64,000 bases of DNA from Paenarthrobacter sp. DKR-5 (GTDB lineage: Bacteria > Actinomycetota > Actinomycetes > Actinomycetales > Micrococcaceae). The stretch spans positions 310,001 through 374,000 of the forward strand of contig NZ_JAHBOI010000001.1 in assembly GCF_018531425.1 (NCBI RefSeq). The letters are read 5' to 3'. Under the pieces are notes generated by a model that saw only the letters and a program-made list of their open reading frames with translations, had not been told where the DNA came from and ran no database searches. This document shows positions 1 to 64,000 of the stretch, piece by piece. The translations under genes and the position numbers were made by a program. Within the stretch, counting starts at the first letter, position 1, and each line of letters opens with the position of its first letter.

Positions 1-17
1 CGGCACCCCCGCGGGTA

Positions 18-41
18 TTACCTAATGAACATTCGGTAAAT
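18..41. promoter_or_regulatory. putative PaaR/TetR operator upstream of paaI-paaK
   Basis: The stretch contains the dyad TTACC(18-22)...GGTAA(35-39) with an inner AATG/CATT pair. Its right half, ending TTCGGT, resembles the CGGT half of the other PaaR-like boxes here. It lies about 20 bp before the paaI start. It is the most degenerate of the four sites and its half-site spacing differs from the other three, so the assignment is tentative. Confidence 0.4.
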
Positions 42-59
42 AACTGTGAGAGGTGCCAC

Positions 60-521
60 ATGCCCGACATCGACGTCGAGTCGCTCACCGCTGACCTTGC
101 GCATCCGATCCTGGAGAACGACTACGCCACCCGCTGGATGGGCGTCGAGGTCCTTACCCTCGAACCGGGCCTGGTCCGCATCCGCATGAGGGTGCGCCAG
201 GAGATGCTCAACGGCTTCGGCATCACCCACGGCGGAATGATCTTCGCCTTCGCGGACACGGCCTTCGCCCTCGTCTGCAACGACCCGCTTGGCGACGGCG
301 GCACAAGCACCGTCGCCACGGGTGCCGACATCAGCTTCCTGCGCGCCACCCGCCTGGACGACGAGCTCACGGCCACCGCCACACTGCGCAGCCACCAGGG
401 CCGCACCGGAATCTACGACATCCAAGTGACCACACCGGGCGACGACGGCAGCGACGTCGTCGTCGCCGAATTCCGCGGCCGCAGCCGCACCGTCAGCAAC
501 ACCGCCATCAGCAAGAAATAA
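60..521 (+). CDS. paaI: hydroxyphenylacetyl-CoA thioesterase PaaI
   Basis: A 153-residue hotdog-fold thioesterase. The signature is the HGGMIFAFADTAFA segment around residues 58-71, with the catalytic Asp in ADTA. In the phenylacetate pathway PaaI hydrolyses ring-hydroxylated phenylacetyl-CoA and related thioesters, releasing CoA trapped in dead-end products. The ATG is preceded by GAGAGG seven bases upstream. The paaK start follows after 11 bp, so the two genes are almost certainly cotranscribed. The upstream paa genes, if present, would lie beyond the left edge of the window. Confidence 0.9.
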   Translation: MPDIDVESLTADLAHPILENDYATRWMGVEVLTLEPGLVRIRMRVRQEMLNGFGITHGGMIFAFADTAFALVCNDPLGDGGTSTVATGADISFLRATRLDDELTATATLRSHQGRTGIYDIQVTTPGDDGSDVVVAEFRGRSRTVSNTAISKK

Positions 522-532
522 GAGGCTTCCCC

Positions 533-1894
533 GTGACCACCCTTGCCACCGCATCAGCCGCCGACTCCGCCCAGCCCGCAGCCGCCACGGGCGCCGACCA
601 GCCCGCTACCCTCGACGCAGAGGAGCGCATGAGCCGCGACGAGCTCGAAGCGCTTCAGCTCCGGCGGCTGCAGCACACCGTCGCGTACGCCTACGAGAAG
701 GTCCCCCTGTACACGCGCAAGTTCGACGACGCCGGGGTGCACCCGAGCGACCTGAAGGAGCTCAGCGACCTCGCGAAGTTCCCGTACACGACCAAGGAGG
801 ACCTGCGCCAGTCCTACCCGTTCGGCATGTTCGCGGTCCCCCAGCGGGAGGTTGCCCGCATCCATGCCTCCTCCGGCACCACCGGACGCCCCACCGTCGT
901 CGGCTACACGAAGAACGACCTGAGGAACTGGGCGAACCTGGTGGCCCGCTCGATGCGCGCCTCGGGGGTACGGCCGGGCCACAAGGTGCAGGTCTCCTAC
1001 GGGTACGGCCTGTTCACCGGCGGCCTGGGCGCCCACGCCGGCGCCGAGGCGCTGGGCACCACCGTGATCCCGATGTCCGGCGGCCAGACGGAGAAGCAGA
1101 TCCAGCTGATCCAGGACTTCGAGCCGGACGTCATCATGTGCACGCCCACCTACCTGCTGACCATCATGGACGCCATGCAGCACATGGGCCTGGACCCGCG
1201 GGCCACGTCGCTGAAGTACGCCGTTCTCGGCGCCGAGCCGTGGACCGAGGAGATGCGGCACGAACTCGAACTCGGGCTGGGCATTGACGCCTGCGACATC
1301 TATGGCCTCTCGGAGGTCATGGGCCCGGGGGTGGCGGGCGAATGCGTGGAAACCAAGGACGGCGCACACATCTGGGAGGACCACTTCCGCCCCGAAATCG
1401 TCGACCCGTTCGACATCTCCAAGGTGCTCGGCGACGGCGAGCACGGCGAACTGGTCTTCACCTCCCTCACCAAAGAGGCACTGCCGATCATCCGCTACCG
1501 CACCAAGGACCTGACCCGGCTGCTGCCCGGGACCGCCCGGCCCTCGATGCGCCGGATGGGCCGGATCACCGGCCGCAGCGACGACATGATCATCCTGCGC
1601 GGCGTGAACCTCTTCCCCTCGCAGGTGGAGGAGATAGCGCTGCGCATCCCCGCCCTGAGCCCGCATTTCCAGCTCGAGATCACCCGGCCCGGACGGATGG
1701 ACCAGCTCACGGTCAAGATCGAGCCCCGCGACGGCACCACTGCCGAGCAGCGCGAGGCGGCCGGGGCGGATCTGGCCAAGCAGATCAAGATCCACATTGG
1801 CTCCACCGCCCGGATCCACGTCGTCGAGCCCGGCAGCCTCGAGCGCTCCAACGGCAAGCTGCGCCGCATCTATGACCTGCGGGAGAAGGCCTGA
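533..1894 (+). CDS. paaK: phenylacetate--CoA ligase PaaK
   Basis: A 453-residue adenylate-forming enzyme that activates phenylacetate with ATP and CoA to phenylacetyl-CoA, the first committed step of aerobic phenylacetate degradation. The AMP-binding loop SSGTTGRPTVVGYT is near residues 115-128, YGLSEVMGPG is near 258, and the C-terminal RSDDMIILRGVNLFPSQVEE segment carries the hinge. A poorly conserved Ala/Pro-rich N-terminus of about 25 residues precedes the family core. The start is GTG. It sits directly after paaI. Confidence 0.93.
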   Translation: MTTLATASAADSAQPAAATGADQPATLDAEERMSRDELEALQLRRLQHTVAYAYEKVPLYTRKFDDAGVHPSDLKELSDLAKFPYTTKEDLRQSYPFGMFAVPQREVARIHASSGTTGRPTVVGYTKNDLRNWANLVARSMRASGVRPGHKVQVSYGYGLFTGGLGAHAGAEALGTTVIPMSGGQTEKQIQLIQDFEPDVIMCTPTYLLTIMDAMQHMGLDPRATSLKYAVLGAEPWTEEMRHELELGLGIDACDIYGLSEVMGPGVAGECVETKDGAHIWEDHFRPEIVDPFDISKVLGDGEHGELVFTSLTKEALPIIRYRTKDLTRLLPGTARPSMRRMGRITGRSDDMIILRGVNLFPSQVEEIALRIPALSPHFQLEITRPGRMDQLTVKIEPRDGTTAEQREAAGADLAKQIKIHIGSTARIHVVEPGSLERSNGKLRRIYDLREKA

Positions 1895-1904
1895 GCGGCC
1901 CCGG

Positions 1905-1918
1905 ACCGACCGTCCGGT
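1905..1918. promoter_or_regulatory. PaaR-like operator before the TetR gene
   Basis: ACCGACCGTCCGGT matches every fixed position of the pattern ACCGNNCGNNCGGT, which I recall as the core of the PaaR box of Corynebacterium glutamicum. It lies 18 bp before the TetR-family gene, the expected place for autoregulation. Confidence 0.6.
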
Positions 1919-1936
1919 CATGAGAGACTAGCCGGT

Positions 1937-2545
1937 ATGCCCAGCTCCAACGGAACCACCACCGCCGCGCGCCGCGGCCGCCCCGGCTACGACCAGCAGT
2001 CGGTCCTGAAGATCGCCGTCGACGTCTTCAACCGGCACGGCTACGACGCCACGTCGATGGGCATCCTGGCCGACAACCTGGGCATCTCCAAGTCCGCGAT
2101 CTACCACCACGTCCCGTCCAAGGGGGACCTGCTGCGGCTCGCGCTGGAACATGCGCTGGGCGGCCTCGAGGCCATCCTGACGGCCCCGGGCGCCAACGAG
2201 GGGCCGGCGGACGCGCGGCTCGAGTTCGTACTCCGGCACACGGTCGCCGTGCTGGTGGACCGGCTGCCCTTCGTGACGCTGCTGCTGCGGCTGCGCGGGA
2301 ACACCGACGTCGAGCGGGAAGCACTCGAGCGCCGGCGCGCCTTCGACCACCGCGTGGCGGCGCTGGTGGCGGCGGCGCGCGACGAGGGCTCGGTCCGCAA
2401 GGACATCGACCCGCGCACCACCACCCGCCTGATCTTCGGGATGATCAACTCGATCGTGGAATGGTACCGGCCCGGCGGGACGCTCTCCCCCTCCAAGCTC
2501 GCGGACGACGTCGTCGCCGTCGCCTTCGAGGGCCTGCACAGCTGA
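1937..2545 (+). CDS. paaR: TetR/AcrR-family regulator, probable PaaR
   Basis: A 202-residue regulator with a typical TetR N-terminal helix-turn-helix (residues about 18-64, including MGILADNLGISKSAIYHHV) and a C-terminal ligand domain. PaaR proteins repress phenylacetate genes and are released by phenylacetyl-CoA. The assignment as PaaR rests on position right after paaK, with a box directly upstream and further boxes at the other paa units; no ligand residue can be read from sequence. The gene ends at a convergent palindrome shared with the next gene. Confidence 0.75.
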   Translation: MPSSNGTTTAARRGRPGYDQQSVLKIAVDVFNRHGYDATSMGILADNLGISKSAIYHHVPSKGDLLRLALEHALGGLEAILTAPGANEGPADARLEFVLRHTVAVLVDRLPFVTLLLRLRGNTDVEREALERRRAFDHRVAALVAAARDEGSVRKDIDPRTTTRLIFGMINSIVEWYRPGGTLSPSKLADDVVAVAFEGLHS

Positions 2546-2565
2546 CCCGAAGACCCGCGTTCCCC

Positions 2566-2630
2566 TGCGCGAACGGCCGCTAACGGCGACTTTTTCCGAC
2601 GAAAGGTCGCCGTTAGCGGCCGTTCGCGCA
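2566..2630. repeat. interspersed palindrome, copy A (convergent gene ends)
   Basis: Perfect 25-bp inverted arms (2566-2590 and 2606-2630) enclose a T-rich/A-rich centre that pairs further, giving a stem of about 30 bp. The left arm reads TGCGCGAACGGCCGCTAACG and onward. It lies between convergent genes and probably acts as a bidirectional terminator. The same half-sites recur at four other places in the window. Confidence 0.8.
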
Positions 2631-2631
2631 G

Positions 2632-3402
2632 TCAGCGGAAGAAGCCGATGAGCACGGGCGCGAGGACGTCCGCGGCGACGGCGTGGTCCTGGCCATCGAT
2701 CTTTTGCGCCCTGGCTCCCGGAACGGCGGCCACGACAGCCTCCGCCGACGCCGCGGCCCACGCCGGGCTCGCCCCGCCGTACAGTGCCAGCGTGGGCGCG
2801 GTGACGGCGGCGAGCCGCTCTGCCGGAACCGAGCCGTCCCCGGTGATGGCGACGTCGTACGGGAGCGTATGGGCCAGTTCCAGCAGGGCCGGCCACCACG
2901 GCGTCTTCGTCATGGCCTCGTCGAAGTCCGCTCCGGTGAACCGGATGAACATTTCGACGGCGGCTCCCCGGTCCCCCGCCGCCAACGCCTTATCCAGCCG
3001 CGCCGGCAGCCCGGCCTGCGCCTCGTTGTCCTCGGACTGGGTCAGGTACGGCGGTTCGTACACCGCGAGCCGGCTGACCCGCTGGTCTGCCGCGGCGGCC
3101 TCGAGGGCCAGGATCGCCCCGGACGAGTGGCCGTAGACGCACACGTTGTCCCCGGCTGCGTCGATCACGGCCTGCAGGTCCTCGACTTCGCGGGCGACGG
3201 CGTAGGGCTGGGAGTCGGTGCTCTGCCCGCGGCCGCGGCGGTCGTAGGCGTAGACGGTGAAGTGCGGGGCCAGTTCGGTGGCGAGCGGTCCCGCGGAATG
3301 CCTGCTGTTCAACGCTCCGCCGACCAGGATGACGGCCGGCCCTGAGCCGCTGCTCTGGTAGGCGATAGTTGTTCCGTCAGCAGAGCGGGTGGTCATGGAC
3401 AT
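2632..3402 (-). CDS. alpha/beta hydrolase
   Basis: A 256-residue single-domain alpha/beta hydrolase. The nucleophile elbow is YGHSSG near residues 91-96, the oxyanion strand is VILVGGALN near residue 25, and the catalytic His is in GQDHAV near the C-terminus. The family includes esterases, haloperoxidases and lactonases, and the substrate cannot be told. It interrupts the paa region but carries no PaaR-like box, so a role in phenylacetate metabolism is not supported. The start is ATG at MSMTTRSADG. Confidence 0.8.
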   Translation of the reverse strand: MSMTTRSADGTTIAYQSSGSGPAVILVGGALNSRHSAGPLATELAPHFTVYAYDRRGRGQSTDSQPYAVAREVEDLQAVIDAAGDNVCVYGHSSGAILALEAAAADQRVSRLAVYEPPYLTQSEDNEAQAGLPARLDKALAAGDRGAAVEMFIRFTGADFDEAMTKTPWWPALLELAHTLPYDVAITGDGSVPAERLAAVTAPTLALYGGASPAWAAASAEAVVAAVPGARAQKIDGQDHAVAADVLAPVLIGFFR

Positions 3403-3498
3403 GGCAATCCCCCTTCATCCGGCGGCCCGGGCGGCTCCGGCCGGTACGGGGTGAAACCCTAGTGGATCCGGGCCCGCTTCTGAAGAGGCATTCCTCCC

Positions 3499-3562
3499 GG
3501 CGAGCGGCCAGCAACGGCGGCCTCTCTTCGGAACATCCCGCCGTTGCCGGCCGTTCGCGCCC
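3499..3562. repeat. interspersed palindrome, copy B
   Basis: Imperfect inverted arms (left GCGAGCGGCCAGCAACGGCG, right CGCCGTTGCCGGCCGTTCGC) are related to copies A and C. Unlike those, it lies in a divergent intergenic region (3403-3707), so terminating convergent genes cannot be its only role. The rest of that 305-bp gap holds no recognisable gene; a possible -10 TAGATT lies upstream of the phospholipase gene. Confidence 0.7.
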
Positions 3563-3707
3563 CGGGTGAACTCTTGCGGAACAAACCGGAAATACCGGAT
3601 TTTCGGGCCTTACCGCCAAGTAGATTGCTTTTGGCAACAACCACTTTCCTCGCTCCGAGGCAGCTGGGCGCCGGCCACGGCCGCGCCCACGGAATGATTG
3701 GACACCC

Positions 3708-5402
3708 ATGAAGTACATCAACAAACGCGTCGCGGCCGTCACGGGCGCCGCAGCGCTGGCCACGTCGGCATTCGGTGCCGGATTCCTCGGCATGCCTGCC
3801 GCCAGCGCACAGGACAGCGCCGGCTCCACGGCCACCCCGATCAAGCACGTTGTGGTGATCTACGGCGAAAACGTCTCCTTCGACCACTACTTCGCCACCT
3901 ACCCCAAGGCCGCCAACACCCCTGGCGAAACCCAGCAGGGCTCGGGCGCGAAAGCCGCGACCTTCAAAGCCTCGGACGACACTCCGAAGAACATCAACAC
4001 GCTGGCCAACGCCGGCCTGCTCGCCCCCAACAACCCGAACTCGGCCCAGCCGGAGCGGCTCTCCCCGTCGCAGGCAGTCACCTGCGACCAGAACCACGAG
4101 TACACGGCCGAGCAGAAGGCCTACAACGGCGGCGCGATGGACAAGTTCGTCGAGAACACCAGCACGGACGCCTGCGGCACCAACCAGTACGGCCGCAAGG
4201 GCCTGACCATGGACTACTACGACGGCAACACCGTCACCGGGCTGTGGAACTACGCGCAGAACTACGCGATGAGCGATAACCACTTCAGCACCACCTTCGG
4301 CCCCTCCACCCCGGGCGCGCTGAACCTGGTCTCCGGCCAGACCCACGGCGTGAAGGAATTCACCGCCGCGGGCCAGCCCGCCACCACCCCGTCGGCCGGC
4401 AGCTACACCGTGCGCCAGCCCGACGCCAGCGGCGTCGGCACCGTCATCGGCGACCCGGACCCGGTCTACGATGACTGCTCCAACTCCAGCCACGCCAAGT
4501 CGAACAACCTCGCCGGCATGACCGGCACCAACGTCGGCGACCTGCTCAACAAGAAGGGCGTGTCCTGGGGCTGGTTCCAGGGCGGCTTCGCTCCGACGAC
4601 GGCGGCCACGGCCTCCGCGCCGGCTGCCTGCAAGTCCAGCCACACCAACGCCGCCGGTGCGACCGTCACTGACTACTCGCCGCACCACGAGCCGTTCCAG
4701 TACTACGCCTCCACCGCGAACCCGCACCACCTGGCCCCGGCCAGCGACGCGGAGATCGGCCACAGCGGCCAGGCCAACCACCAGTACGACCTGAGCGAGT
4801 TCGACAAGGTCGTCAACACGGACAATCTGCCCGCCGTGTCCTTCCTCAAGGCCGGGATGTTCCAGGACGGCCACGCCGCCTACTCGGACCCGATCGATGA
4901 GCAGAACTTCATCACCAAGACGATCAACCAGATCCAGAAGTCCAAGAACTGGGACAGCACCGCCGTCGTCCTCGCCTATGACGACTCTGACGGCTGGTAC
5001 GACCACGTCGCCGCGAAGGTGAAGAACTCCTCCAACACGGCCGACGACGCCGCCTGGTGCCAGAACGCCGCGGCCAGCGGGGTTCCGATGGCCGGCGGCT
5101 ACGCCGACCGCTGCGGCCCCGGCCCGCGCCAGCCGCTGGTGATCGTCTCCCCCTTCGCGAAGAAGAACTTCGTGGACCACACTCAGACCGACCAGGCATC
5201 GATCCTGCGCTTCATTGAGGACAACTGGTCCACCGGCCAGATCGGCGACGCCTCCGCGGATGCGACCGCTGGTTCGCTGAGCGCCATGTTCAACTTCCAC
5301 CATGAGCGCCAGGACAAGGTGCTGCTCAATGAGCAGACCGGCGCCGTCGCCTCGATCCTGCACGGCAACCACGCCCGCGGGGACGAGCGCAGCGGCCAGT
5401 AG
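3708..5402 (+). CDS. secreted phospholipase C / acid phosphatase family protein
   Basis: A 564-residue phosphoesterase of the bacterial phospholipase C/AcpA acid phosphatase family. It has a signal peptide (basic MKYINKR, hydrophobic stretch to about residue 28, cleavage near ASAQD). The first family motif GENVSFDHYFATYP is at about 52-65, NHFSTTFGPSTPG follows near 190, and the late motif has YDDSDGWYDH near 425 and CGPGPRQPLVIVSPFAKKNFVDH near 470. It probably releases phosphate or phospho-alcohols outside the cell. No neighbouring gene explains its position and no clear phosphate-response box was found. Confidence 0.88.
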   Translation: MKYINKRVAAVTGAAALATSAFGAGFLGMPAASAQDSAGSTATPIKHVVVIYGENVSFDHYFATYPKAANTPGETQQGSGAKAATFKASDDTPKNINTLANAGLLAPNNPNSAQPERLSPSQAVTCDQNHEYTAEQKAYNGGAMDKFVENTSTDACGTNQYGRKGLTMDYYDGNTVTGLWNYAQNYAMSDNHFSTTFGPSTPGALNLVSGQTHGVKEFTAAGQPATTPSAGSYTVRQPDASGVGTVIGDPDPVYDDCSNSSHAKSNNLAGMTGTNVGDLLNKKGVSWGWFQGGFAPTTAATASAPAACKSSHTNAAGATVTDYSPHHEPFQYYASTANPHHLAPASDAEIGHSGQANHQYDLSEFDKVVNTDNLPAVSFLKAGMFQDGHAAYSDPIDEQNFITKTINQIQKSKNWDSTAVVLAYDDSDGWYDHVAAKVKNSSNTADDAAWCQNAAASGVPMAGGYADRCGPGPRQPLVIVSPFAKKNFVDHTQTDQASILRFIEDNWSTGQIGDASADATAGSLSAMFNFHHERQDKVLLNEQTGAVASILHGNHARGDERSGQ

Positions 5403-5416
5403 GCACACCGCGCTGC

Positions 5417-5479
5417 AGCGAACGGCCGGTTACGGCGGCTTCCCGCGAGGGAAAGTCGCCGTAACCGGCCGTTCGCGCT
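5417..5479. repeat. interspersed palindrome, copy C (convergent gene ends)
   Basis: The arms AGCGAACGGCCGGTTACGGC (from 5417) and its near-complement ending GCGCT (5479) flank a short centre. It lies between the convergent phospholipase and paaZ genes, as copy A lies between paaR and the hydrolase. Probable shared terminator. Confidence 0.78.
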
Positions 5480-5506
5480 TAAGCCTTGCTGCTCGGGTCT
5501 TAGTGC

Positions 5507-7609
5507 TTAGTGCTTTTCGACGAGGGTGAGCACGTCATAGGCCGCGACGATCTCGTCCCTCTGGTTGTGCAGGACGGCGTCCCAGCGCACCTCGCCGTAT
5601 TCGTCCGTCACGCGCGGGGTGATCTGCTTGCAGGTCAGGGTGACGCGGATGGAGTCCCCGGCGGCCACCGGCGTGATGAAGCGCAGGTTCTCCAGCCCGT
5701 AATTGGCCAGCACCGGCCCCGGTGCGGGCTCGACGAAGAGCCCTGCGGCCCAGGAGAGCAGCAGGTAGCCGTGCGCCACGATGCCGGGGAAGAACGGGTT
5801 CGCCTCCGCCGCCTCCTGGTTGGTGTGCGCGTAGAACGTATCCCCGGTGCTCTGCGCGAAGGCGCTGATGTCCTCCAGGCGCACCTCGCGCAGGCCGGAG
5901 GCCACGCCGTCGCCGATCCGCAGCGTCGTGAGGGATTTCCGGAAGGGGTGCTCGACGTCGGCCGATCCCCCGAAGGCAGGGTCCCCCGCCAGCCGCTGGG
6001 CCGCGCCGGTGTGCCAGACCCCGGTGACGGCCGTAAGCATGTCCGGGGAGCCCTGCAGGGCGGTGCGCTGCATGTGGTGCTTGACCGAGCGGATGCCGCC
6101 AAGCTCCTCGCCGCCGCCCGCGCGCCCGGGTCCGCCGTGCACCAGGTGCGGGACCGGGGAGCCGTGCCCGGTCGAGGTGCGGGCGTCGTCCCGGTTGAGC
6201 ACCAGCACGCGGCCGTGGTGTGCGGCGATGCCCGTCACGAGGGCGCGGGCAGTGTCCGGGTCGTTGGTTGCGACCGTGGCCACCAGCGAGCCGGACCCGA
6301 GGGCGGCCAGCCGCACGGCGTCGTCGAGGTCCGTGTAGCCGATCACCGAGGTGACCGGGCCGAAGCATTCCACCGAGTGGATCTCGGGGGTTTCCGGGTC
6401 CTCCCAGGTCATGACGACCGGACCCATGAACGCTCCCCGGGCATCGGTGCCGGTGCCCTCCGCGCGGGTGACGGCCGGGTCATCGAGCGTGCCGTAGGCG
6501 ATCTCGCCGCCGGCGTCGATCAGCCGCTGGACCGAGGCGCGCACGTCGGCGAGCTGCTCGAGCGAGGCCAGCGCGCCCATGGTCACGCCCTCCGCCCGCG
6601 GGTCCCCGAGCACCACGCGCTGGTCCACCCGGGCCGCGGTGGCTGCCACCACCTCTTCGACCAGCTCCCGGGGCACGATGGTGCGGCGGATGCTGGTGCA
6701 CTTCTGCCCGGCCTTGACGGTCATCTCGGTTACCAGGGACTTGATGAACGCGTCGAATTCCGGCGTGCCGGGGACGGCGTCAGGGCCCAGGATGGCCGCG
6801 TTGAGCGAGTCCGTCTCGGAGGTGAAGCGGACCCCGCCCTGGACGACGTTCGGGTGGCCCTTGAGCGCGTTGGCAGTGGAGGCCGAGCCGGTGAAGGAGA
6901 CCAGGTCCCGGTAGTCAAGCACGTCGAGCACCGTCCGCGCGGACCCGGAGATGAGCTGCAGCGAACCGGCCGGCAGGATGCCGGACTCGACGATCACGCG
7001 CACGGCTGCCTCGGTGAGGTACCCGGTCGGGGTCGCCGGCTTGACGATGCTGGGCACCCCGGCCAAAAATGCCGGCGCAAACTTCTCCAGCATGCCCCAG
7101 ACGGGGAAGTTGAACGCGTTGATTTGCACGGCGACGCCGGGGATCCGGGTGTAGATGTGCTCGCCGAGGAAGGAGCCGTCCTTCGAGAGGGTCTCCACCG
7201 GGCCCTCGACGATGACATTGGCGTTGGGCAGTTCGCGCCGGCCCTTCGAGGAGAACGTGAAGAGCACCCCGATGCCGCCGTCGATGTCGATCATCGAGTC
7301 GATTTTGGTGGCGCCGGTGCGGGCGGAGACGTCGTAGAGCTCCTCGCGGCGGCCGTTGAGGTAGGTGGCGAGCTCCTTGAGCTTGAGCGCCCGCTCATGG
7401 ATGGTGAGCTGCCCCAGCTCGCGCTGGCCGACCGTGCGGCCGTGGGCGACGACGGCGGCGAGGTCAAGGCCGTCCGTGCTGACCAGGCCGAGAATTTCAC
7501 CGGTGCTCGCATCGCGCACCTCGGCACCGGAACTTACGGCGGCGGGGGTCCACCAGGCATCGAGCACGTAGCTCGGGACGACGGCGGTTTCAGTCGCGGC
7601 AGCGGTCAT
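5507..7609 (-). CDS. paaZ: bifunctional oxepin-CoA hydrolase / 3-oxo-5,6-dehydrosuberyl-CoA semialdehyde dehydrogenase PaaZ
   Basis: A 700-residue fusion. An aldehyde dehydrogenase domain (about 1-530) has FTGSAST, the Glu in TSETDSLNAA and the catalytic Cys in GQKCTSIRR. A MaoC-like hydratase domain (about 550-700) has the Asp/His pair in STGDTFYAH and the PFFPGIVAHGY segment. The hydratase opens the oxepin-CoA ring and the dehydrogenase oxidises the resulting aldehyde. The start MTAAATETAVV was chosen because GGAAGGAAC precedes it; the frame stays open upstream without a family match. It is divergent from a thioesterase across a PaaR-like box. Confidence 0.93.
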   Translation of the reverse strand: MTAAATETAVVPSYVLDAWWTPAAVSSGAEVRDASTGEILGLVSTDGLDLAAVVAHGRTVGQRELGQLTIHERALKLKELATYLNGRREELYDVSARTGATKIDSMIDIDGGIGVLFTFSSKGRRELPNANVIVEGPVETLSKDGSFLGEHIYTRIPGVAVQINAFNFPVWGMLEKFAPAFLAGVPSIVKPATPTGYLTEAAVRVIVESGILPAGSLQLISGSARTVLDVLDYRDLVSFTGSASTANALKGHPNVVQGGVRFTSETDSLNAAILGPDAVPGTPEFDAFIKSLVTEMTVKAGQKCTSIRRTIVPRELVEEVVAATAARVDQRVVLGDPRAEGVTMGALASLEQLADVRASVQRLIDAGGEIAYGTLDDPAVTRAEGTGTDARGAFMGPVVMTWEDPETPEIHSVECFGPVTSVIGYTDLDDAVRLAALGSGSLVATVATNDPDTARALVTGIAAHHGRVLVLNRDDARTSTGHGSPVPHLVHGGPGRAGGGEELGGIRSVKHHMQRTALQGSPDMLTAVTGVWHTGAAQRLAGDPAFGGSADVEHPFRKSLTTLRIGDGVASGLREVRLEDISAFAQSTGDTFYAHTNQEAAEANPFFPGIVAHGYLLLSWAAGLFVEPAPGPVLANYGLENLRFITPVAAGDSIRVTLTCKQITPRVTDEYGEVRWDAVLHNQRDEIVAAYDVLTLVEKH

Positions 7610-7651
7610 CGTTGACGGTTCCTTCCGGGAAACAGCGGCGCCCGGAGATAA

Positions 7652-7673
7652 ACTGACCGGGCGTTCGGTAATA
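7652..7673. promoter_or_regulatory. PaaR-like operator between paaZ and the divergent thioesterase gene
   Basis: The core ACCGGGCGTTCGGT (7656-7669) matches all fixed positions of ACCGNNCGNNCGGT, and the flanks ACTG and AATA fit the longer motif partly. It is placed to control both divergent genes. This is the best match of the four. Confidence 0.65.
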
Positions 7674-7727
7674 TAGCTAGCGTACATGAAGGTGCTGCGA
7701 TGCACAGCAGCTGCGAGGAGGCCCCCC

Positions 7728-8147
7728 TTGAGCGAGCAAAGCCCTGCCGAACCCTGGACGATCGTGCTCGGCGAGCTCGACGAGAAGATGGGCGTGAAGA
7801 TCCTTGAGCAGTCCGCCGAGCGCGTCGTGGCGACCATGCCCGTGGAGGGGAACCGGCAGTCTTTCGGGCTGCTGCACGGTGGCGCCTCGCTGGCGTTCGG
7901 GGAGGCGATTGGCTCCTGGGCGGCGGTGATCCATGCCGGACCGGGCCGGTCCGCCGTCGGCGTCGATGTTTCCGCCACGCACCACCGCTCGGCGCGCAGC
8001 GGCACTGTCACAGGCATCGCCACGGCCCTGCACCTGGGCCGCACCACCACCAGCCATGAGGTGGTCCTCTACGACGAGCAGCAGCGCAGGCTCTGCACGC
8101 TGCGGATCACCAACCTCATCCTGGACCGGCCCAAGCCCGGCGAGTAG
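7728..8147 (+). CDS. hotdog-fold PaaI-family thioesterase (second copy)
   Basis: A 139-residue hotdog thioesterase with the motif LLHGGASLAFGEAIGSW (about residues 45-61), in which Glu is the likely catalytic residue, unlike the Asp of the paaI product. This places it nearer the EntH/YbgC-like group. The TTG at 7728 was chosen because GAGGAGG lies six bases before it; an in-frame ATG at 7686 has no ribosome site and overlaps the promoter region. Divergence from paaZ across a PaaR-like box suggests it hydrolyses stalled CoA intermediates of the pathway. Confidence 0.8.
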   Translation: MSEQSPAEPWTIVLGELDEKMGVKILEQSAERVVATMPVEGNRQSFGLLHGGASLAFGEAIGSWAAVIHAGPGRSAVGVDVSATHHRSARSGTVTGIATALHLGRTTTSHEVVLYDEQQRRLCTLRITNLILDRPKPGE

Positions 8148-8208
8148 GCCCCGGCGGATTCCTCCGCCGCCCCTGTCCGGGAGCGGATTCGTCCGCCAGA
8201 ATTGCTGC

Positions 8209-9297
8209 ATGCGCACCGTCGGTGTGGAGGAGGAACTCCTTATTGTGCAGCCCGGCACGGGCAACCCGCTGCCGTTGGCGGCTCAGATGCTCGCGCGCCA
8301 CGAACGATCCGGCCACCAGCAGCGGATCCCGCCGCTCAGCGCGGAGCTGCAGCAGGAACAGATCGAGTGCGCCAGCCAGCCGCACGCGTCGCTGGAAGAG
8401 CTCGGCCGTGACATCGCCGGCGGCCGTGCCCTGGCCGGGAGCCTTGCCGCGGAATTCGGGGCAGAGGTGGCGGCGCTCGCAAGTTCGCCGCTGCCGGTCA
8501 CGCCGCACACGTCCGCGGGCAGCCGCAACGACGCCATGACCGACCAGTTCGGGTTGACCACGCGCGAGCAGCTCACCTGCGGCTGCCATGTGCACGTGGC
8601 GGTCGAATCGGACGAGGAGGGCGTAGCCGTGCTGGACCGGCTGGGCCCCTGGCTGCCCGTGCTGGCCGCCCTGAGCACGAATTCCCCGTTCTGGAAAGGC
8701 TCGGACAGCGGCTATGCGAGCTTCCGGATTCAGGCCTGGAGCCGGTGGCCGACGTCGGGCCCGACAGCGCCGTTCGGGTCGGCCCGCGCCTACCGGACCC
8801 TGGTCGATGAGTTGATCACTTCGGGGGTGCCGCTGGACCGGGGCATGATCTACTTCGACGCGCGCCTCTCCGAACGCTTCCCCACCGTGGAGATCAGGGT
8901 CGCGGACGTGTGCCTGGACGCCGACGACGCCGTCCTCCTCGCCGGTCTGACCCGCTCACTGGTGGAGACCGCCGCCGAGGACGCGCGGCGCGGGCGCACG
9001 CCGCCGGACATACCGGTGCCGCTGCTGCGGCTGAGCTCCTGGCGTGCCAGCCGCTGGGGCCTTGACGGCCTGCTGATGCACCCGGGCGACGGCCGGCTGT
9101 GCCCGGCGCCCGAAGCCGTGGCGGCGCTGCACCGGCATGTGTTCCCCGCCCTGGAGCGGCGGGGCGACGAGGACCTGGTCGGGGAGCTGCTCAGCCGGGC
9201 GCTGGCACGCGGCAACGGCGCCCGGCGGCAGCGGACCGTTTTCCGCCGGTCGGGTTCGCTCGCCGCCGTCGTCGCCGACGCCGTTGCAGCCACCTAA
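8209..9297 (+). CDS. carboxylate-amine ligase, YbdK/GCS2 family
   Basis: A 362-residue member of the glutamate-cysteine ligase 2 family. Markers are GVEEELL at residues 5-11, LSAELQQEQIECAS near 44-57, the CGCHVHVAVE segment near 124-133 and the late EIRVADVCLDADD. The family makes gamma-glutamyl or related amide bonds with ATP; the natural substrates of YbdK-type enzymes are unsettled. The start is the ATG of MRTVGVEEE. No ribosome site is visible, and a weak -10-like CAGAAT lies six bases upstream, so the mRNA may be leaderless. It is not obviously linked to the paa genes on either side. Confidence 0.85.
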   Translation: MRTVGVEEELLIVQPGTGNPLPLAAQMLARHERSGHQQRIPPLSAELQQEQIECASQPHASLEELGRDIAGGRALAGSLAAEFGAEVAALASSPLPVTPHTSAGSRNDAMTDQFGLTTREQLTCGCHVHVAVESDEEGVAVLDRLGPWLPVLAALSTNSPFWKGSDSGYASFRIQAWSRWPTSGPTAPFGSARAYRTLVDELITSGVPLDRGMIYFDARLSERFPTVEIRVADVCLDADDAVLLAGLTRSLVETAAEDARRGRTPPDIPVPLLRLSSWRASRWGLDGLLMHPGDGRLCPAPEAVAALHRHVFPALERRGDEDLVGELLSRALARGNGARRQRTVFRRSGSLAAVVADAVAAT

Positions 9298-9364
9298 GCC
9301 GCGCGCCGCGGCCTAGGACCGCGCACTGCGGGGTAAGGCGCGCGGGCCAGGTCTCGGGTCCTGC

Positions 9365-10219
9365 CTACGCCTCGGACCAGTCGAAGAAGCCTTTGCCGCT
9401 CTTGCGGCCCAGCTCCCCGCGCGCCACCTTCTCGCGCAGGATCGCCGGCGGGGCGAACCTCTCCCCCAGCATGGACTGAAGGTACTTGGCGATGCCCAGG
9501 CGCACGTCGAGGCCGACAATGTCGGTGGTCCGCAGTGGTCCGACCGGGTGCCGGTAGCCCAGCACCATCGCTGCGTCGATGTCCTCGGCGGAGGCGACCC
9601 CCTCCTCGAGCATCCTCATCGCCTCCAGAGCGATGGCGACCCCCAGCCGGGAGGAGGCGAAGCCCGGCGCGTCATTGACCACCACGGCTGTCTTGCCCAG
9701 CGTCTGCACCCACTCCTTGGTCGCGGCAGCCAGCTCGGGGCCCGTGGCCGGCCCGAGGACCACCTCCACCAGCAGGGACGCCGGCACCGGGTTGAAGAAG
9801 TGCAGGCCGCAGAACCGCTCCGGCCGGCGTAGCTGCCCGGCGAGCTTGGCGACGGACAGGGACGAGGTGTTGGTCGCCAGCCACGCATCCGGGCCGAGCC
9901 GGCCCTCCACCTCGGCGAGCGCGGCGGACTTCAGCCCGAAGTCCTCCGGGACCGCTTCCACCACGAGGCCGCAGCCGGTGAAGTCACCGTAGTCGGTGGA
10001 GGTGCGCAGCTTCGCGGCATACTCCTCGGCCGTGCCGTCCGCGGTGCCGCGCTGCACGCTCTTGGCGACGGCGTCGAGTACGCGCGTACGCGCTGCGTCG
10101 GCGGCAGGCTCGTCCCGCTCGACGACGACCACGTCGGCTCCCGCGATGAGGAACGCGTGCGCGATCCCGGCTCCCATCCGGCCGCCGCCAAGCACTCCGA
10201 CCCTGGAGGGTACGCTCAT
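9365..10219 (-). CDS. paaH: 3-hydroxyacyl-CoA dehydrogenase (PaaH type)
   Basis: A 284-residue NAD-dependent dehydrogenase. The Rossmann motif GGGRMGAGIAHAF is at residues 11-23, an acidic residue ends beta-2 (VVERDE), TNTSSLSVAKLA is near 118, and the catalytic His is in GLHFFNPVPASLLVEVV near 138. The C-terminal domain has GYRHPVGPLRTTDIVGLDVRLG. It would oxidise 3-hydroxyadipyl-CoA to 3-oxoadipyl-CoA in phenylacetate breakdown. Its start overlaps the end of the hydratase gene as ATGA, the last gene of a three-gene coupled operon. Confidence 0.87.
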   Translation of the reverse strand: MSVPSRVGVLGGGRMGAGIAHAFLIAGADVVVVERDEPAADAARTRVLDAVAKSVQRGTADGTAEEYAAKLRTSTDYGDFTGCGLVVEAVPEDFGLKSAALAEVEGRLGPDAWLATNTSSLSVAKLAGQLRRPERFCGLHFFNPVPASLLVEVVLGPATGPELAAATKEWVQTLGKTAVVVNDAPGFASSRLGVAIALEAMRMLEEGVASAEDIDAAMVLGYRHPVGPLRTTDIVGLDVRLGIAKYLQSMLGERFAPPAILREKVARGELGRKSGKGFFDWSEA

Positions 10220-11018
10220 CGTTCTTCCTTTCCGGCCGGAGCGTCGCTCGGGCCTGCCGGCGCCGGGGCGTCCTTCGCCCGGGAGGCCTTCCTGTCCAGG
10301 AAGGCCTGCATCCGGTCGAATTTGGCCTGGCTTTCAAAGAGGATTCCCTGCGCCAGCTCGTCGATGACCGGATGCGCGGCGGCGGGAGCATGGAACACGG
10401 ATTTGGTGATCCGCAGCGCGAGCGGGTCCTGCCGCCCGATGCGGTCCGCGAGGGCATGCGCGGCCGCCAGCAGCTCACCGGCAGGGTGCAGTTCGGTGAC
10501 CAGGCGTGCCGCGAGGGCCTCCTCGGCGTCGAGGATCCGGCCGGCGAGCAGGATCTCCTTGGCCAGCGGCTCCCCCACCAGTTCCTTCAGCCGCCAGCTC
10601 GCGCCTGCGGCGGCGAGGATACCGAGGCCCGCTTCGGGGTTGCCGATCTTCAGCCCGGGCGTGCCGATCCGGAAGTCGGCGGCGAAAGCCAGCTCCGCGC
10701 CGCCGCCGAGGGCGTATCCGTCCATCGCGGCGATCACCGGCAGCGGCAGCTTCGCGATCCGGACGAAGATGCCGGAGTTGATGCCGGCGAGCGCATCGTC
10801 GCGCCGCCGCTCGCGCAGCTGGGCAATGTCCGCACCGGAGGCAAAGATGCCCCCGGTGCCGGCGAGGATGAGGATGCGCGGACTGCGCTCAAGTTCGGCG
10901 CAGACGGAGTGCAGCTCCTCGACCATCGTCTGGTCGATGGCGTTGCGGACGTCCGGCCGGTCCAGCAGGACGGTCCAGCGGTCGGGGCGTTCTTCGACCT
11001 TGAGGGTGCGGTAGTCCA

Positions 11019-11019
<1 letters not shown>
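10216..11019 (-). CDS. enoyl-CoA hydratase/isomerase (PaaF or PaaG type)
   Basis: A 267-residue crotonase-fold protein. Oxyanion-hole segments are IFASGADIAQL and GYALGGGAELAFAADFRI, and NPEAGLGILAAAG carries one active-site Glu; the second Glu of classical hydratases is not evident. It could hydrate 2,3-dehydroadipyl-CoA (PaaF) or isomerise the epoxide (PaaG), and the sequence alone does not decide. The ATG at MDYRTLKVEE overlaps the thiolase stop as TGATG, supporting this start over an upstream one. The C-terminus is a charged Ala/Lys-rich tail. Confidence 0.83.
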
Positions 11020-12203
<1,184 letters not shown>

Positions 12204-12248
12204 CGGATCTCCTCGCGTCATTGCGGCAGGGTGAACCCGCTGCTTATT

Positions 12249-12262
12249 ACCGACCGTTCGTT
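12249..12262. promoter_or_regulatory. PaaR-like operator before the thiolase operon
   Basis: ACCGACCGTTCGTT matches ACCGNNCGNNCGGT at all but one fixed position. It lies in an AT-rich stretch upstream of the leftward thiolase-hydratase-dehydrogenase operon, overlapping the likely promoter. Confidence 0.55.
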
Positions 12263-12380
12263 CTATAAATATTCCATGCGCGTTCCCGCACGGTCAACCG
12301 GACGCTATCGCGGGCTCCGGCGCGCCGGTTCCGGGTCGGAACCTGCGCGCACCTCTCTTGGCATCGCGCCCTGCGCACTT

Positions 12381-12386
12381 TAGGCT
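12381..12386 (+). promoter_or_regulatory. -10 box of leaderless promoter (VOC fragment)
   Basis: TAGGCT ends seven bases before the ATG at 12394, and no ribosome site lies between. The promoter of the decayed gene therefore looks intact. Confidence 0.5.
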
Positions 12387-12393
12387 CCCGGGC

Positions 12394-12606
12394 ATGGCGT
12401 ACGTCATCCAGGTAGCGGTCGACACCAAGGACTCCCATGCCCAGGCGGACTGGTGGGCCGAAACCCTCGGCTGGGTGGTGGAACCCAGCGATCAGGCCTT
12501 CATTGACGCGATGATCGCCCGCGGGAAGGTAACGAATTCTGCATCTCCTGACCCCCGCCGGGACCTGGTTCCCCGCGGGGGCCTGGTTCTCCGCCCGGGG
12601 AGGTGA
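12394..12606 (+). pseudogene. truncated VOC (glyoxalase/bleomycin resistance) family gene
   Basis: The first 45 or so residues (MAYVIQVAVDTKDSH, then QADWWAETLGWVVEPSDQAF) are a recognisable start of a VOC-superfamily protein normally about 140-170 residues long. After FIDAMIARGK the sequence becomes low-complexity Pro/Arg/Gly and stops after 71 codons. I could not find the missing 3' half in another frame up to menB. A 3'-truncated remnant is therefore more likely than a point frameshift. Confidence 0.65.
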
Positions 12607-12729
12607 AACGGGCGTCCTGCGCGCGAAGGGCCCGGTGCGGGCGGTTTCTCCTCCCGGTGCGAATAGCAGCCCGGCTCCGGGTCCCTCCTGTGCCAGCGCC
12701 CCGGTTCCGGCCGGTGTTCGCGCTGGCCT

Positions 12730-12735
12730 TAGACT
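12730..12735 (+). promoter_or_regulatory. -10 box of leaderless menB promoter
   Basis: TAGACT ends six bases before the GTG start at 12742. No Shine-Dalgarno sequence is present, so transcription probably begins at or next to the start codon. Confidence 0.6.
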
Positions 12736-12741
12736 CGGTAG

Positions 12742-13686
12742 GTGAGCACAGATCTTCCCGGCAAGGTTTCAGACCTCTTCGACCCGGTCCGGTGGCGCAC
12801 CGTGCAGGGCTTCGACTTCGAGGACATCACCTACCACCGCCAGGTTGACCGCTCCGGCTCCGCCCCGAAGGACCTTCCCACGGTCCGGATCGCCTTCAAC
12901 CGTCCCGAGGTGCGCAACGCCTTCCGCCCCGGCACCGTGGACGAGCTCTACCGGGCCCTTGACCATGCCAGGATGACGCCGGACGTCGCCACCGTGCTGC
13001 TGACGGGCAACGGCCCGTCCCCCAAGGACGGCGGCCACTCGTTCTGCTCGGGCGGGGACCAGCGCATCCGTGGCCGCGACGGCTACCGGTACGCAGAGGG
13101 CGAGACGAAGGAGACCATCGACCCGGCCCGCGCCGGCCGCCTGCACATCCTTGAGGTCCAGCGGCTCATGCGCACGATGCCCAAGGTCGTCATCGCCGTC
13201 GTCAACGGCTGGGCAGCGGGCGGCGGCCACAGCCTGCATGTGGTGGCGGACCTGACCATCGCTTCCCGTCAGCACGGCAAGTTCAAGCAGACTGACGCGA
13301 CTGTCGGCTCCTTCGACGCCGGCTACGGCTCGGCGCTGCTGGCCCGGCAGATCGGACAGAAGAACGCGCGCGAAATCTTCTTCCTCGCCCGCGAATATTC
13401 CGCCGACGACATGGTCCGGATGGGCGCCGTGAACGAGGCAGTGGACCACGAACGGCTGGAAGAGACCGCGCTCGAGTACGCCGCGGACATTGCCCGCCAG
13501 TCCCCGCAGGCCATCCGAATGCTCAAGTTCGCTTTCAACCTCGCCGACGACGGCCTGGCCGGCCAGCAGGTGTTCGCCGGGGAAGCGACGCGGCTGGCCT
13601 ACATGACGGATGAGGCAGTCGAGGGCAAAGAGGCCTTCCTCGAAAAGCGCGACCCGGACTGGTCCCGGTTCCCCTACTACTTCTAG
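12742..13686 (+). CDS. menB: 1,4-dihydroxy-2-naphthoyl-CoA synthase MenB
   Basis: A 314-residue crotonase-fold enzyme that closes the naphthoate ring from o-succinylbenzoyl-CoA in menaquinone synthesis. Family hallmarks are FNRPEVRNAFRPGTVDEL (about 54-71), SFCSGGDQRIRGRDGY (about 99-114), VNGWAAGGGHSLHVVADLTIAS and TDATVGSFDAGYGS. GTG start. It heads a menB-menE-menA group, with menE 33 bp downstream. Confidence 0.95.
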   Translation: MSTDLPGKVSDLFDPVRWRTVQGFDFEDITYHRQVDRSGSAPKDLPTVRIAFNRPEVRNAFRPGTVDELYRALDHARMTPDVATVLLTGNGPSPKDGGHSFCSGGDQRIRGRDGYRYAEGETKETIDPARAGRLHILEVQRLMRTMPKVVIAVVNGWAAGGGHSLHVVADLTIASRQHGKFKQTDATVGSFDAGYGSALLARQIGQKNAREIFFLAREYSADDMVRMGAVNEAVDHERLEETALEYAADIARQSPQAIRMLKFAFNLADDGLAGQQVFAGEATRLAYMTDEAVEGKEAFLEKRDPDWSRFPYYF

Positions 13687-13719
13687 GCGCCTGACCGGCT
13701 CCGCAACTTCTAGGACAGC

Positions 13720-14835
13720 ATGGAACTGGACCCTATCCTCACCGCCCTCGCCGCAGCCCTCGCCGGCGAGGGGCCCGCCGTCGAACTGCTTGCCGGCCCG
13801 GCCCCGGAAGACCGACCCGGTCCGGAGGACGAATTCGAGGACGTTGCCGTCATCGTGAACACCTCCGGCTCGACCGGGACACCGAAGCGGACCGCCCTCT
13901 CCGCGGGCGCACTGGCTGCCTCCTCGATGGCCACTGCCATGGCCCTGCGCGGCGAGGGGCAGTGGCTGCTCGCCCTGCCGGTGCACTACGTCGCAGGGGT
14001 CCAGGTCCTGGTCCGCTCGCTCTATGCCGGCACCCGGCCCTGGGCCATGGACCTCTCCGCCGGGTTCACCCCGGAAGCCTTCACCGCCGCGGCGCAGGAA
14101 CTGACGGACCGCACCCGTTTCACCTCGCTGGTCCCCACCCAGCTGCGCCGCCTGCTGGAGAACCCCTCCCCCGGCACGCTGGACGCGCTGCGCCGGTTCA
14201 ACGCGATCCTGCTCGGCGGCGGCCCCGCCCCCGGGTCCCTGCTGGAACAGGCCCGCACCGAGGGTCTGCAGGTCGTCACGACCTACGGCATGAGCGAGAC
14301 CTGCGGCGGCTGCGTGTACGACGGCGTCCCGCTGGAGGGCATGCAGGTCAGGCTCGACGGCGAGCGGATCCTGCTGGGCGGGGACACCGTCGCCGCCGGC
14401 TACCTGGGCCGGCCGGACCTGACGGCGGAGCGCTTCTTCGAGGAGGACGGCGTCCGCTGGTACCGCACCGAGGACCTGGGCGCCCTCGACGCCGAGGGGC
14501 GCCTGACGGTGCTCGGCCGGGCCGACGACGTCATCATCACCGGGGGCCTGAAGGTGTCCGCCGCGCAGGTCCAGAAAGCCCTCGAAGCCATCGACGGCGT
14601 GCAGGGCGCTTTCGTCACCGGCCTGCCGAGCGAGGAATGGGGCCAGACCGTTGCCGCGTTCGTCGCCGGGTCCGATCCGGCGCACGTGCGCGATGCCGCC
14701 GTCGAGGCACTCGGCCACCGGCTTGCCCCGAAGATCATCCACTGCGCCGCCGGGCTCCCGCTGCTGCCCAACGGCAAGCCGGACCGGATGGCCATGACAG
14801 AGACCCTGCGCAGCGCCGGCGACGCCGGACACTGA
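13720..14835 (+). CDS. menE: o-succinylbenzoate--CoA ligase MenE
   Basis: A 371-residue adenylate-forming ligase making o-succinylbenzoyl-CoA, the substrate of MenB. The P-loop is VNTSGSTGTPKRTALS near residues 46-61, TYGMSETCGGCVYDG near 188-202, YRTEDLGALDAEGRLTVLGR near 248 and the final catalytic Lys in LPNGKPDRMAM. The short length compared with general acyl-CoA ligases is usual for actinobacterial MenE. AGGA lies before the ATG. Confidence 0.92.
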   Translation: MELDPILTALAAALAGEGPAVELLAGPAPEDRPGPEDEFEDVAVIVNTSGSTGTPKRTALSAGALAASSMATAMALRGEGQWLLALPVHYVAGVQVLVRSLYAGTRPWAMDLSAGFTPEAFTAAAQELTDRTRFTSLVPTQLRRLLENPSPGTLDALRRFNAILLGGGPAPGSLLEQARTEGLQVVTTYGMSETCGGCVYDGVPLEGMQVRLDGERILLGGDTVAAGYLGRPDLTAERFFEEDGVRWYRTEDLGALDAEGRLTVLGRADDVIITGGLKVSAAQVQKALEAIDGVQGAFVTGLPSEEWGQTVAAFVAGSDPAHVRDAAVEALGHRLAPKIIHCAAGLPLLPNGKPDRMAMTETLRSAGDAGH

Positions 14836-14855
14836 CCCAACCCGAAAGGACGCCG

Positions 14856-15737
14856 GTGGCTACACCCGCACAGTGGATCGAGGGCGCGCGCCTGCGCACC
14901 CTCCCGATGGCAATTGCGCCCGTGATCATCGGCTCCGCCGCTGCGTACGACCTGGACGGCTTCAGACCGCTTAATGCCGTGCTCGCGGCCCTGGTCGCGC
15001 TGCTGCTGCAGGTGGGAGTCAACTACGCCAACGACTACTCGGACGGCATCCGCGGGACCGACGACGTGCGGGTCGGGCCGCTGCGGCTGGTCGGCTCCGG
15101 TGCGGCGACGCCTCGGCAGGTCAAGTACGCCGCCTTCCTGTCCTTCGGGCTGGCCATGCTCGCGGGCCTCGGCCTGGTGCTGGTCTCACAGGCTTGGTGG
15201 CTGCTGCTGGTCGGCGCCGGCTGCGTGCTGGCCGCCTGGGGGTACACCGGGGGCAGCAACCCGTACGGCTACCTCGGCCTGGGTGACGTGTTCGTCTTCG
15301 TCTTCTTCGGCCTGGTGGCCACCCTCGGCACCACCTTCACCCAGGCCGGCCAAATCAGCCTGCCCGCCGTCGTCGGCGCCGTCGGCACCGGCCTGATCGC
15401 GACCGCCCTGCTGATGGCCAACAATGTGCGGGACATTCCGACCGACATCGAAGCGGGCAAGCGCACGCTGGCGGTGCGGCTTGGGGACAGGCGGGCCCGG
15501 CTGAGCTACGTGCTGATGCTGGCGGTGGCGATCCTGCTGGTGCTGGCCCTGGTACCCACGCACCCGTGGACCCTGGTGGTCCTGCTGCTGATCCCTGCCT
15601 GCCTGATGCCAAGCTGGCTCATGCTCAAGGGCAAGAAGCGCAAGAGCCTGATCCCGGTCCTGAAGCAGACCGGGCTGATCAACCTCGGCTACAGCGTCCT
15701 GCTGGCCGCGGCGCTGGTGCTGCCGAAGCTGTTCTAG
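14856..15737 (+). CDS. menA: 1,4-dihydroxy-2-naphthoate octaprenyltransferase MenA
   Basis: A 293-residue UbiA-type membrane prenyltransferase that joins dihydroxynaphthoate to the polyprenyl chain. Eight or nine hydrophobic segments are visible. The first Asp-rich motif is in NYANDYSDGIRGTDD (about 52-66) and the second in NNVRDIPTDIEAGKRTLAVRLGD (about 189-211). The GTG start was chosen for GAAAGGA about five bases before it. Its last bases overlap the convergent DUF4229 gene. Confidence 0.93.
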   Translation: MATPAQWIEGARLRTLPMAIAPVIIGSAAAYDLDGFRPLNAVLAALVALLLQVGVNYANDYSDGIRGTDDVRVGPLRLVGSGAATPRQVKYAAFLSFGLAMLAGLGLVLVSQAWWLLLVGAGCVLAAWGYTGGSNPYGYLGLGDVFVFVFFGLVATLGTTFTQAGQISLPAVVGAVGTGLIATALLMANNVRDIPTDIEAGKRTLAVRLGDRRARLSYVLMLAVAILLVLALVPTHPWTLVVLLLIPACLMPSWLMLKGKKRKSLIPVLKQTGLINLGYSVLLAAALVLPKLF

Positions 15738-16051
15738 AGGCCCTTGGCCTTGGGTGCGCGGCGGTCCGCGTCGACGGCGATGTCCGGGTGTGCGTCCACC
15801 AGTGCGTCCTCGACGTCGGCGTCCTGCGCCTCGGTTTCCCCGCGCACCGTGTGCCCCTTGCCCGCGAAACGGGTCCTCAGCTCCGAGGTGGCGGCGTCAC
15901 GCTGCTTCTGCAGGAACAGGAAGCTGATGCAGAAGGCGACGACGGCCGCCGCGATGCTGCCGTAGACGACGCCGAGTCCCACCGCGTAGAAGAGGACGAA
16001 CAGTGCCAGGAACAGCACGAAACGGATCAGGAAGTACTTCAGAAAACCCAC
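15734..16051 (-). CDS. DUF4229 family small membrane protein
   Basis: A 105-residue protein with two N-terminal transmembrane segments (about residues 4-22 and 25-45) and a charged cytoplasmic tail, matching the DUF4229 pattern (FLKYFLIRFVLF, then SFLFLQKQRDA). Function unknown; such genes commonly follow menA in Actinobacteria. GTG start without ribosome site but with TAGACT six bases upstream. It overlaps the menA stop by four bases. Confidence 0.75.
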   Translation of the reverse strand: MGFLKYFLIRFVLFLALFVLFYAVGLGVVYGSIAAAVVAFCISFLFLQKQRDAATSELRTRFAGKGHTVRGETEAQDADVEDALVDAHPDIAVDADRRAPKAKGL

Positions 16052-16057
16052 GGCTCC

Positions 16058-16063
16058 AGTCTA
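16058..16063 (-). promoter_or_regulatory. -10 box of leaderless promoter (DUF4229 gene)
   Basis: Read on the minus strand the hexamer is TAGACT, six bases before the GTG at 16051. Confidence 0.6.
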
Positions 16064-16105
16064 CCCGCGCATCACTACCCGGGGTTCGCCGGAGGCGACC
16101 AGCGG

Positions 16106-16111
16106 TAGACT
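16106..16111 (+). promoter_or_regulatory. -10 box of leaderless promoter (PLDc_N gene)
   Basis: TAGACT ends six bases before the ATG at 16118, the same hexamer and spacing as for menB and the DUF4229 gene. Confidence 0.6.
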
Positions 16112-16117
16112 GGTGAC

Positions 16118-16489
16118 ATGCCTCGAGTGCTGGCCGCGATCGCCTTGATCGCACTTTTCGTCTACGGGCTGGTGGACTGCATCCGCACCGACCATCGCGA
16201 TGTGCGGGCGATCTCCAAGACGGCCTGGATCGTGGTGATGGTGGTCCTTCCCGTGCTGGGCGCCGTGATGTGGCTGATCTTCGGCAGGCCGCGCGGCTTG
16301 CAGGCACCGGCTTCCTACCCCGGGCACCCGACGGCACCCGACGACGACCCAATGTTCCTGCGCAATTTGGAGACCCGGCGCCGGCAGCAGGCCGAGACCG
16401 AGCGGCTGCGCCGGATCCGCGGCGAAATCGAAGCCCGCGAACGCAAACTGCGCCGCGAAAACCCCGATTCGGACAAGCCAAGTTCCTGA
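16118..16489 (+). CDS. PLDc_N-domain small membrane protein
   Basis: A 123-residue protein with two transmembrane helices (about 4-18 and 34-55) ending in WLIFGRPRG, the pattern of the phospholipase D N-terminal membrane domain (PLDc_N). No HKD catalytic motif is present, so this is the membrane module alone. A basic, coiled-coil-like tail rich in Arg/Glu follows. Function unknown. It is divergent from the DUF4229 gene, and the two back-to-back promoters are about 40 bp apart. Confidence 0.75.
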   Translation: MPRVLAAIALIALFVYGLVDCIRTDHRDVRAISKTAWIVVMVVLPVLGAVMWLIFGRPRGLQAPASYPGHPTAPDDDPMFLRNLETRRRQQAETERLRRIRGEIEARERKLRRENPDSDKPSS

Positions 16490-16546
16490 ACGGGACAAGG
16501 GTTTCCACCGGCGCGGTGACAAGCAGGAGAGCATTCGCGCCGCCGC

Positions 16547-16552
16547 TAGAGT
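16547..16552 (+). promoter_or_regulatory. -10 box of leaderless promoter (ABC ATPase gene)
   Basis: TAGAGT ends seven bases before the ATG at 16560. This supports that ATG rather than the in-frame GTG at 16551, which lies inside the box. Confidence 0.5.
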
Positions 16553-16559
16553 GGGGGTC

Positions 16560-17495
16560 ATGACACTGGGGGATGCCGCGGCAGCCGAACCGCTCGTGCA
16601 CATTCACGGTTTCCGGATGGACTTCGGCGACAAGACCGTGATCCGGGACCTGTCCTTCGACGTCACTGCGGGTGAGACCTTCGGATTCCTCGGCAGCAAC
16701 GGATCCGGGAAGACAACGACCCTGCGCGCGCTGCTGGGCATCTACCAGCCGACGGCCGGCACCTTGCACATCGGCGGGAAGACCTTCGAGCCCAAGGACG
16801 GCGCACGGCTGGGCTACCTGCCGGAAGAACGGGGCCTCTACAAGAAGGAGGCCGTGCTGGACGTCATGGTCTACTTCGGCCGGCTGAAAGGGCTGGGCAA
16901 GGCGGCGGCGAGATCCTGGTCGCTTGCCTTCCTGGAGCGCGTCGACCTGGCAGACAAGGCCACCTTGCGGCTGGACAAGCTCTCCAGCGGCCAGCAGCAG
17001 AAAGTCCAGCTCGGCGTGACGATCATGAACAACCCCGAGCTGCTGATCCTGGACGAACCGACCAAGGGTTTCGACCCCGTCAACCGCCGCCTGCTGATGG
17101 ACATCATTGAAGACCAGCAACGTGCCGGATCGACAGTCATCATGGTGACCCACCAGATGGAGGAAGTGGAGCGTCTCTGCGACCGGGTGATCCTGCTCAA
17201 AGACGGCGTCTCGCGGGCCTACGGCACCGTCGCCGACGTCCAGGACCAGTTCGGCGGGACGGTTTACCGCGTGCGCCACGGGGGCAGGATTCCGGCCTCC
17301 GCCTTATACGACGTCGTCTCGGACGCCGGGGGCCTGGCGGACTTGTCGCCGCGGGAGGGTGCCGATGAGGCCACTGTGCTGCGGTCCCTCGTTGACGCCG
17401 GCATCTCCGTCAGCAGCTTCATGACAGTCCGCACCTCCTTGGACGAGATCTTCATCAAGGTCTACGGCGAAGAGCACGCCCCGAAGGGAGCCTGA
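16560..17495 (+). CDS. ABC transporter ATP-binding protein (NatA-like exporter)
   Basis: A 311-residue ATPase. Walker A is FLGSNGSGKTTT (about 42-53), the signature LDKLSSGQQQKVQLG is near 140, Walker B LLILDEPTKGFDPVNR near 161, and the switch His is in VMVTHQMEE. The C-terminal extension of about 90 residues is typical of exporters paired with ABC-2 permeases. The permease gene begins 5 bp downstream, so the two form one transporter. Substrate unknown. Confidence 0.88.
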   Translation: MTLGDAAAAEPLVHIHGFRMDFGDKTVIRDLSFDVTAGETFGFLGSNGSGKTTTLRALLGIYQPTAGTLHIGGKTFEPKDGARLGYLPEERGLYKKEAVLDVMVYFGRLKGLGKAAARSWSLAFLERVDLADKATLRLDKLSSGQQQKVQLGVTIMNNPELLILDEPTKGFDPVNRRLLMDIIEDQQRAGSTVIMVTHQMEEVERLCDRVILLKDGVSRAYGTVADVQDQFGGTVYRVRHGGRIPASALYDVVSDAGGLADLSPREGADEATVLRSLVDAGISVSSFMTVRTSLDEIFIKVYGEEHAPKGA

Positions 17496-17500
17496 TCCGC

Positions 17501-18754
17501 ATGGCACGACACAATCTGGGCACCGTGGTCGGTTTCGAGTTCACCCGGACCGCCAAGAAGCGGCGCTTCTGGATCGCGACGCTGGCCATCCCCATGGTGC
17601 TGGCCGTGGTGTTCCTCCTGGTCTACACCAGCAACACCTCGACCCACAGCACGTCGGACGCGCAGAAGAACGCCCGCTTCACCTTCAGCTACACGGATGC
17701 CTCCGGCCTGATACCGCCTGGTCTGGCCGCACGGCTTGGCGGCCAGGTCGCACATGATCCCGCCGCCGCCGTCGCCGACGTCAAGGCGGGCCGCGCCGAC
17801 GCCTACTTCTCCTATCCCGCCGACCCGTCCACGGCTCCGGTCGAAGTGTTCGGAGTGGACAAGGGCATCTTCGAGAACGGCAAGTACGATGCCGTCGCGA
17901 AGCAGCTGCTGATCCTGGCCGCGCAGCAGAAGATCGGTTCTCCAGTCCTCACCGCCGCGGCGGGCGGCGACGTGCAGGTCCACGCGGAGACTTTCAAGAA
18001 CGGTCAGCTCTCCGGCGGCATCAACGCCGTCGTGCCGCCGCTGATCTTCCTGGTCATCTTCTACGTCAGCCTCATTCTTCTCTCCAACCAGATGCTCAAC
18101 AGCACCTTGGAAGAGAAAGAGAACAGGGTGACGGAGATGATCCTGACCACCCTGAACCCCACCACCCTGATCATCGGGAAGGTGATCGCCCTCTTCCTCG
18201 TCGGCATCGTGCAGATGGCTGTGTTCCTCAGCCCGGTCGCCGCGGGCTACCTGTTCTTCCGGGACAAGCTGTCTCTGCCTGATCTGGACCTGGCCCAGCT
18301 CGAGTTCCAGCCTTTTCCCATGCTCACCGGCGCGCTGCTGCTGCTGGGCGGCTTCACCGTCTTCACCGGAACGCTGGTGGCGATCGGCGCCGTCATGCCC
18401 ACGGCCAAGGAGGCCGGCACGGTCTTCGGCCCGCTGATGGCATTGATCTTTGTCCCGTTCTACACGGTGAGCCTGATCGTCTCCGACCCGCACGCGCCCA
18501 TCGTGCAGATCTTCACGTACTTCCCGCTCTCCGCCCCGGTTACGGCGCTGCTCCGCAACGGCTTCGGCACCCTCAGCCCGGCAGAGTCCATCGCCGTGAT
18601 CGTGGAGCTTTACCTCGTCGGGTTCCTGCTGCTGCGCCTGGCCGTCCATTTGTTCCGGTACGGCTCCATTGAATACTCCCGCAAGCTTTCCCTCCGGGAT
18701 GCCTTCCGCCGGCCAGCTCCGGGCCAGCCACGACCGGTGCGCCCGCAGGAGTAG
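17501..18754 (+). CDS. ABC-2 type transporter permease (NatB-like)
   Basis: A 417-residue permease with one N-terminal helix (about 21-42), a large extracytoplasmic domain (about 45-170) and five or six helices in the C-terminal half. SNQMLNSTLEEKENRVTEMI near 195 is the conserved cytoplasmic loop of ABC-2/NatB proteins. It functions with the preceding ATPase. The family exports sodium, drugs or peptides; nothing in the sequence narrows this. Confidence 0.87.
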   Translation: MARHNLGTVVGFEFTRTAKKRRFWIATLAIPMVLAVVFLLVYTSNTSTHSTSDAQKNARFTFSYTDASGLIPPGLAARLGGQVAHDPAAAVADVKAGRADAYFSYPADPSTAPVEVFGVDKGIFENGKYDAVAKQLLILAAQQKIGSPVLTAAAGGDVQVHAETFKNGQLSGGINAVVPPLIFLVIFYVSLILLSNQMLNSTLEEKENRVTEMILTTLNPTTLIIGKVIALFLVGIVQMAVFLSPVAAGYLFFRDKLSLPDLDLAQLEFQPFPMLTGALLLLGGFTVFTGTLVAIGAVMPTAKEAGTVFGPLMALIFVPFYTVSLIVSDPHAPIVQIFTYFPLSAPVTALLRNGFGTLSPAESIAVIVELYLVGFLLLRLAVHLFRYGSIEYSRKLSLRDAFRRPAPGQPRPVRPQE

Positions 18755-18765
18755 GCACTGACCGT

Positions 18766-19014
18766 CTATCCGATGCAGGAATAGTCATAGTCAAAGCTGG
18801 AGCGGTACTGCGCGATGCTGACCCTTCCGCCGGCAGTGAGCGTGCCGGCGGAGCAGAGCCGCTTGGCCGAGGTGAGGTTCGTGGCGCCCGCGAGCCAGCT
18901 GTCGACGGCGTACAGGTTGCTGGACGAGGGCACCGTGCCGGCTATCCGGGACCACTGGGAACCGGTGGAGTAGAGACCCGTCTGCGCTCCAATGCTGGTG
19001 AAGTAGTCGGTCAT
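18766..19014 (-). pseudogene. C-terminal remnant of a secreted GH25-like hydrolase
   Basis: The 82 codons starting MTDYFTSIGAQTGLYSTGSQ and ending DYDYSCIG look like the last third of a secreted glycoside-hydrolase-like protein (GH25-type barrel: strand GLYST, then LWIAG-like SWLAGA, final QY). No catalytic N-terminal part or signal peptide remains. The fragment abuts the 3' end of ccsB with 17 bp between, suggesting a deletion joined the two. Recognition is by memory of family sequences and should be searched. Confidence 0.5.
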
Positions 19015-19031
19015 GCCCGCCCGGTGAGCCC

Positions 19032-20096
19032 CTAGCTCGGCAGCCCCGCGTAGGAGTGCAGGCCGGAGAAGAAGACGTTGACAATCGTGAAGTTGAAGAC
19101 CACGCACAGGTAACCGACGATCGAGAGCCAGGCGGCGCGGGTGCCCGTCCAGCCTCGGGTGGCGCGGGCGTGCAGGTAGCCGGCGTAGACCACCCAGATG
19201 ACAAACGTCCAGACTTCCTTGGTGTCCCAGCCCCAGAACCGGCCCCAGGCCTTTTCGGCCCACAGCGCGCCGAACATCAGGGTGAAGGTCCAGGTGACGA
19301 AGCCGATGGTGTTGATGCGGTAGGCCAGGTTCTCCAGGCTCAGGGCGGAAGGCACCTGGCGCATGAACGGCATCCTGTCCGGCTTGCCGGCTGCGAGCGC
19401 GGTGGTGCGGCGCGACTGCAGCAGCTGCAGCACGGACATGGCGAAGGTCAGGGTGAAGAGCCCGGCGGAGAAGACCGCAACGGAGACGTGGATGACGAGC
19501 CAGTAGCTCTGCAGCGCGGGCACGAGGTGCCCCACCGGGGTCTGGAAGGCCGTCTCGGCGGCGATCAGCATGATCAGGGACAGGCCCACCACAAAGGTGC
19601 CTAGGAAACGCAGGTCCCGGCGGGTGAGCACCAGCAGGAAGACCACTGTCACAATGAGGCCGCCGGTGGTGCAGAACTCGTACATGTTGCCCCACGGCAC
19701 ACGGGCCGCGGCGATCCCGCGGGTGACGACGCCCACGCCATGGATCACGGCGGCCAGCACGGTCAGCGCGACGGCGACCCGGGCCACTACGCGGCGTTCG
19801 CCGCCGTAGCGCATGGAATCATCCGCGGTCAGGCCGCCTCCGCCGCTGCTCTTCGCGGCGGCCGGCCGCTCGGCGAGCCCCTCAGGCCCGCTGGAGCCGC
19901 CCATCCCGGCGGAAGCACCGGCACCGGCGAGCACCGGCACCCGGGCTGCGGCAGCGGACCGGGCCTCGACGGCTTTGGTCGTCTTGCTGCTCCGGGCCAA
20001 ATCGATGGTGAACGAGATGAACGCCACGGTATAGGCGACGCCGGCCAGCAGCATGAAGAGCTCACTGTACTGACCCAGGGTTTCGTTGATTCCCAT
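19032..20096 (-). CDS. ccsB: cytochrome c biogenesis protein CcsB (ResC)
   Basis: A 354-residue polytopic membrane protein of the CcmC/CcsA family, which with ResB exports haem and attaches it to apocytochrome c (System II). The WWD-type haem-handling domain appears as WGRFWGWDTKEVWTF near residues 276-290. His residues in HGVGVV, the VIHVSVAVFS segment and GLHSYAGL are candidate haem ligands. Its start overlaps the resB stop as TAATG. The first 110 residues include a long soluble insert. Confidence 0.92.
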   Translation of the reverse strand: MGINETLGQYSELFMLLAGVAYTVAFISFTIDLARSSKTTKAVEARSAAAARVPVLAGAGASAGMGGSSGPEGLAERPAAAKSSGGGGLTADDSMRYGGERRVVARVAVALTVLAAVIHGVGVVTRGIAAARVPWGNMYEFCTTGGLIVTVVFLLVLTRRDLRFLGTFVVGLSLIMLIAAETAFQTPVGHLVPALQSYWLVIHVSVAVFSAGLFTLTFAMSVLQLLQSRRTTALAAGKPDRMPFMRQVPSALSLENLAYRINTIGFVTWTFTLMFGALWAEKAWGRFWGWDTKEVWTFVIWVVYAGYLHARATRGWTGTRAAWLSIVGYLCVVFNFTIVNVFFSGLHSYAGLPS

Positions 20097-21823
20097 TACT
20101 GATCCTTCACTGATCCTTCGTCGGAGCCCGCGGGGACTTGCTGTCCGTCACGGTGTGCCGCAGGGTTCATTGTAGTTTCCGTGTCCTTGCCGGACAGCCA
20201 TTCCTTCTCGAGCAGGGCCCGGATGGCTGCTCCTTCGGCGGCGAGCCGGTGGTCCTCGCCGCGGGCCAGCAGTCCGTACTCGACCATGGTCCGGCCGTCC
20301 GGGTGCACCCCGGCCCGCACCCAGGCGCGCCGCCGGGCAATGAACAGGGAGGCCACCAGCCCGGCGACGGCGATCAAGGCGAACACCAGAGCGCCGGCCT
20401 GGCCGGGGTTGTAGTGCACGTCCAGCGCGACGTAGCGCTTGATGCCGTCGAAGCTGATGGAGCCCTTGCCCTGCGGCAGCGTGTAGCTCTTGCCCGGCGA
20501 GAGCACGATGCCCTTGGCGGGCAGGTCGCGGCCGTTGAGCTGGGTCAGGCCCTTGGTGTCGAGGGTGAAGACGTTCTTGGCCTGGCCCTTGTCCAGGCCA
20601 AGGTCGCCGTAGAACGAGTTCAGGTTCAGCTGCGGGTTCAGCGGGTCCGGGTCCGAGCCGAAGGCGACGCCCTTGCTGTCCATGATGGCTGTCGGCAGGA
20701 AGAAGCCGACGAAGCCCAGCTGCGAGGGCCTCGCGTCGGGGACCTTGATGGTGAGCAGCGACGTGTAGGCGCCGTCGGTCGGAACCGACACGACGGGTCC
20801 CTGCATCGCAATCTTGCCCTGCCCGTCGCGCACGGTGACCACCGGCGCGTAGCCGTTGCCGACCAGGTAGATGTTCGTCCCGCCCAGTGACACGGGGTCG
20901 TTGACCTTCAGCACCTGCTTTTGCTCAGCTGACGTCGGGGATGCCTTGGTGGTCAGTGCTGCGTTGAAGTCCAGCGGCTGGCCGTAGTGGCCAGGGGACT
21001 CGCGGTCGAACGTGACGGTGAACTTGTCCAGGCGCACCGAATACGGCTGGAGCTGGTCCGGGTTGAAGTTCGTGCCCGGGCTGAAGCTGTCGTAGTCCAC
21101 GAGCGTGTTGACGAAGGTCTCCCCCTCCACCAGCGTGCGCTGGCCGCTGTAGCCGAACAGGCCGCCGATGGCCACCGATACGAGCACCCCGATCAGGGAG
21201 GTGTGGAACACCAGGTTCCCGAGTTCCTTCACGAACCCGCGCTCAGCGCCGACCGAAGGCCGGTCGCCGTCGGCGTCGCGCAGCTCCACCCGGTAGCCGC
21301 GCCGCTTGAGGATCCGCGCCGCGTCACGCATCGCGTCACCGGCTGAAACCCCGCGGTCCGCAGGCACCACGAGCGTGCCGTATTCGGGCAGCCGCGAGAG
21401 CCTGGTGGGGGTGCGCGGCGGCTGGGAGCGCATCGCCTTGGCGTGCGCGATGGCCCGCGGCACCACGCAGCCGATCAGGGAGATGAACAGCAGGATGTAG
21501 ATCGCGGAGAACCAGACGGACGAGTACACGTCGAACATCTGCAGCTTGTCCAGCCACGGGCCGGTGACGGGGTTGTCCTTGAGGTACTGGGTGACCACCG
21601 ACGGATTCACCGGCCGCTGCGGGAACAGCGAACCGGGGACGGCTGCCACGGCCAGGAACAGCAGCAGGAACAGGGCCGTCCGCATGCTCGTCAGCTGCCG
21701 CCAGGCCCACCGCAGCATGCCCGCGAAGCCGAGGCTGGGCAGCACCGCCTCTTTGGCTGCCGGCCCCGTGGTTCCGGGTTCTTCGTCCTTGACCTTCGTC
21801 ATGTCACCGTCCGTTTTGGTCAT
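20096..21823 (-). CDS. resB: cytochrome c biogenesis protein ResB
   Basis: A 575-residue partner of CcsB with three N-terminal transmembrane segments (about 46-62, 100-122, 214-236), a large extracytoplasmic domain and a final helix near 490-510 followed by a cytoplasmic tail. The segment AVAAVPGSLFPQRPVNPSVV and the PPRTPTRLSRLPEYGTL region are characteristic. It sits between ccdA and ccsB with overlapping start and stop codons, so the operon is translationally coupled. Confidence 0.92.
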   Translation of the reverse strand: MTKTDGDMTKVKDEEPGTTGPAAKEAVLPSLGFAGMLRWAWRQLTSMRTALFLLLFLAVAAVPGSLFPQRPVNPSVVTQYLKDNPVTGPWLDKLQMFDVYSSVWFSAIYILLFISLIGCVVPRAIAHAKAMRSQPPRTPTRLSRLPEYGTLVVPADRGVSAGDAMRDAARILKRRGYRVELRDADGDRPSVGAERGFVKELGNLVFHTSLIGVLVSVAIGGLFGYSGQRTLVEGETFVNTLVDYDSFSPGTNFNPDQLQPYSVRLDKFTVTFDRESPGHYGQPLDFNAALTTKASPTSAEQKQVLKVNDPVSLGGTNIYLVGNGYAPVVTVRDGQGKIAMQGPVVSVPTDGAYTSLLTIKVPDARPSQLGFVGFFLPTAIMDSKGVAFGSDPDPLNPQLNLNSFYGDLGLDKGQAKNVFTLDTKGLTQLNGRDLPAKGIVLSPGKSYTLPQGKGSISFDGIKRYVALDVHYNPGQAGALVFALIAVAGLVASLFIARRRAWVRAGVHPDGRTMVEYGLLARGEDHRLAAEGAAIRALLEKEWLSGKDTETTMNPAAHRDGQQVPAGSDEGSVKDQ

Positions 21824-22572
21824 CAGACCGGAAGCCTTACTGTTCCGAGCCAGGATTGCAGTTCATTCACCCATGCCGTCCAGATCCCCGTTGCCATCAG
21901 CGCACCGACCACCACGAGCAGGCCGCCGCCGGAGAGCTGAAGCGCCCGGCGATGCCGCTTGAAGAAGGCCATTGCGCCCATCCCGCGGCGCACGCCGAGG
22001 GCAATCAGCAGGAACGGCAGGCCAAGGCCCAGGCAGTAGATGAAGGTCAGGAAGGCGCCCTTGACGGCGTTCGCATCCCCCGAGATGGCCAGCAGCTGCA
22101 CGGCGGAGAGTGTCGGGCCGATGCACGGCGCCCAGCCGAGGCCGAACGTCAGTCCCAGCAGCGGCGCCCCCCAGAGCCCGGCAGGGACCCGCGCGTGCAG
22201 CTTGACGTCGCGTTGGAACCAGCCCAGGCCGCCCATGAAGATCACGCCCATCACGATGACGACGACGCCCATCACCTGCGTCAGCCAGCCCGAGGACAAC
22301 CGCAGCCACGCCCCCAGCTGACCGAAGACGGCGCCGTAGGCCACGAACACGGCCGAGAAGCCGAACACGAACAGGCCGATCCCGGCGAACATGCGCCCGC
22401 GCTTCTGCTTCTGCAGGTCCACCCCGGTCAGACCTGTCACGTAGCCGAGGTAACCGGGCACGAGGGGGAGGACGCAGGGCGAGAGGAAGGAGACAAGGCC
22501 GGCGAGCAGCGCCACCGGCACCGCCAGCAGCAGCGAGCCGTTGAGGATCGTTTCGGCGAAGGGATTGCCCAC
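21823..22572 (-). CDS. ccdA: cytochrome c biogenesis protein CcdA (thiol-disulfide transporter)
   Basis: A 249-residue six-helix membrane protein that passes reducing equivalents from thioredoxin across the membrane to the TlpA/ResA-type protein and apocytochrome c. The two redox Cys are in FLSPCVLPLVPGY (about 31) and GWAPCIGPTLS (about 145). Its stop overlaps the resB start as TGATG, and its start touches the tlpA end. Confidence 0.93.
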   Translation of the reverse strand: MGNPFAETILNGSLLLAVPVALLAGLVSFLSPCVLPLVPGYLGYVTGLTGVDLQKQKRGRMFAGIGLFVFGFSAVFVAYGAVFGQLGAWLRLSSGWLTQVMGVVVIVMGVIFMGGLGWFQRDVKLHARVPAGLWGAPLLGLTFGLGWAPCIGPTLSAVQLLAISGDANAVKGAFLTFIYCLGLGLPFLLIALGVRRGMGAMAFFKRHRRALQLSGGGLLVVVGALMATGIWTAWVNELQSWLGTVRLPV

Positions 22573-23291
22573 TAGCGTCCGGCCACGGCGTCGGAGATGA
22601 GCGCCTTGAGGGTGCTCTTGTCCGCCACCCCCAGAATGCGGGCGGCCACACGGCCCTGCTTGTCCAGCACCAGGGTGGTGGGAACGGCGGCCGGGGGCAC
22701 GTAATCGGTCATGCCGAGCAGGACGGCGCCGTCCTTGTCGTTGAAGCTGGGGTAGGTCAGGCCGAAGCTGCGGTTGAAAGCCTCAGCCGTGGCCGCTTCG
22801 TCACGGACGTTCACGCCGTAGAACAGGACGGACTGCGCGGCGAATTCCTTGTGCAGTGCCTCCAGCGAAGGCGCCTCCAGCCGGCAGGGCGCGCAGCCTG
22901 CGTACCAGAAGTTCAACACCGAGACCTTGCCAGCCAGATCCGCCGCGGAGACCTTCTTACCGTCGAACAGGGTTCCGGAGAACTGCACCGGGGGCTTGCG
23001 TTCCGAGGGGGCGAACACGGACACGGAGCCGTCGCCGGCGATGTAGTTCTTGTTGTCGCCCGCCTTGGCTTGGGCCGCCAGCGGATCCTGGCCGGCGCAG
23101 CCGGTGAGGGCGGCGACAGCCAGGCTGGCCGCCACTGCCGCGAGGAGGCCGCGTCGGCCGAGCTTGCGGAGGCCGTGCTTGCTGTTCACCGTGATCTTCT
23201 TCGCTGTGCGCATCGGTTTGGGGTTCATCGATTTGGGGTTCATCGGTTCGGGGCTCATTGGTTCCGGGTCCATGGGTCGGGGGTCCGCCAT
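22572..23291 (-). CDS. thioredoxin-like lipoprotein, TlpA/ResA family
   Basis: About 239 residues if started at MADPRPMDPEP, which begins one base after the histidine-phosphatase stop. A signal peptide ends in the lipobox LTGC, so the protein is probably a lipoprotein. The thioredoxin fold carries the redox motif WYAGCAPCRLE and the cis-Pro in AAVPTTLVLD. It reduces apocytochrome c cysteines using electrons from CcdA. Before the signal peptide lie four tandem pentapeptides of the form MxPxx, each starting with ATG, so the true start is ambiguous; ATG at 23213 would give the most ordinary signal sequence. Confidence 0.88.
   Translation of the reverse strand: MADPRPMDPEPMSPEPMNPKSMNPKPMRTAKKITVNSKHGLRKLGRRGLLAAVAASLAVAALTGCAGQDPLAAQAKAGDNKNYIAGDGSVSVFAPSERKPPVQFSGTLFDGKKVSAADLAGKVSVLNFWYAGCAPCRLEAPSLEALHKEFAAQSVLFYGVNVRDEAATAEAFNRSFGLTYPSFNDKDGAVLLGMTDYVPPAAVPTTLVLDKQGRVAARILGVADKSTLKALISDAVAGR
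23214..23273 (-). repeat. four tandem 15-bp coding repeats, each with an ATG
   Basis: ATG codons fall at exactly 15-bp intervals (first bases 23273, 23258, 23243, 23228, then 23213). The units read MDPEP, MSPEP, MNPKS, MNPKP, lie in frame, and precede the signal peptide of the TlpA-like lipoprotein. Confidence 0.85.
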
Positions 23292-23292
23292 G

Positions 23293-23955
23293 TCAGGCGC
23301 CCGGCGTCGCGGAGGCGCCGGGCAGCAGCGCCGCTGCGGGTTCGCTGTAGTCCACCGACACGATGCGTTCATCCTCGAACACCAGCGACGTGACGGAGGT
23401 CAGGGTGCATTCGCGTTTGCGCGGGTCATGCCAAAGCGGCTTGCGCTCGGCAGCCCGGCGGGCCACCCAGATCGGCAGCTGGTGGCTGACGAGGATCGCT
23501 TCCGCACCCTCGCCGCCGGTGGCCAGGGCCTGGCGCCGTGCGTCCCGCGCTGCCTCCAGCACCCGTGCGGCCTGCGCCTTGTACGGCTCGCCCCAGGAGG
23601 GACGGAACGGGTTGACGAAATAGGGCCAGTGCGCGGGCCGCATCAGTTCTGCCCGGTTCACCCGCAGGCCCTCGAAGTGGTTTGCCGCCTCGATGATCCG
23701 CTCATCCGTCGCCACCTCAAGGCCCAGTGCTGCCGACGTCGGCGCCGCCGTTTCCTGCGCCCGGGTCAGCGGGGAAGAGGCCAGGTGCACGATGCGCGCC
23801 CCGGCAGCGGCGCGGTCGGCGAAGAAGCCGGCCGCGACGTCGGCCATCTCGCGGCCGAGATCGGAGAGGTGGAACTCCGGGAGCCGCCCATAGAGCACAC
23901 CGGCAGGGTTATATACCTCACCATGGCGCAACAAATGGACAGTGATCCGGGGCAT
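23293..23955 (-). CDS. histidine phosphatase family protein
   Basis: A 220-residue phosphoglycerate-mutase-like phosphatase. The catalytic LLRHGE motif is at residues 8-13, the second-core Arg in SSPLTRAQETA near 60, Glu in ERIIEAANHFEG near 84, and the second His in VSHQLPIW near 156. These hydrolyse small phosphorylated metabolites; the substrate is unknown. It is the first gene of the leftward cytochrome-maturation operon, the next start lying one base past its stop. Confidence 0.85.
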   Translation of the reverse strand: MPRITVHLLRHGEVYNPAGVLYGRLPEFHLSDLGREMADVAAGFFADRAAAGARIVHLASSPLTRAQETAAPTSAALGLEVATDERIIEAANHFEGLRVNRAELMRPAHWPYFVNPFRPSWGEPYKAQAARVLEAARDARRQALATGGEGAEAILVSHQLPIWVARRAAERKPLWHDPRKRECTLTSVTSLVFEDERIVSVDYSEPAAALLPGASATPGA

Positions 23956-24176
23956 GTCCTAAGTTTCGCAGAATTTCTACACAATGACGAACTGAAAGGA
24001 AGGCTGGGAACTTGCCGTGAAGATGCGTCTCGCGCGTGTCGGAGCCCCGGCCCGGAGCCCGCAGAAAGTTTTTTGGAAGGGGACGGAATAAAAGATACGT
24101 TTGCATGCTTCTACCTATCGACGGCGTTCTTCCGGATGCCGACAGCAGTCCGACAGCTCTCAACTTAGGAGTAGAA

Positions 24177-24725
24177 ATGACCATTCCTTCTGGCCTGACC
24201 ACCGGTACCTGGAACCTCGACAACGCCCACAGCGAGGTTGGCTTCAGCGTCCGCCACGCCGGCATCAGCAAGGTCCGCGGCAAGTTCAACGATGTCTCCG
24301 CCACCCTTGAGGTCGGCGACAGCCTGGCTTCTTCCAAGGTCAACGCCGCCGTCAAGACCGCCAGCTTCGACTCCGGCGACGCCAACCGCGACGGCCACGT
24401 CCGCGGCGAGGACTTCTTCGACGTCGAGAAGTACCCGGAAATGACCTTCACCTCCACCCACATCACCGCCAAGGGCGAGACCTACGATCTCACCGGCGAC
24501 CTGACCATCCGCGGCATCACCAAGCAGGTTGTCATCGAGACCGAATTCAACGGCGTTGCCGTCGATCCGTTCGGTGCCACCCGCGCGGGATTCTCCGGCG
24601 AGACCGTGATCAGCCGCAAGGACTTCGGCCTGACCTGGAACGCGGCCCTGGAAGCCGGCGGCGTGCTGGTCGGTGACAAGGTCACCATCTCCCTTGAGGT
24701 TGCCTTCGTCGCTCCGAGCGCCTAA
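24177..24725 (+). CDS. YceI family protein
   Basis: A 182-residue YceI-type lipocalin-like beta-barrel that binds polyisoprenoid lipids. Hallmarks are GTWNLDNAHSEVGFSVRHAG at residues 10-29, a DVEKYPEMTFTST segment and GDLTIRGITKQVV. There is no signal peptide, so it is probably cytoplasmic, as in other Actinobacteria. AGGAG lies six bases before the ATG. The 221-bp gap upstream (23956-24176) holds no gene. Confidence 0.88.
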   Translation: MTIPSGLTTGTWNLDNAHSEVGFSVRHAGISKVRGKFNDVSATLEVGDSLASSKVNAAVKTASFDSGDANRDGHVRGEDFFDVEKYPEMTFTSTHITAKGETYDLTGDLTIRGITKQVVIETEFNGVAVDPFGATRAGFSGETVISRKDFGLTWNAALEAGGVLVGDKVTISLEVAFVAPSA

Positions 24726-24737
24726 GCAGTCCGCAGC

Positions 24738-24792
24738 CGGTCCGGCAGCAGGCCCGCCCCGACACTGTCGGGCACCGGCCGCTGCCGGACCG
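24738..24792. terminator. nested hairpin after the YceI gene
   Basis: A perfect 12-bp outer stem (CGGTCCGGCAGC at 24738-24749 with 24781-24792) encloses an inner CCCGAC/GTCGGG hairpin (24758-24772). No long T-run follows, though a short ATTTAA does. Confidence 0.65.
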
Positions 24793-24846
24793 TCGCATTT
24801 AACGGCATGTAGTGCCTGTGCCCCGCTGCCAAGCGCGACGGCGGTC

Positions 24847-24852
24847 TACGCT
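24847..24852 (+). promoter_or_regulatory. -10 box of leaderless promoter (membrane protein gene)
   Basis: TACGCT ends seven bases before the ATG at 24860, with no ribosome site between. Confidence 0.5.
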
Positions 24853-24859
24853 GGCTCCC

Positions 24860-25450
24860 ATGAGCAACATTCCGGAACCAGCCCCGCAGCCGGGGCCCGA
24901 GGGCGGCTTCGAAGCGCCCACTCCCCCGCCTTCCTTCCGGCCCCCGGCCGCCGCCAGGCCCGAACCGGGACGGCCCGCGAACGGTTTCCGCTTCGGCAAG
25001 ACTGCCGGCGGCCGCCGGGGCGTCAACGACGTCATGCCCACCGGCATCACCGGAATGTTCCGCGCCTCCGCTCTTCCGACGGAACTGCGCATTTCCTACT
25101 ACATTTGGCTGCTCGGCGGCCTGCTCAGCGTCGTCGTCAGTGTCCTCTTCCTCGTCGGCACTCTGCTGGTCTCCACAGCCGTGGCCGAGGCCGGCCAGGG
25201 TGCCGCCTTGGCGCTGGCGTTTGGCAGCCTCGCCGCTTCCCTCGTGCTTGCGGCGGCGCAGATCCTCTTCGCCCTGCGGATGAAGGAAGGCTACGAGTGG
25301 GCCCGGATCGCGCTCACTGTCGTCGCCGCGCTCTCCCTCGTGGCCGCCGTCGTCTTCCAGAACTGGCTGAGCTTCCTGGTCTCAGCGGTGGCCACCGTGC
25401 TGATGTGGCTCCCGAATGCACAGGCCTGGTTCCGCCGCCCGTCTGTCTGA
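24860..25450 (+). CDS. Pro-rich N-terminus, four-helix membrane protein
   Basis: A 196-residue protein with a Pro/Gly-rich cytoplasmic N-terminus (about 1-55) followed by four predicted transmembrane helices (about 84-108, 114-135, 147-163, 166-182). The helix region resembles the next gene product in layout, including an EWARI step before the third helix (compare NWARI there). The two look like tandem paralogues. Function unknown. Confidence 0.7.
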   Translation: MSNIPEPAPQPGPEGGFEAPTPPPSFRPPAAARPEPGRPANGFRFGKTAGGRRGVNDVMPTGITGMFRASALPTELRISYYIWLLGGLLSVVVSVLFLVGTLLVSTAVAEAGQGAALALAFGSLAASLVLAAAQILFALRMKEGYEWARIALTVVAALSLVAAVVFQNWLSFLVSAVATVLMWLPNAQAWFRRPSV

Positions 25451-25564
25451 GGGCGCGCCTGCGGCTGCGGAAAACAGCCGCTGCCTTCCCGCCGCGCGCG
25501 GGCCTGCGCGATACGCTGTGCTTGACCTCAGGCAAGGCCCCGCAACAGAGACGAAGGACGAGCA

Positions 25565-26224
25565 ATGAGCACCCCTCCCGTTCCGCCGGAGAACGAGCCG
25601 CAGCCGCCGCAGTACGGACAGAACCCGCCCCAGTACGGCCAGCAGCAGCCCCCGGCCTATGGCCAGAACCCGCCGCAGTACGGCCAGCAGCAGCCTCCGG
25701 CCTACGGACAGGGACCGTCCCCCTACGGCCAGATTCCGCCATACGGCCAGCAGTACGGCGGCTACCAGGGCGCCCCGATGGGAACCGGCAAGCCGGTGGA
25801 ACGTCCGCGGGAGGTCAACATCGCCTTCTGGCTCATCGTCGCGGCCGGCGTCCTGAGCCTGATCGCCATTCCGTTCAACATCGCTGCGGCGCGCCAGCTA
25901 AGCCAGGGCCAGCTGACTACCAGCAACGGGCAGAGCATCAGCCCCGAGACCTTCAACTCGATGCTCACCGGCGTCGCCGTCGTCACGGCCATCATCATCG
26001 CCGCCCTGTATGCGCTGGTTGCCGTCTTCGTGCGCCGGGGAGCGAACTGGGCGCGGATCCTTGGAACCGTGTTCGCGGCCATCTCACTGCTGAGCCTCAT
26101 CGGTTCGACCCTGCCGACCGTACTGCAGGTGCTGCTTGGCGTTGCGGCCATCGTCCTGCTCTACTTGCGGCCCTCGAACGAGTTCTTTGCGGCCCGGAAG
26201 CGGGCCAAGCTGGGCCACTACTAG
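25565..26224 (+). CDS. PYGQ-repeat membrane protein
   Basis: A 219-residue protein with an N-terminal Pro/Gln/Tyr-rich tail (about 1-75, repeated PPQYGQ and PPAYGQ units) and four transmembrane helices (about 86-108, 135-158, 164-181, 186-202). Such low-complexity tails occur on actinobacterial membrane proteins and may recruit partners. The membrane part resembles the upstream gene. AAGGA lies before the ATG. Function unknown. Confidence 0.72.
   Translation: MSTPPVPPENEPQPPQYGQNPPQYGQQQPPAYGQNPPQYGQQQPPAYGQGPSPYGQIPPYGQQYGGYQGAPMGTGKPVERPREVNIAFWLIVAAGVLSLIAIPFNIAAARQLSQGQLTTSNGQSISPETFNSMLTGVAVVTAIIIAALYALVAVFVRRGANWARILGTVFAAISLLSLIGSTLPTVLQVLLGVAAIVLLYLRPSNEFFAARKRAKLGHY
25622..25711 (+). 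repeat. two 45-bp tandem coding repeats (NPPQYGQQQPPAYGQ)
   Basis: Codons 20-34 and 35-49 encode the same 15-residue unit, with a few synonymous differences between the DNA copies. Shorter PYGQ units follow. Confidence 0.85.
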
Positions 26225-26227
26225 CGG

Positions 26228-26962
26228 CTACGCTTCGGCAGCACGGGCGCGGGGCGCCGACCCCAGAGTCGGCTCCTGCGCCCGTTGTGCGTGGTAGGCC
26301 AGAATCTGCAGCTCGGTTGCCATGTCCACTTTTCGGAGGGTGACGTGCGGGGGCACCTGCAGCGTGACCGGCGCGAAGCTGAGAATGCTGCTGACCCCGA
26401 CCGCGACGACACGGTCGCACATTTCCTGCGCGACGGGTCCCGGCAGCGCCAGCACCACCATGTTGGCCCGCGTGCGCGCCAGCACCGTTTCCAGGTCCGA
26501 CACCGGGCTGACCCGCAGCCAGCCGACCTCGCTGCCGACCACCATCTGGTCCGCGTCGAAGATGGCCACCACGTCGAAACCCCGGGACTCGAAACCGGTG
26601 TAGCGGGCCAGCGCCTTGCCCAGGTTGCCGGCTCCGACAATTGCGACGCGCCAGTCATGGGTCAGGCCGAGGGCCGCGGCGATCTGCCGGCTGAGGTACT
26701 GGACGTCGTAGCCGACACCGCGGGTGCCGTAGGAGCCAAGGTAGGAGAGGTCTTTGCGGACAATCGAAGAACTCACTCCGGAACCTTCAGCCAGTTCTTC
26801 GGAGGACACCCGCTCCACCCCGTCGGTGAGCAGCCCGTTGAGCGCCCGCAGGTAGATCGTCAGGCGCGCGACGGAAGCGGGCGGGATCTGCCTTCCTCCA
26901 CCGTCCTGGCCGGCGGCCAGCGGGTGTGAGGAGGTGTCGGACGAGGTCAAGTCTTGCTCCAT
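26228..26962 (-). CDS. rex: redox-sensing transcriptional repressor Rex
   Basis: A 244-residue Rex. The winged-helix domain includes VARLTIYLRAL and VSSSIVRKDLSYLGSYGTRGVGY (about 30-103), followed by a Rossmann domain with VAIVGAGNLGKALARY and FDADQMVVG. It senses the NADH/NAD ratio and releases DNA when NADH is high, controlling respiration genes. The gene stands next to thiol and respiration-related genes; no confident Rex operator was found within the window. The start MEQDLTSSD begins a long variable N-terminus. Confidence 0.93.
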   Translation of the reverse strand: MEQDLTSSDTSSHPLAAGQDGGGRQIPPASVARLTIYLRALNGLLTDGVERVSSEELAEGSGVSSSIVRKDLSYLGSYGTRGVGYDVQYLSRQIAAALGLTHDWRVAIVGAGNLGKALARYTGFESRGFDVVAIFDADQMVVGSEVGWLRVSPVSDLETVLARTRANMVVLALPGPVAQEMCDRVVAVGVSSILSFAPVTLQVPPHVTLRKVDMATELQILAYHAQRAQEPTLGSAPRARAAEA

Positions 26963-27059
26963 CGCATCTTCGGTTATCGCTGCAACGAACCGCAGGCCCT
27001 GGTAAAGCGGGATCCTGCGGCTACTTCCACTGTAGGCCCACCCGGGAGGGCCACAAAGT

Positions 27060-27341
27060 TCAGCGGGCCAGCAGCCTGCGCAGCCGCGCCTCGTCGATCG
27101 TCCAGAAGTCGCGCTGGACGCCGTCGACCATCAGGACAGGTATTTCCTCCGCAAACCGCTCGGCCAGGTCGGGGCGGTCCGCAATGGAGAGCTCTTCCCA
27201 CGCCACTCCGAAATCCGCCGCCACACGGTCCAGCACGTCCCGGGCGGCGTCGCACAGGTGGCAGCCGGGCTTCGTGACAAGCTCAAGCTTCGGGCCTGCA
27301 CCGAGGGCAGGTTGCGCCGGCGGAACGTTGTTCTCATGCAT
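27060..27341 (-). CDS. glutaredoxin family protein
   Basis: A 93-residue thioredoxin-fold protein with a CHLC motif in LVTKPGCHLCDAARDVL (about 22-38) and a cis-Pro in EEIPVLMVDG. It belongs to the DUF836/glutaredoxin-2-like group common next to rex in Actinobacteria. The first of two overlapping ATGs (27341) gives the correct frame. A -10 TACATT lies six bases upstream and no ribosome site is seen, so it is probably leaderless. Confidence 0.85.
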   Translation of the reverse strand: MHENNVPPAQPALGAGPKLELVTKPGCHLCDAARDVLDRVAADFGVAWEELSIADRPDLAERFAEEIPVLMVDGVQRDFWTIDEARLRRLLAR

Positions 27342-27347
27342 GGAACC

Positions 27348-27353
27348 AATGTA
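27348..27353 (-). promoter_or_regulatory. -10 box of leaderless promoter (glutaredoxin gene)
   Basis: Read on the minus strand the hexamer is TACATT, six bases before the ATG at 27341. Confidence 0.5.
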
Positions 27354-27404
27354 GCCAAAGCCCTTCCGCGGCGGCGTCGTCGGGCATCCGGGCCGCGGAT
27401 TGAC

Positions 27405-27410
27405 TAGACT
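27405..27410 (+). promoter_or_regulatory. -10 box of leaderless promoter (HAD gene)
   Basis: TAGACT ends six bases before the ATG at 27417. Confidence 0.6.
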
Positions 27411-27416
27411 CGAGCC

Positions 27417-28229
27417 ATGCCCGAAGTGAACACGGTCGCTGCCGAGGAATCCTCGGCGACCCCCAAGCACCTCGGCGAAGCAGCCTTCTTCGACGTCGAC
27501 AACACGCTGATGCGCGGAGCCAGCCTCTTCCACGTCGCCCGCAAGATGTACCAGCGCAAGGCCTTCACACTGCGCGACGCCGCCGGCTTCGTCTGGAAGC
27601 AGCTGAAGTTCGTGACCCGGGGCGAGAACCTCAAGGACGTCCACTCGGTCCGCGACACCGCACTCGCCCTCGGCGCCGGCATCCTTGCGGAGGACATGGC
27701 GATCATGGGCGAGGAAGTCTACGACGAGATGATCGAGTCCAAGATCTGGCCGGGTGCCCGGGCGCTGGCGGAGCAGCACCTGCGCGTGGACCGGCAGGTC
27801 TGGCTGGTCACCGCCACCCCGATCGAGGTCGCCAGCGTGATCGCGGGCCGGCTTGGCCTGACCGGGGCGCTGGGCACCGTCGGCGAGGTGGAGGACGGCG
27901 CCTATACGGGACGGCTCGTGGGCGAGATCCTGCACGGGCCTGCGAAGGCAGTGGCAGTCAAGGAGTTGGCCCGGCGCGAGGGGCTGGACCTGGCCAAGTG
28001 CTGGGCTTACAGCGATTCCTACAACGACATTCCGCTGCTGACGCTCGTCGGCCACCCGGTGGCGATCAACCCGGACGCCAGGCTCCGCCGTCACGCGCGG
28101 GACCACAACTGGCCTGTTTACGACTTCCGCTCGGGCCGCCGCGCTGCGACGCTGGGGCTGCGCGCCGCGACCGGCGCCGGTGCCATCTACGGGCTGTGGC
28201 GCGGATTCTCGCGACTGCGCAGCCGCTGA
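27417..28229 (+). CDS. HAD-IB family hydrolase (SerB-like phosphatase)
   Basis: A 270-residue haloacid dehalogenase-type phosphatase. Motif I is FFDVDNTLM (about 23-31), motif II VTATPIEV, motif III K in KAVAVKELA, and motif IV WAYSDSYNDIPLL (about 199-211). The helical cap between motifs I and II fits subfamily IB, which includes phosphoserine phosphatases. The substrate is not established. The order glutaredoxin/HAD-IB/bS22/HTH near rex resembles the mycobacterial serB1 neighbourhood. Confidence 0.85.
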   Translation: MPEVNTVAAEESSATPKHLGEAAFFDVDNTLMRGASLFHVARKMYQRKAFTLRDAAGFVWKQLKFVTRGENLKDVHSVRDTALALGAGILAEDMAIMGEEVYDEMIESKIWPGARALAEQHLRVDRQVWLVTATPIEVASVIAGRLGLTGALGTVGEVEDGAYTGRLVGEILHGPAKAVAVKELARREGLDLAKCWAYSDSYNDIPLLTLVGHPVAINPDARLRRHARDHNWPVYDFRSGRRAATLGLRAATGAGAIYGLWRGFSRLRSR

Positions 28230-28269
28230 ACCTTCGTCCGTCCGCAGCCCGCACCACGCTTAAAAGCCG

Positions 28270-28301
28270 AGGGCCCGTCATCGCTGTCGATGACGGGCCC
28301 T
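28270..28301. terminator. bidirectional terminator between HAD and bS22 genes
   Basis: A perfect 14-bp stem (AGGGCCCGTCATCG, loop CTGT) lies between convergent genes. On the minus strand the stem is followed by a short CTTTT. Confidence 0.82.
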
Positions 28302-28331
28302 TCGCAGGCCGGCGCTCGTCCGGCCGCGTGG

Positions 28332-28430
28332 CTACTTCTTGTTGCGGCGCTGGTGGCGGGTCTTGCGAAGCAGCTTACGGTGCTTCTTCTTGGCCATACG
28401 CTTGCGGCGCTTCTTGATTACTGAACCCAC
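28332..28430 (-). CDS. small basic 30S ribosomal protein bS22 (AURKAIP1/COX24 domain)
   Basis: A 32-residue, extremely basic protein: MGSVIKKRRKRMAKKKHRKL followed by LRKTRHQRRNKK. This is the conserved actinobacterial bS22 (Rv0500B-type), found in mycobacterial 30S subunits. GTG start with GAGGA upstream. It is short enough that automated calling often misses it. The neighbouring HTH gene is conserved with it. Confidence 0.9.
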   Translation of the reverse strand: MGSVIKKRRKRMAKKKHRKLLRKTRHQRRNKK

Positions 28431-28577
28431 GAGTCCTCACAAACTACAGATAAACAACTGTCGGTTGACAGCCGTGAAACGATCAATAACGAAAAAGGAT
28501 CCTTTACAGGGTACCGCAGGTCATCCCTGCGAAGCCCACCGGCGCCATGGCGGCGGCTGGACCCGGAACGGCAACGC

Positions 28578-28790
28578 TCAGGCGCTGTCCGCTGTGCCGT
28601 CGACGACGGCGCCCCGCAGGTACTGTTCGACCGCCGACTCCGGCACCCGATACGACCGGCCGAACTGCACTGCCGGCAGGTCCCCTGCGTGCACCAGACG
28701 GTACACGGTCATTTTGGAAACACGCATCATCTCCGCTACTTCCGACACAGTCAGGAAGTGCACGTTGGAGAAGTTACTCTCCTCACCCAT
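28578..28790 (-). CDS. excisionase-family helix-turn-helix protein
   Basis: A 70-residue MerR/excisionase-like winged HTH: FLTVSEVAEMMRVSKMTVYR (about 12-31), then LVHAGDLPAVQFGRSYRVPESAVEQYL. The protein is conserved next to bS22 in Actinobacteria (Rv0500A-type) and is chromosomal, not phage-linked. It probably regulates transcription; its targets are unknown. GAGG lies before the ATG. The 147-bp gap to bS22 and the 156-bp gap upstream hold no further gene I can support. Confidence 0.82.
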   Translation of the reverse strand: MGEESNFSNVHFLTVSEVAEMMRVSKMTVYRLVHAGDLPAVQFGRSYRVPESAVEQYLRGAVVDGTADSA

Positions 28791-28946
28791 GTCCTCGACA
28801 TCCTCCGCTCGAACGAATACTCACGCAACAGCCGTGCCGATGCTGAGCCCATCGAACAAGCACGTGAAAGATACTCTAGGGGTAGAAGTGACCATTGTGA
28901 AAGTCCCCTATCATGCGGCTCTGCCGGCGGCCCTCACCGACACGGC

Positions 28947-30038
28947 TTACCGCTGTCTGCGTGCCCGGGTTCCCGCGGCCAGCGCCTCCAGGACCGCCGC
29001 CGTCGCCTCCCATCCCATGCAGGCGTCGGTGACGCTCTGACCATAGACCAGGGTGGTCCGATCCGACACGTCCAGCTTCTGGGCCCCTGCCGCCAGGAAG
29101 CTCTCCAGCATCACCCCGGCAATGGCTCCGGATCCGTCCTCAACCGCGAGCCGGTCCGCGAGTTCCCGCGCCACAACCGCCTGCCGTTCATGGCTCTTGC
29201 CGCTGTTCGCATGGCTGGCGTCGACCACCAGGCGCGGGTTCAGCCCTGCCGCGGCCAGCCGGGCGGAAGCATCGGCCACGTGCTGCGCTGAGTAGTTCGG
29301 ACCGCTGCTGCCGCCGCGGAGAATCAGGTGCGCATCCGGGTTGCCGGAGGTCTGCACGAGGCTGGCGCGGCCGTCGGCGTCGATGCCCAGGAAGGACTGG
29401 GCCGCAGCGGATGCGGCGCAGGCGTCCAGCGCGATCTGCAGGCCCCCGTCGGTGCCGTTCTTGAAGCCGATCGGCATGGACAAACCGGAGGCCAGTTGCC
29501 GGTGGATCTGGCTTTCCGTGGTCCGTGCCCCGATCGCGCCCCAGGAGACAAGGTCCGCGGTGTACTGGGGGCTGACGGGTTCCAGGAACTCCGTTGCGGC
29601 GGGCAGCCCGAGGGCCGCGACGTCGAGCAGGAAGCGCCGCGCCCGGCGCAGGCCGGTGGCCACGTCGTGCGAGCCGTCCAAGTGCGGGTCGTTGATCAGG
29701 CCCTTCCAGCCGACAGTGGTACGCGGCTTCTCGAAGTAGGTCCGCATCACCACCAGCAGGTCCTCGCGGTGCCGGTGCGCCTCGGCGGCGAGGCGGCGGG
29801 CGTAGTCCAGGCCCGCTTCGGGATCGTGGATGGAGCACGGCCCGACGACGACGAGCAGGCGGTCATCCACGCCGTCGAGCACGGCCCGCACCTCGTCGCG
29901 TCCGCGCCGCACGGTGGCGAGCGCGGCCTCGGCGGCCGGGAGCTCGGCCCGCAGCTCACTCGGTGCCGGCAGGGACCGGAAGCTGGTGACGCGCAGGTCG
30001 CCGGTGCTGGATTCTGAGGGGCTGGTGATCGTGTTCAT
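28947..30038 (-). CDS. aroF: 3-deoxy-7-phosphoheptulonate synthase, class I (AroF/G type)
   Basis: A 363-residue class I DAHP synthase that condenses phosphoenolpyruvate and erythrose 4-phosphate, the first step of aromatic amino acid synthesis. Signatures are VVVGPCSIHDPEAGLDYA (about 63-80), MRTYFEKPRTTVGWKGLIND (about 98-117), GARTTESQIHRQLASGLSMP and DASHANSGKSHERQ. The variable N-terminus may hold the feedback site. A short aromatic-rich leader peptide and a strong hairpin lie upstream, pointing to attenuation-type control. Confidence 0.93.
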   Translation of the reverse strand: MNTITSPSESSTGDLRVTSFRSLPAPSELRAELPAAEAALATVRRGRDEVRAVLDGVDDRLLVVVGPCSIHDPEAGLDYARRLAAEAHRHREDLLVVMRTYFEKPRTTVGWKGLINDPHLDGSHDVATGLRRARRFLLDVAALGLPAATEFLEPVSPQYTADLVSWGAIGARTTESQIHRQLASGLSMPIGFKNGTDGGLQIALDACAASAAAQSFLGIDADGRASLVQTSGNPDAHLILRGGSSGPNYSAQHVADASARLAAAGLNPRLVVDASHANSGKSHERQAVVARELADRLAVEDGSGAIAGVMLESFLAAGAQKLDVSDRTTLVYGQSVTDACMGWEATAAVLEALAAGTRARRQR

Positions 30039-30056
30039 GCGGTTCCGTCCGTGTAT

Positions 30057-30084
30057 GGCGGGACCGTTGGTCAGAACCCGCCGT
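30057..30084 (-). promoter_or_regulatory. second leader hairpin before aroF
   Basis: On the leftward transcript GGCGGG pairs with CCCGCC around an inner ACC/GGT-type stem, about 20 nt before the aroF start codon. It could affect ribosome access or form part of an alternating structure with the hairpin at 30096-30119. Confidence 0.4.
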
Positions 30085-30095
30085 GGAAATGGCGA

Positions 30096-30119
30096 AGGGC
30101 AGAGATTGCTCTCTGCCCT
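30096..30119 (-). promoter_or_regulatory. attenuator-type hairpin in the aroF leader
   Basis: A perfect 10-bp stem AGGGCAGAGA/TCTCTGCCCT with a four-base loop. It follows a segment (CAGAGCCA, 30121-30128) complementary to TGGCTCTG within the leader-peptide codons (30171-30178), so alternative pairings are possible. There is no T-run after the hairpin, so a classical intrinsic terminator is not shown. Confidence 0.6.
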
Positions 30120-30149
30120 GCTGGCTCTGAAGGTCGTTGATGATGCGCG

Positions 30150-30209
30150 TTATTTCGCTGCAGGCCCCTCCAGAGCCAACGCAAAATACGCATACCAACG
30201 CTTAGTCAT
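30150..30209 (-). CDS. aromatic-amino-acid leader peptide upstream of aroF
   Basis: A 19-residue open frame MTKRWYAYFALALEGPAAK with Trp-Tyr-Ala-Tyr-Phe at codons 5-9, lying 111 bp before the DAHP synthase gene and followed by paired RNA segments. The enrichment in all three end products of the pathway is the hallmark of a ribosome-stalling leader. A -10 TACCCT lies six bases before its ATG, so the message appears leaderless. A comparable leader (aroR) has been reported before aroF in Corynebacterium glutamicum, as I recall it. Confidence 0.75.
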   Translation of the reverse strand: MTKRWYAYFALALEGPAAK

Positions 30210-30215
30210 GGGTTC

Positions 30216-30221
30216 AGGGTA
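30216..30221 (-). promoter_or_regulatory. -10 box of the aroF leader promoter
   Basis: Read on the minus strand: TACCCT, six bases before the leader-peptide ATG. A possible -35 TTGGCC lies 18 bp further upstream (30240-30245). Confidence 0.55.
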
Positions 30222-30319
30222 GCCCCGGCCCGTCCCGCCGGCCAAATCCCCGCGGCGGCCGACCGGGCCACGCCCACACCGCCCACCCCAGCCCAACCCG
30301 ACAGCACCCAACCCGACAG

Positions 30320-30381
30320 CGCGAGCGGCCACTCGTGGCGACCTCCGCTGACGGGAGGTCGCCGCAAGTGGCCGCTGGCGC
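30320..30381. repeat. interspersed palindrome, copy D
   Basis: The arms GCGAGCGGCCACTCGTGGCG and its near complement flank a strong centre ACCTCC/GGAGGT. It lies between the ABC permease end and the aroF leader promoter. Together with the leader elements it accounts for most of the 350-bp stretch 30039-30389. Confidence 0.7.
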
Positions 30382-30389
30382 GGCGCGGC

Positions 30390-31352
30390 TCACTTGATAC
30401 CGGTGGTGGCGATCCCCTTGACGAGGAACTTCTGGCCGATCAGGAAGGCAATGAACACCGGCAGCAGGGACACGACGGACATGGCGAACATCGAACCCCA
30501 CGAGGTGGAGGACTGTGCATCGACGAAGGCCCGCAGGGCCACCGGGACGGTGAACATGTCCGGCGAGGTGAGGTAGATCAGCTGGCTGAAGAAGTCGTTC
30601 CAGGTCCAGATGAACGTGAAAATCGTCGTCGTCGCCAGCGCCGGCGTCATCAGCGGCAGGATGACCCGGAGGAAGATGCGCGGGTGGCCGGCGCCGTCGA
30701 TGCGGGCCGCTTCATCGAGCTCCTTGGGTACGCCGCGGATGAACTGGACCATCAGGAAGACGAAGAAGGCGTCCGTGGCCAGCAGCTTCGGCACGATCAG
30801 CGGCCAGAAGGTGTTCACCCAGCCGATCTGGGAGAACAGGATGTACTGCGGCACGATCACCACATGGAACGGCAGCATGATCGTCAGCAGCATGGCCCCG
30901 AAGAACCACTTCTTGCCCCAGAAGTTCAGCCGGGCGAAGGCGTACGCCGCCATCGAGCAGGAGACCAGGTTGCCGATGATGGTGCCCAGCACCACGATGG
31001 CGGAGTTGAGCAGGTAGTGGCCGAACGGGTTGGTCAGGGCGTTCCACCCGGCCGAGTAGTTGCCCGCCTCGAAGGTCTTCAGCAGGACGCCGGGTTCGCG
31101 GAAGATGACGTCGTTCGGCCGCAGCGAGGACGCCACCATCCACAGCAGCGGATAGATCATGACCAGCGCCGCGACGATGAGGATGGCGTGCTTGACGGCC
31201 GCCCGCACCTTGGCGGAGCGGGAGAAGGCCAGGGTGCCGCGCGATTCGCGTTTGCGCGTTGGACGCTTCGGTGCGCCCGCGGCCGGAGGGCGGCGGGCAG
31301 GTTCGACGGCGTCGGCCGCGGCGGCGGGCAGGGGCTCGATATTAGTCGTCAT
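30390..31352 (-). CDS. carbohydrate ABC transporter permease (MalG family)
   Basis: A 320-residue inner-membrane permease with six predicted helices and the EAA loop ELDEAARIDGAGHPRIFLRVILPL (about 207-230) that contacts the ATPase. The variable N-terminus (about 45 residues) is Pro/Arg-rich. It works with the adjacent MalF-type permease and the binding protein at 33851. The start MTTNIEPLPA overlaps the upstream gene by 11 bp. The import substrate is probably a sugar, sugar acid or oligosaccharide. Confidence 0.9.
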   Translation of the reverse strand: MTTNIEPLPAAAADAVEPARRPPAAGAPKRPTRKRESRGTLAFSRSAKVRAAVKHAILIVAALVMIYPLLWMVASSLRPNDVIFREPGVLLKTFEAGNYSAGWNALTNPFGHYLLNSAIVVLGTIIGNLVSCSMAAYAFARLNFWGKKWFFGAMLLTIMLPFHVVIVPQYILFSQIGWVNTFWPLIVPKLLATDAFFVFLMVQFIRGVPKELDEAARIDGAGHPRIFLRVILPLMTPALATTTIFTFIWTWNDFFSQLIYLTSPDMFTVPVALRAFVDAQSSTSWGSMFAMSVVSLLPVFIAFLIGQKFLVKGIATTGIK

Positions 31353-32262
31353 AGAACACCCAGAACTTTGCAGCGTAGAAGTTGATGGCGGTGAAGGCAC
31401 CGATGATTACGAGAAGGACCCAGGCCATGGCGGAGGCATACCCCATGTCGAATTCACCGAAGCCCTTTTGGTACAGGTACAGGGTGAAGAACATGGTCGA
31501 GTCGGAGGGCCCTCCGTTGCCGCCCGAGACGATGAAGGCCTGGGTGAACGACTGGAAGGCGCCGATGATCTGCAGCACGAGGTTGAAGAAGATGATCGGG
31601 CTCAGCAGCGGCAGTGTGATCTTGAAGAACTGCTTCGCTTTGCTGGCACCGTCGACGTCGGCCGCCTCGTAGTACATCGTTGGGATCTGGCGCAGTCCGG
31701 CCAGGAAGATGATCATCGGGGACCCGAAGGTCCACACATGCAGCAGGATGATGCTTCCCAGCGCCGTGCTCGGGTCCGAGATCCAGCCAGGTCCCTGGAT
31801 GCCGACCATGGCGAGCAGCTGGTTCACCAGGCCTGTGGTGCCGAACATCTGCTTCCACAGGATTGCCACGGCCACCGAGGTGCCCAGCAAGGACGGCAGG
31901 TAGAACACCGACCGGTAGAACGGCAGCCCGCGCAGGCCGCGGTCGAGCACCATCGCAATGAGCAGGGCCAGCGCCAGCTGCAGCGGGACACCGATCAGCA
32001 CGTAGGTGAAGGTCACCCGCAGTGAATTCAGCAGCCGCGCGTCATGGACCATGCGGACGAAGTTGTTGAGCCCGATCCAGTTCGGGTCCTGGATCAGGTT
32101 GTAGTCGGTGAAGGAAAGGTAGAGCGACATCAGCATCGGGCCGATGGTGATCGTGGCGAGCCCGATCAGCCACGGGAGGAGGAAGATGAACGCTGCCTTG
32201 TTGTCGCGTTTGCCGCCGGCCGCGCCTTTTTTGAGCTTCCCGAGCTCGCTGAGTGCGCTCAC
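31342..32262 (-). CDS. carbohydrate ABC transporter permease (MalF family)
   Basis: About 306 residues from the GTG at 32262 (VSALSELGKL), with six helices and the EAA loop EAADVDGASKAKQFFKITLPLL. This GTG overlaps the stop of a short upstream open frame as GTGA, which suggests translational coupling. An alternative in-frame GTG at 32361 would add 33 residues but has no ribosome site. No ATPase gene is present in the region, so a shared MsiK-type ATPase elsewhere is likely. Confidence 0.88.
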   Translation of the reverse strand: MSALSELGKLKKGAAGGKRDNKAAFIFLLPWLIGLATITIGPMLMSLYLSFTDYNLIQDPNWIGLNNFVRMVHDARLLNSLRVTFTYVLIGVPLQLALALLIAMVLDRGLRGLPFYRSVFYLPSLLGTSVAVAILWKQMFGTTGLVNQLLAMVGIQGPGWISDPSTALGSIILLHVWTFGSPMIIFLAGLRQIPTMYYEAADVDGASKAKQFFKITLPLLSPIIFFNLVLQIIGAFQSFTQAFIVSGGNGGPSDSTMFFTLYLYQKGFGEFDMGYASAMAWVLLVIIGAFTAINFYAAKFWVFYDD

Positions 32263-32336
32263 GTTACCGGGCCTTCGGACTGTCGGGGCCGAACCGTTTC
32301 CGGCTCGGGCGCGGAGACCGTTTCTTGATACAGCAC
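32259..32336 (-). CDS. short leader open frame coupled to the ABC permease
   Basis: A 25-codon frame starting GTG, four bases after a perfect GGAGGT, and ending in a TGA that overlaps the permease start (GTGA). The peptide begins MLYQETVSAPEPETV. It matches no family I know. The strong ribosome site and exact overlap suggest that it primes translation of the permease; it may equally be a small peptide of its own. Confidence 0.5.
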   Translation of the reverse strand: MLYQETVSAPEPETVRPRQSEGPVT

Positions 32337-32400
32337 GCAGACCTCCTTGGGTCGGTATCACCTTTGATACGGGCGGTTTGCTCAGTGCGAGCTATGCCGC

Positions 32401-32458
32401 AGTAAACGTTTTCTCGACGATAGCCGAGCTCTCCTACCCCGTCAAGAAAACGTTTTCT
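32401..32458. promoter_or_regulatory. divergent promoter region with two LacI operators
   Basis: Operator AGAAAACGTTTTCT (32445-32458, perfect palindrome) and AGTAAACGTTTTCT (32401-32414) have centres 44 bp apart. Between and over them lies a leftward promoter, TTGACG (32440-32445) N17 TATCGT (32417-32422), for the permease operon. A rightward -10 TATGCT (32477-32482) serves the esterase, its -35 falling inside the first operator. One repressor could thus close both directions. Confidence 0.75.
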
Positions 32459-32531
32459 ACTCGTCGGTAACCCGGCTATGCTCTGGGACAGCCCCGGAAC
32501 CCCGGCCCCAACCTTCCCCAGGAGGACTCAC

Positions 32532-33671
32532 ATGAATGGAACCCGCCGTCCGAGCGCCCTGGGCGGCTACGAGGACTGGCCGGCCTTCGTCCGGCAGTCA
32601 CGCCCGTTTGCGAGCGGCGAGGCCGGCGAGGGGGGCGAGGGGGCGGCCGGGCTCGCCGCGGCACTGGGACTGCCCGCGGTTGCCGGGCGCCCAGCTGCGA
32701 GGACGGACAGCGAGGTGGTGGAGGACGGCCTCCGCACCACCCAGCTCTCCTGGCAGCTCGGCTACGGGCCGAGGACGGCAGCCTTTTTTGTCCGGCCGGA
32801 GCGCCCCCAAGGCCCGCTGCCGGGAGTGCTGCTCATGCACTGCCACGGCGGCAACAAGTGGCTCGGCGCGGAGCGCCTGGTGGACCTCGGCGGCAGGTCC
32901 TCGCCCGAAGCGGTCTCCCTGCGGCGCGGACTCTACGGTGGCCGGGCATTTGCCTCCTCCCTCGCACGCAGGGGAATGGCGGTCCTCGCGCATGACACGT
33001 TCGCCTGGGGCAGCCGCCGGTTCAATCTCAGTCCGGCCCCCTGGCGGACCGCCGGTGTCCTCGAGGCGCAACATGCCCTGTGGCGAGAGAAGGGGGTGAG
33101 CCCGACGCCGTCGGCCACCTACAACATCCTTGCCGCCGACCATGAGCACACGGTCGCCAAGGCTGCAGGCCTGCTGGGCACCAGCTTCGCCGGCATGGTC
33201 GCGCATGACGACCTGGCCGCCCTCGCAGTGCTGGGCGGCCTGCCGGACGTGGATGCCGGCCGACTGGCCACGGCAGGGTTCTCGGGAGGCGGCGGACGGG
33301 CCATGATGGTTGCCGCCTTGTCGGGGCAGGTGCGCAGCCAGGTGGTCGCCTGCATGATGACCACCTTCGAGTCGTTGCTGCCCTCCTACCTGGATGCCCA
33401 CTCCTGGCTGATGCAGACCCCCGGCCTGTGGGCGTTCGCCGACTGGCCGCAGATCCCGTCCCGCGCCGCCGTACATCGCCAATCGATGCTGGTCCAGTTC
33501 GCCGCCGAGGACGCACTCTTCCCGCTGTCGGGCATGCGGCAGGCCGACAGCATCCTCGCCGCAACGGCCGGCCCGGGCTTCAGCTATGAATCGTCATGGA
33601 CTGACGGTGGACACGTCATGACGCTCCGAATGCAGGAGGACGCCGCAGATTTCCTCCTCCGGACGCTCTGA
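32532..33671 (+). CDS. alpha/beta hydrolase, esterase-like
   Basis: A 379-residue alpha/beta hydrolase of the large dienelactone hydrolase/acetyl-xylan-esterase-like group. The nucleophile elbow is AGFSGGGGRAM (about 253-263), the acid is probably in AEDALFP and the catalytic His in DGGHVMTLRM. The oxyanion region is LLMHCHGGNKW. There is no signal peptide, so it would act on an imported substrate, for example removing an ester group from a sugar. AGGAGG lies before the ATG. It is divergent from the transporter across shared operators. Confidence 0.78.
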   Translation: MNGTRRPSALGGYEDWPAFVRQSRPFASGEAGEGGEGAAGLAAALGLPAVAGRPAARTDSEVVEDGLRTTQLSWQLGYGPRTAAFFVRPERPQGPLPGVLLMHCHGGNKWLGAERLVDLGGRSSPEAVSLRRGLYGGRAFASSLARRGMAVLAHDTFAWGSRRFNLSPAPWRTAGVLEAQHALWREKGVSPTPSATYNILAADHEHTVAKAAGLLGTSFAGMVAHDDLAALAVLGGLPDVDAGRLATAGFSGGGGRAMMVAALSGQVRSQVVACMMTTFESLLPSYLDAHSWLMQTPGLWAFADWPQIPSRAAVHRQSMLVQFAAEDALFPLSGMRQADSILAATAGPGFSYESSWTDGGHVMTLRMQEDAADFLLRTL

Positions 33672-33760
33672 TTCCCGAGCCTTGGCTCCATTCCGGCTTC
33701 CGCCCGGAGCACCCGGAATCATGCCCCGCCCGGCGCACGGAAAACGCATTCCAAAAACCA

Positions 33761-33816
33761 TTGACGCCGAGAATGGGCCGCTGTAATAATCCTTGAAGCG
33801 CAAGAAAACGATTTCT
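33761..33816 (+). promoter_or_regulatory. promoter and LacI operator of the binding-protein gene
   Basis: TTGACG (33761-33766), a 17-bp spacer and TAATAA (33784-33789), followed by the operator AGAAAACGATTTCT at 33803-33816, just past the expected transcription start. This is a textbook arrangement for repression. Confidence 0.75.
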
Positions 33817-33850
33817 CGCTCTTCGTCCGCTCCTCAGAAAGAACAGGTCA

Positions 33851-35167
33851 ATGAAGACTTTCCTTCGCAGGTCCGCGCTTGCCAAGATGCTGGCCACAGC
33901 GGCAACCGTCGCCGTGCTCGCCACCGGCTGCGGCACCGGATCCTCTGCATCCTCCGACGGCAACGTGACACTCCGCTTCACCTGGTGGGGGAACGATCTG
34001 CGGAACAAGGAAACGCAGCAGGTGATCGACGCGTTCCAGGCCTCGCACCCCAACATCAAGATCCAGGCCGAACCGGGCGTCTGGTCCAGCTACTGGGACA
34101 AACTGGCTACCACCACCGCCGCCAACGACTCCCCCGACGTCATCCAGATGGACCAGGCCTACATTGCCGAGTACGGCGGCCGCGGGGCACTGATGGACCT
34201 GTCGAAGCAAAGTAACATCGACACCTCCAAGATCGACCAGGACGCGCTGAAGTCCGGCCAGTACAACGGCAAGCAGTTCGGCCTGAGCACCGGACAGAAC
34301 GCCTACGTGGTGCTGGCCAACACGAAGCTCTTCCAAGCGGCCGGCGTCCCCCTTCCCAACGACAAGACCTGGACCTGGGACGACTACCAGAAGATCGCCG
34401 CCCAGGTGGCCGCAGGAGCAAGCAAGAGCGGCAAGACCAACTACGGTTCCTCCTACGGCTTGACCGACTCGGACATGAACACCTGGGCGCGCCAGCAGGG
34501 TGAATCCCTTTACTCCGCGGACGGCAACCTCGGCCTTAAGGAAGGCACGGCGGCGAGCTTCTTCCAGCACATCAACGCCTTGCGCGACGCCAAGGCCGCG
34601 CCTCCTGCCGACCTCGCCTCCGAGGACATCAACGCTCCGATTGAACAGACTCTTTTCGGCACGGGGAAGACCGCCATGGCGTGGATGTGGACCAACCAGG
34701 TCAGTGCGATGTCCTCCGCCACCGGAAGCACCATCAAGATCCTGCGTGCGCCGAGCCAGAGCGGGCAGGCCAGCAAGAACGGCATGTTCTACAAGCCTTC
34801 CATGTTCTGGTCCGAATCCTCCCGGTCAAAGCACCCGAAGGAGGCCGCGGAGTTCATCAACTTCCTCGTAAACAGCACCGACGCCGCCAAGACCATCCTC
34901 ACCGAGCGAGGGTTCCCGACGAACACCGACATCCAGGCCGCAATCGAGCCGATGCTCAAGCCCACGGACAAGACGGCGGCCAGCTTCCTGAAGGACATCA
35001 AACCCGACATGCAGGCGCCGTCGGCGGTCCCGCCGAAGGGCTCCTCCGGCATGCAGAAACTCATCCAGCGGTACTCGACGGACGTGCTCTTCAACCGCAA
35101 GAGCCCGGCCGACGCCGCGAAGGGCTTCATGCAGGAGGCCCAGGGCATGATCGATTCAGCCAAGTAG
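33851..35167 (+). CDS. ABC transporter sugar-binding lipoprotein
   Basis: A 438-residue extracellular solute-binding protein of family 1 (maltose-binding type). The signal peptide ends in a lipobox around LATGCGTG (Cys near residue 26). LRFTWWGNDLRNKETQQVID opens the mature fold, and DVIQMDQAYIAEYGGRGALMDL is a hinge segment. It delivers the substrate to the permease pair encoded leftward at 30390-32262, though it is transcribed separately under a matching operator. Confidence 0.9.
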   Translation: MKTFLRRSALAKMLATAATVAVLATGCGTGSSASSDGNVTLRFTWWGNDLRNKETQQVIDAFQASHPNIKIQAEPGVWSSYWDKLATTTAANDSPDVIQMDQAYIAEYGGRGALMDLSKQSNIDTSKIDQDALKSGQYNGKQFGLSTGQNAYVVLANTKLFQAAGVPLPNDKTWTWDDYQKIAAQVAAGASKSGKTNYGSSYGLTDSDMNTWARQQGESLYSADGNLGLKEGTAASFFQHINALRDAKAAPPADLASEDINAPIEQTLFGTGKTAMAWMWTNQVSAMSSATGSTIKILRAPSQSGQASKNGMFYKPSMFWSESSRSKHPKEAAEFINFLVNSTDAAKTILTERGFPTNTDIQAAIEPMLKPTDKTAASFLKDIKPDMQAPSAVPPKGSSGMQKLIQRYSTDVLFNRKSPADAAKGFMQEAQGMIDSAK

Positions 35168-35182
35168 ATCCACCGGCAGACG

Positions 35183-35212
35183 GGCGGGCGGTTCCATCGG
35201 GAGCCGCCCGCC
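35183..35212 (+). terminator. hairpin after the binding-protein gene
   Basis: Stem GGCGGGCGG/CCGCCCGCC with additional TTCC/GGGA-type pairing inside, beginning 16 bp after the stop codon. Only two T residues follow. Confidence 0.65.
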
Positions 35213-35231
35213 TTGCTGCATGCCCGGGCGA

Positions 35232-35245
35232 AGAAATCGTTTTCG
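35232..35245. promoter_or_regulatory. LacI operator before the lacI-family gene
   Basis: AGAAATCGTTTTCG differs from the perfect operators at the last base. It lies 71 bp before the regulator start, suggesting autoregulation. Confidence 0.6.
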
Positions 35246-35316
35246 GTTGCTGGATGTGGTTTGATCGGGGCATCGGAACCAGAGCCGCCCTGGCGGCTCA
35301 TTGAAAGGCAAGCACA

Positions 35317-36336
35317 GTGGGCAAGAAGGCATCCCCGGGACGGGTGGGCATCGCGGCTGTAGCCGCAGCGGCAGGCGTGTCGCCGGCGACAGTCTCCCGG
35401 GTCATGAACGGCAACTACACGGTCGACGCGCAGATCGCCGCCCGCGTCCGGCAGGTCGCCACCGAGCTGAATTACCAGCCGAACCCGCTGGGCCGAAGCC
35501 TGGTGCTCGGCAAGACGGAAACCATCGGCGTGATTGTGCCGGACCTGGCCAACCCGACCTTCCAGGCCGCGTTGCACGGCGTGAGCCGCGCCGCAGCGAA
35601 GGACGGCTACCGTGTGCTGATCGCGGATTCGGCGGAAACCACGAGCGAGGAGCCCATCCTGTCTTCCGAGATGCGCCGGCGCTGCGACGGCGTGATCCTG
35701 TGCGCCCCCCGCATGAGCATCGAGCAGCTTAGCGGGATCGCGGAGTCGCTGCGTCCGCTCGTGCTGATCAACCGCCCCGATGACGTCCCGGAGACCCCGA
35801 GTTTCTCCGTCGACTACGGCCACGGAATCACCGAGCTCGCCGAGCACGTGCTCTCGCTCGGGCACCGCCACATCGCTTACCTTGCGGGCCCGGCACGCAG
35901 CGTCTCGCACGGGGTCCGCCTCGCGAGCCTGGAGAAGTTCGCGGCCGCCCACCCCGAAGTTGAGCTCCGCTTCCTTGAGGCCGGCTCCTCCTTCGAAAGC
36001 GGTCACTCCGCCGTGGACAAGGTCCTCGACGCAGGGGTCACCGCCGTGCTGGCCTTCAACGACCTCGTGGCGATGGGCCTGCTCAGCGGGCTGCACGAAC
36101 GCGGCGTCAAAGTGCCCGAGGACATCTCGGTGACGGGCTTCGACGACATCCCGTTTGCCAGCTACACCATGCCCCCGCTCACCTCCGCGGAAGTATCGAT
36201 CGACGTCGTCGGCGAGCGGGCCTGGCAGAGCATGCGCGGCCTGCTCCGGAAGGAGCCGGCCGAGGGGCCGCTCAAGCACACCTTCGAGCCGACCCTGCGC
36301 CCGCGCGGCAGCACCGGCCCCGCACCGCGTGGCTGA
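35317..36336 (+). CDS. LacI-family transcriptional regulator
   Basis: A 339-residue regulator. N-terminal HTH: GIAAVAAAAGVSPATVSRVMNG (about 11-32) and hinge YQPNPLGRSL, then a periplasmic-binding-protein-like sensor domain (TIGVIVPDLANPTFQAALHG onward, VTGFDDIPFASYTMPPLTS near the end). The Ala/Val HTH and Leu in the hinge helix fit regulators that intercalate at a central CG, consistent with the surrounding operators. It is the natural candidate for all six AGAAAWCGWTTTCT sites at 32.4-49.0 kb. The effector is unknown. GTG start. Confidence 0.9.
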   Translation: MGKKASPGRVGIAAVAAAAGVSPATVSRVMNGNYTVDAQIAARVRQVATELNYQPNPLGRSLVLGKTETIGVIVPDLANPTFQAALHGVSRAAAKDGYRVLIADSAETTSEEPILSSEMRRRCDGVILCAPRMSIEQLSGIAESLRPLVLINRPDDVPETPSFSVDYGHGITELAEHVLSLGHRHIAYLAGPARSVSHGVRLASLEKFAAAHPEVELRFLEAGSSFESGHSAVDKVLDAGVTAVLAFNDLVAMGLLSGLHERGVKVPEDISVTGFDDIPFASYTMPPLTSAEVSIDVVGERAWQSMRGLLRKEPAEGPLKHTFEPTLRPRGSTGPAPRG

Positions 36337-36369
36337 CCGCAGCCACTCACCCCGCACCCGGCCCAGTGC

Positions 36370-36437
36370 CGCTCGCCCAGAGGGCGCCAACGGTGGCTTC
36401 GGCGCGCGTGAAGCCGCCGCAACTGGCCGTTCGCGCA
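36370..36437. repeat. interspersed palindrome, copy E (degenerate)
   Basis: The right arm (GAAGCCGCCGCAACTGGCCG, then TTCGCGC) resembles the family half-site. The left arm is altered by a GC-rich insert, so only the central GTGGCTTC/GAAGCCGC part pairs well. Confidence 0.45.
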
Positions 36438-36454
36438 GTGTCCGGGTGAGTGCG

Positions 36455-36468
36455 AGAAATCGTTTTCT
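36455..36468. promoter_or_regulatory. LacI operator before the Gfo/Idh-DUF6807 gene
   Basis: AGAAATCGTTTTCT, identical to the site at 48991. A -10-like TAGGCT (36473-36478) follows directly, placing the operator within the promoter. Confidence 0.72.
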
Positions 36469-36519
36469 GAGCTAGGCTGGTCGCAGTAGACTCCCGCTCC
36501 GACGACTGACGGAGGAACA

Positions 36520-38529
36520 GTGACGTTCCCAGCCACCGACCCGGCCACCCTGACCGACTCGCCCGCGCCGCGGGCCGCCCGCATCGCCCTCGTCGGGATC
36601 CACGGCTTCGGGCTGCAGCACCGGAAGAACCTCGCCCGCTTGCAGGCAGCGGGCATCGTCGAACTGGTGGCCGCCGCGGATCCGAATCCTCCGGCCGACG
36701 GAGACCTCCCGGACTCGGCCCGCGCCTTCGGCACCCTCGACGAACTGCTGGCCGGAACCCCCGGGATCGACGTCGTCATCATTGCCACCCCCATCCAGAC
36801 GCACGCACCGCTGGCGGTCGCTGCCCTCGAGGCCGGCGCGGACGTGTACCTGGAAAAGCCGCCGGTTGCCTCCTTCGCCCAGTTCGAAGAAGTGCTCGCG
36901 GCAGCCGAGCGCACCGGCCGTGCAGTCCAGGTCGGCTTCCAAAGCCTCGGCTCGCGGGCGCTGCCGGCCCTTGCCGAAACCATCGCGTCCGGCTCGCTCG
37001 GCTCCATCCGTGCGGTGACGGCCACCGGCCTTTGGGTGCGCAGCAGGGCCTACTACGCCCGCTCCCGCTGGGCCGGCAAACGCACCCTCGACGGCACGGA
37101 CGTCGTCGACGGCGTCGCCACCAATGCGCTGGCCCATGCGGTCGCAACGGCGCTGGCCATTGCCGGGGTGCGGACGGCGGATCAGGTCGCCGGGGTCGAC
37201 ACCGAACTGTACCGGGCCAATCCGGTCGAAGCCGATGACACCTCCGTGATCCGCATCCGCCCGGTCCACGCCCCGGCGATCACCTGCGCCCTGACGCTGT
37301 GCGCCGAGGAGCAGTCCGAACCGTACGTCACCGTCCACGGGACCGAGGGGTCGGCGGTGTTCTACTACACGTCGGACGTTCTGGACGTCACGGCCGGCGG
37401 GCACCCGGAGCGCGACGTTTTCGGCCGGGTGGACCTGCTCGAGAACCTGCTGGAACACCGGTCCTCCGGCACCGGATTGCTCAGCCCGCTGGCGGCTTCC
37501 GGCGCCTTCATGCGGGCGCTGGAAGCGATCCGCACGGCCAAAGCCCCCTCACCGATCGACCCGCGTTTCGTGCGCTGGAAGGGTGAGGCCGGGAACGCGC
37601 ATCCCGTTGTCGCGGGGATCGAGCAGGCCGTGGCACGGGCCTGTGCCGCGGGCTCGACGTTCAGCGAACTTGGCCTGCCGTGGGCCCGCCCCCTCGAGCC
37701 GGCAGGGCGGATCAAGGTCGGCGGACGGCCGGTGGCAGCCCTGCAGGACGGCACGCGCATCCCGCCGACGTCGTCGCCACGGCCCTACCTGCACCCGGTG
37801 AGCACCCCCGGCGGCACCGTGGTTACCGACCACCAGCCGCTCGACCATGTCTGGCATCTGGGTGCCGGGGTCGCGCTGCAGGACGTCGACGGCGTCAACT
37901 TCTGGGGCGGCCGGACCTACACGCGGGAGGCCGGCGGCTATGTTTGGCGCCCCGACCACGGCCGGATCCGCACCGTGGACCGGCACCTCACTGCCACCGA
38001 CCTGAGCGAACAGCTGCAGTGGACGGGCCCCTGCGGCGCGCCCGTGCTGAATGAAACCCGCCGCTGGGAGTGGTCGGCCGTGGACGAAACCACCTGGCGC
38101 CTGCGGCTGGCCTTCGAGCTCTCCCCCGCGGGCACCGCTCCGGTGCAACTGGGCAGCCCGGGCTCCAACGGCCGCACGCGCGGGGGTTACGGCGGTTTCT
38201 TCTGGCGTTTCCCGCCCTGCCGGAACATCCGGGTGCGCACCGCCGACGCCGTCGGCGAGCAGGACGTCCACGGTTCGGTCAGCCGCTGGCTGGCGTGGAC
38301 GGCCGACTTCGACGGCGGCACCGCGACCGTCATGTTCCTGGCCCCGCAGGAAAGCGCCGACCCGTGGTTCGTCAGGGTCGCGGACTACCCCGGAGCGGGC
38401 TCCGCCCTCGCCTGGGACACCCCTGTCAGCGCCACGAACGCCGACCCGGTCCGCAGGACCATCACCACCTTCATCGCCGACGGTGAGCTCGGCGCCGCGC
38501 GCATCACCGAACTGGGGGACCTTCAATGA
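36520..38529 (+). CDS. Gfo/Idh/MocA oxidoreductase fused to a DUF6807 (PmoA-like) domain
   Basis: A 669-residue two-domain protein. Residues about 20-390 are a Gfo/Idh/MocA NAD(P)-dependent sugar oxidoreductase: IALVGIHGFGLQHRKNLARL and the dinucleotide/catalytic EKPP in DVYLEKPPVASFAQFEE. Residues about 400-669 match the DUF6807/PmoA pattern (PYLHPVSTPGGTVVTDHQPL, DHVWHLGAGVALQDVDGVNFW). In most genomes I recall the two domains are separate neighbouring genes, so the fusion suggests they act on one substrate. Good GGAGGAAC before the GTG. It is coupled to the M24 gene by an ATGA overlap. Confidence 0.82.
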   Translation: MTFPATDPATLTDSPAPRAARIALVGIHGFGLQHRKNLARLQAAGIVELVAAADPNPPADGDLPDSARAFGTLDELLAGTPGIDVVIIATPIQTHAPLAVAALEAGADVYLEKPPVASFAQFEEVLAAAERTGRAVQVGFQSLGSRALPALAETIASGSLGSIRAVTATGLWVRSRAYYARSRWAGKRTLDGTDVVDGVATNALAHAVATALAIAGVRTADQVAGVDTELYRANPVEADDTSVIRIRPVHAPAITCALTLCAEEQSEPYVTVHGTEGSAVFYYTSDVLDVTAGGHPERDVFGRVDLLENLLEHRSSGTGLLSPLAASGAFMRALEAIRTAKAPSPIDPRFVRWKGEAGNAHPVVAGIEQAVARACAAGSTFSELGLPWARPLEPAGRIKVGGRPVAALQDGTRIPPTSSPRPYLHPVSTPGGTVVTDHQPLDHVWHLGAGVALQDVDGVNFWGGRTYTREAGGYVWRPDHGRIRTVDRHLTATDLSEQLQWTGPCGAPVLNETRRWEWSAVDETTWRLRLAFELSPAGTAPVQLGSPGSNGRTRGGYGGFFWRFPPCRNIRVRTADAVGEQDVHGSVSRWLAWTADFDGGTATVMFLAPQESADPWFVRVADYPGAGSALAWDTPVSATNADPVRRTITTFIADGELGAARITELGDLQ

Positions 38530-39629
38530 GCGAACTATCCACTGCGACGCGAAGCCCGGGCCCCGGCCAGGACGGGAGGACAGCCGACAGGATCGCCAAG
38601 CGCCAGCGGGTGCTGCGGGTCATGGACGACGCCGGCGCCGATTCCCTCCTGCTGACAAGCGTCACTGCCCTCTCCTGGTACCTGGACGGCGGCCGTGTCC
38701 AGGTGAGCCTGGCCGGCGACCCGGTCGCGGCGCTGCTGGTGACCCGGGAGACGGACCATCTCGTGACTTTCAGCAACGAGGCGGCCAGGCTCCGGGACGA
38801 GGAGCTTCCGGCCGGCCTGGAAATCCACGAAATCCCCTGGTTCGGCTCGCTCACCGACGTCGGCAACTGGTACGGACCGGCCAGCCCTGTGCCGGAAGCG
38901 GAGCTTGCCCGGCCGCTGCGCGACGCCCGCCGGTCGCTTCTGCCCGGCGAACGGCAGCGTTACGCCGCCCTGTGCGCCGAGACGGCGGCGCTGCTCACCG
39001 ATGTGCTCACCGCGGCGCGCCCCGACCTGACCGAGCGGGAACTCAGCTCCCAGCTGGCCGAACGCGTTGCGGGCATCGGCGCGGATCCGCTGGTGGTCCT
39101 GGCCAACGGCCCCTCCCGGGCCGGCTACCGCCACCCCCTCCCCACGGACACACCGCTGGGCCGCCGGGCCATGGCCGTCGTCTGCGCCCGCCGCGACGGA
39201 CTCATCAGCAACGTGACCCGCTGGGTGCGGTTCGGCAACGCCTCCGGCCGGGAACTGGATGCCGAGGCGCGTATCCGGGAAGTGGAGGCGGACGCCTTTG
39301 CCGCAACCGTCCCGGGCGCCGAACTGAAGGGAGTGCTGGCCGGGATCGCCCGCTCGTACGGGCGGCACGGCTTCGGCGCCGACCAGTGGCTGCTGCACCA
39401 CCAGGGCGGCCCCGCCGGCTACGCGGGACGCGATCCCCGCGCCACCCCGGCGGCCGACGACACAGTCGTCCTGGGCCAGGCATTCGCGTGGAATCCCTCA
39501 GCGCCGGGGGTGAAGGTGGAGGACACAGTGCTGTTGACCGGGCAGGGCATGCAGGTCCTCAGCTCGGACCCACGGTGGCCTGCCGAAGCGGTGCACGGCG
39601 TGCAGCGGCCCCTGACCCTGGAGCTCTAG
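38526..39629 (+). CDS. M24 (creatinase/prolidase-fold) protein with degenerate metal site
   Basis: A 367-residue protein with an N-terminal creatinase-like domain (about 25-150) and a pita-bread M24 domain (about 150-367). Of the five expected metal ligands, the two Asp appear replaced (VVCARRDGLISNVTR in place of a D...SDxTR pattern) and the first Glu is replaced (AFAWNPS for the usual EP). The His (HHQGG) and the last Glu (KVEDTV) remain. It is therefore more likely a metal-free hydrolase, as creatinase is, or a binding protein than a peptidase. Same operon as the Gfo/Idh-DUF6807 gene. Confidence 0.72.
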   Translation: MSELSTATRSPGPGQDGRTADRIAKRQRVLRVMDDAGADSLLLTSVTALSWYLDGGRVQVSLAGDPVAALLVTRETDHLVTFSNEAARLRDEELPAGLEIHEIPWFGSLTDVGNWYGPASPVPEAELARPLRDARRSLLPGERQRYAALCAETAALLTDVLTAARPDLTERELSSQLAERVAGIGADPLVVLANGPSRAGYRHPLPTDTPLGRRAMAVVCARRDGLISNVTRWVRFGNASGRELDAEARIREVEADAFAATVPGAELKGVLAGIARSYGRHGFGADQWLLHHQGGPAGYAGRDPRATPAADDTVVLGQAFAWNPSAPGVKVEDTVLLTGQGMQVLSSDPRWPAEAVHGVQRPLTLEL

Positions 39630-39643
39630 ATCCTTCCCTGCCG

Positions 39644-39889
39644 CTAGCTTTCCTCGTCCCGGGAGGACGCCGGCGTCCAGTGCAGCGTGATTTCCACGCC
39701 GTCCCCGCCCCCGCGGATATTCATGAGCAAGTCCTCGTCGAAGAGGTCGTTTTCGGTGACGTCGTCCCCCTTTGCTTGTGCCTCTTCGATGAGGTGTGTC
39801 AGCGCGACCGAGACGGCGCGGCCCCAGTCATGCGGATGCTTGCTGGAGGCTGTGGCAGTGGCGGAGTACTTGTTGCTCATGGACTCCAT
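39644..39889 (-). CDS. hypothetical protein
   Basis: An 81-residue acidic protein beginning MESMSNKYSATATASSKHPH, with a Trp-containing helix (DWGRAVSVALTHLIEEAQ) and DLLMNIRGGGDGVEITLHWTP at the C-terminus. I recognise no family. The second ATG (39880) could be the start instead. It is convergent with the M24 gene, and the next gene on this strand, the trehalase fusion, lies upstream of neither its promoter nor its operon. Confidence 0.55.
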   Translation of the reverse strand: MESMSNKYSATATASSKHPHDWGRAVSVALTHLIEEAQAKGDDVTENDLFDEDLLMNIRGGGDGVEITLHWTPASSRDEES

Positions 39890-39940
39890 TGTTGCCTGCC
39901 TTCCTCCACATGGGAACGGTAGCCCTGCGTGGGCACCGGC

Positions 39941-42583
39941 TCAGGCCGTCACCTCCGCGGACTGCCGGTACCCGTCCAGCAACTGCGCGCAGCGGATGAA
40001 TCCCAGGTGCGAATACGCCTGCGGGTGGTTCCCGAGGTGCGTCTCGGTCCCCGGATCGTACTCCTCCGGGAGCAGCCCGGTGGGGCCCACAAGGTTCACC
40101 AGCCGGCTGAACAGCTCCTCGGCATCGTCGTAGCGACCAACCGCCAGGTAGGCCTCGATCAGCCACGTCGTGCAAATGTGGAAGCCGCCCTCGAGCCCGG
40201 GCAGACCGTCGTCGTACCGGTACCGGAACACGGTCGGGCCGACGCGCAGTTCGCGTTCCACCGCGCTGACCGTGGCCAGGAAACGAGGATCAGCGACGTC
40301 GAGCAGGCCCGAGAGCCCGATGTGCAGGACGGCGGCGTCCAGGTCCGGGCTGTCATAAGCCACCGTGTAGGACGCCGCTGAATCGTCCCATCCCTCCTGC
40401 AGGACCTCGTCGCGGATCAGCGCCGCCAGCGGCTCCCACCGCCGGTCCGGTGTCCGGCCGTGGCGTCGCGCGACGCGCAGCGCCCGGTCCAGGGTCACCC
40501 AGCACATCGTTTTCGTATAGACGTGGTGGCGCGGGGCCCGCCGGGCCTCCCAAATGCCGTGGTCCGGTTCGTGCCACCGGGCGACGACGGCGGAAACCAT
40601 CTGTTCCATCAGCTCCCACTGGAACTCGGACAGCTCCTGCTGGTACGCGCTGAGAGCATCGATCAGTTCGGCGATGGGACCGAACACGTCCAGCTGCACC
40701 TGGTGGTCCGCGGCGTTTCCGATCCGCACCGGCCGGGACCCCGCGTACCCCGGGAGGTTCTCGATGGTCGCCTCGGTGGAGAGCGGCGTGCCGGAGACCG
40801 AGTACAGCGGGTGCAGCCACTCCGGGCCCGGCGTCGACTCCAGAATCCCGCCGAGCCAGCGCAGGAAGCCTTCGGCCTCCGCGGTGGAGCCCAGGTCCAC
40901 CAGCGCCTTGACCGTCATGGCGCCGTCCCGCAGCCAGCAGTAGCGGTAATCCCAGTTCCGGGTGCCGCCGATGCCCTCCGGCAACGACGTCGTGGGGGCT
41001 GCCAGTACCGCCCCGGTCGGGTCGTGCACCAGATGACGCAGGATCAGGGCCGAACGGATCACCAGGGACGGTTTCACCCGCGGAATGTCCAGGCTTCGCA
41101 CCCACTGGCGGCCGTTCAGCGCTACCTGTGCACGCCGTTCCGGTTCCCTCTCCGGGTCCGGTTCGAACGGTTCGGTGTCGCCGCAGCGCAGGTTCAGCAC
41201 CACCGGCCCGGCGGCAAGGTCCACCCGGGCCGTGGCGGTGCCGTGCCGGCCGTCGGTGGAGACCTCGAAGTCCACGCCCGGCGCGTACAGGGTGATCGGG
41301 TCCGAGGTGCCCATCACGTGCAGCGTGTCCCCCCGCACCTCCATGCTGAACGGGGCGTTGGCGTAGTCCGGCCGGGGCGCGAAGACAATTCGGGCGCCCC
41401 CGGTCCCGCTGAGCACGCGCACCAGGTTGGTGATCCCCTCGGGCGAGGGGTCCAGGTAGTCCGTGACTGTCACGTCCGCCCAGCGGGTCTCCACGATCAT
41501 CGTGTTGTCCACATAGCGCTGGCCGAGGACCTTCGAGTCCTTGAGCGGCTCGACGCTGAAGTGGCCCGCCGGGTCCCCGCCGAGCACGTGCGCGAACAGC
41601 GAGCCTGAATCCGGCAGCGGATGCGTCATCCAGCAGATCTTGGCCTCCGGCGTCACCAGGGCGGTGGAGGATCCGTCGCCGAGCATTGAATGCCGCTCCA
41701 GGGCGACCGCCTCCTCGCCGAAGAGCCACGCCCGGCGCATCTCGAACAGCACCGCGAGGACCCTCGCGAACGCGTCGGGGTCGCGCAGACGGTGCTGGGC
41801 GACGGACCCGCCGGGGCCGACGTGGATGCCGAGGTCCGGCCCGCGGAGGGTCCTGAGGGCCAGTTCGTCGCTCGACGCGTCCCCGGCGTAGAGCGCGGCG
41901 CTGACGCCCAGCTGTGCCCGCAGCCGGTCCAGCGCTTCCCCTTTCGCGGGGGCCAGGACTGAGAGGTCGATCACCGAGCCGTCCTCGATGAAGAAAAGCC
42001 CGTGGTCCCGGGCCGCCGTCCGTGCCGCAGCCTTGGCCTCGGCGACGACGTCCGGGGCTGCCTCGCGCAGGTGGATGGCCACCGCCGCGGGCTTGCGCTC
42101 CAGGCTTACGCCGCGCCTGATGCCGAGCATCCGGGCGACGTCGTTGCTCGCGTGCTGCAGGACGGACTCGGTGCCCATCGACAGGCCGTGGGCGAAGGCC
42201 ATGTCGAATTCGAGGCCATGGGAACCCACCAGATGCACCTCGGCGGGGAGCCTGGAGACAGCGGCCAGATCCCGCAGCGACCGGCCCGAAATGACGGCAG
42301 CATGCGTGCTCGGCAGGGCCGCGAGCGCGCGCAGGGCCACCGCCGCGCTGCCCAGCGGAAGGGTCTCGGTGGTGATGCCGTCGGCGGTGCACAGGGTGCC
42401 CCCGTAGTTGCAGGCCACCAGCAGGTTGGGGGTGCGGGCGAGCATTTTGAGTTCGGCGAGCATCCGCGGCGTCAGGCCGTCGTCGCCTCCCTCGGACTGG
42501 ACGAAGGACCGCAGCAGCCCCAGCGGCAGCGACTTCCCGAGAAGGGCGGAGTCCGCCGTCGCCTGGTTCAGTGGAGTGGCCAT
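39941..42583 (-). CDS. OtsB-like HAD domain fused to GH15 trehalase/glucoamylase
   Basis: An 880-residue fusion. The N-terminal 250 residues follow trehalose-6-phosphate phosphatase (VISGRSLRDLA, K in APAKGEALD, and GDASSDE for the usual GDDxTDE). The nucleophile motif, normally DxDGT, reads CNYGGT: both catalytic Asp are replaced, so phosphatase activity is unlikely. The C-terminal 600 residues are a GH15 hydrolase of the mycobacterial trehalase type, with EGIGGTRNWDYRYCWLRDGA. The ATG at MATPLNQATAD has GAGG upstream. It probably hydrolyses trehalose or a related alpha-glucoside in the cytoplasm. Confidence 0.87.
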   Translation of the reverse strand: MATPLNQATADSALLGKSLPLGLLRSFVQSEGGDDGLTPRMLAELKMLARTPNLLVACNYGGTLCTADGITTETLPLGSAAVALRALAALPSTHAAVISGRSLRDLAAVSRLPAEVHLVGSHGLEFDMAFAHGLSMGTESVLQHASNDVARMLGIRRGVSLERKPAAVAIHLREAAPDVVAEAKAAARTAARDHGLFFIEDGSVIDLSVLAPAKGEALDRLRAQLGVSAALYAGDASSDELALRTLRGPDLGIHVGPGGSVAQHRLRDPDAFARVLAVLFEMRRAWLFGEEAVALERHSMLGDGSSTALVTPEAKICWMTHPLPDSGSLFAHVLGGDPAGHFSVEPLKDSKVLGQRYVDNTMIVETRWADVTVTDYLDPSPEGITNLVRVLSGTGGARIVFAPRPDYANAPFSMEVRGDTLHVMGTSDPITLYAPGVDFEVSTDGRHGTATARVDLAAGPVVLNLRCGDTEPFEPDPEREPERRAQVALNGRQWVRSLDIPRVKPSLVIRSALILRHLVHDPTGAVLAAPTTSLPEGIGGTRNWDYRYCWLRDGAMTVKALVDLGSTAEAEGFLRWLGGILESTPGPEWLHPLYSVSGTPLSTEATIENLPGYAGSRPVRIGNAADHQVQLDVFGPIAELIDALSAYQQELSEFQWELMEQMVSAVVARWHEPDHGIWEARRAPRHHVYTKTMCWVTLDRALRVARRHGRTPDRRWEPLAALIRDEVLQEGWDDSAASYTVAYDSPDLDAAVLHIGLSGLLDVADPRFLATVSAVERELRVGPTVFRYRYDDGLPGLEGGFHICTTWLIEAYLAVGRYDDAEELFSRLVNLVGPTGLLPEEYDPGTETHLGNHPQAYSHLGFIRCAQLLDGYRQSAEVTA

Positions 42584-42721
42584 GGGACAGATCCTCACGA
42601 TCGTGCTGGTTACTCAGCACAGTGTCCCGCCGGAGCGTTTCACGATCATGCCGCCCCAATTGCGGCCATGTTACAGCGAGGGGGGCCCTGAAGGAACAGG
42701 GCGCCGGCCGCGGGCGGGGTC

Positions 42722-42727
42722 TACCAT
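42722..42727 (+). promoter_or_regulatory. -10 box of leaderless promoter (DUF6221 gene)
   Basis: TACCAT ends six bases before the ATG at 42734. Confidence 0.5.
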
Positions 42728-42733
42728 CGCTGC

Positions 42734-43060
42734 ATGGACATCGTGGAGTTCCTCCTCGCGCGCATCCGTGAGGATGAGTCCAAGTCACAGGAGCTGCTTG
42801 CCAGGCCGTTCCTTTCCGAATCGGACCGCTGGTACGAGCAGCGGATGCTCACCGAATGCGCGGCCAAACGCGTCCTGGTGGACGTCATCGGCCATGCCCG
42901 GGAAGCCGCCCTGAACCACATGATCCTCAGCGACGACAGGGAAAGCCGGCGTCTGGCCGAGAGTATCGAGTGGACGGTCTACGCGCTCAGCGCGATGGCC
43001 CTGCCGTACATGGAGCACCCCGATTACCAGGACTCCTGGCGTTTACCGGAAGCGAGGTAG
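42734..43060 (+). CDS. DUF6221 family protein
   Basis: A 108-residue helical protein of the actinobacterial DUF6221 type: MDIVEFLLARIREDE at the start, RMLTECAAKRVLVDVI in the middle and ALPYMEHPDYQDSW at the end. The function is unknown. It stands alone, divergent from the trehalase fusion and convergent with the aldehyde dehydrogenase gene. Confidence 0.78.
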   Translation: MDIVEFLLARIREDESKSQELLARPFLSESDRWYEQRMLTECAAKRVLVDVIGHAREAALNHMILSDDRESRRLAESIEWTVYALSAMALPYMEHPDYQDSWRLPEAR

Positions 43061-43081
43061 CCGGGGCGCCGGCCGGCTGCC

Positions 43082-44533
43082 TCAGGGGAGCGAGAGCACG
43101 CCGTCGACCCGGCGCGGAATGCGCAACGGGTTCTCCTCCCGCAGCGCCTCGGGCAGCAGGGCCTCGGGCGCGTCCTGGTAGGCGACGGGCCGCTGGAAGC
43201 GCCGGGCGGCGGTCGCACCGACGGAGGTGAACAGCGAGGTGGTGGCGGGCCACGGGCCGCCGTGGTGCTGGGCCCAGTTCACCGCGACGCCGGTGGGCCA
43301 GCCGCCGAAGAGGACCCGGCCGGCGAGGCCGGCGAGCTGCTCGGCCACGGCCTGGATGTCCTCCCCCGGCTCGGCATCGACCGTCGCGGTCAGGCTCCCC
43401 GGCACCAGGGCCAGCACCCGGTGCAGCTCCTCCCGGTCCTGGTATTCGATCAGCACAGTGGTGGGGCCGAAGCACTCCTCCAGCAGCCGGTCCGGGTGCT
43501 CGAAGACGGTGGCCGCCGAGGTCCGGAACACCACCGGCGCAGCGCCCTCGGCGAGGGCGCGCTGGTCCACGGACCCGACGACGACGTCCACTCCCGGGAC
43601 CGTCGCATGCCCGCGCAGACCCTCCGGGTAGGCCTCTGCGATCCGGTCGGTGAGCATGGCGCCGGCAGGCTTTTCCCGGGAGGCAGCGGCGAGGAGCGCA
43701 GCGAAGTCCGTTCCTTCGGGCAGGAAGACCAGACCGGGCTTGGTGCAGAACTGTCCTGCCCCCAGGGTGAAGGAGCCGGCCAGTCCGGACGCGAGTTCGG
43801 CGCCGCGGGCCTCGATGGCTGCCTGCGTGAGGACGACGGGGTTGAGGCTGCCGAGTTCGCCGTAGAACGGAATCGGGTCCGGGCGGGAGACGGCCAGGTC
43901 GAACAGCGCGCGTCCGCCCGGGATGGAGCCGGTGAAGCCGACCGCTTTGATGGCCGGGTCCTGGACCAGCGCAGTGCCCGCGTCGCGGCCCGAGACCAGG
44001 CTGAACAACCCTTCGGGTGCGCCGGCACCGCGCAAGGCTTCAGCCACGAGCTCCGCGGTGCGCTCGGAAAGCCGCGGGTGCCCGGAGTGGGCCTTGACGA
44101 CGACGGCGCAGCCGACCGCGAGCGCGGAGGCCGTGTCCCCGCCGGCGACGGAGAAGGCAAACGGGAAATTGGAGGCCGAGAACACCGCGACCGGACCGAG
44201 CGGACGCAGCACCCGACGCAGGTCCGGCGTCGGCGGGACCGCCGCCGGGTTGGCATGGTCGATGATGGCTTCCAGGTAGGAGCCCTCGGTGATCACACGG
44301 GCGAACAGCCTCAGCTGCCCCGAGGTGCGCGCCACCTCGCCGGCGAGCCGGGCCTCGCCGAGGTGCGTCTCCTCGTCGGCGAGGGCCACCAGTTCGGCGC
44401 TGTTCGCGTCGAGGATGTCGGCCACCGCCAGCAGCCACTCGGCGCGCCGGGCGTCGGGGGTTGCGGCCGCGATGGCCGAGGCACGGGCCGCGGCCTGCGT
44501 GATGTGGGTCAGTTCCAGTTGCGCTGTGCTCAC
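43082..44533 (-). CDS. aldehyde dehydrogenase (NADP), 2-oxoglutarate-semialdehyde type
   Basis: A 483-residue aldehyde dehydrogenase. Catalytic Cys in LGAGQFCTKPGLVFLP, general-base Glu in YGELGSLNPVV, substrate loop VFSASNFPFAFSVAGGDTASA and cofactor loop VGFTGSIPGGRALF. The FCTKPG context fits the 2,5-dioxovalerate dehydrogenase group that finishes oxidative sugar-acid pathways. It is last of a five-gene leftward operon, 37 bp after the enolase gene. GTG start with AAAGGA upstream. Confidence 0.87.
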   Translation of the reverse strand: MSTAQLELTHITQAAARASAIAAATPDARRAEWLLAVADILDANSAELVALADEETHLGEARLAGEVARTSGQLRLFARVITEGSYLEAIIDHANPAAVPPTPDLRRVLRPLGPVAVFSASNFPFAFSVAGGDTASALAVGCAVVVKAHSGHPRLSERTAELVAEALRGAGAPEGLFSLVSGRDAGTALVQDPAIKAVGFTGSIPGGRALFDLAVSRPDPIPFYGELGSLNPVVLTQAAIEARGAELASGLAGSFTLGAGQFCTKPGLVFLPEGTDFAALLAAASREKPAGAMLTDRIAEAYPEGLRGHATVPGVDVVVGSVDQRALAEGAAPVVFRTSAATVFEHPDRLLEECFGPTTVLIEYQDREELHRVLALVPGSLTATVDAEPGEDIQAVAEQLAGLAGRVLFGGWPTGVAVNWAQHHGGPWPATTSLFTSVGATAARRFQRPVAYQDAPEALLPEALREENPLRIPRRVDGVLSLP

Positions 44534-44570
44534 ACTGTGTCCTTTGCTCGTTGCGGTCCGCCGGCGGCGG

Positions 44571-45638
44571 TCAGTTTTTGAACCTGAGGCCCAGGCCCGG
44601 CAGCCCACGGTCCTCCAGCCGGCCCTGCCGGATCACCACGGGGGATTCCCCTGCCAGCAGCCCGAGCTGGCCGAAGCCTGCGTCCTCCACGTCTTCGACC
44701 CAGGCCGGCTCTGCCAGGGTCAGGGCCAGCTGGCCGGAAAGTTCGGGCAGCAGGTGCGGCGCGATCCGCAGGCTGTGCGCGCGGGCCAGTTCCACGATCC
44801 GGCGGAACGGCGTGATGCCTCCCACCCGGACGATGTTGGGCTGGATGATGTCCACGGCGCCCGCTTCGATGAAGTCCCTGAACCGGTAGATGTTGTGGAC
44901 GTTCTCCCCCAGCGCGATCGGCACCGGCGAGGTGCGCCTGAGCTGCCGGTAGCCCCACAGGTCGTCCGCCCGGAGCGGTTCCTCCAGCCATTCCAGGCCG
45001 AAACCGGCCAGCCGGTCCAGTGCCCGGCGTGCGGTTGGAAGGTCCCAGCGCTGGTTCGCGTCGATCATCAGCCGCCGGTCCGGGCCGAGGACCTCCCGCA
45101 CCGCGGCCACCCGCTCGGCATCCTCGGCAGGGTCGGGCTTGCCGACCTTGATCTTGACGGCGTCGTGGCCGGCGGCGACCCAGCGCCGCGCCTGCTCCAC
45201 CAGCTCCTCGAGCGGATAGTGGAGGTTCACCCCCGATCCGTACACCTCGACGGCCGGTTGCCGGCGGCCGAGCAGCCCGGCGACGGATTCACCCGCGCGG
45301 CGGGCGGCCAGGTCCCACAGCGCAAGGTCGACGCCGGCCATGGCGATGGTCACCAGTCCGCCGCTGCCGGCCTCATGCAGCCTCGCGAACAGCTCATCCC
45401 AGAGCGGCTCGGCCGCGGCGTCACGCCCGGTGATGAAGGGCGCGATGTCGTGCTCCAGCAGCGCCTGCACTGCCTGCGGTCCGATGGTGGGAGTCCAGGA
45501 GAAGCCGTAGCCGGTGGCTCCGTCGTCCGTGCTGATTTCGGTCGCGATCACGTGGTTCTCGGGGGCGCCCGCACCCCAGCTGCGGGTCAGCCGCGCGGTG
45601 ATCAACCGGGTACGCAGCCCGGTAATTTTGCCGTTCAT
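44571..45638 (-). CDS. mandelate racemase/muconate lactonizing enzyme family dehydratase
   Basis: A 355-residue enolase-superfamily protein. Acid/base Lys pair in AVKIKVGKPD (KxK, mandelate-racemase subgroup), metal ligands in LMIDANQRWD, WLEEPLRADD and IALGENVHN, and a His in RIAPHLLPELSG. Sugar-acid dehydratases (glucarate, galactarate, galactonate types) share this pattern; the exact acid cannot be read off. Its start overlaps the dehydratase/decarboxylase stop as ATGA. It probably supplies the 5-dehydro-4-deoxy acid to that enzyme. Confidence 0.85.
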   Translation of the reverse strand: MNGKITGLRTRLITARLTRSWGAGAPENHVIATEISTDDGATGYGFSWTPTIGPQAVQALLEHDIAPFITGRDAAAEPLWDELFARLHEAGSGGLVTIAMAGVDLALWDLAARRAGESVAGLLGRRQPAVEVYGSGVNLHYPLEELVEQARRWVAAGHDAVKIKVGKPDPAEDAERVAAVREVLGPDRRLMIDANQRWDLPTARRALDRLAGFGLEWLEEPLRADDLWGYRQLRRTSPVPIALGENVHNIYRFRDFIEAGAVDIIQPNIVRVGGITPFRRIVELARAHSLRIAPHLLPELSGQLALTLAEPAWVEDVEDAGFGQLGLLAGESPVVIRQGRLEDRGLPGLGLRFKN

Positions 45639-46555
45639 CCCAGTGCCGCCAGCTCTCCGGCCAGCTCCCGGCCGGCGGCGAGGATGGTCTCGAGCTCGCG
45701 CAGCTGCGCCGGGTCCGGATCCACCAGGGGCGGCCGGACGGAGCCGACCGGCATGCCGCCGAGGCGCAGGCCGGCCTTGATCAGCGAGACCCCGAAGCCC
45801 GGCGTCTGGTCCCGCAGCCGGACCAGCGGGGCGTAGAAGTGCTCCAGCAGGGCGTTGCGGCGGCCCTCGTCCCCGCTGGCGTAGGCCTGGTAGTACGCCG
45901 AGGCGATTTCCGGTGCCATCGCAAAGGCGGCCGACGAGTAGAGCGGAATGCCCAGCCCGCGGTACGCGCCCTGGGTGAGCTCGGCGGTCAGCAGCCCGTT
46001 GAAGAACTGGAAGTCCTCCCGGCCCGCGGCCTTCACGGCCGTGACGATTTCCTGGGCCAGCCCCACGTCGCCGAGGCCGTCCTTGAACCCTATGACCTTC
46101 GGGTTGGCTGCTAGCCGCGCCATCGCGGCCGGCGTGAACCGGGCCGTTCCGCGGTGGTAGACGATCACAGGGAGGGACGTCGCGGCCGCCACCGCCTCCA
46201 CGTAGGCCACGGTTCCCTCCACGGGGCCGCTGACGAGGTAGGGCGGGAGCACGAGCAGGCCGTCCGCCCCTGCGTCGTCCGCCGCACGGGCGGATGCCAG
46301 GGCATGGCCAAGCGGGCCGCCGGCCCCGGACACCACCGGTACGGCGCCGCCGACAGTCTCGACGGCCGCCCGCACCACCGTGCGCACCTCGTCGATCCCC
46401 AGCGCGTGGTACTCGCCTGTGCCGCAGGCCGGGAAGACGCCTCCCGGGGCGAAAGGAAGCCGGGAGGCGATGTGCTCGCGCAGCAGGCCGGCGTCGACCT
46501 CGTTCTTTGCGGTGAACGGGGTGACGGGGAAGAACAGAACGCCGTCGAATTTCAT
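45635..46555 (-). CDS. 5-dehydro-4-deoxyglucarate dehydratase-type lyase (DapA family)
   Basis: A 306-residue class I aldolase-fold enzyme. The Schiff-base Lys is in KVIGFKDGLGDVG, the catalytic Tyr in PVIVYHRGTARFT, and FPACGTGEYHALGIDEV is the typical family start. KDG dehydratases dehydrate and decarboxylate 5-dehydro-4-deoxyglucarate to 2-oxoglutarate semialdehyde, which the dehydrogenase at 43082 would oxidise. ATGA overlaps bind it to genes on both sides. Confidence 0.88.
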   Translation of the reverse strand: MKFDGVLFFPVTPFTAKNEVDAGLLREHIASRLPFAPGGVFPACGTGEYHALGIDEVRTVVRAAVETVGGAVPVVSGAGGPLGHALASARAADDAGADGLLVLPPYLVSGPVEGTVAYVEAVAAATSLPVIVYHRGTARFTPAAMARLAANPKVIGFKDGLGDVGLAQEIVTAVKAAGREDFQFFNGLLTAELTQGAYRGLGIPLYSSAAFAMAPEIASAYYQAYASGDEGRRNALLEHFYAPLVRLRDQTPGFGVSLIKAGLRLGGMPVGSVRPPLVDPDPAQLRELETILAAGRELAGELAALG

Positions 46556-47505
46556 CGGATCTCCTGCTGGACGGGCGACGCCGGGACCAGACCCGGCTCT
46601 TCGCGGGGGACGGTTTCCACGAGTTCGGTGCGCCAGCTGCGGCGCGGCACCCAGCCCAGCAGCCGCTCGGCTTTGGCAATGGAGAACGCCGGGCTGGTGC
46701 CGGTCAGCCCGGCTGCGGCTTCTGCCGTTCCGGGCACGAACAGCGGCAGCAGTTCGCTCAGCGGCCGGCGGGCCAAGGCGTCGGCGGCTCCGACGAAGAA
46801 CGTCTCGCCGTTCGGGATGGAGTCCATTTTCTGCAGCAGCAGGTCCAGGAACTCCGCCACGTCCCGGGCATCGACGTAGTTGAACAGCGCCGGCGCCGCG
46901 AGAGACGGGTCATCGAGCCGTTCGCGGACAGTGTGTCCCTGCTGGGTGGGTGCGCCCCGCCACTCCTCCGGCGAGATGACGAAGCAGGGGCGGAAGGCGG
47001 CGTAGCGAAGCTGCCCGCCCCGCTCGGCGGCGAACATCCGGGCCGTCTGTTCGGCCACCAGCTTCGAGAGCGCATAGGCGTTCCACGGCCGCGGCTCCGT
47101 CCGTTCATCCAGCGGGAGCCGGTCCGGCCGCCAGCCGGCAGGCGAGCCGTAGCCGAGCACGGTGGGGCTGCTGGCAGTGACGATACGGCGCACACCGGCG
47201 TCGGTCGCGGCCCGCAGGACCGCGTACGCGAGCGCCGTGTTGGTGGCGAGGATGACCTCCTCCGGCGCGCTGAAGGGGACCGCAATCGCGGCAAGGTGGA
47301 TGACCGCGTCGGGCCGGTGCGCATCGATGATCCGCCGCGCCTCCCCCGCGACCAGCAGGTCCGCTGCGACCTGGGTGACTCCTGCGGGCATCCCCGCTGC
47401 GGTCTCCCGGTCCACTGACGCCACCGTGTACCCGGCGGCGGCCAGCCCTGCCACGACGCTGCGTCCCAGCCGGCCCGCGCCGCCGGTTACCAGCACCGAA
47501 CTCAT
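46552..47505 (-). CDS. NAD-dependent epimerase/dehydratase family protein
   Basis: A 317-residue extended short-chain dehydrogenase: VLVTGGAGRLGRSVVAGL at the N-terminus (GxxGxxG), active-site Tyr and Lys in WNAYALSKLVAEQTARM (YxxxK), and TASSPTVLGYG carrying the Ser. In this operon it could oxidise a uronate or aldose to the acid or lactone, or epimerise it. It is longer than the uronate dehydrogenases I know, so no specific activity is assigned. Confidence 0.78.
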   Translation of the reverse strand: MSSVLVTGGAGRLGRSVVAGLAAAGYTVASVDRETAAGMPAGVTQVAADLLVAGEARRIIDAHRPDAVIHLAAIAVPFSAPEEVILATNTALAYAVLRAATDAGVRRIVTASSPTVLGYGSPAGWRPDRLPLDERTEPRPWNAYALSKLVAEQTARMFAAERGGQLRYAAFRPCFVISPEEWRGAPTQQGHTVRERLDDPSLAAPALFNYVDARDVAEFLDLLLQKMDSIPNGETFFVGAADALARRPLSELLPLFVPGTAEAAAGLTGTSPAFSIAKAERLLGWVPRRSWRTELVETVPREEPGLVPASPVQQEIR

Positions 47506-48923
47506 CGCCCCGCCGCCCCTCCGGGCCGGCGCCGCAGGTCCGCGCCCAGACCCAGGTCGGCCACCTGGACCGGAAGCCCGCTTTCCAGCGACCGGTTCCC
47601 GGCAATCCCGACGGCGACCGAGCGCAGGCCGTCGATATACCCGGAGGGCCGTCCGAGCGGGTCCTCGCCGGGGCCGTTGAAGACGTCCGAGAGCAGCAGC
47701 GTGTCACCGCCGCCGTGTCCGCCTGCGCCGTTGCGGATGGGCACCTCGTAGGCGGCCTCCCAGTGGCGCTGGACCACCAGCCGCTCGCCGTCGCGGCGCA
47801 CCTCGTCCGGCTGGTCCACCGGTGTCGCGCTGGGATCCACCACCACGTTGCCTTCGGCGTCGCGCAGCACCGCGGCGCGCTCGACCACTTCCAGTTCCGC
47901 GCGGCCTTCGGTGCCGTTCACCGCCACCCGGTAGCCCTCCCAGGGGCTGTGCGCGTTCAGTGAGTAGCTCAGGGTGGGGCCGCCGTCATAGTCCACCACG
48001 AGCGCGAGATTGTCCTCGATGGTGATCCCGGGGGCAAAGACGTCCTGGTCCCGGCGGTAGCCGTCGAACTTCTCGTTTTCCAGGTACAGCCGGCGCAGCT
48101 TCTCGTCCCGGCGCAGGTCCAGCGCGAAGGGGTCCGCCGCTGCGGCGTCGTCGGTTCCCCTCTCCGGCCGCGAACCAAGCCCGCGGGCGGCGGCGTTCGC
48201 GTCGCCGTAGAAGCGCAGGCCGCCGGAGGCGTAGATCCGGCGCGGTGAGTCGTTGATCCACCAGTTCACCAGGTCGAAATGGTGCGAGGCCTTGTGGATG
48301 AGCAGGCCGCCGGAGTTGGCCTTGTCCCGGTGCCAGCGCCGGAAGTAATCCGCGCCGTGCACCGTGTCGAGCACCCAGCTGAAGTCGACCGAGGTCACCG
48401 TGCCGATCACGCCGCTCTGGATGATCTCCTTCAGCGCGCTGTTGCGCGGGGAATACCGGTAGTTGAAGGTCACCACCACGTTCCGCGCGGTGCGCGCCAC
48501 GGCCTCGGTGATCCGGCGGCAGCCGTCGGCGTCGATGGTGAGCGGCTTTTCGACGACGACGTCGGCCCCGGCGTGCAGCGCCTCGACGATGTACCCCGCA
48601 TGGGTGTAGTCGGGGGTGGTGATGATGACCCGGTCGATCCCGTTGCCCGCGATGAAGGCCGCCAGGTCCAGGGGGTCAAAGGCGGCAACTTCGGCGGCCT
48701 CCGGCGCCAGCTCGGCGGCCAGCGCGCGGTAGTACTCCACGCGGCCCGGGTTCACGTCGCCGACGGCAACAAGCTCGGCGACGTCGGAGTGGGCGCCCAG
48801 GATCGCCTTGATGTACATCTCCGCCCGGGAGCCTGTGCCGACCAGGGCGAAGCGGGTGCGGAGGCGCCGCGCCGCGTCGCCCGGCTGGGTGGAAGCCGCG
48901 GGAGCGGCGTCGACGGTAACCAT
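47502..48923 (-). CDS. Gfo/Idh/MocA family oxidoreductase
   Basis: A 473-residue NAD(P)-dependent oxidoreductase. Rossmann start FALVGTGSRAEMYIKAILG, catalytic EKP in DVVVEKPLTIDADGC, and second-domain residues GLLIHKASHHFDLVNWW, with the His typical of sugar oxidoreductases. It is the first gene of the leftward sugar-acid operon, its stop overlapping the epimerase start. The ATG at MVTVDAAPAAS was preferred; a longer open frame upstream has no family match. The operator and promoter lie 68-125 bp upstream. Confidence 0.85.
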   Translation of the reverse strand: MVTVDAAPAASTQPGDAARRLRTRFALVGTGSRAEMYIKAILGAHSDVAELVAVGDVNPGRVEYYRALAAELAPEAAEVAAFDPLDLAAFIAGNGIDRVIITTPDYTHAGYIVEALHAGADVVVEKPLTIDADGCRRITEAVARTARNVVVTFNYRYSPRNSALKEIIQSGVIGTVTSVDFSWVLDTVHGADYFRRWHRDKANSGGLLIHKASHHFDLVNWWINDSPRRIYASGGLRFYGDANAAARGLGSRPERGTDDAAAADPFALDLRRDEKLRRLYLENEKFDGYRRDQDVFAPGITIEDNLALVVDYDGGPTLSYSLNAHSPWEGYRVAVNGTEGRAELEVVERAAVLRDAEGNVVVDPSATPVDQPDEVRRDGERLVVQRHWEAAYEVPIRNGAGGHGGGDTLLLSDVFNGPGEDPLGRPSGYIDGLRSVAVGIAGNRSLESGLPVQVADLGLGADLRRRPGGAAGR

Positions 48924-48990
48924 GAGTGACAGACCTTTCGAAGGGAAGACCGGCATCGTCGCCGGAGGAACCGCCGGCCGGAGCCGGCTG

Positions 48991-49572
<582 letters not shown>

Positions 49573-49661
49573 GGAAACCGGCTGACAGACATCAGATGCG
49601 TCAGGGCGCAGATTGTGCTTACAGTGCGGTAGGACCACACTCCAACGACAGCGAGGTTGCC

Positions 49662-50900
49662 ATGAGCCAGTACGTCCCGCCCGCCCTGAAGCGCCGCTTC
49701 CCGAAGGTCGCCGACCTGGCGCCGCTCATGCAGTTCAAGACGCCCCGGTTCGGCACCGAGGCCCGCGTGCAGGCCGCCAACACCATCTGGGACCTGCGGG
49801 ACATCGCCAAGCGCCGCACCCCTGCCGCCCCCTTCGACTACACCGACGGCGCGGCCGAGGCGGAGATCACGCTGCGCCGGGCGCGGGAAGCGTTCCTGGA
49901 CCTGGAATTCCGGCCCGGCATCCTGCGCAACGTCGCGGCGGTGGACCTGTCGACCGAAATCCTCGGAGCGACGTCGTCGATGCCCTTCGGCATTGCCCCG
50001 ACGGGCTTCACCCGGATGATGCAGTCCGAGGGCGAATACGCCGGTTCCCGCGCCGCCCGGGACGCCGGCATCCCCTACACGCTCTCCACCATGGGCACCG
50101 CGTCCCTCGAAGACGTCGCCGCCGCCGCCCCGGACGGCCGCAACTGGTTCCAGCTCTACCTTTGGACCGACAGGGACCGCTCCATGGCGCTGATCGAGCG
50201 CGCCGCCCGGGCCGGCAACGACACCCTGATGGTCACGGTCGACACTCCCGTCGGCGGAGCCCGGCTGCGCGACGTGCGCAACGGCATGACCATCCCTCCG
50301 TCGCTGACCCTCAAGACCGTCCTCGACGCCTCGTACCGGCCCGCCTGGTGGTTCGATTTCCTCACCCGCGAGCCGCTGTCCTTCGCCTCCCTGTCCCGGT
50401 ATTCCGGCACGGTGGCCCAGCTGATCGACTCGATGTTCGACCCGACCCTCAGCTTCGAGGATCTCGCGTGGCTGCGCGAGACCTGGAAGGGCAAGCTCGT
50501 GGTCAAGGGGCTGCAGACCGTGGATGACGCCAAGCGTGTGGTCGACTATGGCGCGGACGGCATCGTTCTCTCCAACCACGGCGGCCGGCAGCTGGACCGG
50601 GCGCCCATTCCGTTGCACCTGTTGCCCGACGTCGCCGCCGCCCTGAAGGGCAAGACGGACATCATCCTGGACACCGGCATCATGAGCGGCGGCGACATCA
50701 TCGCCGCCATGGCGCTCGGGGCGGATTTCACCCTGGTCGGCCGGGCCTACCTGTACGGACTGATGGCCGGCGGCCGGGCCGGGGTGGACCGGACCATCGA
50801 GATCCTGCGCGGCGAGATGACGCGCACCATGAAGCTGCTCGGGGCCAACAAGATCTCCGACCTGAACCCGGACCATGTGCGCCTGCTCGGCACGCAGTAA
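49662..50900 (+). CDS. lldD: FMN-dependent alpha-hydroxy-acid dehydrogenase (L-lactate dehydrogenase type)
   Basis: A 412-residue FMN enzyme. FMN site residues in [14 protein letters not shown], the catalytic His and Arg in [15 protein letters not shown] (about 306-320), Lys in [15 protein letters not shown] and the phosphate loop [32 protein letters not shown]-lactate dehydrogenase (quinone) is the most likely activity, though other 2-hydroxy acids are possible. The ATG at [12 protein letters not shown] has GAGG upstream. Aldo/keto reductase and esterase genes follow in the same direction. Confidence 0.87.
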
Positions 50901-50976
50901 CGGGCAAGGCAGTGAGAGATCAGGCAGCAACAGAAAAGGCAGTGACGGAAAAGGCGCGATAGGAAAGACTGAGGCC

Positions 50977-51807
50977 ATGGCACTTGCACCCACGATTGAG
51001 CTCAATGACGGCTTCGCGATCCCGCAGCTGGGCCTGGGAACCTGGCCCCTGAACGACGAGGAAGTCGCCCGCACGGTGGTCACTGCGGTGGAGGCCGGCT
51101 ACCGGCACATCGACACCGCGGCCAAGTACGGCAATGAGCGCGGGGTCGGTGTGGGCATCCGCAGCTGCGGCGTGGACCGGTCCGAGGTCTTCGTCACCAC
51201 CAAGCTCGACGGGACGTACCAGGGCGGCGAGCGCGCTGTCGAAGGCCTCGACGGCTGCCTGAGCCGTCTGGGGCTGGACTACGTGGACCTGCTCCTGATC
51301 CACTGGCCGCTGCCGCAGCGCAACGAATTCGTCTCGACGTGGAAGACCTTCGAGAGGCTGCAGACCGACGGCAAGGCGCGTTCGATCGGGGTCTCCAATT
51401 TCAAGCCCGCGCACCTGGACCGGCTGCTGGCAGAGACCGGAGTGGTCCCGGCCGTGAACCAGATCCAGCTCAGCCCCGCCGTCCCGCGCACCGTCCAGCG
51501 CGCCTACAACGCCCAGCACGGGATCGTCACCGAGTCCTACAGCCCGCTTGGCGCCGGGAGCGACCTCCTCAACGCGCCCGTGCTGGGGCGCCTCGCGGAC
51601 AAGCACGGCCGCACGCCCGGCCAGATCGTGCTGCGCTGGCATGTGCAGCAGGGCTTGGTTGCCATCCCGAAGTCCGCCAACCCGCAGCGGCTCCAGGAGA
51701 ACCTGGATGTCTTTGGCTTCACTCTCGACGACGAGGACCTCGCTGCCCTCGCCACCCTCGACGAGGGCCCCGACGCTGGCATCGACTCCGATGTCCAGGG
51801 CCACTGA
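50977..51807 (+). CDS. aldo/keto reductase
   Basis: A 276-residue NADPH-dependent reductase. Catalytic Asp and Tyr in HIDTAAKYGNERGVG, Lys in FVTTKLDG, His in LLLIHWPLPQ; cofactor segments are GVSNFKPAHLDRLL and the IPKSANPQRLQENLDVF signature near the C-terminus. The family reduces 2,5-diketogluconate, methylglyoxal and many other carbonyls. The 3' end overlaps the next gene by 17 bp, so the two are probably cotranscribed. Confidence 0.88.
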   Translation: MALAPTIELNDGFAIPQLGLGTWPLNDEEVARTVVTAVEAGYRHIDTAAKYGNERGVGVGIRSCGVDRSEVFVTTKLDGTYQGGERAVEGLDGCLSRLGLDYVDLLLIHWPLPQRNEFVSTWKTFERLQTDGKARSIGVSNFKPAHLDRLLAETGVVPAVNQIQLSPAVPRTVQRAYNAQHGIVTESYSPLGAGSDLLNAPVLGRLADKHGRTPGQIVLRWHVQQGLVAIPKSANPQRLQENLDVFGFTLDDEDLAALATLDEGPDAGIDSDVQGH

Positions 51808-52585
51808 GCCGGGGCTGTTCGCCGGCGACGGCGGCAGCTTCGTTCCGCTGCCAGCGCGGGAATCGTCCGCCCGGCTCCCCTGGCTGAGCCTGCACCCGTC
51901 CGCAGCCCAGCTACCGGCCCCGCTGGTGCTGGTCCTGCCGGGCGGCGGCTACCAGCGCCACGCGGACCATGAGGCCGGCCCGGTGGCCGACTGGCTGAAC
52001 AGCCTCGGCCTGCATGCGGCCGTGCTGCGCTACCGGATCGGCCCGACGCGGCACCCCGAACCGCTCCAGGATGCACTCGCCGCCCTTGCCTGGGCGCGCT
52101 CCGGCGGCGCCGGAGACCTGGTCGACACCTCCCGCATCGGGGTGCTGGGATTCTCCGCCGGCGGCCACCTCGCCGCGACCCTGTGCACCGGCGGGGAGGA
52201 CCCAGCCGGGGACCGCCCGGATCTGGCAATTCTGGGCTATCCGGTGGTCTCCTTCCACACCGAGCCGCACGAGGGGTCGGTGCGGGAACTGCTCGGGCCG
52301 GACGCGCCCGAGCAGCCGCGGCGCGAACTATCGGCGGAACTGAAGGTGGACGGCCGCACCCCGGCTACCTTCCTGTGGCACACCGCGGAGGACGCGTCGG
52401 TGCCCGTGTCCCACAGCCTGGGCTATGCCTCGGCGCTGGCCAAGGCCGGCGTTCCGGTGGAACTGCATGTCTTTCCCCACGGCCGGCACGGGCTGGGTCT
52501 GGCGGCGGATGAGCCCGGCGCGGGCCAGTGGCCCGAGCTGTGCGGACGCTGGCTTGCCGGCCGCGGCTGGACTACCGCGTCCTAG
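51791..52585 (+). CDS. alpha/beta hydrolase (BD-FAE/acetyl-esterase-like)
   Basis: A 264-residue alpha/beta hydrolase. Oxyanion motif LVLPGGGYQRHADHEA (about 37-52), nucleophile elbow GVLGFSAGGHLAAT (about 117-130), Asp in WHTAEDASVPVSHS and His in FPHGRHGLGLA. The resemblance is to sugar and xylan acetyl esterases. The ATG at MSRATEPGL lies within the aldo/keto reductase end. The substrate is not known. Confidence 0.82.
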   Translation: MSRATEPGLFAGDGGSFVPLPARESSARLPWLSLHPSAAQLPAPLVLVLPGGGYQRHADHEAGPVADWLNSLGLHAAVLRYRIGPTRHPEPLQDALAALAWARSGGAGDLVDTSRIGVLGFSAGGHLAATLCTGGEDPAGDRPDLAILGYPVVSFHTEPHEGSVRELLGPDAPEQPRRELSAELKVDGRTPATFLWHTAEDASVPVSHSLGYASALAKAGVPVELHVFPHGRHGLGLAADEPGAGQWPELCGRWLAGRGWTTAS

Positions 52586-52615
52586 ACCGGGCAGGCGCCC
52601 GGCTCCGGTTTCCGG

Positions 52616-53152
52616 TCAGTCGCGGCGGCGGCGCAGCTTCGGCAGGTTTGCGAAGACCTCCGCGGCCTTGTTGGCGGCCTGCCCGATGCTCCGGCCGATC
52701 TGCTGGGAGGTCACGGTGCTGGAGGCGGCCGGGCGCCGTGCTGCTCCCCCGGCCGGCGCCGGCACCGATTCGACCAGGGCCGCCGCGGAAAGTCCCGTCT
52801 CCTGGGCCCGGCCGCCATTGGCCTCCGCCGCTGCAGGCTGCCCGTCCGGGTGGACACCGTCGGGTTGCGGCGCGGCGGGGACCGCGCGCCCGGGAACGTC
52901 GAACGGGTCAAGCCACTCCGCGATGCCGAGCAGGGGCTTGCTGGAGAGGCTGTAGTAACGCTTCTGGCCCTGGGCACGCATCGTCACCAGGCCTGCCTCG
53001 CGCAACACCTTCAGATGCTTCGAAACAGTGGGCTGGCTGGCCCCCAGTTCCTCGACCAGCTCCCCGACGGCCTTGTCGCCGGCCCGGAGGGATACGAGGA
53101 TGTCACGCCGAGTTGCCTCCGCGATGACGGCAAACACGTCGTCAATCACCAT
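52616..53152 (-). CDS. ArsR-family winged-helix regulator with long C-terminal tail
   Basis: A 178-residue protein. Residues about 1-80 are a classic ArsR HTH (VFAVIAEATRRDILVSLRAG, GASQPTVSKHLKVLREAGLV, QGQKRYYSL). The last 95 residues are Ala/Pro-rich low complexity ending in a basic RRRRD. No Cys-based metal site is seen. The target is unknown, and divergence from no gene makes a local operon unclear. Confidence 0.8.
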   Translation of the reverse strand: MVIDDVFAVIAEATRRDILVSLRAGDKAVGELVEELGASQPTVSKHLKVLREAGLVTMRAQGQKRYYSLSSKPLLGIAEWLDPFDVPGRAVPAAPQPDGVHPDGQPAAAEANGGRAQETGLSAAALVESVPAPAGGAARRPAASSTVTSQQIGRSIGQAANKAAEVFANLPKLRRRRD

Positions 53153-53219
53153 GCCCCTACCCTAGCGATATATGCGCGGCGCGGCATTCCACGGCGCCCG
53201 ACGGCGGCTGCGGGGCGGG

Positions 53220-54431
53220 TCAGTCGAACCACGGGTCCAGCCCGTGCAGCGGGAAGAGTTCCTTACGGGTGGCCATCACGGTCCGGTCCACCTCGTCGTT
53301 GGGGTCGTAGCCGACCTCCCAGGACCGCCACCAGATGTCCACGCCGTCGCCCATCACTTCCGGGGCGACTGCGCCGTATTTTTCCTGCACGTAGTCCCGC
53401 CAGCGCTGCGGCACCGCTGCCCCCACCGGCAGGGGCTGTCCGGCCGCGATGGCGATCAGGTGGGTCCAGGAGCGCGGCACCACGCTGGTGAGTTCGTAGC
53501 CGCCCCCGCCGGTGGCGAGCCAGCGGCCCTCGCACAGCCGCGTGGCCAGGTCGGAGATGCTCAGGGCCGCTTCCCGCTGGCCGTCCACGCTGAGGTTGAG
53601 GTGGCTGAGGGGGTCCAGCCGGTGGGAGTCGCAGCCGTGCTGGCTGACGATGACTTCCGGTTCGAAGGCGCCCAGCAGCTGCGGGACGACGGCGTGGAAC
53701 GCCCGCAGCCAGGCGGCGTCCTGCGTCTCCGAGGGCAGGGCCACGTTCACGGCCGTCCCGCGGGCGTCGGGCCCGCCGACCTCGTTGGCGAAGCCGGTGC
53801 CCGGGAAGAGCTGCAAGCCGGTCTCGTGCAGCGAGATGGTCATCACGCGCGGGTCGTTCCAGAAGATCCTCTCGGTGCCGTCGCCGTGGTGCGCGTCGAT
53901 GTCCACGTACGCCACCCGCGCCACTCCCCGGTCCAGCAGCCGCTGGATCGCGAGTGCGGCGTCGTTGTAGATGCAGAACCCGCTCGCCCTGTCCCGCTTG
54001 GCGTGGTGCATGCCGCCGCCGAAGTTGACCGCGTGCAGGGCGCTGCCGTCGAGGATGGCCTCGGCCGCGGCAAGCGACCCGCCGGCGAGCCGGGCGCTCG
54101 CTTCATGCATGCCCGCGAAGGCCGGGTCGTCCTCCGTGCCCAGCCCGCGGGTCTCGTTGGTGCTCTCGGGGTGCTCGCTGGCGAAGTGCACCGCCTCGAT
54201 GTAGTCCCGGTCATGCACCGCGGCCAGCTCGTCGTCGTCGGCAACATAGGGGGGAACCACGGAGACTTCGTCCAGGTCGAACAACCCCAGGCTTCGGGCG
54301 AGGGCTTCGGTGAGGTCCAGCCGGACCGGCGACATCGGGTGCTGCGCCCCGAAATCGTAGGCGGTCATCGCCCGGTCCCAGACGACCTGCGTCGGGAGGG
54401 CCAAGCGGCGCTGGCTGGGATGAATGGACAT
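53220..54431 (-). CDS. acuC: acetoin utilization protein AcuC (histone-deacetylase family)
   Basis: A 403-residue class I deacetylase-fold protein. Markers are HPMSPVRLDLTEAL, NFGGGMHHAKRDRASGFCIYND (two His of the charge relay), YVDIDAHHGDGTERIF (zinc Asp/His), QHGCDSHRLDPLSHLNL (zinc Asp) and TGGGGYE (Tyr). AcuC deacetylates acetyl-CoA synthetase and similar proteins, restoring activity. The ATG at MSIHPSQRRL has the -10 TAGCCT seven bases upstream, so the message is probably leaderless. Confidence 0.92.
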   Translation of the reverse strand: MSIHPSQRRLALPTQVVWDRAMTAYDFGAQHPMSPVRLDLTEALARSLGLFDLDEVSVVPPYVADDDELAAVHDRDYIEAVHFASEHPESTNETRGLGTEDDPAFAGMHEASARLAGGSLAAAEAILDGSALHAVNFGGGMHHAKRDRASGFCIYNDAALAIQRLLDRGVARVAYVDIDAHHGDGTERIFWNDPRVMTISLHETGLQLFPGTGFANEVGGPDARGTAVNVALPSETQDAAWLRAFHAVVPQLLGAFEPEVIVSQHGCDSHRLDPLSHLNLSVDGQREAALSISDLATRLCEGRWLATGGGGYELTSVVPRSWTHLIAIAAGQPLPVGAAVPQRWRDYVQEKYGAVAPEVMGDGVDIWWRSWEVGYDPNDEVDRTVMATRKELFPLHGLDPWFD

Positions 54432-54438
54432 CACTGAC

Positions 54439-54444
54439 AGGCTA
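54439..54444 (-). promoter_or_regulatory. -10 box of leaderless acuC promoter
   Basis: Read on the minus strand: TAGCCT, seven bases before the ATG at 54431. Confidence 0.5.
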
Positions 54445-54543
54445 CGCGATTGGTCGATTTGGCCGCCACGCATGACCATGGAAAGTGGTTTACTACTCAG
54501 TACAGCCCGCGAGCACGCTCCAGGCCCGGAATGAAAGAGAACG

Positions 54544-55956
54544 ATGCCCCAGAGTTCGACAGCGTGGCACCCGCCGCAGCAGGAGGGGGGACCGCTGAAG
54601 GTCCTGCTCGCTGCCCGGGATTTCGTGGACCGGCTCGCCGGTTCTTCGCCTGCCCGGCTCGCCCTGGGCGCGTTCGCGCTGATCATCGTCGTTTTCGCCG
54701 CCCTGCTGTCGCTGCCGGCCGCAGCCGCGGACGGGCGCGTCACTCCGCTCCACGACGCGCTCTTCACCGCCGCCTCGGCCGTCTGCGTGACCGGACTGAC
54801 CACCGTGTCGACGGCGGCGCACTGGACCTTCTTCGGCCAGCTCGTCATCCTCCTGGGCATCCAGGTAGGCGGGTTGGGCATCCTTACCCTGGCCTCCGTG
54901 CTCGCCCTGACCGTCAGCCGCCGGCTCGGCGTCCGCGGCAAACTCATCGCGCAGGAGGCCATGAACGCCGGCCGGCTGGGCGAAGTGGGCACCCTCCTGC
55001 GCATCGTCGTCTCCACCTCGGCCCTGATCGAACTGGTGCTGGCGGTGGCGCTGGCACCCCGGTTCATGCTCCTGGGGGAATCCTTCTGGCCCGCGGTCTG
55101 GCATGCCGTCTTCTACGCGATTTCCAGCTTCAACAACGCCGGCTTCACCCCCCACTCGGACGGCGTTGTCCCCTACGGGCACGACCTGTGGATCCTCGTC
55201 CCGCTGATGGTCGGCGGGTTCATCGGCAGCCTGGGCTTTCCCGTCCTGATGGTGATCCGGCAGACCGGCCTGCACCCCAAGTTCTGGAACCTGCACACCA
55301 AACTCACCATCCAGGTTTCCCTGATCCTGCTGGCCGCCGGCGCCGTGCTGTGGGGGGCCATGGAATGGACCAACCCGGCCACGATCGGCAACCTGGGCAC
55401 CGGGGACAAGGTGCTTCACTCGGTCTTCGCGTCCGTGATGACGCGGTCCCTCGGGTTCAATTTGGTAGACATGAACCACATCCACTCCCCCACCATGCTG
55501 CTCACCGACGCGCTCATGTTCGCCGGCGGCGGCTCGGCGTCCACCGCCGGCGGCATCAAGGTCACCACGCTGGCCGTCATGTTCCTCGCGATCGTCGCCG
55601 AGGCCCGCGGCGACGCCGACGTGAAGGCCTACGGGCGCACCATCCCGCAGGGTGTCATGCGCGTGGCCATCAGCGTGATCGTGCTGGGAGCGACCCTGGT
55701 CATGGTGGCCACCGGGCTGCTGCTGGCCATCAGCGGCCAGTCACTGGACCGGGTGCTCTTCGATACCATCTCCGCATTCGCCACGGTCGGCCTGAGCACG
55801 GGCCTGACCGCAAGCCTGCCGCCCGCGGGCGTCTACGTGCTGACCGTGCTGATGTTCGCCGGCCGCGTAGGCACCATCACCATGGCCACGGGCCTGGCGC
55901 TGCGGCAGCGACGACAGCTGTTCCACTACCCGGAAGAGAGGCCGATCATTGGCTGA
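54544..55956 (+). CDS. potassium uptake protein, TrkH/KtrB family
   Basis: A 470-residue K+ channel-like transporter with four pore repeats; selectivity-filter regions are AVCVTGLTTVST, SSFNNAGFTPHSD, RSLGFNLVDMN and STVGLSTGLT-like SAFATVGLSTGLTASL. It moves K+ (or Na+/K+) inward under control of the TrkA-type subunit whose gene overlaps its end. GGAGGGGG occurs within the early codons (after QQE), so the start may lie at a later codon. Confidence 0.9.
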   Translation: MPQSSTAWHPPQQEGGPLKVLLAARDFVDRLAGSSPARLALGAFALIIVVFAALLSLPAAAADGRVTPLHDALFTAASAVCVTGLTTVSTAAHWTFFGQLVILLGIQVGGLGILTLASVLALTVSRRLGVRGKLIAQEAMNAGRLGEVGTLLRIVVSTSALIELVLAVALAPRFMLLGESFWPAVWHAVFYAISSFNNAGFTPHSDGVVPYGHDLWILVPLMVGGFIGSLGFPVLMVIRQTGLHPKFWNLHTKLTIQVSLILLAAGAVLWGAMEWTNPATIGNLGTGDKVLHSVFASVMTRSLGFNLVDMNHIHSPTMLLTDALMFAGGGSASTAGGIKVTTLAVMFLAIVAEARGDADVKAYGRTIPQGVMRVAISVIVLGATLVMVATGLLLAISGQSLDRVLFDTISAFATVGLSTGLTASLPPAGVYVLTVLMFAGRVGTITMATGLALRQRRQLFHYPEERPIIG

Positions 55957-56635
55957 CAAACCAGCAACATCGAACCGCCCCGCCCACAACGCGCCCGTGC
56001 TGGTGATCGGCCTCGGCCGGTTCGGGGCCTCGACAGCGCAGCAGCTGGTCAAGCAGGGGCGGGAAGTCCTGGCCATTGAGCGGGACCCGTCGCTGGTGCA
56101 GAAGTTCGCCGGGGTGCTCACGCACGTCGTGGAGGCGGACGCCACGAACATCGATGCCCTCCGCCAGCTCGGCGCGCAGGACTTCAGCTCCGCCGTCGTC
56201 GGCGTGGGCACCTCGATCGAATCGTCCGTGCTGATCACCGTGAACCTGGTGGACCTGGGCATCGAGCACCTGTGGGTCAAGGCCATCACGCCCTCGCACG
56301 GGAAGATCCTGACCCGGATCGGCGCCAACCACGTCATCTACCCGGAGGCCGACGCCGGCGTTCGGGCCGCCCACTTGGTCGGCGGCCGGCTGCTGGACTT
56401 CATTGAGTTCGACGACGACTTCGCCATCGTCAAGATGTACCCGCCCAAGGAGACCCAGGGTTTCACGCTCGGGGAGTCCCAGGTCCGCTCCAAGTACGGC
56501 GTGACCATTGTGGGCGTGAAGTCCCCGGGCGAGGACTTCACCTACGCCCGGCCCGACACGAAGGTCTCCAGCCGCGACATGCTCATCGTGTCCGGCCACG
56601 TGGACCTGCTCGAGCGCTTCGCCGCCCGGCCGTAG
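55949..56635 (+). CDS. Trk/Ktr potassium uptake regulatory subunit (TrkA/KtrA)
   Basis: A 228-residue RCK protein with an N-terminal NAD-binding domain (VLVIGLGRFGASTAQQLVKQG, then EADATNIDALRQLGAQDF) and a C-terminal RCK_C domain. It gates the TrkH/KtrB subunit in response to nucleotides. The TTG start lies inside the last codons of the transporter gene, a coupled arrangement. Confidence 0.9.
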   Translation: MADKPATSNRPAHNAPVLVIGLGRFGASTAQQLVKQGREVLAIERDPSLVQKFAGVLTHVVEADATNIDALRQLGAQDFSSAVVGVGTSIESSVLITVNLVDLGIEHLWVKAITPSHGKILTRIGANHVIYPEADAGVRAAHLVGGRLLDFIEFDDDFAIVKMYPPKETQGFTLGESQVRSKYGVTIVGVKSPGEDFTYARPDTKVSSRDMLIVSGHVDLLERFAARP

Positions 56636-56638
56636 GCG

Positions 56639-57481
56639 CTACCCGCCGAGTTGGCGGGTGATCTCGGCGGCTCGGGCGGCAGCGGCCTTCGCTCCGGCCT
56701 CGATGATGCCCGGGAGCCCAAGTTCGTCGAAGGTGGCGATGGCCCGCTCGGTGGTGCCGTTGGGGCTGGTGACCGCGCGCCGCAGCGCCGTCGGGTCCGC
56801 GCCCGGCTGGGAGAGCAGCAGCCCGGCGCCGGCCACGGTCTCACGGGCCAGGATGAGGGCCGTATCGGCGTCGAGGCCGAAGCTGCGGCCGGCGGCAGCC
56901 ATTGCCTCGGCCAGGTAGAACGCGTACGCCGGCCCGGAGCCGCTGATCGCGGCCACCGCGTCCTGCTGCTCCTCCGGAACCTCCAGGACCACGCCCGAGC
57001 CCTCGAAGACCGCCCGTGCCGCTGCCAGATGGTCCGGCGTGCAGGAGCTGCCGGCGGAAAGCGCCACGACGCCGCGGCGCACCTTCAGCGGGGTGTTCGG
57101 CATGGACCGCACCACCGGCTGGCCGTCGGGCAGCGCGGCCTCCAGCTGGGCCAGCGACACGGCGGCGGCGATGCTGACCACGACCGTGCCGGGGCGGAGG
57201 GCCGGGGAAATCTCGCGGGCCAGGTCGGCGATGTTCACCGGCTTGACGCCGAGCAGGACGACGTCGGCTCCCTGCGCGGCCAGCTTGTTCGCGTCCGGCT
57301 CCTCCGCCCCCGCAATTGCGGTGATGCCGTGCGCCGTGGCCAGCTCCTCGGCGCGCTCCGCCCGGCGCACCGTCGCGATCACCGCCGTCGGGTCCGTCCC
57401 CGCGGCGATCATGCCGCCGAGGATGGCCTCGCCCATGGAACCGCAACCAAGGAAAGCAACGCGTGAGAAAGTGTCAGCCAT
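56639..57481 (-). CDS. proC: pyrroline-5-carboxylate reductase ProC
   Basis: A 280-residue NADPH-dependent reductase making proline from pyrroline-5-carboxylate. N-terminal VAFLGCGSMGEAILGGM (Rossmann), VRSMPNTPLKVRRGVVALSAG and the C-terminal signature GAGLLLSQPGADPTALRRAV, then SPNGTTERAIATFDELGL. It is convergent with the potassium-uptake genes, three bases from the trkA stop. Confidence 0.94.
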   Translation of the reverse strand: MADTFSRVAFLGCGSMGEAILGGMIAAGTDPTAVIATVRRAERAEELATAHGITAIAGAEEPDANKLAAQGADVVLLGVKPVNIADLAREISPALRPGTVVVSIAAAVSLAQLEAALPDGQPVVRSMPNTPLKVRRGVVALSAGSSCTPDHLAAARAVFEGSGVVLEVPEEQQDAVAAISGSGPAYAFYLAEAMAAAGRSFGLDADTALILARETVAGAGLLLSQPGADPTALRRAVTSPNGTTERAIATFDELGLPGIIEAGAKAAAARAAEITRQLGG

Positions 57482-57599
57482 GGTTCCATCTTGCCACGGG
57501 AGGCTCCGCCTACCCCCGGGCAGGCCTCCCAGCGATTTCCCAGCCTATTTCAGGCGATATCCCAAAATCCGCCGGTAGGTTCTTAATTACCTCATAAAG

Positions 57600-57709
57600 G
57601 TGCGAGTGATGACGGGCTGGCTTCCCCCAAGGCTGGCCCGCGGCACCGGAGAGCGTTCGGAACGTTTCCCCCAAGCGGTCCGCCTGTCTCTCCGGTGCCT
57701 TTCGCGTTT
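57600..57709 (+). ncRNA. structured RNA with two C-loop hairpins, 6C-like
   Basis: Hairpin 1 (57614-57639): a 10-bp stem with a CCCCC loop. Hairpin 2 (57658-57682): a 9-pair stem with one mismatch and again a CCCCC loop, nested in a perfect 12-bp outer stem (57642-57653 with 57688-57699) followed by TTTCGCGTTT as terminator. Two hairpins with C-only loops are the defining feature of the actinobacterial 6C RNA. The loops have five C each rather than six. It lies in a 247-bp gap between proC and ppx and reads opposite to both, so it is an independent transcript. The promoter was not identified. Confidence 0.6.
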
Positions 57710-57728
57710 AAGGGCCAGATGCCGCAGG

Positions 57729-58685
57729 CTACCGCGCGGGCAGCTGGAGCGGACCTTCGAAGACCAGCTGGTCCAGCCGCCGCAGGATCAATCCCTCCCG
57801 GAGCGCCCAGGGGCAGATCCGCATGGCCGGCAGCTTGAACGTCTTCAGCGCCGCCTCGGCCACCAGCGCGCCGGCGAGCAGCTGGGCGGCACGGGCCTGC
57901 GAAACTCCCGGCAGGCTTGCCCTGTCCTCGGCCGCCATCGCCGCGAGCCGGTGGGTCCACAGCCGCAGATCCTGCAGGCGCAGCTCACGCTGCACGTACG
58001 GGCCGGCCGCGCTCGGGGCCGCCCCGGTTATCCGGGCCAGCGACCGGAAGGTCTTGGATGTGCCTGCCACCAGGTTGGGGATGCCCGCCTTCTTGAAGGG
58101 CTTCGCGGCTGGCTTGAGTGTGTCCTTGATGTAGGCCCTGAGCTCCTTGACGGACCGGGCCGTCGGCGGGTCCTCGGGCAGCCAGTCCCGGGTGAGCCTG
58201 CCGGCGCCCAGCGGCACCGATGCTGCGATTTCGGGCAGCTCATCGGCGCCCATGGCCATCTCGAACGAGCCGCCGCCGATGTCCAGCCCGAGCACGGTGC
58301 CGGCTCCCCAGCCGTACCAGCGCCGGACCGCGAAGAAGGTCATCGCGGCTTCAGCGTCACCGGGAAGCTCGGTGAGGGACACCCCTGTCTGCTCGACCAC
58401 GCGGTCCAGCACCGCGGCGCCGTTGCCGGCATCGCGGACCGCCGAGGTGGCGAACGCCAGCAGATCCTCCGCCGAGTGCCGGGCGGCGAAATCCCTGGCC
58501 TCGGCCACGAAGCTGACCAGCTCGTTCTGGCCTTCCGCGCTGATGTTGCCTGCCTCGTCGAGGTGGGCCACCAGCGAGAGCGGCCGCTTATGCGAGGCGA
58601 ACGGCACAGGCCGCGCACCGGGGTGGGCGTCCACCAGCAGCAGGTGGACGGTGTTGGATCCGATGTCCAGAACGCCCAGGCGCAC
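57729..58685 (-). CDS. Ppx/GppA family exopolyphosphatase
   Basis: A 318-residue ASKHA-fold phosphatase. Phosphate loop GVLDIGSNTVHLLLVD (residues 4-19), second loop GTVLGLDIGGGSFEMAMG (about 139) and AFATSAVRDAGNG near 90. It hydrolyses polyphosphate or pppGpp; short one-domain members of this type occur in Actinobacteria. GTG start with GGGAGGC upstream. Its 3' end faces the 6C-like RNA. Confidence 0.88.
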   Translation of the reverse strand: MRLGVLDIGSNTVHLLLVDAHPGARPVPFASHKRPLSLVAHLDEAGNISAEGQNELVSFVAEARDFAARHSAEDLLAFATSAVRDAGNGAAVLDRVVEQTGVSLTELPGDAEAAMTFFAVRRWYGWGAGTVLGLDIGGGSFEMAMGADELPEIAASVPLGAGRLTRDWLPEDPPTARSVKELRAYIKDTLKPAAKPFKKAGIPNLVAGTSKTFRSLARITGAAPSAAGPYVQRELRLQDLRLWTHRLAAMAAEDRASLPGVSQARAAQLLAGALVAEAALKTFKLPAMRICPWALREGLILRRLDQLVFEGPLQLPAR

Positions 58686-58709
58686 GCCTCCCCCTCCCGC
58701 CGGCCCGCG

Positions 58710-61427
58710 TTACTTCTTGGCGGCGGTCCGCCGTGCCGGGCGCTTGGCCGGGCCCTTCGCCCGCTTCTCCGCCAGCAGCTCCAGAGCGCGTTCGCGGGTG
58801 AGCTGCTCGACGTCGGTGTCCCGGGGGACGGTGATGTTGGTGACCCCGTCGGTGATGTAGGGGCCGAAGCGGCCCTCCTTGACGACGACGGCCTTGCCGG
58901 ACACCGGGTCCTCGCCGAACTCGGCCAGCGCTGCCGGCGCCGCGCGGCCGCCGCGGGTCTTGGGCTGGGCGTAGATCTCCAGCGCCTGTTCGAGGGTGAT
59001 CGTGAAGATCTCCTCCTCGGAACCGATCGAACGCGAGTCCGTGCCCTTCTTCAGGTAGGGCCCGAAGCGGCCGTTCTGGACCGTGATTTCCTTGCCTTCG
59101 GCGTCGGTGCCGAGCACGCGCGGCAGCGACATCAGCTTCAGTGCGTCCTCGAGCGTCACCGTTTCCACGCTCATGGACTTGAACAGGGAGCCGGTCCGCG
59201 GCTTGACCTTCACGGGCTTCTTCGGCGGCTTCGGCTTGCCGTTCTTGTAGTACTCGACCGGCTGGTTGGCCAGTTCCTCGGCCGTGGGCTCCGCGATGAC
59301 CTCCGTGACGTACGGGCCGTAGCGGCCGTCGCGCGCGACAATGGTCCGTCCGGTGTCAGGGTCCACGCCGAGCTCGCGCTCCTCCGGCCCGGAGGAGTTC
59401 ATCAGCTCAACCGCCTTCTCGGCGGTGAGCTCGTCCGGCGCCAGGTCCTCGGGCACATTTGCCCGGGCCGGTTCGGTGCCCTCGGGGGCGTCGGCCGGGA
59501 CGGGCTTCTCCAGGTAGGGCCCGAACTTGCCCACCCGCAGCACAATCCCCGGCGCGATTTCCACCGAGTTGATTTCCCGGGCGTCGATCTCGCCCAGACC
59601 GTCGACAATGGCGTGCAGGCCCTTGGCGGACCCGTCACCGAAGTAGAAGTGCTTGAGCCAGTCGGCGCCCTGCTGCTCCCCGCCGGCGATCCGGTCCAGG
59701 TCCTCTTCCATCTCGGCGGTGAAGTCGTAGTCCACGTAGTCGTGGAAATGCTCCTCGAGCAGCCGCACCACGGAGAACGCGGTCCAGCTGGGCACCAGCG
59801 CGGAGCCGCGGCTGCGGACGTATCCGCGGTCCATGATCGTGGAAATCGTGGCGGCGTAGGTGGACGGCCGGCCGATGCCGCGTTCTTCCAGCGTCTTCAC
59901 CAGCGACGCTTCGGTGTACCGCGGCGGCGGGGACGTCTCGTGCCCGACGGCGGTGATGTCGGCAGCGGTGAGCGCGTCCTGCGCCGTCAGGGCCGGCAGC
60001 CGGCCGCCTTCGCCGTCGCCGTTTTCGGCGTCTTCGCGGGCCTCGTCGCGGCCTTCCTCATAGGCGGCCAGGAAGCCGCGGAAGGTGATCACGGTGCCCG
60101 AGGCGCTGAATTCGGCGTCCCGGCCGTCCGCGGCGACGGCGCCGAGCTTGACCGAGGCGGTGGAGCCCTTCGCGTCGGCCATCTGCGAGGCGACGGTGCG
60201 CTTCCAGATCAGTTCGTACAGGCGGAACTCGTCGCCGCGCAGGGCGGAAGCCACCTGTCCCGGGGTGCGGAAGGAGTCCCCCGAGGGGCGGATGGCCTCG
60301 TGCGCCTCCTGGGCGTTCTTGGACTTGCTCGCATAGACGCGCTTGGCCTGGGGCACGTATTCGGGCCCGTACAGCTCGGAGGCCTGGCGGCGGGCGGCGT
60401 TCACGGCCTGGTCGCTCAGGGCGGACGAGTCCGTACGCATATAGGTGATGTAGCCGTTTTCGTACAGGCGCTGCGCGACCTGCATGGTCACGCGCGCCGA
60501 GAAGCGGAGCTTGCGGGCAGCTTCCTGCTGCAGCGTGGAGGTGGTGAACGGGGCGGCCGGCCGGCGGGTGTAGGGCTTGTTCTCCACCGAGCGGACCGTG
60601 AAGTCCGCGTGCTCCAGCGCCGCGGCCAGCGACGTGGCAGCGGCCTCGTCCAGGTGTGCCACGTTGCGGCCGGTCAGCTGGCCGACGTCGCTGAAGTCCC
60701 GCCCGGAGGCGACCTTCGCGCCGTCGACGGCGGTGAGCTTGGCCTTGAAGCGTTCCTCGGCGGAGGCGGCGGGGGCAAAGAGCCCGGTCAGGTCCCAGTA
60801 GGAGGCCGAGCGGAAGGCCATCCGCTCGCGTTCGCGCTCGACCACGAGCCGGGTTGCCACGGACTGCACGCGCCCGGCGGAGAGCCCGCGCTGGATCTTG
60901 CGCCAGAGCACCGGGGAGATCTCGTAGCCGTACAGCCGGTCCAGCACCCGGCGGGTCTCCTGCGCGTCGACCAGGGCGGCGTCGACCTCGCGCACGTCGG
61001 TCAGGGCGCGCTGGATCGCTTCTTTGGTGATTTCCGGGAAGGTCATCCGGTGGACGGGGACCTTCGGCTTGAGCACCTCGAGCAGGTGCCACGCGATGGC
61101 CTCGCCTTCGCGGTCACCGTCAGTGGCGAGGTAAAGCTCGTCGGCATCCTTGAGCGCCGCCTTGAGCTCGGCCACCTTCTTCTTCTTGTCGCTGGAGACG
61201 ACGTAGTAGGGCTCGAAGTCGTTGTCGATGTCGACGGCGAACTTGCCGACGGAGGTCTTCTTCAGTTCCGCGGGCAGGTCCGAGGGCTGGGGCAGGTCGC
61301 GGATATGACCCATCGAGGCTTCGACTTCGAAGCCCTCACCGAGGTATCCGGCGATGGTTTTTCCCTTGGCCGGCGACTCGACGATGACGAGCTTCTTACC
61401 GGTCTTGCTCCTGGCCTTTGTGGGCAC
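58710..61427 (-). CDS. topA: DNA topoisomerase I TopA
   Basis: A 905-residue type IA topoisomerase. The TOPRIM domain starts LVIVESPAKGKTIAGYLGEG, with the DxDxE metal motif in LATDGDREGEA. The active-site Tyr is in YITYMRTDSSALS, and SAGRVQSVATRLVVERE precedes it. In place of zinc fingers the C-terminus carries several TOPRIM-C repeats (NGRFGPYLKKG, EGRFGPYITDG) and a Lys/Arg-rich tail, as usual in Actinobacteria. GTG start with AGGAGT upstream. Confidence 0.95.
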   Translation of the reverse strand: MPTKARSKTGKKLVIVESPAKGKTIAGYLGEGFEVEASMGHIRDLPQPSDLPAELKKTSVGKFAVDIDNDFEPYYVVSSDKKKKVAELKAALKDADELYLATDGDREGEAIAWHLLEVLKPKVPVHRMTFPEITKEAIQRALTDVREVDAALVDAQETRRVLDRLYGYEISPVLWRKIQRGLSAGRVQSVATRLVVERERERMAFRSASYWDLTGLFAPAASAEERFKAKLTAVDGAKVASGRDFSDVGQLTGRNVAHLDEAAATSLAAALEHADFTVRSVENKPYTRRPAAPFTTSTLQQEAARKLRFSARVTMQVAQRLYENGYITYMRTDSSALSDQAVNAARRQASELYGPEYVPQAKRVYASKSKNAQEAHEAIRPSGDSFRTPGQVASALRGDEFRLYELIWKRTVASQMADAKGSTASVKLGAVAADGRDAEFSASGTVITFRGFLAAYEEGRDEAREDAENGDGEGGRLPALTAQDALTAADITAVGHETSPPPRYTEASLVKTLEERGIGRPSTYAATISTIMDRGYVRSRGSALVPSWTAFSVVRLLEEHFHDYVDYDFTAEMEEDLDRIAGGEQQGADWLKHFYFGDGSAKGLHAIVDGLGEIDAREINSVEIAPGIVLRVGKFGPYLEKPVPADAPEGTEPARANVPEDLAPDELTAEKAVELMNSSGPEERELGVDPDTGRTIVARDGRYGPYVTEVIAEPTAEELANQPVEYYKNGKPKPPKKPVKVKPRTGSLFKSMSVETVTLEDALKLMSLPRVLGTDAEGKEITVQNGRFGPYLKKGTDSRSIGSEEEIFTITLEQALEIYAQPKTRGGRAAPAALAEFGEDPVSGKAVVVKEGRFGPYITDGVTNITVPRDTDVEQLTRERALELLAEKRAKGPAKRPARRTAAKK

Positions 61428-61518
61428 GGTACTCCTATGCAGAACAACGATGCGGGCGCTGGCGGCCCACAACAGCCTAGTTCACCACATTTTCAGTGTC
61501 CCCGTGCATCCGGTTGAC

Positions 61519-62166
61519 TCAGTCCTTGCGGTCGGGGACCAATGTGACCATCATGTACATCTTCTGTGCGCCCGCCGGCCCCTCGTGCACTCCCGCAGGA
61601 AGCCGGTACTTCTCCTGCAGCTCTCCGATAGCGGCCGTCAGGTCCTTCGCCTGGGCGTCAGTGATCCACAGCTTGGTGGAAGCAAAGGCGGCCGGCGGCA
61701 GCTCGTGCGCGTCCGTGATCCCGGCCGTGCGGCGGAGGAAACTGTGAATCCTCTCACGCACCGCGTTCAGGGTCAGGTCCACCACCGCGGAGGAGGCGAC
61801 CAGCGACGACGGCCCGGGCACGTGCCCGGATTCAGGCGCTCCGATGCGGAGCGAATCCCCTGCCGCCTTCCAGTGCCGCTCGCGCGCGTCCCCGCCGCCC
61901 TCGGCCCGCACCACGTACCCCCACTTCTCCAGCGCGCGCAGGTGGTAGCTCATTGCACTGGGCGAGAGGCCGAAGCGGCCGGCCAGGTCCGTGGCCGTGT
62001 AGCTGCGTTCGGTGCCGAACAGCTCGTCGATGACGTCCAGACGGACCTGGTGGGCGAGTGCGCGGATGGCGCGTGGATCCGCGATGCGGACCTCGCGCGG
62101 CTCATGGCCGAGCCGTTCGGTGCGCCGCTCGCGCAGCCGCCGCTCGCGCGCGGTCTCCTCACTCAT
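61519..62166 (-). CDS. ArsR-like winged-helix regulator
   Basis: A 215-residue protein with an N-terminal basic segment, an HTH (RAIRALAHQVRLDVIDELFG, then YTATDLAGRFGLSPSAMSYHLRALEKWG) and a C-terminal sensor-like domain of about 110 residues. The HTH is of the HTH_20/ArsR type. There are no metal-ligand cysteines. The target is unknown; it is divergent from nothing and follows the methyltransferase gene with a 66-bp gap. Confidence 0.8.
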   Translation of the reverse strand: MSEETARERRLRERRTERLGHEPREVRIADPRAIRALAHQVRLDVIDELFGTERSYTATDLAGRFGLSPSAMSYHLRALEKWGYVVRAEGGGDARERHWKAAGDSLRIGAPESGHVPGPSSLVASSAVVDLTLNAVRERIHSFLRRTAGITDAHELPPAAFASTKLWITDAQAKDLTAAIGELQEKYRLPAGVHEGPAGAQKMYMMVTLVPDRKD

Positions 62167-62232
62167 GGGATCAGCATAGCCAGACCTGAAAGAAGCGCTT
62201 GATATCCCTCGGTTCCGGGCCAGGAACCCGTA

Positions 62233-63825
62233 TCAGGCTGTGGCAGGCAGCAGGAACCCGTCGCGGACGAGGTTGGCGGCGTCGTCGAGCAGACCCTGCC
62301 GGAAGTCCGGATCCTCCCGGTCCAGTAGCGCGGCGAGCGCGCCGGCGATCTGGCCCGCGGTCAGCTCGCCGTCGCACGCGGAGACGAAGCCGGCAAGTTC
62401 CGAACTGAGCAGGTTGGTCCGCCGCAGGCCTGCCCCCTTCCGCAGCAGGATCACGCCCGGGTGTTCCGCGCCCGGCCGCTGGTGGCGTTCCTCCGTCACA
62501 TCGTCGGCCACGAGCAGGTGCGCGGCCGCGAGGTCGTGGCCGGACAGCCAGTCGGCGCGTTCGACGGCGGCCGCCAGATGCGGCCCGAGCGGCTGCTCCA
62601 CGGGGTAGGTGATCTCTTCGAACCGCCGCAGGGTCACCGCTTTCCCCGCCGGCGGGCGCCGCAGCCAGACCATCCCGAAGCCGATGCCGGCGACCCCGCG
62701 GGAGGCGAAGTCGGCCAGGTAGGCACCATACGCGGCCTCGAAGAGGTCAGGGTCCCGGTTCTCCGAGGCGTCCTGCAACCAGGTCTCGGCATACTGCTCC
62801 GGGCCGAGCTGTTCGCGCTGGATGATCCAGGCGTCGACGTCGTCGGCGAGCCAGGACGAGGGGCGCTCCTGCGAGCTTTGGCCGCCGCGGACTTCCCAGT
62901 TACCGAGCAGCTGGGCGTGGCCGCCGGGCGCGAGGACCGCGGGTATCCCGCGGATGAGGCCGGCCACCAGGTCGTCGCCGGCCATGCCCGCGTCCCGGTA
63001 GGTGAAGCGGTCCTCGGCGGTCTCGTTCTCCGTCCGCGGCGTGATCACGAACGGCGGGTTGGAGACCACGAGGTCGAACTGCTCCCCCGCCACCGGTTCC
63101 AGCAGGCTGCCCTGCCGTAGGTCAACCCGGGCGGACAGGTCGGCCCGGTCCAGCCCGAGCACCTCGGCGTTGAGCAGCAGGTTGAACCGGGTGAAGGCCA
63201 ACGCGCGGTCGGAAAGGTCGGTTGCGACGACCCGGTCCGCGTGGTGCAGCAGGTGGAAGGTCTGGATGCCGCAACCGGTGCCGAGGTCAAGTGCCAGCCG
63301 GGCATGGCGGCGGATGGTGGTCTGGGCCAGCGTCAGCGAGGCGTGCCCGATGCCGAGCACGTGATCGCGGCGGAGCACACCCGGGCGCTGGTGCGCTGCG
63401 AGGTCGCTGGCCACCCAAAGTTCCGCGCCGCCCGTCCCATCCTCGTTCCGCTCCCAGCCGTACGGCCTCAGGTCGCAGGAGGCGAGCATGCCGTCCGCCG
63501 TCCGCGCGGCCAGACCCATCCGTCTCAGCCCGTCCGCGCCCACGGAGGGGAGGGCCGTTTCCACGTCCGCCGCGGGGACCGGGTCCGCCAGCAGCCACAG
63601 CCTGACGAGCGTCCCCAGCGGGTCCCCGGACCGGCCGCGGAGGGCGAGCCGTGCCGGCAGCGGCTGGTCGCGGTTGAAAGCCGCATAGGCGGACTCGCCC
63701 AGCAGCGCAGCGACGCCGTCCACCGTGTAGTTGGCCGCCCGGAGGTCGGCCGCGAGAGCTTCGAGCCGGTCATGGTCTGCGCTGGAGGGGACGTCCGCCG
63801 GGGCGGTCTTGTCGTTGAAAGGCAC
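62233..63825 (-). CDS. class I SAM-dependent methyltransferase with N- and C-terminal extensions
   Basis: A 530-residue protein. The SAM site is LALDLGTGCGIQTFHLLHH (about 175), followed by VVATDLSDRALAFTRFNLLLN and the catalytic NPPF in FDLVVSNPPFVITPR, the motif of N-methylating HemK/RlmG-type enzymes. About 170 residues precede and 230 follow the core; actinobacterial orthologues share this size. The substrate may be a ribosomal RNA, protein or small molecule. GTG start with TACACT seven bases upstream, so probably leaderless. Confidence 0.82.
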   Translation of the reverse strand: MPFNDKTAPADVPSSADHDRLEALAADLRAANYTVDGVAALLGESAYAAFNRDQPLPARLALRGRSGDPLGTLVRLWLLADPVPAADVETALPSVGADGLRRMGLAARTADGMLASCDLRPYGWERNEDGTGGAELWVASDLAAHQRPGVLRRDHVLGIGHASLTLAQTTIRRHARLALDLGTGCGIQTFHLLHHADRVVATDLSDRALAFTRFNLLLNAEVLGLDRADLSARVDLRQGSLLEPVAGEQFDLVVSNPPFVITPRTENETAEDRFTYRDAGMAGDDLVAGLIRGIPAVLAPGGHAQLLGNWEVRGGQSSQERPSSWLADDVDAWIIQREQLGPEQYAETWLQDASENRDPDLFEAAYGAYLADFASRGVAGIGFGMVWLRRPPAGKAVTLRRFEEITYPVEQPLGPHLAAAVERADWLSGHDLAAAHLLVADDVTEERHQRPGAEHPGVILLRKGAGLRRTNLLSSELAGFVSACDGELTAGQIAGALAALLDREDPDFRQGLLDDAANLVRDGFLLPATA

Positions 63826-63832
63826 GTCTGCA

Positions 63833-63838
63833 AGTGTA
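63833..63838 (-). promoter_or_regulatory. -10 box of leaderless promoter (methyltransferase)
   Basis: Read on the minus strand: TACACT, seven bases before the GTG at 63825. Confidence 0.5.
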
Positions 63839-63933
63839 GGCGGCTGTCCCCAGGCGGGCTCGCGTCCGGCTGGCCCGACGGCGGCTCTGGCGTCGGGCGT
63901 GACGGCAGTGTTGCCGGTAGGAACGGCCGGACG

Positions 63934-63939
63934 TAGCGT
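63934..63939 (+). promoter_or_regulatory. -10 box before the gene at the right edge
   Basis: TAGCGT ends six bases before the ATG at 63946. Confidence 0.4.
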
Positions 63940-63945
63940 GCCTGC

Positions 63946-64000
63946 ATGGTTCGCGCGCGCCTGCTTCCGGTCAGCACTGTCCGGGTCAGCACTGTTGGGG
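63946..64000 (+). CDS. 5' end of an unidentified gene, cut by the window edge
   Basis: Eighteen codons are visible (MVRARLLPVSTVRVSTVG). The call rests on the -10 hexamer six bases upstream and the open frame. Too little is present to name a family. Confidence 0.4.
   Translation, partial: MVRARLLPVSTVRVSTVG

Follow-up and report, generated by a model that had tools for sequence, protein, structure and literature searches.

A candidate leaderless aromatic leader-peptide element with alternative helices upstream of aroF in Paenarthrobacter and other Actinomycetia

RESULTS

The 64,000-nt stretch of Paenarthrobacter sp. DKR-5 DNA analyzed here (the window) carries a gene for a type I DAHP synthase (DAHPS), aroF, preceded on the same strand by a short open reading frame and a series of mutually complementary segments (Table 1). 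The frame, ATGACTAAGCGTTGGTATGCGTATTTT...AAATAA, comprises 19 codons and a TAA stop (30209..30150, minus strand) and ends 111 nt before the synthase gene. The original prediction, made from the sequence alone, described it as a leaderless leader peptide with the series Trp5-Tyr6-Ala7-Tyr8-Phe9 that starts six bases after a −10 box, and each of these elements is present, with the codons for Trp, Tyr, and Phe all in one peptide. Downstream of the leader stop follow a segment able to pair with the leader codons, a perfect 10-bp hairpin (hairpin 3), a G+C-rich hairpin, and the aroF start. These structures, too, had been predicted and are found as described: the second hairpin, GGCGGG/CCCGCC, can form 3′ of the first between 30082..30077 and 30062..30057, and in an RNAalifold consensus of 28 sequences including the window, segment 30133..30120 pairs with leader codons 10-15 over 14 columns. 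The prediction was also right in that the region has no T-run, as none follows the 10-bp hairpin, and a scan of the stretch found no terminator.

Table 1. Features of the aroF leader region, in the order of transcription (window coordinates)
Feature	Position	Strand	Evidence
-10 box TACCCT, ends six bases before leader ATG	30216..30221	-	sequence; homologue spacing
Leader ORF MTKRWYAYFALALEGPAAK + stop	30150..30209	-	sequence; homologues
Strand 0: CGTTGGTATGCG, Arg-Trp-Tyr-Ala codons, possible partner of strand 2′	30189..30200	-	MFE; permutation
Sensor codons 5-9, TGG TAT GCG TAT TTT (Trp Tyr Ala Tyr Phe)	30183..30197	-	family loci; TAT/TTT bias
Strand 1: GTTGGCTCTGGAGG, codons 10-15, possible partner of strand 2	30167..30180	-	consensus fold; covariation
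Strand 2′: GCGCATCATCAACG, just 3′ of stop, partner of strand 0	30135..30148	-	MFE; permutation
Strand 2: CCTTCAGAGCCAGC, partner of strand 1 or strand 4	30120..30133	-	consensus fold; MFE; covariation; permutation
Hairpin 3: AGGGCAGAGA-GCAA-TCTCTGCCCT, 10 bp, perfect, terminator-like, no T-run	30096..30119	-	two-sided changes; permutation
Strand 4: GGCGGGTTCTGA, partner of strand 2 (GGTTCTGA) or strand 5 (GGCGGG)	30071..30082	-	2:4 in MFE; permutation
Strand 5: ACGGTCCCGCC, partner of strand 4 or ribosome-binding region	30057..30067	-	MFE; permutation
Strand 6: CACGGACGGAACCGC, aroF ribosome-binding region	30039..30053	-	sequence; paired in MFE
aroF, type I DAHP synthase, 363 aa	28947..30038	-	TIGR00034 match, 473.7 bits

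The six-base gap between TACCCT and the ATG places the probable 5′ end of the transcript at the leader start codon, so that the mRNA would be leaderless. A TANNNT box lies 5 to 8 nt before the start codon in 152 of the 154 leaders that we collected, a count somewhat favored by a start picker that rewarded −10 matches, and the two misses (L195 and L198) may have wrongly chosen starts. The 174-nt transcript folds at −80.5 kcal/mol, with a z score of −5.9 against 200 dinucleotide shuffles, none of which was as low. The leader matched no Rfam 15 family: positions 25000-35000, searched with E values up to 1, gave five matches, none of them in 30036-30221, and ten leader loci gave no match at the gathering score. 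Between the end of an ABC permease gene (30390) and the leader promoter, we also observed a 28-nt inverted repeat (30319-30381; 89% complementary, 7-nt gap), whose 19-nt core has no other copy in the window with up to 3 mismatches and which could be a bidirectional terminator or a REP-like element.

Homologous leaders were found before type I DAHPS genes in many families of Actinomycetia. A DAHPS protein search gave 80 loci, of which an upstream motif filter retained 43; 42 of these are leaders in use here, one of them from a record labeled Sporosarcina, the remaining one (L035, Dehalococcoidia) is unrelated, and two further leaders (L026 and L044) were recognized later, beyond the motif filter. 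Within the family of the window, a degenerate pattern matched in 64 of 149 genomes, and among the 30 pattern loci that were fetched, 27 lie before DAHPS, all 27 reading CGTTGGTATGCGTATTT and all with a box at a start position that the pattern itself fixes; the other three have no DAHPS. Three matches that differ by synonymous letters, C-ending or other (G143, G025, and the second match of G105), were considered as variant leaders and dropped, there being no DAHPS nearby. A covariance model, R1, built from 20 sequences matched in 49 of 297 genomes of the order, in all 49 just upstream of type I DAHPS. Type I DAHPS (E ≤ 1e-60) occurs in 74 genomes of this sample, and the 25 without an R1 match comprise 19 of one family, f4, and six others, all six of which have an aromatic-cluster frame and a TANNNT box in a frame listing that covers frames and box only. 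At least one DAHPS copy is thus preceded by a leader in 55 of the 55 DAHPS genomes of the order sample outside f4. Of the 19 f4 genomes with type I DAHPS (e.g., G303, G290, and G388), 17 carry a pair of copies, which are often neighbors; inspection upstream of one DAHPS copy in each of three f4 genomes revealed no boxed leader, and one of the three (L239) has an aromatic-rich frame, MPWPEQLYLFPYNCSFP, without a box. Two Bifidobacterium loci (L073 and L075) likewise show no leader upstream of DAHPS, nor do the two of three DAHPS copies of genome G409 that lack an R1 match.

In the class sample, R1 matched 46 places in 45 of 394 genomes (E ≤ 0.05); type I DAHPS follows 33 of them and another gene nine, and we count the remaining four as chance (L193, L199, L200, and L201). 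In the phylum sample, six of 396 genomes matched at E ≤ 0.001, three in the order of the window and three marginal ones elsewhere that we also attribute to chance, at a distance where R1 is insensitive. The nine leaders before another gene (L182-L190) precede a product that in the two cases tested with Pfam (L183 and L189) consists of a partial DAHP_synth_1 domain and a type II chorismate mutase. All nine are without Trp (six with Phe only and three with Tyr and Phe), which would fit an enzyme leading to Phe and Tyr; Trp is also absent from 12 of the 14 Micromonospora-like leaders before DAHPS. Several of the nine have T-rich tails. Two records stand apart. L013 (NZ_JADHDY010000003.1), titled Sporosarcina beigongshangi, has an Arthrobacter-like aroF (72% identity) and an exact MTNRWYAYFSLALEGPASN leader, and the record may be mislabeled or contaminated. 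L035 carries at 1863-1934 a frame, MNTLNGFFYYFWFTDARHREAAS, before DAHPS, followed by a stem, AGCCCTCC/GGAGGGCT, with a T-tail, TTTATTTT (by eye), apparently an independent aromatic attenuator.

The aromatic cluster takes several forms, RWYAYF in the clade of the window and RWFTYA, RWYWRF, YWRF, RRYPYF, and SFAF elsewhere. The 154 leaders reduce to 137 that are distinct in their first 150 nt and, after four with a doubtful script-chosen aroF start were left out (L041, L110, L171, and L174), to 133; the first 14 residues of these contain Trp, Tyr, and Phe in 107, Tyr and Phe in 15, Phe alone in 6, and Trp and Tyr in 5. Loss of the frame or of its aromatic codons in close relatives, which had been set in advance as the observation that would speak against the leader, was not seen: frame, cluster, and leaderless spacing are all kept. 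The tail of the leader looks conserved as RNA rather than as peptide, because in L085/L120 it is frame-shifted to SLCSGGARV and in L136 it shifts after RWYAY, and yet box and cluster remain.

The choice of codons within the cluster is strongly biased. In the 128 of 137 distinct leaders with a DAHPS match downstream, Tyr is TAT in 196 of 202 cases and Phe is TTT in 120 of 130, compared to 9 of 633 and 15 of 909, respectively, in the adjacent DAHPS genes; the 31 long ORFs of the window (TAT, 31 of 216; TTT, 31 of 439) show a milder bias in its genome than the DAHPS genes would lead one to expect. The clusters of 104 distinct leader ORFs contain 136 TAT and 5 TAC, and 94 TTT and 12 TTC, and of the only four Phe codons outside the cluster, a small number, three are TTC. 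For 56 representatives (below 0.86 similarity), A or T stands in the third position of 120 of 133 leader Tyr/Phe codons, of none of 18 Tyr/Phe codons in aroF codons 2-21, and of 10 of 615 in the DAHPS region. A general preference for A or T in third positions was rejected as the cause, with only 252 of 878 other leader codons ending so. Openness of the 5′ end was rejected as well, C-ending swaps in silico changing it by a mean of −0.14 kcal/mol (harder in 14 and easier in 18 of 56). Pairing of strands 0 and 2′ was rejected as the whole cause (median change 0, mean +0.67; weaker in 16 and stronger in 5 of 54) and, by these in silico swaps, may explain the bias at most in part. We infer selection for slow, wobble-read sensor codons.

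The search for covarying stems in relatives, which the original prediction had proposed as a check, returned a covarying helix 1:2, and the other helices are co-adapted within species. In 52 aligned sequences (the 56 representatives without L039, L043, L055, and L130), 89.6% of the cells of helix 1:2 are paired and 74 are changed on both sides compared to 28.2 in shuffled alignments; none of 500 shuffles was as high in paired or in two-sided cells, and pairing falls to 34 to 55% when the partner is slid by one to three columns. For the helices with variable spacing, we compared in the 56 representatives the pairing of each segment with its own partner and with the partners of other species. 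The z scores over all species and within clades were −19.8 and −13.8 for hairpin 3 (placed by script, and misplaced in a few rows, e.g., L039 and L130), −11.7 and −6.8 for 1:2, −5.4 and −3.2 for 0:2′, −8.6 and −4.4 for 2:4, −6.6 and −4.2 for 4:5 (segments 4 and 5 share eight bases in the swap and permutation tests), and −8.5 and −6.8 for 5:6. Eight control segment pairs ranged from +2.1 to −3.0 over all species and from +2.2 to −2.1 within clades, and two of them, 0:6 (−3.0/−1.8) and 1:6 (−2.9/−2.1), are also above chance, if weaker than the proposed helices. Because the species are related, these permutation values, like the Wilcoxon values, are not true probabilities. In a swap test, 2:4 scored 0.432 with whole segments, near the negative controls, and 0.287 with core segments. 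The longest exact complement to the ribosome-binding site averages 5.15 compared to 4.60 in shuffled sequences, a weak signal (coding control, 4.93 compared to 4.72), with runs of six or more in 41 compared to 27 of 127. A local leader hairpin in the MFE structure of the window, 1a:1b, was rejected because its strands do not covary (75.8% paired, a level reached by 270 of 500 shuffles). The ribosome-binding site itself lies in an alternative helix, 5:6, that is co-adapted and is paired in the MFE structure of the window. Taken as read from sequence comparison, there appear to be five helices besides hairpin 3, several of them mutually exclusive, that end at the aroF ribosome-binding site and are co-adapted species by species.

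In folding models, hairpin 3 does not switch. Over the 133 sequences, its mean probability is 0.94 to 0.96 with no ribosome, with a ribosome at the first or the last aromatic codon, and with one at the stop, and it falls below 0.5 in only one to three sequences per ribosome state. To look for a classical antiterminator, we truncated transcripts at hairpin 3 and folded them with the bases under the ribosome masked; no competitor appeared, and this candidate was dropped. At most four T occur in the best 8 nt after hairpin 3 in 67 of the 68 leaders of the clade of the window, and at least five T are reached in 11 of 16 leaders classed as other, 5 of 11 Myco-type, 2 of 24 RWYWRF, and 0 of 14 Micromonospora-like leaders. 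Two Corynebacterium leaders, L041 and L044, show T-tails after the stem (by eye). Given such T-rich tracts in some distant lineages, weak termination may occur at the 10-bp hairpin of the window.

We then modeled the cost of opening the aroF ribosome-binding site, cutting the RNA at the leading edge of the ribosome, taking means over stall positions, and using as controls 665 chimeras with foreign downstream regions. The site was cheaper to open with a stalled ribosome than with one near the stop in 102 of 133 sequences, by a mean of −1.51 kcal/mol compared to −0.50 in the chimeras, of which 62% were negative too (paired P = 6.8e-6, relatedness ignored), and by −3.7 in the window. By clade, with the chimeras in parentheses, the difference was −2.15 (−0.38) for RWYAYF, negative in 58 of 68, −1.43 (−0.57) for Myco-type, −0.83 (−0.54) for other, −0.78 (−0.48) for RWYWRF, and −0.50 (−0.98), no gain, for Micromonospora-like leaders. 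The comparison of stalled with no ribosome was no better than in chimeras (P = 0.28; 133 sequences). In the window, opening costs 9.0 kcal/mol with the ribosome at the stop and 10.3 without a ribosome. A modeled stall at Tyr8 or Phe9 opens the site through leader bases that pair with strand 5, not through 1:2 plus 4:5, and a stall at Trp5 or Tyr6 forms 1:2 while the binding region stays paired, at 8.1 and 7.8 kcal/mol, respectively.

DISCUSSION

In this study, we examined a short frame upstream of aroF and conclude that it is, almost certainly, part of an aromatic leader-peptide control element. Short frames are common, and a spurious frame in a structured untranslated region would be one account; here, however, relatives share the frame, its aromatic codons, and the spacing of box and start, and the fold lies far below that of shuffles, so the leader is not a product of chance. 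Conservation, box spacing, and covariation refute the chance account, to which we assign a negligible probability.

For the switch, we lean towards an attenuator in which ribosomes stall on a leaderless frame and the initiation of aroF translation is the main target. The original prediction had proposed a mechanism other than classical termination, naming translation control and Rho access as examples, and translation control proved the better reading, the 10-bp hairpin being uncontested in the models and the aroF ribosome-binding site lying in a co-adapted alternative helix. When aromatic aminoacyl-tRNA runs short, the ribosome would halt on codons 5-9 and mask strand 0, leaving strand 1 wholly or partly available to strand 2; with 1:2 formed, strand 4 would pair with strand 5 and the binding site would open (ON). 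With charged tRNA plentiful, the ribosome would run over strand 1 to the stop, strand 2 would take strand 4, strand 5 would take strand 6, and aroF would remain uninitiated (OFF). Hairpin 3, predicted in both states, would be a pause site or a weak, unregulated terminator. That control lies mostly at the ribosome-binding site is, in our judgment, moderately probable, and if it does, the element is very probably ON in starvation. Support is good for the architecture, moderate for the direction, where the modeled effect is modest and differs between clades, and weak for the exact path. Translational attenuators of the erm type work on a similar principle, in that a stalled ribosome refolds the RNA and frees the ribosome-binding site. 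Their signal is an antibiotic, whereas that of the window would be uncharged aromatic tRNA.

The most serious alternative is transcription attenuation as in aroR of Corynebacterium glutamicum, in which hairpin 3 would terminate with a poor T-tract and stalling would block it by a route that pairing models do not show, e.g., coupling to RNA polymerase. Hairpin 3 does match in place the T-tailed stems of other lineages, and transcription attenuation is reported for AroR under Phe limitation in the available text of PMC11802643. Yet no strand competes with hairpin 3 in the models, T-tails are poor in the clade of the window (67 of 68) and in Micromonospora-like leaders (0 of 14 reach five), and the co-adaptation of 4:5 and 5:6 would be left unexplained; we consider this mechanism unlikely, if less so than those that follow. 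Under Rho-dependent control, aroF or the region ahead of it would go untranslated in the OFF state, and Rho would terminate transcription at that point. Such control would suit a stretch in which no intrinsic terminator was found, and Seliverstov et al. proposed it for actinobacterial cys leaders without terminators (PMC1262725, in the text available). A co-adapted helix over the binding site nevertheless points to initiation as the first target, with Rho at most acting downstream, and as the main mechanism we judge it improbable.

A different kind of alternative is a sequence-specific arrest peptide, in which a free aromatic amino acid would cause the nascent chain to halt its own ribosome, much as tryptophan does with nascent TnaC. 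The peptide RWYAYFxLALEGPA is indeed near invariant in many relatives of the window, but its tail seems to be kept as RNA, given the frame-shifted tails of L085/L120 and L136, and the cluster varies across the class (RWYWRF, RRYPYF, YWRF, and SFAF) while its aromatic character stays. We regard arrest by the peptide as very improbable.

Among known systems, the closest is the leader-peptide control of aroF in C. glutamicum, described as aroR by Neshat et al. in 2014 (PMC11802643, PMC4046766, and PMC7356990, as far as their available text goes). Like the window, aroR places an aromatic leader peptide directly before type I DAHPS; it is reported there to answer to Phe, not Tyr, through transcription attenuation (PMC11802643), whereas the window leader has Trp, Tyr, and Phe and a hairpin without a T-run. 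The two Corynebacterium leaders in our collection, which are not from C. glutamicum, encode Phe-Tyr-Phe, have a TANNNT box at a distance of 7 nt from the start, and, by eye, share strands 1 and 2 and hairpin 3 with the window. In the window, too, a leader ORF rich in aromatic codons immediately precedes type I DAHPS, and the element groups with the aroR leader, although its switch appears to differ. Of the features of a trp-type attenuator, the window has the leader ORF with regulatory codons and has neither the T-run terminator nor, in the models, a competing antiterminator.

Other leaders share single traits with the window. In Streptomyces lividans, leuL, trpL, ilvL, and others are leaderless, carry regulatory codons, and in several cases have no clear T-tailed terminator (PMC8079986); unlike the window, none of the eight leaders in the available text of that report precedes a DAHPS gene, the two with Trp lying before trpE and trpS. 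The mycobacterial Cys-rich uORFs also combine a leaderless start with regulatory codons, to judge from the available text (PMC4633059). The LEU element before actinobacterial leuA, in the part of PMC1262725 available, also couples a leader peptide to alternative structures that extend as far as the Shine-Dalgarno box, but in that element it is the Leu codons that pair with this box. The best partner of the aromatic codons in the window is a segment 3′ of the leader stop, and the box is reached by other strands. Direct pairing of the LEU type between codons and Shine-Dalgarno box is accordingly not what we see, 0:6 (−3.0/−1.8) being weaker than 0:2′ and the MFE structure pairing the codons with the post-stop segment. 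Finally, uORFC-13-1 before Acholeplasma aroF is a uORF with one or more Phe codons but, unlike the window leader, has a ribosome-binding site, adjoins an apparent intrinsic terminator, and occurs, according to the available text, in Acholeplasma and environmental sequences (PMC8632094). In our text searches of open-licence PMC papers, we found no description of the element outside Corynebacterium, of its switch at the ribosome-binding site, or of a rule favoring TAT and TTT.

For Tyr and for Phe there is a single tRNA species each, and because of this, selective charging of isoacceptors should not apply to the choice of TAT and TTT. Rare codons in attenuators are a subject of long standing, and for E. 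coli such charging is the account given in the available text of PMC1183508. The fullest form of our proposal would be one leaderless peptide that reads all three end products, in a class-wide element that switches aroF purely at initiation, with no regulated terminator, and that keeps TAT and TTT in G+C-rich genomes because slow wobble decoding by a single tRNA sharpens the sensing of starvation; as a whole, we hold this only tentatively and think it rather less probable than its failure in some part. With this analysis, a single described leader, aroR of C. glutamicum, becomes part of an RNA element that precedes type I DAHPS in many families of Actinomycetia and that has a new candidate output, the ribosome-binding site rather than a terminator. 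The element also offers a clean test of one peptide reporting three amino acids, and its preference for TAT and TTT bears quantitatively on codon choice in a case to which isoacceptor charging should not extend.
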